Shown piece by piece: positions 1-40,296 of a DNA stretch of 40,296 nt. Position 1 is the stretch's first letter; each line of letters opens with the position of its first letter. The position numbers and the translations under genes are program-made. The DNA is from Oscillospiraceae bacterium (GTDB lineage: Bacteria; Bacillota; Clostridia; UBA1381), in assembly GCA_015068965.1 (NCBI GenBank), contig SVJN01000004.1, forward strand, positions 1-40,296, written 5' to 3'. The notes beneath the pieces are model-generated. The model was not told the DNA's origin. It was given only the letters and a program-made list of their open reading frames with translations, and did no database searches.

Positions 1-127
1 CGTGCGAAATTTTCCGCTAATAGCGGAAACGCACATGGGCGTACAAAACGTTATGCTTCTTCTTACCGCTCTGTATCAGTTCAAAGTACATGATAATTTT
101 ATGGAGCGGTTGCGGCGAAGCCGTTTT
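1..127 (+). repeat. Structured 127-bp repeat, copy 1 (inverted copy at 36115-36241)
   Basis: Positions 1-127 are the exact reverse complement of 36115-36241. The match stops at base 128 (T here, different in the other copy) and runs off the left window edge. The unit is rich in secondary structure. GTGCG (2-6) pairs with CGCAC (30-34), enclosing TTTCCGC (11-17) paired with GCGGAAA (23-29). ACCGCTC (65-71) pairs with GAGCGGT (104-110). CGGC (113-116) pairs with GCCG (120-123) and is followed by five T, like a small terminator. No reading frame of note is present. It could be a MITE-like or REP-like element, a structured RNA, or a repeated terminator module; the sequence does not decide. Confidence 0.9.
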
Positions 128-162
128 TGTTCATATACAAAAAAAGTTCAATCAATAAATCT

Positions 163-191
163 TTGACAATTTAATTATTATGTGATAAAAT
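163..191 (+). promoter_or_regulatory. Sigma-A type promoter for the 223 gene
   Basis: A perfect -35 TTGACA (163-168) is followed by a 17-base spacer and -10 TAAAAT (186-191). The start codon at 223 lies about 25 bases past the expected transcription start, with an AGAAAGGAAA ribosome binding site in between. Confidence 0.8.
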
Positions 192-222
192 GAAATAAAT
201 ATATAAGAAAGGAAATACAAAA

Positions 223-2322
223 ATGAAAAAAGGATTTATTTTTGCTTTGATTTCATCTGTTTTGCTTACTGCCTCTGTACAAGCAAAATCTTCAGATGAA
301 AGCATTTCGGTCTTCTACAGAAATATCAAACTGAACATTAACAGTGAGGCAACTGATTTATTTGATGCTTCCGGGAACTATATTGAACCATTCTTATACA
401 ACAACACGACTTATCTCCCGCTTCGTGCCGTTGCACAAGCTTTGGATATGTCTGTTTCCTGGGATGCTAAAACCTATTCTGTCGGATTGACAAGTGGTAA
501 TAGTGCATCAGAAACACCTGCCGGAGAAAAGAATCCTCTTCCGGAAGGGGCTGTTGATATCAATGTCAGCTATCGGGATGTTTCGGTGAAGCTGGATGAT
601 AAAACACTTGATTTAAAAAATGCCAACGGAGAAACCGTTGAACCGTTTTTATACAACAACACCGTTTATCTGCCTTTGAGAAATATCGCAGAAGCAACAA
701 GTTCTGACGTTGCATGGGACGGTGAAACCAGCACCATTTCGATTACTTCAATATCTCCTGTTTCCACCACCGCTCCCTACGATACCGAAGCAACCTCTGA
801 CTGGACAAAAGAAGAGGCATCTGAATATGGGTATCAGGTAGATTTTACAACATATGCAGATAAGAATTACGCATACATCTGTGGCTACACCGGTGAACAT
901 ACCGATATACTGATTCCGGCTAAAATCGACTCAAAAGTAACTTATCTGCTCGGAGAATCCACCTCTGAGCGAAGGAAAGTATTTGAAGGCAACGAATATG
1001 CACAAACTGTTACTTTTGAAACAGGTGTTAAGATTGGCAGTTATCATAACTTTTTCCGTTCCTGCAAAAATTTAAGAGCAGTATACAATCTTCCGGATGC
1101 AAAAGGTGGTGCTGCAGCATTTTCGGGATGTAACAATTTGGAATATATCAGCAATGTTCCGGAATTATTGACACATCTGAATTCGTTCATTCCTCAAAAC
1201 ACAAAAATTACTTCATTTGACGTCATTCCGGCAACAGTAACTACACTTGATTCCGCCTTCTCTGGTTGTATTAACCTCACCGGAGACATCCAATGTTTAG
1301 CGACTAACATCAATTCAGCAAAAAATACGTTTAACAAAACCGAGAAACCAATTACGATATACGTCCCATATCCTTCGTTATCTTATGATACACTATCAAC
1401 TTCCGAGCTACCGGAGAATATCACATTAGAAAAAACAGAAAACCGTATTGCTTACCTGCCCAAGGAATTATATATTGCAACAGATGTTCCTATAACATTA
1501 TATAATGATGCAATCGCTCCGCTTTACGCTGATAAAACCTTCTGTTGGACATGCGAAATCGGAACACAAATCAATAAAGGTTTTTCTATTACAGCAGATG
1601 AAACAAAGGTTGGAGAATATCCGATTTCGGTCGAAATTTCAGACGGCGATACCATTCTTTATACTGCAAAATCAACCGTTAAAATTGTTTCCTCCCGCTC
1701 AATGTCAAAAACAATATCTGTTGCGACATTAGGACAAAACACAACCATGGGAAAAGACACTTGGTTAAAAACTGTAGAAATGTATACAGAACGTGTTGCC
1801 TTCCGCGGCACTCGTTCGAGTAAACATGAAGCACGTTCTGGGTTTACAACAGCCAGCTTCCTGGAGAATTTTGAATATGATAAGGATTCCTATGGAATTG
1901 ATAAGAAGAATCCATTCTTTAATCCCGCAACTGGTGCATTCGATTGGAATTATTACAAAAATTATGTTGATTTCAATGTAAATGCTGTACTATTCTTCCT
2001 ACCTCCTTCCGAAACGCCGGAGCAGGATTTGATTACTATGATTGATTCTATCCGTGCAGACTCTGCAAATACACCAATTTTCATCGCATCACCGCAGTAT
2101 CGTCACGGAGCAAGTAAAACACTTGATTCTTCTTATTTTTCTTATATGCTCATCTTAGATGAATTACAGGAAAAATATGATAACCTTTACCTGATTCCGA
2201 CAGCTCTCACCTATGACAGAAGTACGAACTTTAATCCAAAAAGTAAAACCTTACCAAACGAGGAAGGTTTTGCACAGATTGGACGTACAATGTTCTCCAC
2301 CTTTGCATGCTATCTGCAATAA
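223..2322 (+). CDS. Secreted stalk-domain protein with degenerate SGNH-hydrolase-like C-terminus
   Basis: 699 residues. A signal peptide (about 1-21, likely cleaved after VQA) is followed by two copper-amine-oxidase-N-like stalk repeats (about 26-90 and 110-175), each with a nearly identical EPFLYNNT.YLPLR core. Next come a leucine-rich/BspA-like stretch (about 225-380, with SGCxNL motifs), a beta-rich linker and a C-terminal SGNH/GDSL-like domain (about 494-699). The last assignment rests on family landmarks: KHEARSGFTT, NPFFNPATGAFDW and LPNEEGFAQIG. The catalytic blocks look lost. The GDS block reads GQN (504-506), the GTND block reads FLPPS, and the Asp-x-x-His before PNEEG is replaced by SKTL. 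It is therefore probably an exported binding or structural protein, not an active esterase. It has its own promoter and terminator. Confidence 0.8.
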   Translation: MKKGFIFALISSVLLTASVQAKSSDESISVFYRNIKLNINSEATDLFDASGNYIEPFLYNNTTYLPLRAVAQALDMSVSWDAKTYSVGLTSGNSASETPAGEKNPLPEGAVDINVSYRDVSVKLDDKTLDLKNANGETVEPFLYNNTVYLPLRNIAEATSSDVAWDGETSTISITSISPVSTTAPYDTEATSDWTKEEASEYGYQVDFTTYADKNYAYICGYTGEHTDILIPAKIDSKVTYLLGESTSERRKVFEGNEYAQTVTFETGVKIGSYHNFFRSCKNLRAVYNLPDAKGGAAAFSGCNNLEYISNVPELLTHLNSFIPQNTKITSFDVIPATVTTLDSAFSGCINLTGDIQCLATNINSAKNTFNKTEKPITIYVPYPSLSYDTLSTSELPENITLEKTENRIAYLPKELYIATDVPITLYNDAIAPLYADKTFCWTCEIGTQINKGFSITADETKVGEYPISVEISDGDTILYTAKSTVKIVSSRSMSKTISVATLGQNTTMGKDTWLKTVEMYTERVAFRGTRSSKHEARSGFTTASFLENFEYDKDSYGIDKKNPFFNPATGAFDWNYYKNYVDFNVNAVLFFLPPSETPEQDLITMIDSIRADSANTPIFIASPQYRHGASKTLDSSYFSYMLILDELQEKYDNLYLIPTALTYDRSTNFNPKSKTLPNEEGFAQIGRTMFSTFACYLQ

Positions 2323-2329
2323 GTTTCCC

Positions 2330-2368
2330 AACCCAAAAAAGGCTTTTACAGTCTTTTTTGGGTTTTTT
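2330..2368 (+). terminator. Rho-independent terminator after the 223 gene
   Basis: AACCCAAAAAAG (2330-2341) pairs with CTTTTTTGGGTT (2353-2364), with an 11-base loop and a T-rich tail. It starts 8 bases after the stop codon. Confidence 0.85.
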
Positions 2369-2397
2369 AGTAATAAAATAAAATTTTCAAAAAGGTA

Positions 2398-2426
2398 TTC
2401 CCAAAACACAAAAAATGTAGTATAAT
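2398..2426 (+). promoter_or_regulatory. Likely promoter of mecA
   Basis: A consensus -10 TATAAT lies at 2421-2426, with a weak -35 (TTCCCA, 2398-2403) at 17-base spacing. The gene begins at 2462 after a GAAAGGGTGTG ribosome binding site. Confidence 0.5.
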
Positions 2427-2461
2427 ATATTACATACCGTAATCAGAAAGGGTGTGAAACC

Positions 2462-3049
2462 ATGAAAATAGAAAAATTAGAAGAAAACAAATTAAAAATC
2501 ACCCTCTCATCAACTGAATTAATTGAGATGAATATCAATACAGACGAGTTTTATCCGGAATCTCCACAATTACATAGCTTTTTATTCCGGATTATGCATA
2601 AAGTCCGGGAAGAGACCGGATTTGAAATTACCGAGGGGCCTCTGTTGACAAAGACAATTCCTAACCCGCAGGGACTGACCTTATTAGTCACCCGATTGCG
2701 TCCGGATATGCTTCGGGTAAAACCCAAAAAAACAGAACTACTAAAAAAACATCCCAAGGTTCTTCGTGCAAAAATCCGAAAAAAAGAGGTTGTATATATT
2801 ATCTATCGGTTTATGCAATGGAATGATTTATCGTTTGCACTCAACGCCTGCAATGCTGATATCTCTGCTGAATTTGTCTATGAGATGAACGGTGCTTATT
2901 ATCTGTTGTGTGACACAGATGACCCGCATCCGTTACTACGTGAATTTGCCGTATCTGCAACAGATGATCCGCTTTTACTGCCCTTGCTCAAGGAACATGG
3001 CAAAATCATTGCACAAAAGGAACAGATTCCTATCTTAAAAAATCTTTAA
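2462..3049 (+). CDS. mecA: MecA-family adaptor protein
   Basis: 195 residues, slightly shorter than Bacillus MecA (about 218). The N-terminus MKIEKLEENKLKITLSSTEL is the typical MecA N-domain opening, which binds substrates. The C-terminal half (about 105-195, containing YIIYRFMQWNDLSFALNA) matches the MecA C-domain that docks on the ClpC unfoldase. The family delivers regulators such as ComK to ClpCP for degradation in the cytoplasm. The linker between the domains is lysine-rich (about 85-105). It is monocistronic by position, between two promoters. The substrate in this organism is unknown. Confidence 0.8.
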   Translation: MKIEKLEENKLKITLSSTELIEMNINTDEFYPESPQLHSFLFRIMHKVREETGFEITEGPLLTKTIPNPQGLTLLVTRLRPDMLRVKPKKTELLKKHPKVLRAKIRKKEVVYIIYRFMQWNDLSFALNACNADISAEFVYEMNGAYYLLCDTDDPHPLLREFAVSATDDPLLLPLLKEHGKIIAQKEQIPILKNL

Positions 3050-3083
3050 TTTGCAAACAATTTATGAATTTTTCAAATTCTGC

Positions 3084-3112
3084 TTGCAAAAACATCCTAT
3101 TATATGTATAAT
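3084..3112 (+). promoter_or_regulatory. Promoter of yajC
   Basis: TTGCAA (3084-3089), a 17-base spacer and TATAAT (3107-3112). An AAGGAGA ribosome binding site precedes the ATG at 3151. Confidence 0.75.
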
Positions 3113-3150
3113 AGAATCTGATAAAAAATATAACACAAGGAGATAAAAAA

Positions 3151-3516
3151 ATGCTTCATTTATCCACAGTATTATTAACAGCAACCCCCGCAACCGATTC
3201 CGAGGCTGCACAACAAGCAGCAGCAGTTATGGGTCCTCTTAGTTCAATCATCATGATGGTTGCAATTTTTGCGATTATGTATTTCATGATGATTCGTCCG
3301 CAACGAAAAAAGGAAAAAGAAACCAGAGAAATGATTGCCGCACTGATTGTTGGCGATAAGGTTGTAACCATTGGCGGAATTTGCGGTAAGGTTGTAAAAA
3401 TCAAAGACGATTACATTTACCTCGAAACCGGAAATGTCGGCACACCGGAAGACCGTTCAGTCATCAAGATGGAGCGTTCCTCTATCCGTTCTGTTGAGAA
3501 AAAGGTACAGGCATAA
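3151..3516 (+). CDS. yajC: Preprotein translocase subunit YajC
   Basis: 121 residues with the YajC layout: a short extracellular N-terminus rich in Ala/Gln, one membrane helix (about 30-48), then the hallmark MIRPQRKKEKE (47-57) and a cytoplasmic domain with VGDKVVTIGGICGKV. YajC is an accessory subunit of the SecDF-YajC branch of the Sec translocon; secDF is not in this window. The N-terminal 28 residues ahead of the helix are longer than in minimal YajC proteins but common in Clostridia. It is followed at once by a strong hairpin that overlaps the next gene's ribosome binding site. Confidence 0.92.
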   Translation: MLHLSTVLLTATPATDSEAAQQAAAVMGPLSSIIMMVAIFAIMYFMMIRPQRKKEKETREMIAALIVGDKVVTIGGICGKVVKIKDDYIYLETGNVGTPEDRSVIKMERSSIRSVEKKVQA

Positions 3517-3532
3517 AAATGGAATAAAAATT

Positions 3533-3584
3533 CCCTTTCTCTAATATGATTTATCAAGAAATCATTTTAGAAAGGGGTTTTTTT
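3533..3584 (+). terminator. Terminator-like hairpin overlapping the next ribosome binding site
   Basis: CCCTTT (3533-3538) and CTAATATGATTT (3541-3552) pair with AAATCATTTTAG (3559-3570) and AAAGGG (3571-3576), with a two-base bulge, one mismatch and a six-base loop. A run of seven T (3578-3584) follows directly. The 3' arm AGAAAGGGG is also the only good ribosome binding site for the ATG at 3585. Confidence 0.8.
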
Positions 3585-3962
3585 ATGTCTGAACGTTCTA
3601 ATCATCTTCCCGGACTTATCAAGGGAATGGTTGTTTCTATCCTTCTGACCTTTATTCTTCTGTTAGGACTTTGTTGTCTGTGTTATTTTTTAACCGTTTC
3701 TGAACAGCTTTTATCCTTGCTTGTGTTTCTTGTTACCGGCATCAGTGTTTTTTTCGGTGCATTCCTTACCAGCTTGCGAGCAGATTCTTCCGGACTTCTG
3801 CACGGTCTGATTCACGGATTTTTCTATCTTTTGATTGTTTTTGTCTGGGGGTTGGTTGTAAATAAAGGGTTCTTCTGGAACACGCATCTTCTCTCAATGT
3901 CACTCTGTATTCTTGCAAGCGGTATGCTTGGCGGAATTTTAGGAATAAATTTCAAAAATTAA
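3585..3962 (+). CDS. Four-helix membrane protein, TIGR04086-like
   Basis: 125 residues. I start it at MSERSNHLPGLIKG because GAAAGGGG lies 7 bases upstream; the longer frame would begin inside the hairpin. Four hydrophobic segments lie at about 12-36, 42-64, 70-92 and 100-122, with small-residue motifs such as GLLHGLIHGFFY and GMLGGILGINFKN. This layout and the position between yajC and the SCIFF genes match the TIGR04086 family of small clostridial membrane proteins, whose function is unknown. Transcription that reads through the upstream terminator would put its ribosome binding site in a stem, so expression is probably low or conditional. Confidence 0.7.
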   Translation: MSERSNHLPGLIKGMVVSILLTFILLLGLCCLCYFLTVSEQLLSLLVFLVTGISVFFGAFLTSLRADSSGLLHGLIHGFFYLLIVFVWGLVVNKGFFWNTHLLSMSLCILASGMLGGILGINFKN

Positions 3963-4004
3963 TAATTTTTTTACAAAAAACTCTTTCTTTTTATGAATAC
4001 TTGT

Positions 4005-4013
4005 GGTATAATA
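4005..4013 (+). promoter_or_regulatory. Extended -10 promoter of scfA
   Basis: TGG directly precedes TATAAT (4008-4013), giving an extended -10 element. The -35 region (about 3985-3990) is weak. An AGGAGG-type site (4034-4040) precedes the ATG at 4048. Confidence 0.6.
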
Positions 4014-4047
4014 TTGGTATATTTATGAAATTCAGGAGGATATCATT

Positions 4048-4188
4048 ATGAAACACGTAAAAACATTAAACAAAGCAACATTAAAGAAGAGTGCAAAAAA
4101 CGGTGGATGCGGTGAATGCCAGACCTCTTGTCAGTCTGCCTGCAAGACTTCCTGCACTGTTGCAAATCAGAAGTGCGAAAGAGTATAA
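4048..4188 (+). CDS. scfA: SCIFF ribosomal peptide precursor (six cysteines in forty-five residues)
   Basis: 46 residues, below usual ORF cut-offs. It starts MKHVKTLNKATLKKSAKNGG and has six cysteines at 21, 24, 28, 32, 36 and 43, the family signature. SCIFF is a ribosomally made peptide found across Clostridia. Its maturase forms a Cys-to-Thr thioether (sactionine/ranthipeptide-type) bond. The Thr residues between the cysteines (T27, T34, T37) are available acceptors. A strong AGGAGGA ribosome binding site and an extended -10 promoter precede it. A hairpin separates it from the maturase gene at 4268. The biological role of mature SCIFF is not established. Confidence 0.95.
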   Translation: MKHVKTLNKATLKKSAKNGGCGECQTSCQSACKTSCTVANQKCERV

Positions 4189-4208
4189 TCAATTGAACGA
4201 AGCAAAGA

Positions 4209-4242
4209 CTGTTACACATTTGTGCTTGTAACAGCCTTTTTT
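4209..4242 (+). terminator. Intergenic terminator/attenuator between scfA and scfB
   Basis: CTGTTACA (4209-4216) pairs with TGTAACAG (4227-4234) and is followed by CC and six T (4237-4242). It would partly stop transcription after scfA, making more precursor than maturase. The scfB ribosome binding site begins 12 bases later. Confidence 0.75.
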
Positions 4243-4267
4243 CTATCACAAACAAGGAGAATGCGTT

Positions 4268-5644
4268 TTGATACATAAATATAAACAATTAGGATTAAAC
4301 ATCGTTTTAGATGTCTACAGCGGCAGTGTTCATGTTGTAGACGACACTTTTTATGACATGTTGGATTTTTTCGGTGACTCTTTTGAGAAAAAAGATGAAT
4401 GCCCGACACAAATCCGGGAAAAACTGTTAGAGACATATTCTGACACCCAGATTACAGAAGCATATGAAGAACTTTGCAGTCTTTATAATGATGGACTTAT
4501 CTTTACTGATGACTTGTATGCAGAAATTGCAAAGCATTGGCAGAAAAAAGCAGTTGTCAAGGCACTTTGTCTGCATATTGCTCATGATTGTAATCTGCGT
4601 TGTAAATACTGCTTTGCAGACACCGGAGAATTTCACAAAGGTCATCGCAGTATGATGAGTGCAGAGGTCGGGAAAAAAGCAATTGATTTTGTAATTGCAA
4701 ATTCCGGCAGCCGTAAAAACATCGAAATTGACTATTTTGGCGGAGAACCGCTGATGAATTTCGGTGTAGTAAAGGAAATTACAGAATATGCAAAAGAATC
4801 CGGTAAAAAAGCCGGAAAGAATTTCCGCTTTACTATTACCACCAACGGAATTTTATTAAATGATGAGGTAAAGGCATATGTCAATGAAAATATGTCAAAT
4901 GTCGTCTTAAGTCTGGACGGCAAAAAGGAAACCAACGACCGGATGCGTTACCGCGTGGACGGAAGCGGGAGCTATGATACCATTGTTCCAAAATTTATTG
5001 ACCTTGCTGAAAGTCGCAATCAGGACAATTACTATGTTCGTGGCACCTTTACCGCAAAGAATCTTCATTTTTCCGAGGATGTTCTGCACATGGCAGACCT
5101 GGGCTTTAAACAGACCAGCGTCGAGCCGGTTGTTGCTCCCGAAACAGAGGATTATGCCTTAACAGAAGAACATATTCCGGTTGTGTTTGCAGAATATGAA
5201 AAGCTTGCCGAGGAATATGTAAAACGCAGAAAAGAAGGAAAACCGTTCCAATTCTTCCATTTTATGGTAGACCTGGAGCAAGGTCCTTGCGTTATCAAAC
5301 GTCTTTCAGGTTGTGGTGCCGGAAATGAATATCTTGCTGTTACTCCCGACGGTGACCTCTACCCCTGCCACCAGTTTGTAGGAAATGAGGACTATAAAAT
5401 GGGTGATGTTGAACAAGGCATTGTCCGGGAAGATATCCGGGAACTGTTTGAAAAATCCAACGTCTACACAAAACCGACCTGCAAAGACTGTTTTGCAAAA
5501 TTCTATTGCAGTGGCGGTTGTTGTGCAAATGCTGTACAGTTTAACGGAGACATCAACAAACCCTACACACTTGCTTGCGAATTTGAACGAAAGCGTGTAG
5601 AATGTGCAATTGCAATTGAAGCAATTAAAATGCTGGAAGAATAA
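4268..5644 (+). CDS. scfB: SCIFF radical SAM maturase
   Basis: 458 residues. It starts at TTG 4268, 7 bases after AAGGAGA. The N-terminal 80 residues form a peptide-recognition (RRE/PqqD-like) region. The radical SAM domain follows with CNLRCKYC, Cys108, Cys112 and Cys115 being the Cx3Cx2C ligands of the SAM-cleaving [4Fe-4S] cluster, and DYFGGEPLMNF after it. The C-terminal part (about 340-430) is a SPASM domain with auxiliary-cluster cysteines (GCGAGNEY, YPCHQF, CKDCFAKFYCSGGCC). The family installs a thioether link in the SCIFF peptide encoded immediately upstream. The V-ATPase operon starts 29 bases after its stop, so read-through co-transcription is likely. Confidence 0.95.
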   Translation: MIHKYKQLGLNIVLDVYSGSVHVVDDTFYDMLDFFGDSFEKKDECPTQIREKLLETYSDTQITEAYEELCSLYNDGLIFTDDLYAEIAKHWQKKAVVKALCLHIAHDCNLRCKYCFADTGEFHKGHRSMMSAEVGKKAIDFVIANSGSRKNIEIDYFGGEPLMNFGVVKEITEYAKESGKKAGKNFRFTITTNGILLNDEVKAYVNENMSNVVLSLDGKKETNDRMRYRVDGSGSYDTIVPKFIDLAESRNQDNYYVRGTFTAKNLHFSEDVLHMADLGFKQTSVEPVVAPETEDYALTEEHIPVVFAEYEKLAEEYVKRRKEGKPFQFFHFMVDLEQGPCVIKRLSGCGAGNEYLAVTPDGDLYPCHQFVGNEDYKMGDVEQGIVREDIRELFEKSNVYTKPTCKDCFAKFYCSGGCCANAVQFNGDINKPYTLACEFERKRVECAIAIEAIKMLEE

Positions 5645-5673
5645 ATCTGATTCTAAAAGAAAGGAGTGATTCG

Positions 5674-5985
5674 ATGGCATCAGAAGCGATTGAACTCATC
5701 AAAAAAGCGGAAGAAGATGCAAAAAAAATTGTAGAACAAGCACAGCACCAGGCAGACATCTTGTTACAAGAAACCGCAGAGCAGATTCAGAACGCACAAA
5801 GCAGTCAGACCTTAAAGCTACGGGAAGAAGCCTCTGCACAAAAATCTGCCCTGGAACAAGAGTTAAAAAAAGCAGGCGAAGCTTTTGCCGAAACCGTTCA
5901 GCTTGAGGCAAAGGCTCTACAAAATCAACTCAACACAAAAAAAGAACAGGCAATCAAACGTGTTATGGATACGTTATTGGCATAA
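5674..5985 (+). CDS. atpH: V-type ATPase peripheral stalk subunit G/H
   Basis: 103 residues, nearly all Ala/Glu/Lys/Gln heptads, a long coiled coil. It matches the H (also called G or NtpF) subunit, which pairs with subunit E to form the peripheral stalk holding the A3B3 head to subunit I. First gene of the nine-gene ATPase operon. GAAAGGAGTG precedes the ATG, and only 29 bases separate it from scfB, leaving little room for a separate promoter unless it lies inside scfB. The assignment rests on operon position plus coiled-coil character, since this subunit has little conserved sequence. Confidence 0.88.
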   Translation: MASEAIELIKKAEEDAKKIVEQAQHQADILLQETAEQIQNAQSSQTLKLREEASAQKSALEQELKKAGEAFAETVQLEAKALQNQLNTKKEQAIKRVMDTLLA

Positions 5986-6018
5986 CTCTTTGAATTGCAA
6001 TCGAAATGAGGTGATCAA

Positions 6019-8471
<2,453 letters not shown>

Positions 8472-8510
8472 TTCAAAATTGATAAAAATTTACAGAAAGG
8501 ACGATAAGAT

Positions 8511-9098
8511 ATGGGAGGTTTAGAAGCCATTATCAACCAAATCACAGAGCAGGCAACCAAAAAAGCGGATGAAATCAAGGCAGAAGCCAAGAAAAAATCT
8601 GACCGCCTGTTCTCCGATGCGCAGGAAGCAATGCAAGCTGTTGCAGACGAAGCACACGCCAACCTATCCAAAGAGCTTACCGCCCGCCGCCATATGGCAG
8701 AGAGTGAACAGCTTCGTGAGAAAAAGCAGATGCTTTTAAAAATTCGTACACAGATGCTGGATGAAATTATTCTTGAGGCGAAAAACAAACTGTCACAACT
8801 GCCGGATGCAGAATATGTTGCCTGGATGCTTCGTTTATTCCAACACTATGCACAGAATCAGGACGGACAGATTCTTGTCTCGGACAGTGAGAAAAAACGC
8901 TTGGGTGCTGATTTTATCACACAATGTAATGCCCTCTTAAAATCCGGAAGTGTTTCTTATGCAGAGGAAAGCATCTCTGCCCCAAACGGATTTATCATCC
9001 GCTACGGAAAAATTGAGGAAAACTGTACATTAGACGGCATCTTTGCAGACCGTTTGCAGGAGCTTCGGGATTTGGCGGCAAGCTGCCTGGACGCATAA
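8511..9098 (+). CDS. atpE: V-type ATPase peripheral stalk subunit E
   Basis: 195 residues. The N-terminal half (about 1-100) is a charged coiled coil that pairs with subunit H. The C-terminal half (about 105-195) is a compact alpha/beta domain containing APNGFIIRYGKIEENCTLDG, typical of subunit E, which binds the top of the A3B3 head. It starts 39 bases after atpK with an AGAAAGGACG ribosome binding site. Size and operon position agree with the family. Confidence 0.93.
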   Translation: MGGLEAIINQITEQATKKADEIKAEAKKKSDRLFSDAQEAMQAVADEAHANLSKELTARRHMAESEQLREKKQMLLKIRTQMLDEIILEAKNKLSQLPDAEYVAWMLRLFQHYAQNQDGQILVSDSEKKRLGADFITQCNALLKSGSVSYAEESISAPNGFIIRYGKIEENCTLDGIFADRLQELRDLAASCLDA

Positions 9099-9111
9099 AT
9101 GAGGTGATGAT

Positions 9112-10074
9112 GTGAAAGATACAGAATTCGCATATGCAGTCGCATATATCAGAACCTTAGAAAACAAAATGCTGACACAGCAAGATTTGGATGCATTGCT
9201 TTTAGCAGACAGCTATGCTTCTGCCCTGCACCTACTTTCAGAAAAAGGCTATCGGGATGCAGAAGAAAAGCCACTCGATGTTCTGTTAAAGAACGAACTG
9301 GAACGTGCATGGGAAACTGCACGTGAGGTTTATCCGGCAGAAGCACCGATTGATGTACTGCTCTATCAGAACGATTTTCACAATTTAAAAACCATACTAA
9401 AAGCAAATGCCGCAAATCAAAGCTGGCAGGAGCTTGTACTCTCCCCTTCCGTCTGCGATCCGCAGTTGCTTGCTGATGCAATCCGCGAAAAGCAGTTTGG
9501 GGATTTACCGGATTTTTTGCAGGAGCCTGCGGAGGCATCCTATCAGATTCTGACCGAGTATTTTGACGGACAGCTCATGGAAATCGCAGTAGACCGTTTT
9601 GCATACCTTGCCATGAAGCAGCGGGCAAAACAAGAAAAAAACGATTTCTTGATCGGTTGGGTGGAACGCAATATTCTTTGTGCAAACCTTGAAATTGCAC
9701 TACGTGCCAGCCACCGTACCAAAGAATTTTTAGAAGGTGCATTGATTCCCTGCACACTTTTGGATACAGACACATTGCTGTTGTCTGCTTTAGAGGGACG
9801 TGAGTCCGTAATCAGCAAAATTGCAGATGCCGGGTATCCGCAGGGTGCCGATGCTGCAACGGAATCGCTCGGAAAATTCAATCAGTGGTGTGCACATTTT
9901 CTGATGGATTATCTGAAAATTGCAAAACAAAGCTGTTTTGGTTTTGAGCCGATTCTGGCGTTCTTAGTTGCAAAGCAACGGGAGATTCAATCGGTTCGTA
10001 TCATTTTATCCGGAAAATTTCATGAAATGGATGTAAAAATTATTAAGGAAAGGCTGCGTGATTTATATGTCTAA
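9112..10074 (+). CDS. atpC: V-type ATPase central stalk subunit C
   Basis: 320 residues, all-helical, starting DTEFAYAVAYIRTLENKML, the usual subunit C (d-type) opening. The protein forms the funnel that joins the central shaft (D and F) to the membrane K ring. GTG start at 9112, behind GAGGTGATGAT. The C-terminus ends with RIILSGKFHEMDVKIIKERLRDLYV-type sequence typical of the family. The last codons overlap the start of the F subunit gene, so the two are probably translationally coupled. Confidence 0.93.
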   Translation: MKDTEFAYAVAYIRTLENKMLTQQDLDALLLADSYASALHLLSEKGYRDAEEKPLDVLLKNELERAWETAREVYPAEAPIDVLLYQNDFHNLKTILKANAANQSWQELVLSPSVCDPQLLADAIREKQFGDLPDFLQEPAEASYQILTEYFDGQLMEIAVDRFAYLAMKQRAKQEKNDFLIGWVERNILCANLEIALRASHRTKEFLEGALIPCTLLDTDTLLLSALEGRESVISKIADAGYPQGADAATESLGKFNQWCAHFLMDYLKIAKQSCFGFEPILAFLVAKQREIQSVRIILSGKFHEMDVKIIKERLRDLYV

Positions 10075-10390
10075 AATCGGAGTCATCGGTGACTATGACA
10101 GTATCTGCGGTTTTTCCGCACTCGGACTCGACATCTTCCCTGCAGAAAATGCCGAGACTGCCGGAGAACTTTTGGAAAAGCTTGCATCCGGCGATTACGG
10201 AATCATCTATATTACCGAAAGCTATTTAAAAATGCTTCCGGAAGCAGAGGAAACCTATGCCGCTAAAATGACACCTGCTATCATTCCCATTCCTTCTGCC
10301 TCGGGCAGTGACGGATTTGGAATTTCCAGAGTAAAGCGGTATGTGGAACAGGCCGTCGGGTCTGATATTATATTTAACGAAGAAAACTAA
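10067..10390 (+). CDS. atpF: V-type ATPase central stalk subunit F
   Basis: 107 residues from ATG at 10067 (MSKIGVIGDYDSICGFSALG), a typical F (NtpG in E. hirae naming) opening: a Rossmann-like domain that sits on subunit D in the shaft. The ATG overlaps the end of atpC by 8 bases. A GTG at 10058 in the same frame is better spaced from AAGGA (10045-10049) and would add three residues, so the start is uncertain by 9 bases. Confidence 0.9.
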   Translation: MSKIGVIGDYDSICGFSALGLDIFPAENAETAGELLEKLASGDYGIIYITESYLKMLPEAEETYAAKMTPAIIPIPSASGSDGFGISRVKRYVEQAVGSDIIFNEEN

Positions 10391-10410
10391 TAATGTAAGG
10401 AGTTATGGCA

Positions 10411-12168
10411 ATGAGCAATAACACTGGAATCATCAAAAAAGTATCCGGTCCGCTGGTTGTTGCAGAGGGAATGCAGGATGCAAATATGTATGACGTGGTT
10501 CGAGTCAGTGAGCACGGCCTCATTGGTGAAATCATCGAAATGCGTGGCTCGGACGCATCAATTCAGGTATATGAGGAAACTGCAGGCTTAGGCCCCGGCG
10601 GTGTTGTAAAAACCACCGGAAGTCCTTTGAGCGTAGAATTAGGCCCCGGCTTAATCAGCAGTATCTATGACGGTATTCAACGTCCGTTGGATGCAATTAT
10701 GAAAAAAGCAGGCACAAATCTGCAACGAGGTATTGACGTTCCTGCACTTGACCGTGAAAAGGTCTGGCACTTTACACCTTGCGTAAAAGCAGGTGACAAG
10801 GTTTCCGGCGGTGATATTTTAGGAACCGTTCAGGAAACAGAAGTTGTATTACACAAAATCATGTTACCCCCTAAAATGAGTGGTACAATTACAGAAATTA
10901 CAGAGGGTGATTATACCGTTGTTGATAAAATTGGTGTTCTGACACAGGAAAACGGCGAAAAAACAGATTTAACCCTGGCACAGAAGTGGCCGGTTCGTGT
11001 TGGCAGACCGTATCAGGAAAAGCTTTCTCCGGACGTTCCCTTAATCACTGGTCAACGAGTGATTGATACACTCTTCCCGATTGCAAAGGGTGGTGTCGGA
11101 ACGGTCCCCGGTCCGTTCGGTAGCGGAAAGACCGTTGTTCAGCATCAGCTTGCAAAATGGGCAGATGCCGACATCGTGGTTTACATCGGTTGCGGCGAAC
11201 GTGGAAACGAAATGACCGACGTTTTAAACGAGTTCCCGGAAATCAAAGACCCGAGAACCGGAAAGACATTGATGGAACGAACCGTTTTGATTGCAAACAC
11301 CTCCGATATGCCGGTTGCGGCACGTGAGGCATCTATCTATACCGGTATCACCATTGCGGAATATTTCCGTGATATGGGGTATAGTGTCGTACTGTTAGCA
11401 GACTCTACATCACGCTGGGCAGAAGCTCTGCGTGAAATGTCGGGACGTTTGGAGGAAATGCCGGGTGAAGAAGGCTATCCTGCCTATTTGGGAAGCCGTC
11501 TGGCGGGCTTTTATGAGCGCGCAGGCCGGGTAATTTCTCACGGTGGCAGAGAAGGTGCTTTGAGTATTATCGGTGCAGTATCTCCGCAGGGCGGTGATAT
11601 TTCCGAGCCGGTTTCGCAGGCAACCCTTCGTATCGTCAAGGTGTTCTGGGGACTGGACTCCTCCCTTGCATACCGTCGTCACTTCCCGGCTATCAACTGG
11701 TTAAAGAGCTATTCCTTATATCTGGATATGATGCAAAACTGGTATGAAACAGAAATTTCCGAAGATTGGATGACACTCAGAAACCGCATTATGCTGCTTT
11801 TGCAGGATGAAGCGGAGCTGGATGAAATTGTAAAGATGGTCGGCATGGATGCCTTGAACGCACAGGACCGTTTGAAAATTGAGGTCGCACGTTCTATTCG
11901 TGAGGACTATCTGCATCAGGATGCTTTCCATGAGGTCGACACCTACGCCTCCTTGCCGAAGCAATGCACAATGATGCGTCTGGTACTGGATTATTACGAT
12001 GCATCTGCAGAAGCAATCCGACAGGGCATCAGCGTCAACAAGCTGATTCAACTCCCGGCACGTGAGCGAATCGGAAGAATCAAATACGTTCCGGAAGCCC
12101 AGGTACAGGCAGAATACGAATCTGTATTATCGGATCTGCACAAAGAAATCAGCGAAATCAAGGAATAA
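10411..12168 (+). CDS. atpA: V-type ATPase catalytic subunit A
   Basis: 585 residues, standard length. The Walker A motif GPFGSGKT lies at 234-241, followed by [13 protein letters not shown] and the [30 protein letters not shown] block, all hallmarks of the catalytic A subunit. The family-specific non-homologous insertion (about 115-185) is present. ATP hydrolysis or synthesis takes place at the A/B interfaces. I choose the ATG at 10411 because AAGGAG (10397-10402) is 8 bases upstream; the ATG at 10405 is only 2 bases away. Confidence 0.97.
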
Positions 12169-12181
12169 GGAGGGAAATTAA

Positions 12182-13552
12182 ATGCCAAAGGAATATCGTA
12201 CCATACAAGAGGTTGCCGGACCGCTGATGCTGGTTCGTGATGTTACCGATGCAACCTACTATGAATTAGGCGAAATTGAACTTTCAAACGGCGAAATCCG
12301 CCGTTGCCGTGTTCTGGAAATTAACGGTACCGACGTTTTAGTACAGCTTTTTGAAAGCAGTGCCGGCATCAATCTTGCAGACAGTAAGGTTCGCTTTTTA
12401 GGTCACGGAATTGAACTGGGTGTTTCTGAGGATATGCTCGGCAGAGTTTTTGACGGTTTGGGAAATCCGAAAGACGGAAAAGCAGATATCATTCCGGCAA
12501 AGCGCATGGATGTCAATGGTGTGCCGATGAACCCGGCTGCCCGTAACTATCCGGAAGAATTTATCCAGACCGGTGTCAGTGCGATTGACGGTCTGAATAC
12601 GTTGGTTCGTGGACAGAAATTACCGATTTTCTCCGGTTCCGGTCTGCCGCATGCAAACCTTGCGGCACAGATTGCACGTCAGGCAAAGGTTTTGGGCCAG
12701 GACGAAAAGTTTGCGGTTGTTTTTGCCGCAATCGGTATTACATTTGAAGAAGCAAACTTCTTCATCGAAGATTTCAAAAAGACCGGTGCAATGGAACGTA
12801 CCGTGCTCTTTATCAACCTTGCAAATGACCCGGCAATTGAGCGTATTGCAACCCCGAGAATGGCTCTGACTGCCGCAGAGTATTTAGCTTTTGACTTAGG
12901 AATGCACGTGCTTGTTATTATGACAGACATTACCAACTACGCAGATGCTTTGCGTGAGGTTTCTGCAGCCCGAAAGGAAGTTCCCGGTCGTCGTGGTTAT
13001 CCCGGATATATGTATACCGACCTTGCATCCTTATATGAACGTGCAGGACGGTTGAAAGGAAAGGATGGTAGTATCACCCTGATTCCGATTCTGACCATGC
13101 CGGAGGATGATAAGACACATCCGATTCCTGACCTGACCGGATATATCACCGAGGGACAGATTATCTTAAGCCGTGAGCTTTACCGCAAAAACATTGCACC
13201 GCCGATTGATGTTCTCCCCTCCCTTTCCCGTCTGAAGGACAAAGGTATCGGAAAGGGTAAAACCAGAGAAGACCATGCAAATACCATGAACCAGCTTTTT
13301 GCCGCATATGCACGAGGCAAGGAAGCAAAGGAATTGATGGTAATCTTAGGAGAAGCGGCATTGTCTGAAGTTGACCAGCTTTATGCAAAATTTGCAGACG
13401 AATTTGAACGGCAGTATGTTTCACAAGGCTATTACACCAACCGTACCATCGAGGAAACCCTCTCAATCGGTTGGAAGCTCTTATCAATACTCCCCAGAGG
13501 TGAATTAAAACGTATCAAGGACGAATATCTCGACCAATACTACGGTAAATGA
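12182..13552 (+). CDS. atpB: V-type ATPase non-catalytic subunit B
   Basis: 456 residues. The nucleotide loop is replaced by [19 protein letters not shown], so there is no Walker A lysine, as expected of the non-catalytic B subunit; this is not damage. [31 protein letters not shown] is the conserved B-subunit block. It alternates with A in the A3B3 hexamer. GGAGGG precedes the ATG at 12182. The stop codon overlaps the GAGGTGA ribosome binding site of atpD. Confidence 0.97.
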
Positions 13553-13563
13553 GGTGAGCAGAT

Positions 13564-14223
13564 TTGGCACAGTTAAATGTAAATCCAACCCGCATGGAGT
13601 TGTCCAGGCTGAAAAAAAGCCTTGCAACTGCGATGCGCGGTCACAAGCTGCTCAAGGATAAAAGAGATGAACTGATGCGTCAGTTTTTGGAAATTGTGCG
13701 GGAAAATAAAGAGCTTCGTGAACGAGTGGAGCAAAAGCTTTCCAACGCAAACCATGCCATGTCGTTAGCATCGGCAGTATTAGGAAAAGAGGTTGTAAAC
13801 TCAGCACTCTTAATGCCAAAACAAGGTGTTCGTCTGACGCTTGGCAGTAAGAATATCATGAGCGTTGACCTCCCCACCTTCCAGACCGAAACCAAGTCGG
13901 ATAATCCGGAGGATATTTTCTCCTACGGTTATGCGTTTACCGGTGGCGACCTGGATTTAGCAATCGGTCAGCTCTCAGAAATTCTTCCGGATTTATTGCT
14001 GTTAGCAGAAAAAGAAAAATCTGTACAGCTTCTCGCCGGAGAAATCGAGCGAACCCGACGCCGGGTAAATGCCTTGGAATATGTCATGATTCCGAACTAT
14101 CAGGATACCATCCGTTACATCACCATGAAGCTGGATGAAAATGAACGCGGAAATATTACACGTCTGATGAAGGTTAAGGACATGATGATTAAAGAGCAGT
14201 TTGAAAATAAACAAAATGTGTAA
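13564..14223 (+). CDS. atpD: V-type ATPase central shaft subunit D
   Basis: 219 residues. The N-terminus (NPTRMELSRLKKSLATAMRGHKLLKDKRDELM) and the C-terminal RTRRRVNALEYVMIPNYQDTIRYI helix are the two long shaft helices of subunit D, the rotor axle inside the A3B3 head. TTG start at 13564 behind GAGGTGA. Last gene of the operon, followed by tandem hairpins. No ntpJ-type K+ transporter gene follows, unlike the E. hirae locus. Confidence 0.96.
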   Translation: MAQLNVNPTRMELSRLKKSLATAMRGHKLLKDKRDELMRQFLEIVRENKELRERVEQKLSNANHAMSLASAVLGKEVVNSALLMPKQGVRLTLGSKNIMSVDLPTFQTETKSDNPEDIFSYGYAFTGGDLDLAIGQLSEILPDLLLLAEKEKSVQLLAGEIERTRRRVNALEYVMIPNYQDTIRYITMKLDENERGNITRLMKVKDMMIKEQFENKQNV

Positions 14224-14232
14224 AATAAAAAA

Positions 14233-14320
14233 GCTTCTGATAGAAGCCCCGCCTGCGGGCGTGAGATTAAGGAAGCAATTTTGTTATTCCGGAAATTACA
14301 ACATAAATGTTGTAATTTCC
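14233..14320 (+). terminator. Tandem hairpins after the ATPase operon
   Basis: Three successive inverted repeats. GCTTCT (14233-14238) pairs with AGAAGC (14242-14247). CCCGC (14248-14252) pairs with GCGGG (14255-14259). GGAAATTACAAC (14291-14302) pairs with GTTGTAATTTCC (14309-14320). The third is a perfect 12-bp stem with a 6-base loop. None has a clear T-run on the plus strand, so they may stabilise the operon 3' end as well as aid termination. Confidence 0.55.
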
Positions 14321-14329
14321 TATATAATA

Positions 14330-14370
14330 AAAAGAAGATGTTTAAGGTGTATCTTTAAACATCTTCTTTT
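14330..14370. terminator. Bidirectional terminator between atpD and the MFS gene
   Basis: AAAAGAAGATGTTTAA (14330-14345) pairs perfectly with TTAAACATCTTCTTTT (14355-14370). The A/T flanks give a U-tail in both directions, serving the plus-strand ATPase operon and the minus-strand transporter gene ending at 14374. Confidence 0.8.
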
Positions 14371-14373
14371 CCT

Positions 14374-15570
14374 TTAACGAATCATAAGATTCGTTTGATA
14401 CCGCAAATCCCACAGATAATAAAAAATCCCGGAAATAAGCTGACACGCACCGCAAATACCTACAATCAGAACAGATGAAACCGAATCAATCAGCATTCCG
14501 ATGAATGCTCCCGAAATCGCCTGTGCCGCAGTCATAACAATCAGCCGGACAGAGGTGTACATTCCGATATCCTCATAGCCAATAAATTCAGTGATGTAAA
14601 CTGCACCGGCAATATTAATAATATTATAAGCCATTCCGACAAAGAAGTAGATAATACAAAAAACAACCGAACTTCTTCCCAAAAGCATCAATGGAAGCAG
14701 AATAAACATCAGGACACTGCACGCCGCATAAAGCTGAACTGTAGATATTTTTTTTCGTAAAGCCTGATAAACGGAACATCCAACAATAGATGAAACCGAC
14801 AAAATTGTCACCAAAAAACTCAGAACCGATTCATTGGTTGTAATATTCTTCATGCAGATTACTGCAATCACATTCATCAATCCCATGCATAGCCCACGCA
14901 AGAAATTCGGAAGATAAAAGTATACAAAATCCTTTCGCATAAGCTTTGCTAACGTAAATGGATTCTTCTTTTCCTCAATCGGAATATTCTTGATGTGCAT
15001 ACTGTTGTAGAGTCCGAACGATGCAACACAAAATAAAATACTCACAAAAAATCCAACAGCCATAATCCGCCCGAAATCAAACATCAATGTCATAGTAGAA
15101 ATCAACGCACCTGCCGCAATCGATACAACACCGCTCACAATGCCATTGATATTTTCTAAGGATGCATACTCTTTCATATCAACAATCAGATACGGAAGCC
15201 GGTATGAAAGTACGTTGGAAAAGCCAACAAAAGTATTCTGGATACAGCATCCAACCAAAGCCGCACCAAACAACATTTTTACATCAAAGCCGGTCAGAAT
15301 GCTAAAAGGAAGCATTAGAACACAGAAAAAAGCCTGGCAAAGCACCAGAATTGCATAGGTACGCTTTACATCTTTCACCCGATCAGCCACAAAGATATTT
15401 AAAATCATAATCACAACCTGCGCCGCACTCACCGTTGCAGTATAGGCACTGATTTGTGAAACACTCATTCCCCGCTCGGCAAAAAAACTTTGTACAATCC
15501 CGCCTGCCGTAAACATCAAAACAACCGCCATCATTGCCCGGGCAATATAATACTTAACTTGATTTGACAT
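14374..15570 (-). CDS. MFS-type transporter
   Basis: 398 residues from ATG at 15570, chosen because GGAG lies 7 bases upstream; a start at 15582 would lack a site. About 12 hydrophobic segments are seen, with the inter-helix charged loop VADRVKDVKRTYAI (the loop 2-3 MFS motif, here VADRVKD). No substrate-specific motif is recognised. The gene is divergent from an AraC-family regulator (15705), which probably controls it. It could be a sugar, drug or metabolite permease. Confidence 0.75.
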   Translation of the reverse strand: MSNQVKYYIARAMMAVVLMFTAGGIVQSFFAERGMSVSQISAYTATVSAAQVVIMILNIFVADRVKDVKRTYAILVLCQAFFCVLMLPFSILTGFDVKMLFGAALVGCCIQNTFVGFSNVLSYRLPYLIVDMKEYASLENINGIVSGVVSIAAGALISTMTLMFDFGRIMAVGFFVSILFCVASFGLYNSMHIKNIPIEEKKNPFTLAKLMRKDFVYFYLPNFLRGLCMGLMNVIAVICMKNITTNESVLSFLVTILSVSSIVGCSVYQALRKKISTVQLYAACSVLMFILLPLMLLGRSSVVFCIIYFFVGMAYNIINIAGAVYITEFIGYEDIGMYTSVRLIVMTAAQAISGAFIGMLIDSVSSVLIVGICGACQLISGIFYYLWDLRYQTNLMIR

Positions 15571-15589
15571 AATACACTCCATTTCAATC

Positions 15590-15618
15590 TTGACTTTTGT
15601 AAATTCCTATGTTATATT
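15590..15618 (+). promoter_or_regulatory. Promoter of the AraC-type gene at 15705
   Basis: TTGACT (15590-15595), a 17-base spacer and TATATT (15613-15618). This places the start near 15625 and gives an 80-base leader that contains a hairpin. Confidence 0.7.
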
Positions 15619-15654
15619 ATATAAGATAAATCAATAAAAATCAATTAAACAAAA

Positions 15655-15679
15655 GGACATTTTCACATTAAAAATGTCC
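15655..15679 (+). promoter_or_regulatory. Leader hairpin upstream of the AraC-type regulator
   Basis: GGACATTTT (15655-15663) pairs with AAAATGTCC (15671-15679). GG and five T (15682-15686) follow, so it resembles a terminator inside the leader, downstream of the promoter and 25 bases before the start codon. Confidence 0.5.
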
Positions 15680-15704
15680 GGTTTTTGAATATAGAGGTGT
15701 TGAA

Positions 15705-16553
15705 ATGGAAAATAATTTTCATTTACTCTTTGATATCGGAGATGCAACTGCAGATATCATGATAGGTCTTTCAAGCGGTTCACAATCAGTCGGATATTAT
15801 CATTATCACCATCATATGGAATGTCATATGGTTTATCGAGGTAGCATGGAAATAGAATTTGATGATGGTTGCCATTTACTGCAAGCAGGCGATATCTGCA
15901 TCATTCCAAAACAAGTCTACCACAAAACAGCATCTGCCTCTGCCGATTTACAGCGTTGTGCTTTTATGCTGACACTCCGCTACAACAAAAAATCTCCGCA
16001 CATTTTCAAAAAATGGACCTTACTTTTCTCTCATCCGGAATACAGAATTATAAAAAGTAATCTTTTACAACAATCATTTGAAGAAATTCAGGAATACCTT
16101 CTACAGAGCTCCAACGAAGCAACCTTGAAATTGCACGCACTGTTTTCCTTAATCCTCTTAGAACTCTCCGACAAGCTGCAAAGAAAAGGAAAAAACAATC
16201 AAGCAAATGCATCAGAAAATGATAATGTGGATGATCGACTCTATGAAATTGAGAATTTTTTGGAGCTACACTATATGGAAGATATTTCCATCCATACTCT
16301 TGCGAAGTATATGCATCTGTGCGAACGGCAGTTAAACCGGATTCTGATCAAGAATACCACGTTATCCTTCCGGGATTTGCTCCTCAGGCAAAGGATGTGG
16401 GTAGCAAAGGATTTATTGATGAATCCGGATATTAAAATTGTAGATATTCCGGCAATGGTCGGTTTTCATTCCTACTCCGGTTTTTACTATTCGGTGAAAA
16501 AGTTCTGGGGTGCTTCTCCCGATGATATCCGAAATAACAATATCCTACTTTAA
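15705..16553 (+). CDS. AraC-family transcriptional regulator
   Basis: 282 residues. The N-terminal half is a cupin-like sensor (YHYHHHMECHMVYRGS, about 31-46, and LLQAGDICIIPKQVYHK). The C-terminal 100 residues hold two helix-turn-helix units, including LAKYMHLCERQLNRIL and IVDIPAMVGFHSYSGFYYSVKKFWGASP, typical of AraC/XylS proteins. The His-rich YHYHHH stretch could bind a metal or effector. Divergent from the MFS transporter gene, its likely target. GAGGTGTTGAA precedes the ATG. Confidence 0.88.
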   Translation: MENNFHLLFDIGDATADIMIGLSSGSQSVGYYHYHHHMECHMVYRGSMEIEFDDGCHLLQAGDICIIPKQVYHKTASASADLQRCAFMLTLRYNKKSPHIFKKWTLLFSHPEYRIIKSNLLQQSFEEIQEYLLQSSNEATLKLHALFSLILLELSDKLQRKGKNNQANASENDNVDDRLYEIENFLELHYMEDISIHTLAKYMHLCERQLNRILIKNTTLSFRDLLLRQRMWVAKDLLMNPDIKIVDIPAMVGFHSYSGFYYSVKKFWGASPDDIRNNNILL

Positions 16554-16554
16554 A

Positions 16555-16589
16555 AAAGGAATATAGTCTTTTTTAGACTATGTTCCTTT
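16555..16589. terminator. Bidirectional terminator between convergent genes
   Basis: AAAGGAATATAGTCT (16555-16569) pairs with AGACTATGTTCCTTT (16575-16589), with one G·T pair and a five-base T loop. It covers the stop codon of the minus-strand polymerase gene (16578) and begins just past the AraC stop. Confidence 0.75.
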
Positions 16590-17786
16590 CTTCTTGGTCT
16601 CCAATCCCAAATCATTTTTTATTTGTTGTGCTGAAGTAACCGAATTCCATCCATATTTTTTACGGATAGAATCAATCGCACTCCCAAGCTTTTCCCGCTC
16701 ATCACGTTTTTGTACATCAGAAAACAAATCAATTTGCTGTGCCGCAGTTTCCGGCACAAGCCCGATTCCCGTTACCGTCAGCATCCTGACCGGTTTTTGA
16801 AACTCCCAGCAGGTTCTTGCAAGATACATTGCCTCTTCTGCAATTTCACGCATGACAAAGGTTGCGTGTTCACACTGCTTTTGTCTGGTAATGGTTTTAA
16901 AATCAGCATCCCGGATTGTCAGCTGGACGCCGGTGCATTTTAACTGATGCTTCCGAAGTCTTGCGGCAACACTATCGGACAATGCGTAAATTCCGGCACG
17001 GATTTCTTCTTCTCCTACCAAATCACGCACAAAGGTCATACCGTTTCCGATAGATTTTAATTCATCCCTTTCCTTTTTGACCGGCTCCTCATCCAGACCA
17101 TTTGCATAACGCCAAAGCATGACACCTTGTTTTCCTAACTGTTGTTCCAACCAATGTACATCCGCATTCGCCAAATCTCCAATGGTCCGGATTTGCATTT
17201 TCCAAAGCCTGGAAAGTGTGCTATTGCCGACGTATAAAAGCATTTCAACTGGTAGTGTGCTGATGCGTTCTTTAAAATTATCCTTTAATAAAAGTGTTGT
17301 TGCATCCGGCTTTTTTAAATCGCTTCCCAATTTTGCCAGTACCTTATTAAAGGAAACCCCAACAGAAATCGTGATTCCGATTTCCTCCCGGACACGTTTT
17401 CTTAAAATATCCGCAATGGTTTTTCCGTCTCCGAACAATCGACGGCTATGTGTAACATCCAACCAGCTTTCGTCAATTCCAAACCGTTCCACCAAATCGG
17501 TGTACTCCTCATAAATCCGATTGATTCGTTCAGAATATTCCATATAAAGCCCGTGACTGGGCGGAACCAAAACCAAATCCGGACACTTTTTCAATGCAGA
17601 CTGGATTGTTTCTGCAGTCTGTATCCCATACTTTTTTGCCGGTTCATTTTTTGCAAGAATGATTCCATGACGTGCCTGCGGATCTCCTGCAACCGCCATA
17701 GGAACCTTCAACAATTCCGGTCGCTTGACACATTCGACCGATGCAAAAAAACCGTTGCAGTCACAATGCAGAATTGTCCGTTCCAT
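16578..17786 (-). CDS. dinB: Y-family DNA polymerase (DinB/Pol IV-like)
   Basis: 402 residues. Catalytic carboxylates are visible: Asp9 in HCDCNGFFASVE and the Asp-Glu pair in FGIDESWLDVT. KVLAKLGSDLKKPDAT and the helix-hairpin-helix region MLLYVGNSTLSRLWKMQIRTIGDLA follow, then the little-finger domain. These polymerases copy across damaged DNA without proofreading. The motif HCDCN differs from the common HxDxDAFFASVE at the third acidic position, which is often variable. It lies 13 bases after the small zinc-ribbon gene at 17800-18198 and is probably co-transcribed with it. No LexA box was identified. Confidence 0.92.
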   Translation of the reverse strand: MERTILHCDCNGFFASVECVKRPELLKVPMAVAGDPQARHGIILAKNEPAKKYGIQTAETIQSALKKCPDLVLVPPSHGLYMEYSERINRIYEEYTDLVERFGIDESWLDVTHSRRLFGDGKTIADILRKRVREEIGITISVGVSFNKVLAKLGSDLKKPDATTLLLKDNFKERISTLPVEMLLYVGNSTLSRLWKMQIRTIGDLANADVHWLEQQLGKQGVMLWRYANGLDEEPVKKERDELKSIGNGMTFVRDLVGEEEIRAGIYALSDSVAARLRKHQLKCTGVQLTIRDADFKTITRQKQCEHATFVMREIAEEAMYLARTCWEFQKPVRMLTVTGIGLVPETAAQQIDLFSDVQKRDEREKLGSAIDSIRKKYGWNSVTSAQQIKNDLGLETKKKGT

Positions 17787-17799
17787 CCCCTCACCCCTA

Positions 17800-18198
17800 T
17801 CAGGTCTTTTTTATGATGCGGTTTCCGCATGGGCAGGAAACCTCGATTTTCCCCTTTCCTCTGGGTACACTCAGCTTTTTCTTGCATTTTGAACATTTAA
17901 ACACCTTATGTGTTTTTCGATACTCTGCAGACTGTTTCCAATTCGTCAGCTTAATACGCAGAGCATAGGATTTTTGCAGATAAATCTGATTTTCTCGCCG
18001 ACGTGCTTCGTGGTTTTTGGAGAAAAAGCGAAAATAATAGAATATCAGTAAAACCAACGCAATCCGACTGCCGTAACGAAATCCAAATAAAGAGAGTACA
18101 AGCAAAATCAGGATTCCCCAATAGATTGCTTTTCCCAATTCGTCATTTCCATATCTTCCCTGCATAAATTGCATAAGTTTCCATTTCCAGTTGTTCAT
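17800..18198 (-). CDS. Small membrane protein with C-terminal zinc ribbon
   Basis: 132 residues from ATG at 18198, the start with a GTGAGGA site at good spacing (18204 is the alternative). Two adjacent hydrophobic segments (about 27-40 and 44-60) are followed by a basic linker and a zinc ribbon CSKC ... CPCG near the C-terminus. I do not recognise a characterised family. It looks like the widespread clostridial zinc-ribbon membrane proteins of unknown role. First gene of a likely two-gene unit with dinB. Confidence 0.7.
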   Translation of the reverse strand: MNNWKWKLMQFMQGRYGNDELGKAIYWGILILLVLSLFGFRYGSRIALVLLIFYYFRFFSKNHEARRRENQIYLQKSYALRIKLTNWKQSAEYRKTHKVFKCSKCKKKLSVPRGKGKIEVSCPCGNRIIKKT

Positions 18199-18310
18199 AG
18201 TCATTCCTCACTTCTATATTCTATCCATATTATACGCCCACACCCAAAGGATGTCAATGAAAATCACGAAGTGTTTTCTTTGTGTTTACAATCAGGTCAT
18301 ATTTAAAAGA

Positions 18311-18343
18311 GGGGTGTAAAAAAACTCGTTTTTTACACACCCC
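18311..18343 (-). terminator. Terminator of the acyl-CoA ligase gene
   Basis: GGGGTGTAAAAAA and TTTTTTACACACCCC form an imperfect stem just downstream of the minus-strand stop at 18351. The loop is short (CTCG-centred). The T-run is on the stem sides, so strength is uncertain. Confidence 0.65.
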
Positions 18344-18350
18344 TGATTAA

Positions 18351-19958
18351 TTAGCCACGCTTGATTTTCTTGGTACTTGTTTTTACAAACTCTTCCTTAC
18401 GGAACTTAATTTTACGGATTTGCTTATAGCCTGCAATGTCCTTATTCAGCTCCATAACATCCTTTTTAATCTGCTCGTGTGCATCTGCACCTGCTTCGGT
18501 ATAAATTTCTGCCGTAATGACATCATCCTCAGAATAGACAACAACCTCTGTTACATTCTCAACCTGCTCCAAGAGATTTTCCAATTCTTCCGGATAAACA
18601 TTTTTACCGTTTCCGGTCAGAATCATATTCTTTTTCCGTCCGGTGATGTAGAGGAAGCCGTCCTCGTCAATTTTACCGATATCGCCAGTGTGGAACCATC
18701 CGTCAATCAGAACCGCATCGGTTGCCTCCTGATTTTCGTAATATCCCTTCATTACGATATCACCCTTAATGCAAACCTCACCCTCGCCATTTTCGTTTGG
18801 TTCGTCGATTCTTGCGTGCATTCCCGGAATCGGCAAACCAACACTACCACTCTTAATCCAGCAAGCACGGTTGGTCGATACAATCGGTGAGCATTCTGTG
18901 ATGCCGTAGCCGTTAATAATTTTAATACCGAAATCGTCAAATGCTTTCATATAGAAATCATCAATCGGTGCGCCACCGGTAATCAGCATTTCAAGATTTC
19001 CGCCAAATGCTTTCAAGACCGGTTTAAAGAAGGTTTTTCTCATATCAATACCGGCTTTTCTCATGGCATTACTTGCCTTAATCAAAGCCTTTAACTGCTT
19101 TGTCTTACCCTGCTTTTCCACATTACTCCAGATATTTTTATAAAAGCTTTTAATGTAAAGCGGCACAACAGAAAGATGTCCGGGCTTTGCAGCCTGAATG
19201 CTCTTTAAAACAGTCTTCAAGCTATCATTGATATAAACCGGGAATCCAACCCAGAGCTGACACAAAACGCCTGCCATAAAGCCAAATGTATGATTAAGCG
19301 GCAAAAGTAAGACCGTACCCTTCGGAATTGAAAGGTTTTCCAGGCTGTGAATCGCATCCGACATCAGGTTCCGCTGAGAAAGCATAACGCCCTTCGGATT
19401 TCCGGTTGTTCCAGAGGTATAGATAACGGCACAAACATCATCCAGAGATGCGTTACATTCAAAAAATCTCTTATCTCCACTTTCGATTAAAGCTTTTCCG
19501 GCTTCTAAAATATCTTCAAACTCATCCATGCACAGAAAATGCTCCACACCAAGCTCCTCTGCCTGCGGAAGAATATTCTTTTTGCCTTTTGAATAAACCA
19601 AGACATTACATTGTCCTGCTTTAATCAGGGTTAAAAGCTCCGGATCTCCTAATTCTTTATCCAAGGGGAAAATCATTTCTGCCGAAATTACTGTTGCAAA
19701 GTAAGTTACAATCCATTCGTAACAGTTATTTCCAACCAGACCTACCTTTGCTTTTTCCAGACCAAGACTGCAAAGATATGCGCCAAACGCACACACATCG
19801 TCCCAAAATTTGCTGTAAGTAATTTCCGTTCTCTTTCCTGCCGACTCATATTGAAACGCAGGCTCAGCGGCAAATTCCTTTGCATTTGTACAAAGCATAT
19901 CCCGAAGGTCTGCAAAATGTCTGATTTGATTGTAGGGTTCATTTTTTTTCATATTCAT
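18351..19958 (-). CDS. Long-chain fatty acid-CoA ligase-type AMP-forming enzyme
   Basis: 535 residues of the ANL superfamily. The P-loop YTSGTTGNPKG lies at 180-190, then GYGITECSP, GWFHTGDIG and GRKKNMILTGNGKNVYPEELE, ending with STKKIKRG, which holds the catalytic lysine region. It activates a carboxylic acid with ATP to an acyl-adenylate and then a thioester, most likely fatty acyl-CoA. The sequence alone does not fix chain length or whether the acceptor is CoA or a carrier protein. It stands alone, with its own promoter overlapped by a palindrome at 20041-20061 that may bind a repressor. Confidence 0.85.
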   Translation of the reverse strand: MNMKKNEPYNQIRHFADLRDMLCTNAKEFAAEPAFQYESAGKRTEITYSKFWDDVCAFGAYLCSLGLEKAKVGLVGNNCYEWIVTYFATVISAEMIFPLDKELGDPELLTLIKAGQCNVLVYSKGKKNILPQAEELGVEHFLCMDEFEDILEAGKALIESGDKRFFECNASLDDVCAVIYTSGTTGNPKGVMLSQRNLMSDAIHSLENLSIPKGTVLLLPLNHTFGFMAGVLCQLWVGFPVYINDSLKTVLKSIQAAKPGHLSVVPLYIKSFYKNIWSNVEKQGKTKQLKALIKASNAMRKAGIDMRKTFFKPVLKAFGGNLEMLITGGAPIDDFYMKAFDDFGIKIINGYGITECSPIVSTNRACWIKSGSVGLPIPGMHARIDEPNENGEGEVCIKGDIVMKGYYENQEATDAVLIDGWFHTGDIGKIDEDGFLYITGRKKNMILTGNGKNVYPEELENLLEQVENVTEVVVYSEDDVITAEIYTEAGADAHEQIKKDVMELNKDIAGYKQIRKIKFRKEEFVKTSTKKIKRG

Positions 19959-20017
19959 TAATCAAAAACCTTTCTCTTAAATTTTAACAAGCAGCACCAT
20001 CTTGTTATATTTTATAT

Positions 20018-20061
20018 ATTATACCACAAAAACACCGTCCATTGCAAGCAATCCTTGCAAT
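20018..20061 (-). promoter_or_regulatory. Promoter and overlapping palindromic operator of the acyl-CoA ligase gene
   Basis: On the minus strand, TTGCAA (20047-20042), an 18-base spacer and TATAAT (20023-20018). The -35 lies inside a perfect inverted repeat: ATTGCAAG (20041-20048), a five-base centre, CTTGCAAT (20054-20061). The layout is what a repressor operator would give. Confidence 0.65.
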
Positions 20062-20095
20062 TCTTCTTTTTTTTGATAAAAATATAAAAAAAAAA

Positions 20096-20127
20096 TCCGA
20101 AAAACCGACAATTTGCTGTCTTTCGGA
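20096..20127 (-). terminator. Terminator of the YitT-like gene
   Basis: On the minus strand, TCCGAAAGACAG pairs with CTGTCGG-type sequence ending TTTTTCGGA, followed by a run of about ten T (20095 downwards). It lies 10 bases after the stop codon. Confidence 0.85.
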
Positions 20128-20136
20128 CTATAATAT

Positions 20137-20985
20137 TTAAACCGATCTGAAACCTCTGCCAATAATTTCACTGCTTGTCGTTATAATGATGAATGCATTC
20201 GGGTCTATTTCTTTGACATGATTCCGAAGCTTTATCGCTTCCATCCTTTTACACACGGTATGAATCATCGTTTTTTCTTCTTTTGTAAATTCACCCACAA
20301 CAGAATTCACCGTAACTCCATGATGAAGTGTTTGTATAATAAAATCGGATATTTCCTCTCTCTTAGTCGTAATCACAATAAAGTATTTACAGGTATGAAA
20401 GCTTTCAATAACGCTGTCAACAATAAAAGCCTTTGCAAACAAGCCCATCAGAGAAAACAAACCAATTTGTATATCAAAAACAAAAAACGCACTGGTAGCA
20501 ACAATAAAATCAACGACTAATAATGCTTTTCCCACATCAATACTTGTAAACTTTTTCAGAATCAAAGCTGCGATGTCTGTCCCACCGGAAGATGCATCGC
20601 AATTAAAAATAATTGCTGAGCCAATGGATGTAAGAATCATTGCATAGGCCAATTCCATAAAAGGTTGATTGGTAAACGGTGCAGCCATCGGAAAGAAAAC
20701 TTCCAGAAAATATGTAATCGCAGAATATAACATGCTGCAGTAAACAGTTTTTATCCCGTTTTTCTTACCCAAAAACAAAAATCCCAACACCAAAAGCACA
20801 ATATTTAAAAGCCAAATCCACATCGCTGGTGTTATGGGGGTGATTTTTCCTAAAATAGTGCCGATTCCGGTTACGCCTCCGGTAGCAAAACCATTGGGAA
20901 TCTTGAAAAAGTATACTCCAAAGGAAAGAAAAACGCACCCTAAATTCATAAGCAAAAAATTCTTGATGTTATTTGTTTTTTTCAT
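20137..20985 (-). CDS. YitT-family membrane protein
   Basis: 282 residues. Five to six membrane helices (about 10-175, with FKIPNGFATGGVTGIGTIL and SSGGTDIAALIL motifs) are followed by a soluble C-terminal DUF2179 domain (about 200-282). This is the two-domain layout of the YitT/YpjC family, sometimes described as putative transporters with unknown substrate. AAGGTAAAACTT precedes the ATG. The small peptidase-tail ORF at 21020-21181 and the strong promoter at 21285-21313 lie directly upstream on the same strand, so this gene is probably transcribed from there. Confidence 0.85.
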   Translation of the reverse strand: MKKTNNIKNFLLMNLGCVFLSFGVYFFKIPNGFATGGVTGIGTILGKITPITPAMWIWLLNIVLLVLGFLFLGKKNGIKTVYCSMLYSAITYFLEVFFPMAAPFTNQPFMELAYAMILTSIGSAIIFNCDASSGGTDIAALILKKFTSIDVGKALLVVDFIVATSAFFVFDIQIGLFSLMGLFAKAFIVDSVIESFHTCKYFIVITTKREEISDFIIQTLHHGVTVNSVVGEFTKEEKTMIHTVCKRMEAIKLRNHVKEIDPNAFIIITTSSEIIGRGFRSV

Positions 20986-21019
20986 AAGTTTTACCTTGCA
21001 ACGCCTTTCATAAAATCAA

Positions 21020-21181
21020 TTAAAGATATAATGCCGCAACTGCCATATATTGTGCCGAAAAAATCAAGGAATCAAACTCCGAATACTCCTTGATCGAATG
21101 CATACCTCCTCCGATTGTTCCGATACCGTCTATGCAGGAAATGCCGCATTCCACGCATACATCAACACGCATTTCCACCAT
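21020..21181 (-). pseudogene. C-terminal remnant of an M20-family peptidase
   Basis: A 53-codon ORF, start ATG 21181, stop 21020-21022, with a perfect AGGAGG site 8 bases upstream. It contains IDGIGTIGGGMHSIKEYSEF followed by DSLIFSAQYMAVAAL, which resembles the last strand, metal-site loop and closing helix of M20 metallopeptidases (glutamate carboxypeptidase/PepT type). About 85% of a normal gene is missing, so it cannot be an active enzyme. It is either a decayed tail left by a deletion or a small translated leader of the YitT gene 34 bases downstream. Confidence 0.65.
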
Positions 21182-21284
21182 AGTTTTATCCTCCTTCTAT
21201 TCTTCGTTCAATCCTAAACAGAATATGAGTAACATACCTCTATTGGAAACATTGTGACCTTAGAAATACTTATTATTCAAACAA

Positions 21285-21313
21285 AGTATACCATATTAAG
21301 AATATCATGTCAA
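21285..21313 (-). promoter_or_regulatory. Strong promoter reading toward the peptidase remnant and YitT gene
   Basis: On the minus strand, TTGACA (21313-21308), a 17-base spacer and TATACT (21290-21285). The leader to the ATG at 21181 is about 95 bases. Confidence 0.8.
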
Positions 21314-21314
21314 C

Positions 21315-21357
21315 AAAAAAAGATGTAAAACAAAGTATCACACTTCATTTTACATCT
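21315..21357 (-). terminator. Terminator, duplicated copy
   Basis: AGATGTAAAA (21321-21330) pairs with TTTTACATCT (21348-21357), with the T-run on the minus strand. It is identical in sequence to the terminator at 23084-23120 and lies just after the remnant stop at 21365. Confidence 0.8.
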
Positions 21358-21506
21358 CTTAATTTTAAATGTCCGTATGAATCACGGTATTGGTTTTTGC
21401 CGATTCAAATGCTGCTTCCATGACCTTCATCACACGAAGCGCCTGCTCCGGCGTAATCTGGAGCGGTGCTGTGTCATCTAATGCATCTATCAACTGCCAG
21501 TGAACC
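21321..21506 (-). repeat. Direct repeat, copy 1 (copy 2 at 23084-23269)
   Basis: 186 bases align without gaps to 23084-23269 at a constant offset of 1763, with about 11 differences (roughly 94% identity). It includes the terminator and the last 47 codons of the dehydrogenase gene. The first 110 bases are almost unchanged, and the differences cluster at the 5' coding side. Confidence 0.92.
21365..21506 (-). pseudogene. Truncated tail of a second Gfo/Idh/MocA dehydrogenase gene
   Basis: The minus strand encodes the last ~47 residues of a protein nearly identical to the C-terminus of the intact dehydrogenase at 23128-24189 (ITPEQALRVMKVMEAAFESA is shared). Most base changes are silent; the replacements are Tyr to His and Gly to Asp. 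That pattern implies the parent copy was under selection before truncation, as in a paralogue or an allele from a related strain. Homology stops abruptly at about 21506, where unrelated sequence begins. There is no start codon or promoter for it. Confidence 0.85.
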
Positions 21507-21516
21507 ATTGAAAAAG

Positions 21517-21528
21517 CAGTCTAACGTC
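21517..21528 (+). repeat. Short direct repeat CAGTCTAACGTC, copy 1
   Basis: Identical to 22274-22285. Including the following bases, 18 of 21 agree (CAGTCTAACGTCnCCAnnTGG). It overlaps the stop codon of the ORF at 21527-22189, so the two copies flank that ORF. Confidence 0.7.
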
Positions 21529-22189
21529 ACCACTTGGTTGCCAATGAATATTTATTATCCGTTTTTTCATCCAAAACGCTCATCAATTTTATATATGCCG
21601 GAGAATATTGTCCAATGCCAAAATCAAATTCTAAGCCATTATTCTCTGTATAAAAAGCCATTGATGTGCCTGAATCGTGAGGCTTGTGCGTATCCAAATA
21701 ATCAAAAGAAAAAAACTGTAATTCACTAAAAAAGTTATCTTTTTTCGTAAAGCCGGAATTTGTTACAGTAATTTCACTGATAAATATCCCCGAAATCAAT
21801 AGAATTAATATTGTTGAAACAATAAAGATATTTAGGCTCTTTTTTGGTTGTGGAAAATTAATATTTTTATTATGCTTTGCTACTAAATACTGTATATATC
21901 GATCTTTTAGAATTTGACATAAAACAAATGGTACTACATAAAATATAATAAAAAAACCAATCATAACCAATAATGTAATTATGACATTTCTTACTCCAAA
22001 CAAATAATGATAATTTAGTTTTGAATCGTAAAAGCCAATTGTATCACAATGATTTGGAACGAAAGATGGCAGGAATAGAATTAATGAGATGATACTAATT
22101 TGATTAAATAGTGTATGCAAGAAAAGTAGCCATCTGAATTTAAGTCTAAAAAATTTTATTTCTTCATAATTATATATAGTCTTATCCAT
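21527..22189 (-). CDS. Unknown three-helix membrane protein
   Basis: 220 residues. Membrane segments lie at about 19-42, 68-98 and 118-140, with a lysine-rich cytoplasmic stretch between the last two (KDRYIQYLVAKHNKN..PQPKKS). A polar, probably external C-terminal domain of about 80 residues follows. I do not recognise the family. The gene is visibly more A/T-rich than its neighbours and sits in a patch bounded by duplicated gene ends, so it was probably acquired. The ribosome binding site AGGAG is 12 bases from the ATG, rather far. With the secreted ORF upstream it may form a two-gene accessory unit. Confidence 0.65.
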   Translation of the reverse strand: MDKTIYNYEEIKFFRLKFRWLLFLHTLFNQISIISLILFLPSFVPNHCDTIGFYDSKLNYHYLFGVRNVIITLLVMIGFFIIFYVVPFVLCQILKDRYIQYLVAKHNKNINFPQPKKSLNIFIVSTILILLISGIFISEITVTNSGFTKKDNFFSELQFFSFDYLDTHKPHDSGTSMAFYTENNGLEFDFGIGQYSPAYIKLMSVLDEKTDNKYSLATKW

Positions 22190-22273
22190 TGTTTTCTAAT
22201 TCTCCTCCCTTACTGCTTATCCAATTGACTAAACCGTGAATCAATATTAATAGATAAAAATTTAATTATTCGA

Positions 22274-22285
22274 CAGTCTAACGTC
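22274..22285 (+). repeat. Short direct repeat CAGTCTAACGTC, copy 2
   Basis: Second copy of the 12-base repeat at 21517-21528, between the two unknown ORFs and 25 bases from the end of the upstream one. Confidence 0.7.
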
Positions 22286-22310
22286 CCCAAATGGCTACTC
22301 ATCCCCGGCA

Positions 22311-22820
22311 TCACTCACACTCTAAATTGCCTCCCCGATTATACAACAAATCATATAATCTGTATTTCGATGTAGGGCAAAGACGACAAGTGTGATAATT
22401 ATGGTGATAGAAGTAATCCCATACTTTGGTTGTATAATTATATTTGGCACCAATGTGGATATCATGGTTTGAATCTGGGTACTGATAAATCAAGAGAATG
22501 TCTCCTGTTTTGTGGATTGTTGTTATGCCTGCCTCTGATATTAATTTTTTTGCTGTCTCGATTGCTTCGGGGACTTCTATAAAATCAGAAAACTGTTCTT
22601 CTCCGCGGATAAAATTATAATAAAAATAAATGTCATTATTTATTTTTGATACACTTTTTGCAAAGTCATCAAAAAGTTTTTTATGTTCAAAGAAAGTGGA
22701 AGCAAATTGTGCTTTGTTCACAAAATCTGGCGGATATCTACTCTCAAACTTATTAAACTGATGTTTGATACTGACAACTTGCAATATTAGAATCAAAAAC
22801 AGAATTATTTTCTTTTTCAT
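22311..22820 (-). CDS. Unknown small secreted or membrane-anchored protein
   Basis: 169 residues from ATG at 22820, chosen for the AAGGAGG site 6 bases upstream; a longer frame to 22880 has no site. A hydrophobic N-terminus (KKKIILFLILILQVVSI, about 2-18) looks like an uncleaved or cleaved signal sequence. The remainder is a small soluble domain with several Tyr/His (KVWDYFYHHNYHTCRLCP) and a TCRLC cysteine pair. No family recognised. A/T-rich like its downstream neighbour, with a stretch of about 250 bases without genes behind it (22881-23127). Confidence 0.65.
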   Translation of the reverse strand: MKKKIILFLILILQVVSIKHQFNKFESRYPPDFVNKAQFASTFFEHKKLFDDFAKSVSKINNDIYFYYNFIRGEEQFSDFIEVPEAIETAKKLISEAGITTIHKTGDILLIYQYPDSNHDIHIGAKYNYTTKVWDYFYHHNYHTCRLCPTSKYRLYDLLYNRGGNLECE

Positions 22821-23078
22821 TGTTTTCCTCCTTATTTTACAACATATTGAGCAATAGGAGAATATCACCTCTATCATCATTATACACGAAAAACAAAATA
22901 TTGTAAATATGAGAATTGGTTGTTTTTATAAAGTAATGCAAAAATTAAAAGGTCATTAACCGGATTTTGAATATGATAATCCCACACAAAGAATGACAAA
23001 TCTATATAATACCATTAAAACTTTATCCGTGAAATGATTGTTCTATAAAAACAAAATTGCATCATTATCTCACAGAGG

Positions 23079-23120
23079 AAAAAAGATGTAAAACAAAGTA
23101 TCACACTTCATTTTACATCT
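23079..23120 (-). terminator. Terminator of the dehydrogenase/isomerase operon
   Basis: AGATGTAAAA (23084-23093) pairs with TTTTACATCT (23111-23120), with a T-run on the minus strand below 23084. It lies 7 bases past the operon's last stop codon. The rest of 22881-23078 shows no gene, RNA or repeat that I can recognise. Confidence 0.85.
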
Positions 23121-23269
23121 CTTAATTTTAAATGTCCGTATGAATCACGGTATTGGTTTTTGCCGATTCAAATGCCGCCTCCATGACCTTCATCACACGA
23201 AGCGCCTGCTCCGGTGTAATCTGGAGCGGTGCAGTACCGTCGAGTGCATCAATCAACTGCCAGTAAACC
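23084..23269 (-). repeat. Direct repeat, copy 2
   Basis: Intact copy of the 186-base repeat (see 21321-21506), being the true 3' end and terminator of the dehydrogenase gene at 23128-24189. Confidence 0.92.
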
Positions 23270-24189
23270 GGATTTAAGTTATCCACAACATCCTCAGGCG
23301 CTGTAATCGGGATAATCTCTACCGAATCCTCGCTTCTGGGTGCCATAGTTTTGGAAGGTCCAACCTTATTCTTTTTAATCTCTGCACCCCAGGTATCTTC
23401 CCTGCTCTTACAACGGATGATCTGACCTTTACTGTCCCATCCGTCAATCTGCAGTGTACCTTCTTTTCCAAGCACATACCATCTCGGATGCTGGATAAAG
23501 TTATTGGTGGAAACCTCTATATGTGCAGTGATACCGTTTGCAAGCTCCATTGTCATGTGGAAGTTATCATCCACCTCCGGATAATAGAGACTGTACATTT
23601 TACAATAAACACTTGTCACCTTGGCATCATACATATACATCAGCTGGTCAATCAGATGAACACCCCAGTCAAGCATCATACCGCCGCCCTGTTCCTTGTT
23701 GGTTCTCCACCCCTTCGGAACACCACGGGAGCCTTCTACACGGGACTCAATCACATATACATCCCCTAAAAGTCCTGCTTCTACTGCACGTTTCATTGCA
23801 ATAAAATCCTTGTTCACACGACGGTTCTGGTCGATTGCAAACACCTTGCCGGTTTCTTTTGCCACCTGCATGATTTCTACCAGCTCGTCCGAGGACATGG
23901 TAACCGGCTTTTCGCACAGAACATTCTTGCCTGCACGCAATGCCTCAATTGCATAGTCCTTATGCAAGTCATTCGGAACTGCAATCAAAACCAAATCAAT
24001 TTCCGGGTCATCTAAAATTTCCTGACGGGACGCATAAGTATAAAGACCTACACTTTTTGCATACTCCATCCGTTCCGGATTGATATCATAAACACCCTTG
24101 ATATTGATTCGCTCCAATTCCTTTGACTGGTTGAAATGGTGCGACGCCATACCGCCGAAACCGATAATTGCCACCTGATAAATTTTCAT
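23128..24189 (-). CDS. Gfo/Idh/MocA-family NAD(P)-dependent dehydrogenase
   Basis: 353 residues from ATG at 24189. The Rossmann motif GFGGMA lies at 10-15 and the family EKP motif at 93-95 (the lysine is catalytically important), followed by the C-terminal beta-sheet substrate domain (about 125-340, with GGGMMLDWGVHLIDQ, where the Asp and His of DxxxH are the usual active-site pair). These enzymes oxidise a hydroxyl of a sugar, sugar acid or cyclitol. Its ATG overlaps the stop of the isomerase-like gene by one base, so they are co-translated. Last gene of the operon. Its 3' end is duplicated at 21365-21506. Confidence 0.9.
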   Translation of the reverse strand: MKIYQVAIIGFGGMASHHFNQSKELERINIKGVYDINPERMEYAKSVGLYTYASRQEILDDPEIDLVLIAVPNDLHKDYAIEALRAGKNVLCEKPVTMSSDELVEIMQVAKETGKVFAIDQNRRVNKDFIAMKRAVEAGLLGDVYVIESRVEGSRGVPKGWRTNKEQGGGMMLDWGVHLIDQLMYMYDAKVTSVYCKMYSLYYPEVDDNFHMTMELANGITAHIEVSTNNFIQHPRWYVLGKEGTLQIDGWDSKGQIIRCKSREDTWGAEIKKNKVGPSKTMAPRSEDSVEIIPITAPEDVVDNLNPVYWQLIDALDGTAPLQITPEQALRVMKVMEAAFESAKTNTVIHTDI

Positions 24190-25154
24190 TATGCCCACCA
24201 CATTTCTCCTGCATTTTCGTAAATCAAAACATTTTTCAAGAAAGAAATTGCCTTTTCAAGACCTTCCTTCGGGGACATTAAACCGTCCTCATGCTCGATG
24301 CTGATTGCACCGTCATAGCCGATTGTTTTCAAGGTGCTGATGATATCGTTCCAGACCTTTGCATCATGACCGTAGCCAACAGTACGGAATACCCAGGAAC
24401 GGTTCATAATATCGCCATAGCCCTTATTATCTAAAACACCATTGACCGCACAGTTACGCTCGTCAATTCTGGTATCCTTTGCATGGAAGTGGTAAATTGC
24501 ACCTTCCAGAGCCTTGATTGCCGCAACCGGATCAATGCCCTGCCAGAACAGATGGCTCGGGTCAAAGTTTGCACCAATGATATCACCAACTGCCGCACGC
24601 AAACGGAGCAAGGTTTCCGGATTATAAACAACAAAGCCCGGATGCATTTCAAATGCAATCTTGGAAATGCTGTGTGCTTTTGCAAATTCTGCCATATTTT
24701 TCCAATAAGGAATTACCTTTTCGTTCCATTGCCAATCTAAAATCTTTCCAAAATCATCCGGCCAGGGACAGGTAACCCAGTTCGGATACAGAGAATTTTC
24801 ACAATCACCCGGACATCCTGCAAAGCCTATTACAGTATCCACGCCAAGTGCTTCTGCGGCTAAAATTGCATTTTTAAATTCCTGATCAAATTTTTCTGCA
24901 ATTTCCTTTTGCGGATGCAACGGATTTCCGTGACAACTGATTGCTGAAATTTCCAAATGATGCTTTGCAAGCAATGCCTTGTAAGCTTCTACATTTTTTG
25001 CATCCTTTAAAAGCTCTTCCGGCTTTAAGTGATTATCCCCCGGAAAACCTCCTGCACCAATTTCGATGGTGTCAACTCCAAGGCTTTCTAAATATGCCAA
25101 TGCTTCTTCAAAACCCATACTGTTTAAAACCGGGTTCATTACGCTTAATTTCAT
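24189..25154 (-). CDS. Sugar phosphate isomerase/epimerase-like TIM barrel
   Basis: 321 residues from ATG at 25154, 8 bases after AAAGGTGG. AP-endonuclease-2-like xylose isomerase fold. Likely metal ligands lie at the strand ends (FEMHPG, NFDPSHLFWQG, YHFHAKDTRID, SIEHEDG). The family includes isomerases, epimerases and 3-keto-sugar processing enzymes; the exact reaction cannot be told. The close pairing with a Gfo/Idh/MocA dehydrogenase suggests that one enzyme makes a keto-sugar and the other rearranges or cleaves it. Confidence 0.88.
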   Translation of the reverse strand: MKLSVMNPVLNSMGFEEALAYLESLGVDTIEIGAGGFPGDNHLKPEELLKDAKNVEAYKALLAKHHLEISAISCHGNPLHPQKEIAEKFDQEFKNAILAAEALGVDTVIGFAGCPGDCENSLYPNWVTCPWPDDFGKILDWQWNEKVIPYWKNMAEFAKAHSISKIAFEMHPGFVVYNPETLLRLRAAVGDIIGANFDPSHLFWQGIDPVAAIKALEGAIYHFHAKDTRIDERNCAVNGVLDNKGYGDIMNRSWVFRTVGYGHDAKVWNDIISTLKTIGYDGAISIEHEDGLMSPKEGLEKAISFLKNVLIYENAGEMWWA

Positions 25155-25184
25155 AATTTCTGCCACCTTTCTCACATCAAAATC

Positions 25185-25209
25185 CGGCAGAGCCGCAAGG
25201 ACTCCGCCG
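25185..25209 (-). promoter_or_regulatory. Intergenic hairpin inside the dehydrogenase/isomerase operon
   Basis: In the 66-base gap between the two isomerase-like genes, CGGCAGAGCC (25185-25194) pairs with GGACTCCGCCG (25199-25209) with one bulged base and a GCAA loop. On the minus strand it is followed by GATTTT. It may be an mRNA-stabilising or partial-termination element. Confidence 0.45.
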
Positions 25210-25220
25210 AATCGAAAAAA

Positions 25221-26060
25221 TTATAAACCTAATGTTTTTAAATATTCTCTGCTTTGCTTTGCAGCTTCCAAAGCCGGACAGGTCGGCCAGGAATCCTGCT
25301 CTACGATTAAGTAGCTGATGCCTGCTTCCTCAGCAGCTTTGATGATTGACGGGAAATCCTGCAAGCCCTGACCAACCGGACGGAATTCAAATCCGTTATC
25401 TTCCGTTGTGGTCTCTGTGCCCAATTCCTTGCCGTCTTCATCAATCAAATCATAAACCGGACCACCCTTTAAGGATTTGCATACAAAATCCTTCAGATGC
25501 AGAACATCTGCACGGTCAGCATACTTTTTGATATATTTTACCGGCTCTTCTCCTGCATATTTTACCCAACAACAGTCAAGCTCTGTCTGCAGATATTCTG
25601 CGGGTACAGATTCATAGAGCCAATCTAAGAGATATTTTCCTTCAAAGGTTTCAAATTCAAAGTCATGGTTATGATACAAAAGCTGAATGCCGTTATCCTT
25701 TAAAAGCTTACCAACCTTTGTAATCTCTTCAACCGTCTGCGGATAAACATCATTTCCTGCGTGCTTTTCCACACCCATCCAGGGAATTGCACAAAACTTT
25801 ACACCCAAGGTCTTTAAATAATCAACCTGCGCCTGTGCATCTGCACCGATAAACGGATCATAGCCTTGATGGACAGAGATTGCTTCTAAACCATAACGGT
25901 CTAACAATGCTTTCATTTCCTCTGCAGTTTTCCCGAAATAGCCTGCAAATTCTACGCAATCATAGCCCATTTCTGCAACTGCTTTTAATGTTGCTTCTAC
26001 ATCCTTCTCCATTTCCTCTCTCAGAGTATAGAGCTGGATACCAATTTTAAACTTTGACAT
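25221..26060 (-). CDS. Second sugar phosphate isomerase/epimerase-like TIM barrel
   Basis: 279 residues. Same fold family as the 24189-25154 product but of the shorter type that starts with FKIGIQLYTLREEMEKD. Metal-site motifs are YHNHDFEF, QTELDCCWVKYAG, LHLKDF and LIVEQDSW. Members isomerise or epimerise sugars, inosose or keto-sugars. It lies 12 bases after the first dehydrogenase gene, with AGGGAGG as ribosome binding site. Two dehydrogenase/isomerase pairs in a row suggest either two successive steps on one substrate or related substrates. Confidence 0.88.
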   Translation of the reverse strand: MSKFKIGIQLYTLREEMEKDVEATLKAVAEMGYDCVEFAGYFGKTAEEMKALLDRYGLEAISVHQGYDPFIGADAQAQVDYLKTLGVKFCAIPWMGVEKHAGNDVYPQTVEEITKVGKLLKDNGIQLLYHNHDFEFETFEGKYLLDWLYESVPAEYLQTELDCCWVKYAGEEPVKYIKKYADRADVLHLKDFVCKSLKGGPVYDLIDEDGKELGTETTTEDNGFEFRPVGQGLQDFPSIIKAAEEAGISYLIVEQDSWPTCPALEAAKQSREYLKTLGL

Positions 26061-26072
26061 CGTTTTCCCTCC

Positions 26073-27242
26073 TTAGATTTCCGGAATTTCGATTTCGATT
26101 TCCTTACCCAGCTTTGCAGATTTTACAATACCGTCGATGATTGCTTGGTTGTAAAGAATCTGGGAAGAAGGCACCGGAGCCGGAGTTCCATTCTTAACTG
26201 CATCTAAGAAAGAACGAACCTTATTATAGAAGCAGCCCTTACTGTTATCAACTTCCATCGGGAACTTGGTTTCAACCGGCGAACCTGCAACTTCGCTGTA
26301 AACGGTCATCGGACCGCCAACAGAACCATTCCAGCATTCGGTAGACGGAATTCTCAAAGAACCCTTTGTACCCATGATGATGGTATCTCCCGGTGTATCT
26401 AAGTGCATTGCCCATGCAATTCTGAAGTCTAAGATAATGCCGCCCTCTAAGCGGATAAAGCCTGCTGCGAAATCTTCTACATCAAATGCATCTGCATATT
26501 CAGCTGGCTTGCCCTCTACCTTGAAGTAATCCGGATTCTTTCCAAAGAAATTGGAGGTATAACCAGTTACAGTCAACGGCTTCGGATAGCCGATTGCATT
26601 TAAAACCATATCCAAAGAATAACATCCGATATCACCCATTGCACCGATAACACCGGTATCCTTTGAAATAAAGGAGGTGCCAAACGGTGTCGGAATACCA
26701 CGACGACGACCACCACCGGTCTGGATGTAGTAAATGTCACCTAAGATACCGCTCTTTACGATATCACAAACCTTTACCATATTCGGGTCAAGTCTCGGCT
26801 GGAATCCGATGGATAAAACTTTACCGCTCTTCTTTTCTGCACGCATAATTTCAACTGCTTCCTCAGTGGTAACACACATCGGCTTTTCAAGCAATACGTT
26901 GACACCAGCATTCAAAGCTGCAATCGCACATTCAGCATGGGTTTTGTTATATGTACAGATGCTGACAGCGTCTAAATCCTTTTCATTTTCCAAAAGCTCT
27001 GTGTGGTTTCTGTAGCACTTTGCACCCTCAACGCCCCACTTTTTGAAAAATTCTTCTGCCTTACCTTCAACCAGGTCTGCACCGCCGACAATTTCAACAT
27101 CCGGCATTTCTAAATACTGCTGAATATGTGCATCTGCAATCCAGCCTGTACCGATGATTGCAACACGAACTTTTTTGCTCACATCAATTGCTGCGGAGTT
27201 GTCTTGTTTTTCTTTAAACTTGTTTAAGATATCTTCTGACAT
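26073..27242 (-). CDS. Gfo/Idh/MocA-family dehydrogenase, first gene of the catabolic operon
   Basis: 389 residues from ATG at 27242 (AAAGGA 9 bases upstream); the ATG at 27251 abuts that site, and longer versions run into the promoter. Residues 1-24 precede the Rossmann fold. GTGWIA lies at 31-36, EKP at 119-121 and GAMGDIGCYSLDMVL in the substrate domain. An NAD(P)-dependent sugar or cyclitol oxidoreductase. It shares an intergenic region with the divergent AraC-type gene at 27382, whose product probably activates the operon. Confidence 0.9.
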   Translation of the reverse strand: MSEDILNKFKEKQDNSAAIDVSKKVRVAIIGTGWIADAHIQQYLEMPDVEIVGGADLVEGKAEEFFKKWGVEGAKCYRNHTELLENEKDLDAVSICTYNKTHAECAIAALNAGVNVLLEKPMCVTTEEAVEIMRAEKKSGKVLSIGFQPRLDPNMVKVCDIVKSGILGDIYYIQTGGGRRRGIPTPFGTSFISKDTGVIGAMGDIGCYSLDMVLNAIGYPKPLTVTGYTSNFFGKNPDYFKVEGKPAEYADAFDVEDFAAGFIRLEGGIILDFRIAWAMHLDTPGDTIIMGTKGSLRIPSTECWNGSVGGPMTVYSEVAGSPVETKFPMEVDNSKGCFYNKVRSFLDAVKNGTPAPVPSSQILYNQAIIDGIVKSAKLGKEIEIEIPEI

Positions 27243-27278
27243 TTTTATCATTCCTTTCGGATTTATTTTTTCAAGAAA

Positions 27279-27332
27279 AGTATAGCATATTTCAAAATTA
27301 TATGATATAATAAACTTATCAAAAAATATCAA
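27279..27332 (-). promoter_or_regulatory. Operon promoter with upstream direct repeats (candidate AraC site)
   Basis: On the minus strand, an extended -10, TGC then TATACT (27284-27279), with no good -35 (TATCAT). Just upstream lie two TTGATA units (27332-27327 and 27322-27317) exactly 10 bases apart. A weak -35 with adjacent direct repeats is the usual picture for an AraC-type activator. A TATAAT at 27306-27311 on the plus strand may serve the regulator itself. Confidence 0.55.
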
Positions 27333-27381
27333 TTTTTTGTCATTTTTAAATTTCAAGCATGGAAATGAGGAGAATTTACAA

Positions 27382-28251
27382 ATGAAAGGATATGAAGAAA
27401 AAAAATATATTGAAAACGGACTTCCGCAAAAGGTGGTCTGCACCATTCAGGAGTTTATTGAAGAAGCACACGTTTTCGCCCATTACCACGACTATATTGA
27501 ATTAATATATAATTTAGAGGGAACGCATGAAATCTGGATTAACGACCGTTCCTTTACCTTTTGCGAAAACGATTTGGTGTTAATCAGCTCCAGAGAGGTA
27601 CATATGATTCATCCGACCAAAGGAAAATATCTTGTATTATTGTTTGAACCGGAGCTTTTATACTCCACCACCTTGGGTGCGGCAGAGTTTAAATATGTGA
27701 TGCCATTTTTATTGGAAAGTGCAGAGCATCAGAAGGTTTTTACGGCTGACGAACTAATCAACAGCAATATAGACCAGATTCTGACCGGGATACTGCAGGA
27801 GTATATGCAACGTCAATATGGCTGGGAAATGGCAATCCAGACCGGTATCAATCAGTTATTTCTATGGATTCTCCGGCATTGGAATCAAAACGGTGTTAAG
27901 CTTTCCTTTGAAAATCCGTCTGCCTCCACAATGCGTTTGCAATCTGTATTTGACTATGTGGAAAAACACTATGCGGATGCGATTACTGCTGAGGAAATGG
28001 CACAGCTTTGTAACATGAGCTATAGCTATTTCTCCCGATTTTTCAAAAAGAATATGCAAAAAAGCTTTAATGAATACCTAAATTTTATCCGGATTAACGA
28101 GGCAGAAAAGCTTCTTGCATCCACCGATTTAACGATTACCGAAATCGCAATGCAGGTCGGATTTTCCACCTCCAGTTATTTTATCCAGCAATTTCGTCGG
28201 ATTAAAAATACTTCTCCCAAACAGTTCCGGAAAAACTTTTCATTGCTATGA
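27382..28251 (+). CDS. AraC-family regulator of the dehydrogenase/isomerase operon
   Basis: 289 residues from ATG at 27382, with GAGGAG 9 bases upstream. An N-terminal cupin (about 15-90, with AHYHDYIELIYNLEGTHEI and SSREVHMIHP) is followed by a linker and two HTH units at the C-terminus (TAEEMAQLCNMSYSYFSRFFKK and ITEIAMQVGFSTSSYFIQQFRR). The divergent arrangement with the operon at 27242 and the direct repeats between them suggest local activation in response to the pathway's sugar. Confidence 0.9.
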   Translation: MKGYEEKKYIENGLPQKVVCTIQEFIEEAHVFAHYHDYIELIYNLEGTHEIWINDRSFTFCENDLVLISSREVHMIHPTKGKYLVLLFEPELLYSTTLGAAEFKYVMPFLLESAEHQKVFTADELINSNIDQILTGILQEYMQRQYGWEMAIQTGINQLFLWILRHWNQNGVKLSFENPSASTMRLQSVFDYVEKHYADAITAEEMAQLCNMSYSYFSRFFKKNMQKSFNEYLNFIRINEAEKLLASTDLTITEIAMQVGFSTSSYFIQQFRRIKNTSPKQFRKNFSLL

Positions 28252-28272
28252 TTTTTTTATTGAAAATCATAG
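28246..28272. terminator. Shared hairpin over two convergent stop codons
   Basis: CTATGATTTT (28246-28255) pairs with AAAATCATAG (28263-28272), loop of 7. The AraC stop (28249-28251) is in the left arm and the stop of the minus-strand FAD oxidoreductase (28257-28259) is in the loop. A/T-rich, so strength is uncertain. Confidence 0.5.
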
Positions 28273-30038
28273 GAAAAGAGGTTCGTCTTTTCCGTCTCTC
28301 CCCAATTTTCCAGAATTGTTAAGGATATTCCGGTAAGCTTTTTTTCAACCGGAATATCATAAGCACGTTTTCTGTTATCGGACACCTCCAGCAAAACCGT
28401 TTCTTCCCCATCACAGTATCCGCACAACCGGTATGCTTTACAAAGTGTTTTGGGTACATATTGATCCGGACTATCCAGATAGGTATTGCTTCGTGTCATA
28501 TGCATCCGTTCACACGGATTATCCGGCAGAGTACTCCGGTTTAAATCACTGTCAAAGGTAAGATGTATCCGGCTGATGAATACCGGTTGTTCAAAAACAT
28601 ACGATACCGGCACACCGTTTTGTACACAGATTCCACATTCTTTCGATTGGTAAATTGTATGAGCTCTGTCCTGCGTATCCCTGATATGTTCATTGCCGTT
28701 TTTTATGGTAGCTGTTTTGCATTCTGTACCAATATTACGTTGAAAATGAGGCAGGAAACAATCTGCACGCATGAGTGTTTGTTGCAGGTTTTCCAGTTGG
28801 TTCAGATAAACGCCATGCGGAGTGATATTATGTTTTACTGCAATTGCCGCCGCTGTTCCGACCGCCTGCCCCAATAATGCACAGGTTGCCATGACTCGAA
28901 TACTGCTCATTGCCATATGTGTCATCGAAATATTTCTGCCTGCAAAAAACAAATTTTCCACATTTTTGGAATAGAGGGCACGATACGGAATGCAATACGG
29001 AGACGGAGTCAGAATATGCGTATTCGGTACACCATTATGATAGAAGCCGTCCGGAAAATGGTCGTCCAAGGTCCATCCACCAAATGCTATCGTATCCTCA
29101 AAAATCCGGTTCCCGGAAATATCCTGCTGCTTTATGATATATTCTCCGACCATTCTTCTGGATTCCCGTTTCCCTGCAAGGAATCCCAAAAAATCCAGTT
29201 CCCAGTTCTCCGCATCAAACTTACCGGAATTCTTGATATAGTCCCAGGTTCCCAACGCAAGCGGCACAAGCTCTGATGTGATTTCCTCAGCATCTGCAAT
29301 CGTATCTCTGTTTCCTCCTAATTCCAGATACCAGAAATTCTCATACGGATTATACAAATCAGGACAACGATATAAAAAATCCTTATCTCCCAGCTTTGTA
29401 CTCCACAAAGGAGGCGTAAAAGACACCGGACGGTGTGTTTGCCTGCCTTGTATCAGACAGGAGTTTCCCATGGTAAGATTGTCATGCTCCTTTACATGGG
29501 TTTCTTCCCCGAATTCTTCTGCACTTTCTCTTCCGATTCTGAACTCCGCTCCGGTCAAAGGTGCTAAAACAGAATCCCCTGAACAATCTGCATAATTGGT
29601 TGCAAGCACATCAAAAAAGGTCTGAGTTGTCATCTGATAACCACTGACTTTCTTGATTCTGATTGTTCTTCCATCTGCAAAGCCACCCTCTTCCGTTTCT
29701 GCATCCATACAGGTACAGTTCAAAAGAAGGGTAATATTTTCTTCCCGTTTGACAAAATCATAAAGCACAGTATCCCAGATATAATAGTTTTTTGTCGGGT
29801 TACGGTAGCAGTTTTCCAAGGCAATTTCTTCTAAAATTCCGGTTTCCCGATTATTTTCTCCGTGCGCACCACATACCCACATCCGGATTTCAGAGGAAGC
29901 ATTTCCTCCCAACACCGGACGCTCGTGCATCAGCACTACCTTTGCACCTTCTCGTGCCGCCGCAATTGCCGCACAAATTCCTGCCATACCTCCACCAATG
30001 ACACAAAAATCTGTCTGAATTATTTTTCTTGCAAGCAT
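28257..30038 (-). CDS. FAD-dependent oxidoreductase (FAD_oxidored type)
   Basis: 593 residues. The dinucleotide-binding motif is GGGMAGICAAIAAAREG (15-31), followed by RPVLGGNASSEIRMWVCGAHG, the characteristic segment of the PF12831-type FAD proteins. Near residue 370, FFAGRNISMTHMAMSSIRVMA closes the FAD site. A C-terminal beta-rich region of about 150 residues follows. Family members are predicted dehydrogenases acting on polysaccharide-derived or other organic substrates; no substrate can be named. It lies next to the sugar locus but on its own transcription unit, divergent from a PocR-type regulator. Confidence 0.85.
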   Translation of the reverse strand: MLARKIIQTDFCVIGGGMAGICAAIAAAREGAKVVLMHERPVLGGNASSEIRMWVCGAHGENNRETGILEEIALENCYRNPTKNYYIWDTVLYDFVKREENITLLLNCTCMDAETEEGGFADGRTIRIKKVSGYQMTTQTFFDVLATNYADCSGDSVLAPLTGAEFRIGRESAEEFGEETHVKEHDNLTMGNSCLIQGRQTHRPVSFTPPLWSTKLGDKDFLYRCPDLYNPYENFWYLELGGNRDTIADAEEITSELVPLALGTWDYIKNSGKFDAENWELDFLGFLAGKRESRRMVGEYIIKQQDISGNRIFEDTIAFGGWTLDDHFPDGFYHNGVPNTHILTPSPYCIPYRALYSKNVENLFFAGRNISMTHMAMSSIRVMATCALLGQAVGTAAAIAVKHNITPHGVYLNQLENLQQTLMRADCFLPHFQRNIGTECKTATIKNGNEHIRDTQDRAHTIYQSKECGICVQNGVPVSYVFEQPVFISRIHLTFDSDLNRSTLPDNPCERMHMTRSNTYLDSPDQYVPKTLCKAYRLCGYCDGEETVLLEVSDNRKRAYDIPVEKKLTGISLTILENWGETEKTNLFSYDFQ

Positions 30039-30049
30039 ATTTACACTCC

Positions 30050-30109
30050 TTGACTTTGTTTTCTCATTTTGATATAATATTATTATATTTTTTCAGCATT
30101 TTCTTGTAA
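30050..30109. promoter_or_regulatory. Overlapping divergent promoters
   Basis: Plus strand: TTGACT (30050-30055), a 17-base spacer and TATAAT (30073-30078), reading to the regulator at 30157. Minus strand: TTACAA (30109-30104), a 16-base spacer and TATAAT (30087-30082), reading to the oxidoreductase at 30038. The -10 elements lie 3 bases apart, so the two polymerases would compete. Confidence 0.65.
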
Positions 30110-30156
30110 TTTATTGCACAAAAACATAAAAATATTGCAATCGGAGTGTGATTTTA

Positions 30157-30963
30157 TTGTTGAATATCATTTCAAACTACATCATTTATCTCAAAGAAAC
30201 GCACAAGCTGGCAATCTCCATACATTTCAATCCTTCCTCCTCCTTGTTTTTGCCTTTGGCAGATGCATTTTCTGAGCTTGGTCTTAATATGCACACCCAC
30301 CCTTATTGCTATTTTATTAAAAATGACAGAAAACAGCACCGTCGCTGTCTTCGGAATCAGGCAGCGGTATTACACCGGTGCAAACAATCCACCTCATTTG
30401 TCGGAACCTGCCATGCAGGGGTAAAGGAATATGTTTATACCATTCGTTCTGAAAAAGAACTGCTCGGATTTATCAGCGTCAGTGGTTACCGGGGCAAAAA
30501 TCGGAATGTACATCCACTTTTTCGTACCCTTTCTGATTCTCCTATCCCTATAGCCTTATTAGATACTGTTATTCCTCCTTTAGCCATTATGATTTGCGAA
30601 TTTTCCAAATCCTTACATTTATCTGATTCAAAAAACAACCTATTTCATCGGATAATTTGTTATCTGGAGGAGCATTTTGCAACAACCTCTTTGGATGAGC
30701 TTTGTTCGGTTTTTGGTTACAGTAGGTCGCATATCAGCCATATTTTCAAAAAAAATGCCGGATGTAGTATTAATCAATACTGTAACCGTCTGAAAATCCG
30801 CCATGCGAAGCATCTTCTTTGCGAAACAGATTTTTCTGTTACCGACATTGCGTTCGCAGTCGGCTTTTCTGATTTCAGCTATTTTATCAGACTGTTCCGG
30901 GAAGAAACCGGAATCACGCCACTTGTCTTTCGAAAAACATTCCAACCCTCACAAAAGCCCTGA
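30157..30963 (+). CDS. PocR-domain AraC-family regulator
   Basis: 268 residues if TTG at 30157 is the start (GGAG 10 bases upstream); a GTG at 30148 is the alternative but lies 1 base from GGAG. The N-terminal domain contains HRRCLRNQAAVLHRC and GTCHAGVKEYVYTI, the cysteine/His pattern of PocR sensory domains, proposed to bind small hydrocarbon or propanediol-like ligands. The C-terminal 100 residues carry two AraC HTH units (LDELCSVFGYSRSHISHIFKK and VTDIAFAVGFSDFSYFIRLF). It probably regulates the divergent FAD oxidoreductase. Its stop codon lies inside a terminator stem. Confidence 0.85.
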   Translation: MLNIISNYIIYLKETHKLAISIHFNPSSSLFLPLADAFSELGLNMHTHPYCYFIKNDRKQHRRCLRNQAAVLHRCKQSTSFVGTCHAGVKEYVYTIRSEKELLGFISVSGYRGKNRNVHPLFRTLSDSPIPIALLDTVIPPLAIMICEFSKSLHLSDSKNNLFHRIICYLEEHFATTSLDELCSVFGYSRSHISHIFKKNAGCSINQYCNRLKIRHAKHLLCETDFSVTDIAFAVGFSDFSYFIRLFREETGITPLVFRKTFQPSQKP

Positions 30964-30985
30964 TGCGTTCTGCATCAGGGCTTTT
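30953..30985. terminator. Strong terminator over the regulator stop codon
   Basis: AAAAGCCCTGATGC (30953-30966) pairs perfectly with GCATCAGGGCTTTT (30972-30985). The stop codon 30961-30963 is in the left arm. It can act in both directions, also serving the minus-strand gene that ends at 31039. Confidence 0.9.
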
Positions 30986-30988
30986 GCC

Positions 30989-31004
30989 GCAGACCTCGGT
31001 CTGC
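30989..31004. terminator. Second small hairpin after the regulator
   Basis: GCAGAC pairs with GTCTGC around a CTCG centre (30989-31004), followed by TTT. It stands directly behind the strong terminator, making a tandem. Confidence 0.55.
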
Positions 31005-31038
31005 TTTAGGAGAAAATGTATGAAAAATGACAAATGAA

Positions 31039-33705
31039 CTATTCTCTTACAATTGTCACTTCTTGTGTTTTTTGATTCCACGAAACATCTGCACCTAAGT
31101 GCTCAGCAATAAACCTCGACGGTGTGTAGGTTCTGTCTCCGTCAATAAATGCCGCAGTATCCATCTGATACGGTGTTCCGTTTACATAGGCCGTTCTGGA
31201 ACCGATTGTTAATAGAATTTCTGTATCCTGCTGGGTAATGGTTACCAATCTTTCCTCTTCATCCCAGAACACCTCTGCCCCCAACCACTCAGCCACAAAT
31301 CGTGCCGGTGTAAAGGTTCGGTTATCCCGAATCAACGGTGCAACGTCACTGCTGACGCTGTTACCGTTCACGGTTGCAAACCGGTTTCCGATTTCCAGAA
31401 TCATTTTTACATTCGGGAACTTCGTCCACTTTGCATAAAGCGAAAACGGAGCAGTTACTTTGGTATTGAAATCAAATTTTGTATGTCCATAGGCATCCTT
31501 ATACCAGCCTTCAAAGGTATATCCCGCCTTGGTCGGGTTTGCAGGAACCGGAACATAACCATTTCTCGGAACCATTGCAGGCTCGGTTTTACTGCCACCA
31601 TTGCCGATAAACGCAATCTGGAAATACACCGGACCGGACAGTGAACCGCCCAATGAAAGCTGTTTATATTTTGCAGTATAGGAAACATCCTCAGTTGCCC
31701 GGAAGGAATAGTTTCTTTGGGTGGATACCCGATTATCCCCCTCGTACCAACCTTCAAACGCATATTTATTGGTATCATTTGCTGTCAGAGTGACCTGACT
31801 GTTCCAGATATATTCACCACCGCCTCTGACCGAACCTTCTGTGGATGAAACTGAAACATTCACTTTATCCGATGCAGGCACCACAATTGCAACCGGTGCA
31901 GAATATCCGATATCCGAGCTATCCGAAAGACTCGATACCGCAAACACTACCGAAACAGAAGTCGGCTCACCTACCGGAGTTACAACCGCATTTTTAGAAA
32001 TGACTGCCTCATTATCCGAAGAGGAAACCGCAACACGATAACCTGTCGGAACATTCGGAAGTGCAAACGAGGTTGTGTTCTTTGCTACAACCGGAGCACC
32101 AAGCTTAGATGCGACTATGCTTGCATTCATTTGCGCAAGAATATCAGCAGCTGTTGTAAAACGGTCTGATGCAAGCTGATAGTTTCCGGCATCTTTCCCG
32201 GAAAGCTTCAGATTGCTGACCTCAACCGGGATATTCTCGCCAACCTCACTGCTTGCAAATGCAACCGTTGCAGAGGCGGTATCAATGCTGATTTCATCCC
32301 CGGCAAGCAATCCGGAAACTGCAAACGAGGACTGGCTGATTTCGCCGTTTACGGTACCGTCTGCAAGCTTGTCAAACACCTGCAGGTTGGTAACAGTCAA
32401 GGTCTTTTTATTCACAATCAACTGTGCATCGGTGTATGCAATGTCATAGTTATCTGCCTGGGCACCACTCAGGATAATCTGATGTGTTCCTGCAGACGGC
32501 GGATTCTGAAAACCACCGATTTCTACCGCTTTGGTTAAAACAGTTTCATCATCGCCTGCAACAAAGCCCTCTCCCTTAATTTGCAGATTCAATGCCGCTC
32601 CATATTCTACCGTTGCATTCTCAACACTAAAATTCAACGCCTTTTTATAAACGGTCAGTGTCTCTGTACGGCTTGCCGGTGCATAGTAGGCATTTCCCGG
32701 CTGTGTCACAGTAATACCGGTCTCTCCGGCACCGACGATTGTTACAATTCCTTCCGGTGATACCGTCGCAACCGATTCATCCGAAGAAGTAAAGGTAAAC
32801 TGATTCAGCCCGGATGCACTGTCGGCCGCAATACTCAAAGCAAACGGTTCATCACCGTAAGTCTTTGCCGGAATCGGAGCAAGCGAAATATTTTGTACCG
32901 CTTTATCCACAATGGTAAATATGCCATCTACAAATGTCATTTCATAATCCACCGGTGCAGTCAATGACCCACGGCTGATTGCATAGGTTCCGCCGGTTTC
33001 CCCTGCATTTCTGGTTAAGCTTCCGGAAAGAATATCCGTTCCGAACAATTGACCTTCTGTAATCTGATATGTAAGAGCCGGATCAGCATCGCCGTTTCCT
33101 TTCGTCTGCGAATCTGCTGTAACTGTAATCTTTGCCGGTGTAACAATGCCTTCAATATCGGTTGGCGGTGTCACAGTATAATTATCCTTATCTGCACCCG
33201 ATAAGGTAATTGCATTTACGCTGACCGGAATATCTGAGCCTACATGCACACTTGCAAGTGTTCCGGTTACCTGCTCAGACAATAATACCTCATCTGTACC
33301 GACAATTCCTTCTAATGTACCACCGCTCAGGATTACATCTGCAGTTGCATCATAGGTTTTTGTGGCAGTTGCACCGATTAATGTCAACGGTTTTGGTTCA
33401 ATAATTAAGTTTGCATAAAGAGTCAACGGATCATAGCCCTCTAATTCAATGACTGCTTTTGCATTTACCGTCCCAACATCCGTTTTCTTGTTATCGGAAT
33501 ATGTAACCGTTGCCCCCTGAGGGATTTCGCCCGCAAGCAACAATTCATGCTCTGTTCCATCATAAATCTGAGATTGGTCGGAAAAGGTTACACCCGTAAT
33601 CTGCTTCTTTCCCAATTGTTCTTTCAAATCCTGCGCATTGACCACAGGAAGAACCGTTGTCAGTATACACCCCGCTAAAAAAATTGCCGAAAATTTCTTT
33701 AACAT
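31039..33705 (-). CDS. Modular secreted surface protein (MBG, Listeria-Bacteroides repeat, stalk domains)
   Basis: 888 residues from ATG at 33705 (AGGAGGT 8 bases upstream; the longer frame lacks a site). A signal peptide (MLKKFSAIFLAGCILTTVLPVVNA) leads into several YDG/MBG-type beta domains (about 30-560, with repeated LTLIGATATKTYDATADVIL-like segments and GTDEVLLSEQV). Then come one InlB/Listeria-Bacteroides-type repeat with its KAGYTFEGWYKD core and a related YAFEGWYEGDNRV unit. Two copper-amine-oxidase-N-like stalk halves close the protein (about 765-888: IGNRFATVNGN and IGSRTAYVNGT, each with R.FTPARFVAEWLGA-type sequence). It is probably a cell-surface adhesin or scaffold. Stalk domains also occur in the 223 gene product, there at the N-terminus. 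Confidence 0.85.
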   Translation of the reverse strand: MLKKFSAIFLAGCILTTVLPVVNAQDLKEQLGKKQITGVTFSDQSQIYDGTEHELLLAGEIPQGATVTYSDNKKTDVGTVNAKAVIELEGYDPLTLYANLIIEPKPLTLIGATATKTYDATADVILSGGTLEGIVGTDEVLLSEQVTGTLASVHVGSDIPVSVNAITLSGADKDNYTVTPPTDIEGIVTPAKITVTADSQTKGNGDADPALTYQITEGQLFGTDILSGSLTRNAGETGGTYAISRGSLTAPVDYEMTFVDGIFTIVDKAVQNISLAPIPAKTYGDEPFALSIAADSASGLNQFTFTSSDESVATVSPEGIVTIVGAGETGITVTQPGNAYYAPASRTETLTVYKKALNFSVENATVEYGAALNLQIKGEGFVAGDDETVLTKAVEIGGFQNPPSAGTHQIILSGAQADNYDIAYTDAQLIVNKKTLTVTNLQVFDKLADGTVNGEISQSSFAVSGLLAGDEISIDTASATVAFASSEVGENIPVEVSNLKLSGKDAGNYQLASDRFTTAADILAQMNASIVASKLGAPVVAKNTTSFALPNVPTGYRVAVSSSDNEAVISKNAVVTPVGEPTSVSVVFAVSSLSDSSDIGYSAPVAIVVPASDKVNVSVSSTEGSVRGGGEYIWNSQVTLTANDTNKYAFEGWYEGDNRVSTQRNYSFRATEDVSYTAKYKQLSLGGSLSGPVYFQIAFIGNGGSKTEPAMVPRNGYVPVPANPTKAGYTFEGWYKDAYGHTKFDFNTKVTAPFSLYAKWTKFPNVKMILEIGNRFATVNGNSVSSDVAPLIRDNRTFTPARFVAEWLGAEVFWDEEERLVTITQQDTEILLTIGSRTAYVNGTPYQMDTAAFIDGDRTYTPSRFIAEHLGADVSWNQKTQEVTIVRE

Positions 33706-33776
33706 CTTTCTTACCTCCTGAAATTTATTTTCGGATTGCGATTTGCACATTTTGTTCTTCCCCATATCCTGATTTT

Positions 33777-33805
33777 ATTGTAACACAGATTCCTGAAAAT
33801 GTAAA
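33777..33805 (-). promoter_or_regulatory. Promoter of the surface protein gene
   Basis: On the minus strand, TTTACA (33805-33800), a 17-base spacer and TACAAT (33782-33777). The leader to the ATG at 33705 is about 65 bases. Confidence 0.75.
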
Positions 33806-33890
33806 ATGATACTTCTGTTAAAAAATTATTACAACCGTCTTTGATTTGTAATATAATTGAAATTTTTAACGATAAACCTCAAAAAAAATG

Positions 33891-34634
33891 TTAAATTTCA
33901 ACAAACTCAGTATCCGAAAACTCTTTCTTCACCTCTTCATCAAACACATAATCGCTGATAACACAGTCGATTTCATCAAACCGGAATTTGATATATTCGT
34001 ACGGTTGATCAATTTTTTCATGGTCAATCAGTAAAAAAACCTTGTCTGCATTCCGAGCCATATTCCAATGCATCTGACTGTAAGTCTTTCCGCCGCCTAC
34101 CTTTCCATCCTTTGTCACCGCTCCCACCGAAAAAAACATTTTGTCGGCATGATACATCGCCGCATTCTGCGCAGTTTCAAGTCCGTCGAGCATACTCGGA
34201 ATCTCTACCACCTTTCCTCCAAGGCATATTACGGTAATATCGAACCGGCACAAATAGGAAACTAATGCCATATTATTTGTAATGACAGTAAGATTTTTGC
34301 GGTCGGTTATAAATCTGCCCACGCATTCTGCTGTTGTAGAACCATCAATAAAAACAGTATCTCCGTCGCAAATATATTCTGCGGCTTTTTTTCCAATCTG
34401 TTTTTTTGCCGCTCGCATCTTATGATAGCGAAAGGCAAGCGGTACTCCCTGATTTTCAACCAGCTCCACTCCACCGTAGGTTCTTCTTATCATTTTTTGA
34501 TTTTCCATGATATTCAAATCCCGGTTTACCGTTGCCGTGCTATATCCCAGCACCTTTGTCAGATACTTTACCGTCACATAACCGTTTTCCTTTAAAATTG
34601 ACAAAATCATGTCTATCCGTTCTTTCTGATACAT
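33891..34634 (-). CDS. DeoR-family transcriptional regulator
   Basis: 247 residues from ATG at 34634 (AGGAGGAG 5-6 bases upstream; the longer frame covers the operator). The N-terminal winged HTH begins YQKERIDMILSILKENGYVTV and contains STATVNRDLNIMENQKMIRRTYGG. The C-terminal sugar-phosphate-sensing domain has FIDGSTTAECVGRFI and LTVITNNMALVSYL. DeoR proteins usually repress sugar-metabolism genes until a phosphorylated sugar binds. Divergent from the MATE transporter. The direct repeats at 34651-34669 next to its start are a candidate operator. Confidence 0.9.
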   Translation of the reverse strand: MYQKERIDMILSILKENGYVTVKYLTKVLGYSTATVNRDLNIMENQKMIRRTYGGVELVENQGVPLAFRYHKMRAAKKQIGKKAAEYICDGDTVFIDGSTTAECVGRFITDRKNLTVITNNMALVSYLCRFDITVICLGGKVVEIPSMLDGLETAQNAAMYHADKMFFSVGAVTKDGKVGGGKTYSQMHWNMARNADKVFLLIDHEKIDQPYEYIKFRFDEIDCVISDYVFDEEVKKEFSDTEFVEI

Positions 34635-34650
34635 TTGTCTCCTCCTATTT

Positions 34651-34669
34651 TTGAGAATTGTTGAGAATT
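34651..34669. promoter_or_regulatory. Direct-repeat operator candidate between deoR-type and MATE genes
   Basis: TTGAGAATT occurs at 34651-34659 and again at 34661-34669, one helical turn apart, right in front of the regulator's ribosome binding site. This position fits auto-repression. Confidence 0.55.
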
Positions 34670-34689
34670 TATAAATATTTTTAACCCAA

Positions 34690-34718
34690 TTGAAAAAAGT
34701 TGATAAATATACTATAAT
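34690..34718 (+). promoter_or_regulatory. Promoter of the MATE transporter gene
   Basis: TTGAAA (34690-34695), a 17-base spacer and TATAAT (34713-34718). This rules out any start codon before about 34726. Confidence 0.75.
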
Positions 34719-34761
34719 TATACCCGATATGAAAAAATTGTCAACAGAAAGGTTCTCCATC

Positions 34762-36102
34762 ATGAAAAATCTGACACAAGGTAATATCTACAAAAACTTT
34801 ATTCTGTTTGCTTTTCCGATGGTACTTGCCGGGATTCTTTCGCAGTCCTACCACATCATCGACACCGTCATTGCAGGAAAATTTTTAGGCAACACCGGAC
34901 TTGCGGCAATTGGTTCTACCTCTGCATTTATCTCTTTTCTGTCCTCAATTTTCTGTGGATATGGAACCGGTTTCGCGCTTTACCTTGGTCGGTTATTCGC
35001 AGCAAAGGAATACCAAAAGCTCAAAGATGTATTTTACACAAACTTTCTGGCTTACTCCTTAATTATGATATTATTCAGCCTGTTATGTGTTTTTTGTCAA
35101 CCGTTTCTGTTCCGCTTCTTGCAGGTTGATCCTGCAATCCAGGAAGAAGCCTCTGTCTATTTCACCGTTTATATGCTTGGATTTTTTATCATCTTATTGA
35201 ATATAAATGGTACCTACCTGCTGAATGCACTTGGTATCAGTACCTATACATTATATATGTCGATTCTTTCTACCGTTTTAAATATCAGCGGCAACCTGCT
35301 TTGTGTTGCAGTTTTAAAAACCGGAATTGTTGGACTTGCAACTTCTACTGTTTTTTCTGCACTCGTGGTTACCATCTGCTACTATTTAAAGCTTCGACAA
35401 TGCTTTGCAAAGATGAAAGTAGCAGATACCGGAGTCAGAATAAGCTTTTCTTCCTTAAACGAATCCTATTCTTATTCCGTTCCGACCACACTCCAACAGG
35501 TTATTATGTACCTTGCAGGATTTTTGATTTCACCGCTTATAAACGGTCTTGGAAGCGCTGCATCCTCAGCTTACAGTGTCGTAATGCAGGTTTATAATTT
35601 TAACGCCGCAATTTATCAGAATTCTACCAAAACCGTCGGTAGCTACACAACACATTGTGTTGGTTGTGGGAAATACCGTCTGCTGAAAAAAGGCGTCTAT
35701 GTTGGCTTTTTGCAAGGACTGTTATTTGTTCTGCCCTTTTTGATTGCTTGTATTTTGTTTGCAGACAGAATTTGTGCTATGTTCTATCCGAATGGATATC
35801 AAGGACCGGATTTAACCTATGCAATCATTTTTGCCCGTTTTTACCTGCCTTTGATTCTCTTTAATGTAATGAACAATCTGTTTCACGCCTTCTGTCGTGG
35901 GATTGCGGCAAAAAATCTGTTGGTTGCATCAACGGTAATCGGAACCGGCACCCGGATTCTTGCCACTTATCTGTTCGTGTACTTCTTCGGAATGCAGGGT
36001 GTCTTTATCGGTTGGGCATTTTCCTGGTTTGCAGAAGCCGTGTTCTGTATCATTTCCTTTTTCAGCAGACGTTGGGAAAAGAAGCTACCCTGCAACTCAT
36101 AA
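34762..36102 (+). CDS. MATE-family efflux transporter
   Basis: 446 residues from ATG at 34762 (AAAGG 9 bases upstream; the in-frame ATG at 34729 would be almost leaderless). It shows the 12-helix MATE layout: TQGNIYKNFILFAFPMVLAG at the start, DTVIAGKFLGNTGLAAIGST in helix 2, and a second half opening with SYSVPTTLQQ. MATE proteins export drugs or metabolites using Na+ or H+ gradients. An Na+ gradient from the ATPase in this window could drive it, but this is inference. The structured repeat begins 12 bases after its stop. Confidence 0.88.
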   Translation: MKNLTQGNIYKNFILFAFPMVLAGILSQSYHIIDTVIAGKFLGNTGLAAIGSTSAFISFLSSIFCGYGTGFALYLGRLFAAKEYQKLKDVFYTNFLAYSLIMILFSLLCVFCQPFLFRFLQVDPAIQEEASVYFTVYMLGFFIILLNINGTYLLNALGISTYTLYMSILSTVLNISGNLLCVAVLKTGIVGLATSTVFSALVVTICYYLKLRQCFAKMKVADTGVRISFSSLNESYSYSVPTTLQQVIMYLAGFLISPLINGLGSAASSAYSVVMQVYNFNAAIYQNSTKTVGSYTTHCVGCGKYRLLKKGVYVGFLQGLLFVLPFLIACILFADRICAMFYPNGYQGPDLTYAIIFARFYLPLILFNVMNNLFHAFCRGIAAKNLLVASTVIGTGTRILATYLFVYFFGMQGVFIGWAFSWFAEAVFCIISFFSRRWEKKLPCNS

Positions 36103-36114
36103 TGTAACTGGAAC

Positions 36115-36241
36115 AAAACGGCTTCGCCGCAACCGCTCCATAAAATTATCATGTACTTTGAACTGATACAGAGCGGTAAGAAGAAGCATAACGTTTTGTA
36201 CGCCCATGTGCGTTTCCGCTATTAGCGGAAAATTTCGCACG
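36115..36241 (-). repeat. Structured 127-bp repeat, copy 2 (inverted)
   Basis: Exact reverse complement of 1-127. Here the outer hairpin is complete: GCCC (36202-36205) pairs with GGGC (36241-36244) outside the GTGCG/CGCAC and GCGGAAA/TTTCCGC stems, so the true element probably ends at about 36244. The other stem pairs ACCGCTC (36132-36138) with GAGCGGT (36171-36177). It lies between the MATE gene stop and two terminators. Confidence 0.9.
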
Positions 36242-36253
36242 GGCATTCAATTC

Positions 36254-36293
36254 TTTTTGCTTTATAGGAACGAAGTTTCCTATAAAGCAAAAA
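36254..36293. terminator. Bidirectional terminator
   Basis: TTTTTGCTTTATAGGAA (36254-36270) pairs perfectly with TTCCTATAAAGCAAAAA (36277-36293), loop of 6, with T-runs both ways. Confidence 0.85.
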
Positions 36294-36332
36294 ACGTAAT
36301 TACCTCAATAAAACATGAGATAATTACGTTTT
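36291..36332 (-). terminator. Terminator of the DNA alkylation repair gene
   Basis: AAAACGTAATTA (36291-36302) pairs with TAATTACGTTTT (36321-36332), and CTCA pairs with TGAG inside. The gene's stop codon (36324-36326) lies in the stem. Confidence 0.75.
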
Positions 36333-37007
36333 TCTTTTGAGTGTTTTTAAATACTTCTTTGTTTCCTCCGGAATCCGGTTGCTTTCAATTGCTTTCTGAA
36401 TGGCTTTGTTATGTGTCCAGACATCAAGACGTGGCTTTGTAAAATAACTGATAATATCCTGGTACTGCTTTGCAAGAGCCGTTGCAAAATACCATGCAAT
36501 CATCATTTTTACGTAGTATTCCTCTGATTCTACCCTCAACACCATTTCCGGATATTCCGGCAAAAATTCCTCCTCCAAAAACATTCGCATCAGCAACCCG
36601 ATTGCATAACGAACCGTATACGGATGCTCTGATGTAATCCAGCATCTGATTTTTGGCAAAAGCCGTTCGGAATTCTTTAAAAACACCTTTGGAAAAAACA
36701 TATCGCAGGTTGCCCAATTATCAATATACGGTAGAAAATTTTCTGTTTCTGATAATGCTTCTTCAAAGTCTTTGATTTGTTCAATCATAAAGGCATGAAG
36801 ATTATTTTCTTCATAATATGTATGTGGCAGTTCTTTTAGAAACTGATTCTTTTGTTCTGTTTTGAAAAATTGTTTTGCAAAGCTTCTCAACACCGGAACC
36901 CGGATTCCGATAATCGTTTTCTTTGGTACTGTCGGCATGAGGGATGCATGAAAATCCCGGTAGCCTTCATCCTGCAACTGAAACAATTCCTTTTGTAATT
37001 CGGTCAT
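36324..37007 (-). CDS. AlkD-like DNA alkylation repair protein
   Basis: 227 residues from ATG at 37007, with GGGGGAG 6 bases upstream. All-helical HEAT-like repeats. The family motifs GIRVPVLRSFAKQF, NWATCDMFFPKVF and VKMMIAWYFATALAK (with the Trp and Asp of NWATCD near 100) are visible. AlkD glycosylases remove bulky or positively charged alkylated bases without flipping them. It stands alone on its own promoter, divergent from the phosphatase gene. It could be a binding-only paralogue, but the key aromatic/acidic residues appear intact. Confidence 0.9.
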   Translation of the reverse strand: MTELQKELFQLQDEGYRDFHASLMPTVPKKTIIGIRVPVLRSFAKQFFKTEQKNQFLKELPHTYYEENNLHAFMIEQIKDFEEALSETENFLPYIDNWATCDMFFPKVFLKNSERLLPKIRCWITSEHPYTVRYAIGLLMRMFLEEEFLPEYPEMVLRVESEEYYVKMMIAWYFATALAKQYQDIISYFTKPRLDVWTHNKAIQKAIESNRIPEETKKYLKTLKRKT

Positions 37008-37027
37008 AGTCATCTCCCCCTACGCCG

Positions 37028-37056
37028 ATTTTAACACAAATAAACCGGAAAAGCAA
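37028..37056 (-). promoter_or_regulatory. Promoter of the DNA alkylation repair gene
   Basis: On the minus strand, TTGCTT (37056-37051), a 17-base spacer and TAAAAT (37033-37028). Confidence 0.65.
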
Positions 37057-37065
37057 CAAAAAGAA

Positions 37066-37094
37066 TTGAAATCCCGGTTATAATATTATATAAT
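37066..37094 (+). promoter_or_regulatory. Promoter of the phosphatase gene
   Basis: TTGAAA (37066-37071), a 17-base spacer and TATAAT (37089-37094). The start of transcription would fall near the GGAAGG ribosome binding site, giving a very short leader. Confidence 0.65.
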
Positions 37095-37114
37095 AGCACA
37101 GGAAGGTGATAAAA

Positions 37115-37570
37115 ATGATTCGGATTTTATTTGTGTGTCATGGAAATATCTGCAGAAGTCCCATGGCTGAATTTGTTTTTCGGGATATGGTAAAAAAAGC
37201 AAATCTTTCTGACCGTTTTTTAATTGAATCTGCGGCAACCAGTCGTGAGGAGCTTGGAAATCCTCCACATCCCGGAACCAGAAAAAAGCTTTCAGAGGTT
37301 GGAATTTCAACAACCGGAAAATTTGCCCGCCAAATGACAAAGGAAGATTATCATAATTTTGACTACATCATCGGAATGGACAGCTATAATATCAGAAATA
37401 TTCTCCGTATCATCGGAGCAGATACTGAAGATAAAGTTTGTAAGCTTTTAGATTTTGCCAACGGCGGTGATATTGCAGACCCTTGGTACACCGGAAATTT
37501 TGAAGATACCTTCCGGGATGTTGTAGCGGGCTGTAAAGGTTTATTAAATTCTCTTTTTTCATTGACATAA
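37115..37570 (+). CDS. Low-molecular-weight protein tyrosine phosphatase
   Basis: 151 residues from ATG at 37115 (GGAAGGTG 7 bases upstream; a GTG at 37106 lies in that site). The phosphate loop VCHGNICRSP holds nucleophile Cys8 and Arg14, and the general acid Asp122 stands in ADPW. Full-length family member, cytoplasmic. Substrates may be phosphotyrosine or phosphoarginine proteins (YwlE type); the residue after the loop that sets this preference cannot be judged safely. The last codons carry the -35 box of the ileS promoter. Confidence 0.92.
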   Translation: MIRILFVCHGNICRSPMAEFVFRDMVKKANLSDRFLIESAATSREELGNPPHPGTRKKLSEVGISTTGKFARQMTKEDYHNFDYIIGMDSYNIRNILRIIGADTEDKVCKLLDFANGGDIADPWYTGNFEDTFRDVVAGCKGLLNSLFSLT

Positions 37571-37590
37571 CAAGCTTTTTATGATATAAT
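37562..37590 (+). promoter_or_regulatory. Consensus promoter of ileS
   Basis: Fully consensus: TTGACA (37562-37567), a 17-base spacer and TATAAT (37585-37590). The -35 overlaps the last codons of the phosphatase gene. The leader is only about 30 bases, so there is no T-box riboswitch. Confidence 0.9.
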
Positions 37591-37625
37591 AATTCCGAAA
37601 AAATTTTCCTAATAGGAGCGTAATT

Positions 37626-40296
37626 ATGAAATACGAAGAATTATCTACAAAGCCTGATTTTTCGCAGATTCATTCTGAAGTGACCGGCTTCTGGAATGAG
37701 AACCATGTTTTTGAAAAATCAGTTGAACAAAATGCTTCCAGTGAAGTTGTATTCTATGACGGACCTCCGTTCCCGACCGGAAAGCCGCATCACGGTACCG
37801 TTCTGGTTTCCTTTATTAAGGATATGATTGCCCGTTACTGGACCATGAAGGGACATAGTGTTCCTCGTGTATGGGGTTGGGACTGTCACGGTCTGCCGAT
37901 CGAAAACCAGGCAGAAACATTGATGGGCATTACCGATAAAAATGAAATTGAAAACTCTATCGGCATTGACAAATTCAATGAAAAGTGTTTTGAAATTGTT
38001 TCCAGCAATAACGAATCCTGGCGTGAATACATTGAACAGATGGCACGTTGGGTAGATTATGATAATGCTTATAAAACCATGAACCCGAGCTTTATGGAAA
38101 GTGTTATGTGGGCATTTAAGACCTGCTATGACAAGGGACTCATCTATAAGGATTATCGTGTAACTCCCTATTGTACGCATTGTGAGACCTCGCTCTCCAT
38201 TTCTGATACCCGTGAATCCGACTCTACCCGTCCCAGACAGGATCGTTGGATTGTTGTAAAGTTCAAGACTGCAGATGTTGTAAACGGAAAACCGGTTTAC
38301 CTCTTAGCTTGGACAACTACTCCCTGGACATTGCCGTCCAATATGTGTTTGGCAGTCGGTGAAGCATTGGATTATGCTTATGTTGAAGTAGGCGATGAAA
38401 TCTTTGTTGCAGGAAAAGAAACGCTGAAGAACTTTGAAAACATCTTCGGCAAGGAACCGGCGATTGTAAAGGAATGCAAGGGTTCTGACCTGGTTGGTAT
38501 TTCTTACGAACCGCTCTTCCCCTATTTCGCAGACAAGAAAAATGAAAGCGACACCGTCTTTACAGTCGTTACTGCTGATTATGTCGGCTCCGAAGAAGGT
38601 GTGGGTATTGTTCATACTGCTCCGGCATTCGGTGAGGACGACTACTGGACTTGTAAAAACCACAAGATTCCGTTGGTGAATCCGGTTGATGCAAAGGGAC
38701 GTTTTACCGAAGAAATTACTGATTTCTATCCGGTTCAGGAAGAAAAAACCGTTATCGAAATGAATCCGACTGTAATTCGCTTCCTTTACGAAAACGGAAA
38801 AGCTGTTGCAGACGGTACCATCGAGCATAACTATCCGCACTGCTGGAGATGTAAGCGTCCGCTCATCTACAAGGCAATGGATGCATATTATTTTGATATC
38901 GGCAAAATCAAAGACCGCCTGATTGAATTGAATGAACAAATCAACTGGGTTCCGGAAACTGTGAAATACGGTCGTTTCGGAAACTGGTTAGAGGGTGCAA
39001 GAGACTGGAATATCTCCAGAAACCGTTATTGGAGTACCCCGATTCCTATCTGGAAGTGTGACCACGAGGGCTGTAATCACGAAGAGGTTTTGGGAAGCAG
39101 CGAAGAAATCTTCCAGAAATCCGGCATCAGACTCACCGACCTGCATCGTCAGTTCATGGATGAGGTTACTTATACCTGTCCGGTCTGTGGCGGAACCATG
39201 AGAAGAATTCCCGAAGTATTGGATTGCTGGTTTGAAAGCGGAAGTGTTCCGTTTGCACAAAAGCATTACCCGTTTGAAAACAAGGATTGGTTTGAAAGCC
39301 ACTTCCCCTCTGACTTTATTGTAGAATATACCGGTCAGATTCGTTGCTGGTTCTATTATCTGCACGTGCTGGCAGTAGCACTGTTTGACAGACCTGCCTT
39401 CCAGAACTGTGTGGTTCACGGAACCATTCTTGCAAAGGACGGTAAAAAGCTTTCCAAGTCCTCCAAGAACTACACCGACCCGATGGAGCTGATGAAAAAG
39501 TACGGCACCGATGCATTACGTCTGTATCTCTATCAGACCAATGCAATGCTGATTGGCGACCTTGCATTTGATGATGACGGAATTATGGATTCCTATCAAC
39601 AGTTGATTCTTCCGTTCTGGAATGCTTGTAACTTCTTTATTTCCTACGCAAATATCGACGATTACAAGCCGGATGTCAATGTCGTTCCGGATAGTGACAA
39701 TCAACTGGATAAGTGGGTTCTGGCAAAGCTTTATCAGACAGAAAAAGCAATTTCCGAGAATATGGATCAATACTATATCAACCACTATGTTGACAAGATG
39801 TTATCCTTAATTGACGGCATCACAAACTGGTATATCCGTCGTTCCAGAAGAAGATTCTGGGAAGCAGGACTAAGCGAAGACAAGAAAAATGCTTATGATA
39901 CACTCTACTATGTATTGGTAAATACCGCCAAGCTGTTCGCTCCGGTTGCTCCGATTATTGCAGAAAAGATTTATAAGCTGTTTACCGGAGAATTTTCTGT
40001 ACATCTTGCAGCATGGCCTGATATCCCGGAAAGCTTTAAAAACGATAAGTTAGTCAGAAGTGTTGATAACGTGCAGGATGTTATTACCCTTGCCCGCTCT
40101 ATCAGAAGTAAAAACAAGGTGAAGAACAGACAGCCGTTGAGCCTGTTGAAGGTTGCAATCTCTGATGCAGAGCAATTTGCAGAGCTTGCAGAGTTCAAGG
40201 ATGTTATCGCAGAGGAATTAAATGTCAAGACCGTTGAATTTATCAGCGATGCCGGCAGTATTGCTACCATCAAATGTGACCCGAACTTTAACGAAA
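37626..40296 (+). CDS. ileS: Isoleucyl-tRNA synthetase, 3' end beyond the window
   Basis: 890 codons without a stop up to the window edge; about 140 more are expected. AGGAG lies 8 bases before the ATG. Class I domain order: GPPFPTGKPHHGT signature (HHGT at 55-58, canonical HIGH), an editing domain (about 200-400, with WTTTPWTLPSN), DWNISRNRYWSTPIP, a zinc-type CPVCGG, and the KMSKS equivalent KLSKS at 608-612. The anticodon-binding domain starts at about 690. It charges tRNA-Ile. The overall pattern (PPFPTGKPHHG, LSKSSKNYTDP) is that of the eukaryote-like bacterial IleRS type 2 group, associated with reduced mupirocin sensitivity. Confidence 0.95.
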   Translation, partial: MKYEELSTKPDFSQIHSEVTGFWNENHVFEKSVEQNASSEVVFYDGPPFPTGKPHHGTVLVSFIKDMIARYWTMKGHSVPRVWGWDCHGLPIENQAETLMGITDKNEIENSIGIDKFNEKCFEIVSSNNESWREYIEQMARWVDYDNAYKTMNPSFMESVMWAFKTCYDKGLIYKDYRVTPYCTHCETSLSISDTRESDSTRPRQDRWIVVKFKTADVVNGKPVYLLAWTTTPWTLPSNMCLAVGEALDYAYVEVGDEIFVAGKETLKNFENIFGKEPAIVKECKGSDLVGISYEPLFPYFADKKNESDTVFTVVTADYVGSEEGVGIVHTAPAFGEDDYWTCKNHKIPLVNPVDAKGRFTEEITDFYPVQEEKTVIEMNPTVIRFLYENGKAVADGTIEHNYPHCWRCKRPLIYKAMDAYYFDIGKIKDRLIELNEQINWVPETVKYGRFGNWLEGARDWNISRNRYWSTPIPIWKCDHEGCNHEEVLGSSEEIFQKSGIRLTDLHRQFMDEVTYTCPVCGGTMRRIPEVLDCWFESGSVPFAQKHYPFENKDWFESHFPSDFIVEYTGQIRCWFYYLHVLAVALFDRPAFQNCVVHGTILAKDGKKLSKSSKNYTDPMELMKKYGTDALRLYLYQTNAMLIGDLAFDDDGIMDSYQQLILPFWNACNFFISYANIDDYKPDVNVVPDSDNQLDKWVLAKLYQTEKAISENMDQYYINHYVDKMLSLIDGITNWYIRRSRRRFWEAGLSEDKKNAYDTLYYVLVNTAKLFAPVAPIIAEKIYKLFTGEFSVHLAAWPDIPESFKNDKLVRSVDNVQDVITLARSIRSKNKVKNRQPLSLLKVAISDAEQFAELAEFKDVIAEELNVKTVEFISDAGSIATIKCDPNFNE

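Follow-up and report, generated by a model that had tools for sequence, protein, structure and literature searches.

How did two small A/T-rich genes of no recognizable family come to lie between two copies of the 3' end of one metabolic gene? The question is raised by a locus in an Oscillospiraceae bacterium, within a stretch of 40,296 nucleotides (hereafter the window, that is, the whole stretch of DNA analysed), which is one contig of an incomplete draft assembly of 165 contigs. From the last gene of an operon towards lower coordinates, the locus consists of the following features:

23128..24201, minus strand: intact Gfo/Idh/MocA-family dehydrogenase gene (Pfam GFO_IDH_MocA, E 2e-29; C3 domain, E 6e-30)
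23079..23269, minus strand: right repeat copy, 3' end and terminator hairpin of the intact dehydrogenase gene
22311..22823, minus strand: ORF2, 170 aa from the likely start at 22823 behind the ribosome-binding site AAGGAGG (by inspection), one N-terminal membrane helix, orphan immunity-like
22274..22294, minus strand: REP2, GGGGACGTTAGACTGTC-type repeat, 17 bp past ORF2, between the two ORFs
21527..22189, minus strand: ORF1, 220 aa, three predicted membrane helices, candidate immunity protein of an Rhs-type toxin
21517..21537, minus strand: REP1, degenerate copy of the repeat of REP2 at the left junction, 10 bp from the stub, overlapping the stop codon of ORF1
21316..21506, minus strand: left repeat copy (the stub), displaced dehydrogenase 3' end with terminator, 94% identical to the right copy
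about 21020..21183, minus strand: C-terminal remnant of an M20-family metallo-hydrolase gene (NCBIfam PRK07338, positions 356-394 of 409, E 5e-6)

One dehydrogenase gene, two tails

The dehydrogenase gene closes an operon with two xylose-isomerase-like TIM-barrel genes, and these operon partners are conserved in relatives. Its 3' end is one half of a long direct repeat (21316-21506 and 23079-23269; 191 nt, 94% identical, same orientation, spacing 1763), which is the only long one between positions 15000 and 30000 of the window, the other repeat families there measuring 25-37 nt at 70-80% identity. An earlier note on this DNA, made from the sequence by itself, had described a 186-bp dehydrogenase tail present twice at about 94% identity with mostly silent changes, and the comparison agrees: the two tails (21321-21506 versus 23084-23269) differ at 11 positions, every one in coding sequence, which touch nine codons, seven of them silently and two with replacement (Y313H and G322D, from intact gene to stub). 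The stub has kept its reading frame, with the in-frame tail VHWQLIDALDDTAPLQITPEQ...HTDI and stop.

These differences are not evenly spread. All lie in the gene-side 94 bp, while the remaining 92 bp, with the stop codon and the terminator, are identical; the longest difference-free run has p = 0.005 under random placement, and p = 0.03 when third codon positions alone are considered. The residues at the two replaced positions are Y and G in 18/18 relatives compared, which suggests that constraint on the stub has been lost. Seven silent changes are what would be expected of two strains' versions of a gene, and two replacements what would be expected of a displaced, non-functional tail, so that the pattern as a whole fits two strains' versions followed by some decay of the stub, the terminator half being either of common ancestry or the product of gene conversion. 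Codon preference was also tried as a means of telling the native from the foreign tail, and was set aside, the stub having the commoner codon at five of the seven silent codons and the rarer ATA and ACG at two.

Could the stub simply be what is left of a duplicate? It could be supposed that the dehydrogenase gene was duplicated in tandem with foreign ORFs between the copies, that the downstream copy retained only its last 186 bp, and that conversion preserved the likeness of the terminator halves. This history would leave a complete gene and, in the same orientation, a tail still in frame, and the two replacements at conserved residues agree with decay, but one duplication more is required, together with one more deletion, which must end at the REP-like repeat. 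The clustering also speaks against it, since uniform decay of a plain duplicate predicts changes across the whole stub, its non-coding part included; with all 11 differences on the gene side of the repeat and none in its other half, plain decay of a copy does not describe the stub. Related loci point the same way. In 103 fetched loci with a related dehydrogenase, to which some genomes contribute two, no further copy lies downstream, the second tail matches being paralogs upstream in the same operon. The arrangement that would have told against the earlier note, two full tandem dehydrogenases flanking the ORFs, is thus absent from this set, although the absence is weak evidence, because the nearest related dehydrogenase is only 76% identical in protein, too distant for the empty site to be read from it, and its flanks are unrelated. 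We regard duplication and decay as unlikely.

On the far side of the stub lies the M20-hydrolase remnant, followed by a YitT-family gene. The earlier note had recognized an M20 peptidase tail here, and the NCBIfam match to the C-terminus of an M20 hydrolase bears this out, while the piece, which is very short, has no match in Pfam or the PDB. An extended promoter-like site (TTGACA-17-TATACT, window 21313-21285) sits just past the stub terminator and points to the M20 remnant and the YitT gene.

The insert and its boundaries

The 1.57 kb between the repeat copies are foreign in composition, with 29.6% GC against 41.2% for the window, and form its most A/T-rich stretch of that length. They carry two intact minus-strand ORFs, each with a good ribosome site by inspection. 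ORF2 is listed with a start at 22880, but its likely start is at 22823; a promoter-like site at 22907-22879 matches at 11/12 positions, such matches being no proof of function, and the C-terminus bears a conserved signature (W-Y-Y-H-Y-C ... Y-YD--N). That both ORFs were A/T-rich and of no known family had been noted from the letters, and the searches concur: neither finds a family at a credible score in Pfam, NCBIfam, PHROG or PADLOC, nor a relative among solved structures, and models of each protein alone are too poor for a fold search, that of ORF1 being of low confidence. Other kinds of cargo or attachment were considered and rejected. Neither ORF has relatives in viral contigs or plasmids, as phage or plasmid cargo might; there is no Rfam match for an RNA feature; and the window holds no tRNA gene that could have served as an attachment site.

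The alignment of the two repeat copies breaks at 21506/21507, where the stub begins (at 21506), 10 bp from the repeat motif at 21517-21537. The foreign segment is thus bounded by the 186-bp gene-tail homology at one end and by no homology at the other. Neither ORF, nor the neighbouring YitT gene, is found behind the related dehydrogenase in any of the 103 loci.

A whole gene 3' end with direct repeats on both sides and A/T-rich cargo recalls islands that use such an end as attachment site, and the locus might be the remnant of one whose integrase was later lost. However, no recombinase or integrase is seen among the ORFs of the island, as the earlier note had already remarked, and the gene-side boundary has no identical crossover core, since stub and intact tail already disagree at the fifth base inside it; the perfect identity lies at the opposite end. 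Nor does the gene 3' end look like an insertion hotspot in 24 relatives, in which the downstream genes vary. Without an identical core at the gene-side junction and without an integrase, site-specific integration is disfavoured, and such a remnant seems improbable. One homologous and one non-homologous end, on the other hand, are what homology-facilitated illegitimate recombination would leave, which fits better. Of the integration or recombination at a gene 3' end first proposed in the earlier note, what stands is that foreign DNA recombined there, leaving or making the gene whole and producing a diverged stub, whereas the site-specific variant is disfavoured; likewise, its choice between homologous recombination and the remains of something larger is better answered by homology at one end with an illegitimate join at the other than by a decayed integrase island.

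The same junction bears on a more mundane possibility, namely that two strains' versions of the locus were joined in a draft metagenome contig. The contig does come from an incomplete draft genome, and the tails have diverged as between strains. Against this, the copies lie 1.76 kb apart on one contig, the gene is clean and in frame, and the left junction has no visible long exact overlap on which an assembler could have jumped. A strain-mixing error retains a small probability.

REP-like repeats beside the ORFs

REP1 and REP2, which the earlier note does not mention, are CAGTCTAACGTCMCCAMWTGG-like when read on the plus strand, and copies elsewhere in the genome have the form GTGACAGGGGGACGTCAGACTGTCAC, a palindrome of REP kind. 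With ≤1 mismatch allowed, this genome has 11 places with the core GTGACAGGGGGACG and one with the reversed control; these 11 places fall short of the high copy number typical of the CGTC-type REP family. A CGTC adjoining a short palindromic stem is present in GTGACAGGGGGACGTCAGACTGTCAC on contig C38, and the window copies are degenerate. The GGGGACGTYAGACTG form is found in 0/69 other genomes of the family. A GTCTAAC motif at the ORF ends, which resembles half of an integron attC site, was pursued and dropped: shuffled sequence folds as well as the window copies do, and the cleanest copies of the repeat that bears it read as REP palindromes.

Similar settings occur on other contigs of the genome. 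Beside valS on C38 (L162, G000:C38, 122-3027) stand four small ORFs, in order a protein of 164 aa, one of 377 aa with RCC1 repeats, a DUF6557 protein of 132 aa and a membrane protein of 155 aa, with a GTGACAGGGGGACG-type repeat after each, and on C50 an inverted repeat pair brackets an orphan ORF of 165 aa. On C121 (L164, G000:C121, 961-1512), a perfect 23-bp inverted repeat pair that folds well follows a xylose isomerase-like gene. This pair is succeeded by an orphan ORF of 122-142 aa whose end is the GGGACACAAGGGACG sequence. In two relatives, a Y1 transposase gene is flanked on both sides by inverted GGGGACGG repeats (L137, G056:C124, 1402-2230; L140, G010:C19, 1394-1860), and the protein of L137 matches the model of REP-associated tyrosine transposases (E 1e-16, below the model cut-off).

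Could a REP-associated Y1 transposase, with GGGGACG repeats as its substrate, then have moved the ORFs as gene-plus-repeat units? Such movement would account for a repeat at the junction and after each ORF, for the repeats behind 4/4 ORFs of the C38 array and on both sides of the C50 orphan, and for the similar repeat flanking the REP-type transposase gene of G056. But REPs generally sit downstream of coding regions (PMC3733652), so that this adjacency is expected and placement beside ORFs alone is no proof of movement. The 191-bp repeat would moreover be left unexplained. In this genome a single Y1 transposase gene was found (L165, G000:C88, about 4650-5380), and it has a different flanking repeat, TAGGGAACGAC/TAGGGAACGACCTRYGTGTCGTTCC, of which TAGGGAACGACCTRYGTGTCGTTCC also occurs inside the gene. 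Cassette movement at this locus is thus given little credence. It is more doubtful still, indeed very improbable, that single accessory genes, such as orphan immunity genes, travel throughout this bacterial family as gene-plus-REP cassettes by means of a Y1 REP-type transposase on GGGGACG repeats; if true, these would be a transposase-based counterpart of integron cassettes.

Are the two ORFs immunity genes?

Homologs in related genomes offer a hint of function. In one relative (G008), a homolog of ORF1 shares 43% identity with it across the 70 N-terminal residues, beyond which the homolog is cut short. Its start overlaps, as ATGA, the stop of an Rhs-core protein (Rhs_assc_core, E 1.5e-19). 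On that contig, an Rhs piece that carries an M91-type effector domain comes first, then a small membrane protein, and after it a displaced Rhs C-terminus with the ORF1 homolog behind it; displaced toxin/immunity modules are known to have this layout. From this one truncated homolog, which lies immediately downstream of an Rhs toxin gene and overlaps its end, it is reasonable to regard ORF1 as a candidate orphan immunity gene, a link that the earlier note had missed. A second homolog (G085) lies within a run of small secreted or membrane ORFs and adjoins an apparent IS21 helper gene, not a toxin.

Homologs of ORF2 are found in three genomes (G088, G101 and G122), in arrays of orphan genes of 158-188 aa with no toxin link. 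In G088, a local REP-like repeat, different in sequence, lies 15 bp behind the homolog. Five orphan genes of 158-174 aa stand in tandem just upstream of rpoB in G101, and the ORF2 homolog is among them (L192, G101:C36, 480-3538). This row could be a polyimmunity locus without named families. An immunity role of ORF2 may reasonably be proposed by analogy with ORF1. No known immunity (Imm) family scores above cut-off for either ORF in Pfam or NCBIfam; many immunity families being unnamed, this lowers the claim only somewhat, and the genes of the island are probably immunity genes of the polymorphic-toxin kind.

A possible route of acquisition

Taken together, the reading that we favour, with about as much doubt as confidence, is that a related strain was the source of DNA that recombined with the chromosome, through homology in the dehydrogenase gene at one end and an illegitimate join at its opposite end, and that brought in two orphan small genes which are probably immunity genes. 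The incoming DNA would have paired with the chromosome inside the dehydrogenase gene, and its other end would have been joined illegitimately within the last 186 bp of the resident gene, beside the REP-like repeat. The operon would thereby have retained a whole dehydrogenase gene, whose present tail is most likely the donor's, and the resident tail and terminator would have been pushed about 1.6 kb downstream as the stub. The 92 bp of perfect identity count against this reading in that they need a second step, and later conversion between the two tails could account for the identical terminator halves. The ORFs have their own ribosome sites and a promoter-like site, and may have been kept for protection against toxins of neighbours. 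Homology-facilitated illegitimate recombination has been proposed for immunity-gene arrays with shifted gene 3' ends in Vibrio cholerae (PMC5361080).

Relation to known systems and significance

With the type VI effector-immunity arrays of V. cholerae (PMC5361080) and with displaced Rhs modules, the locus shares small orphan genes behind a homologous anchor and an old gene 3' end shifted downstream; here, however, the anchor is a metabolic dehydrogenase gene rather than a toxin gene, and the island has no toxin part. As in polyimmunity loci (PMC3482391), the small genes are codirectional with no toxin between them, and related genomes hold rows of four or more such genes, but here there are only two, neither in a named Imm family, and REP-like repeats lie between them. 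The repeats recall CGTC-tagged REPs (PMC3733652) in being short CGTC palindromes downstream of genes, sometimes in inverted pairs. The 2013 survey of those elements lists no Firmicutes and no linked transposase (PMC3733652), whereas here the host belongs to the Bacillota, the copy number is low and a similar repeat flanks the Y1 transposase gene of G056.

The island is accordingly a small, instructive case of a known type of event with two unnamed small proteins, and not a new kind of element. It adds two nameless protein families, those of ORF1 and ORF2, which are testable as immunity proteins, and it indicates that a bacterium outside the well-studied Gram-negatives may gain orphan immunity-like genes at an ordinary housekeeping gene, with the sequence of that gene as the anchor.
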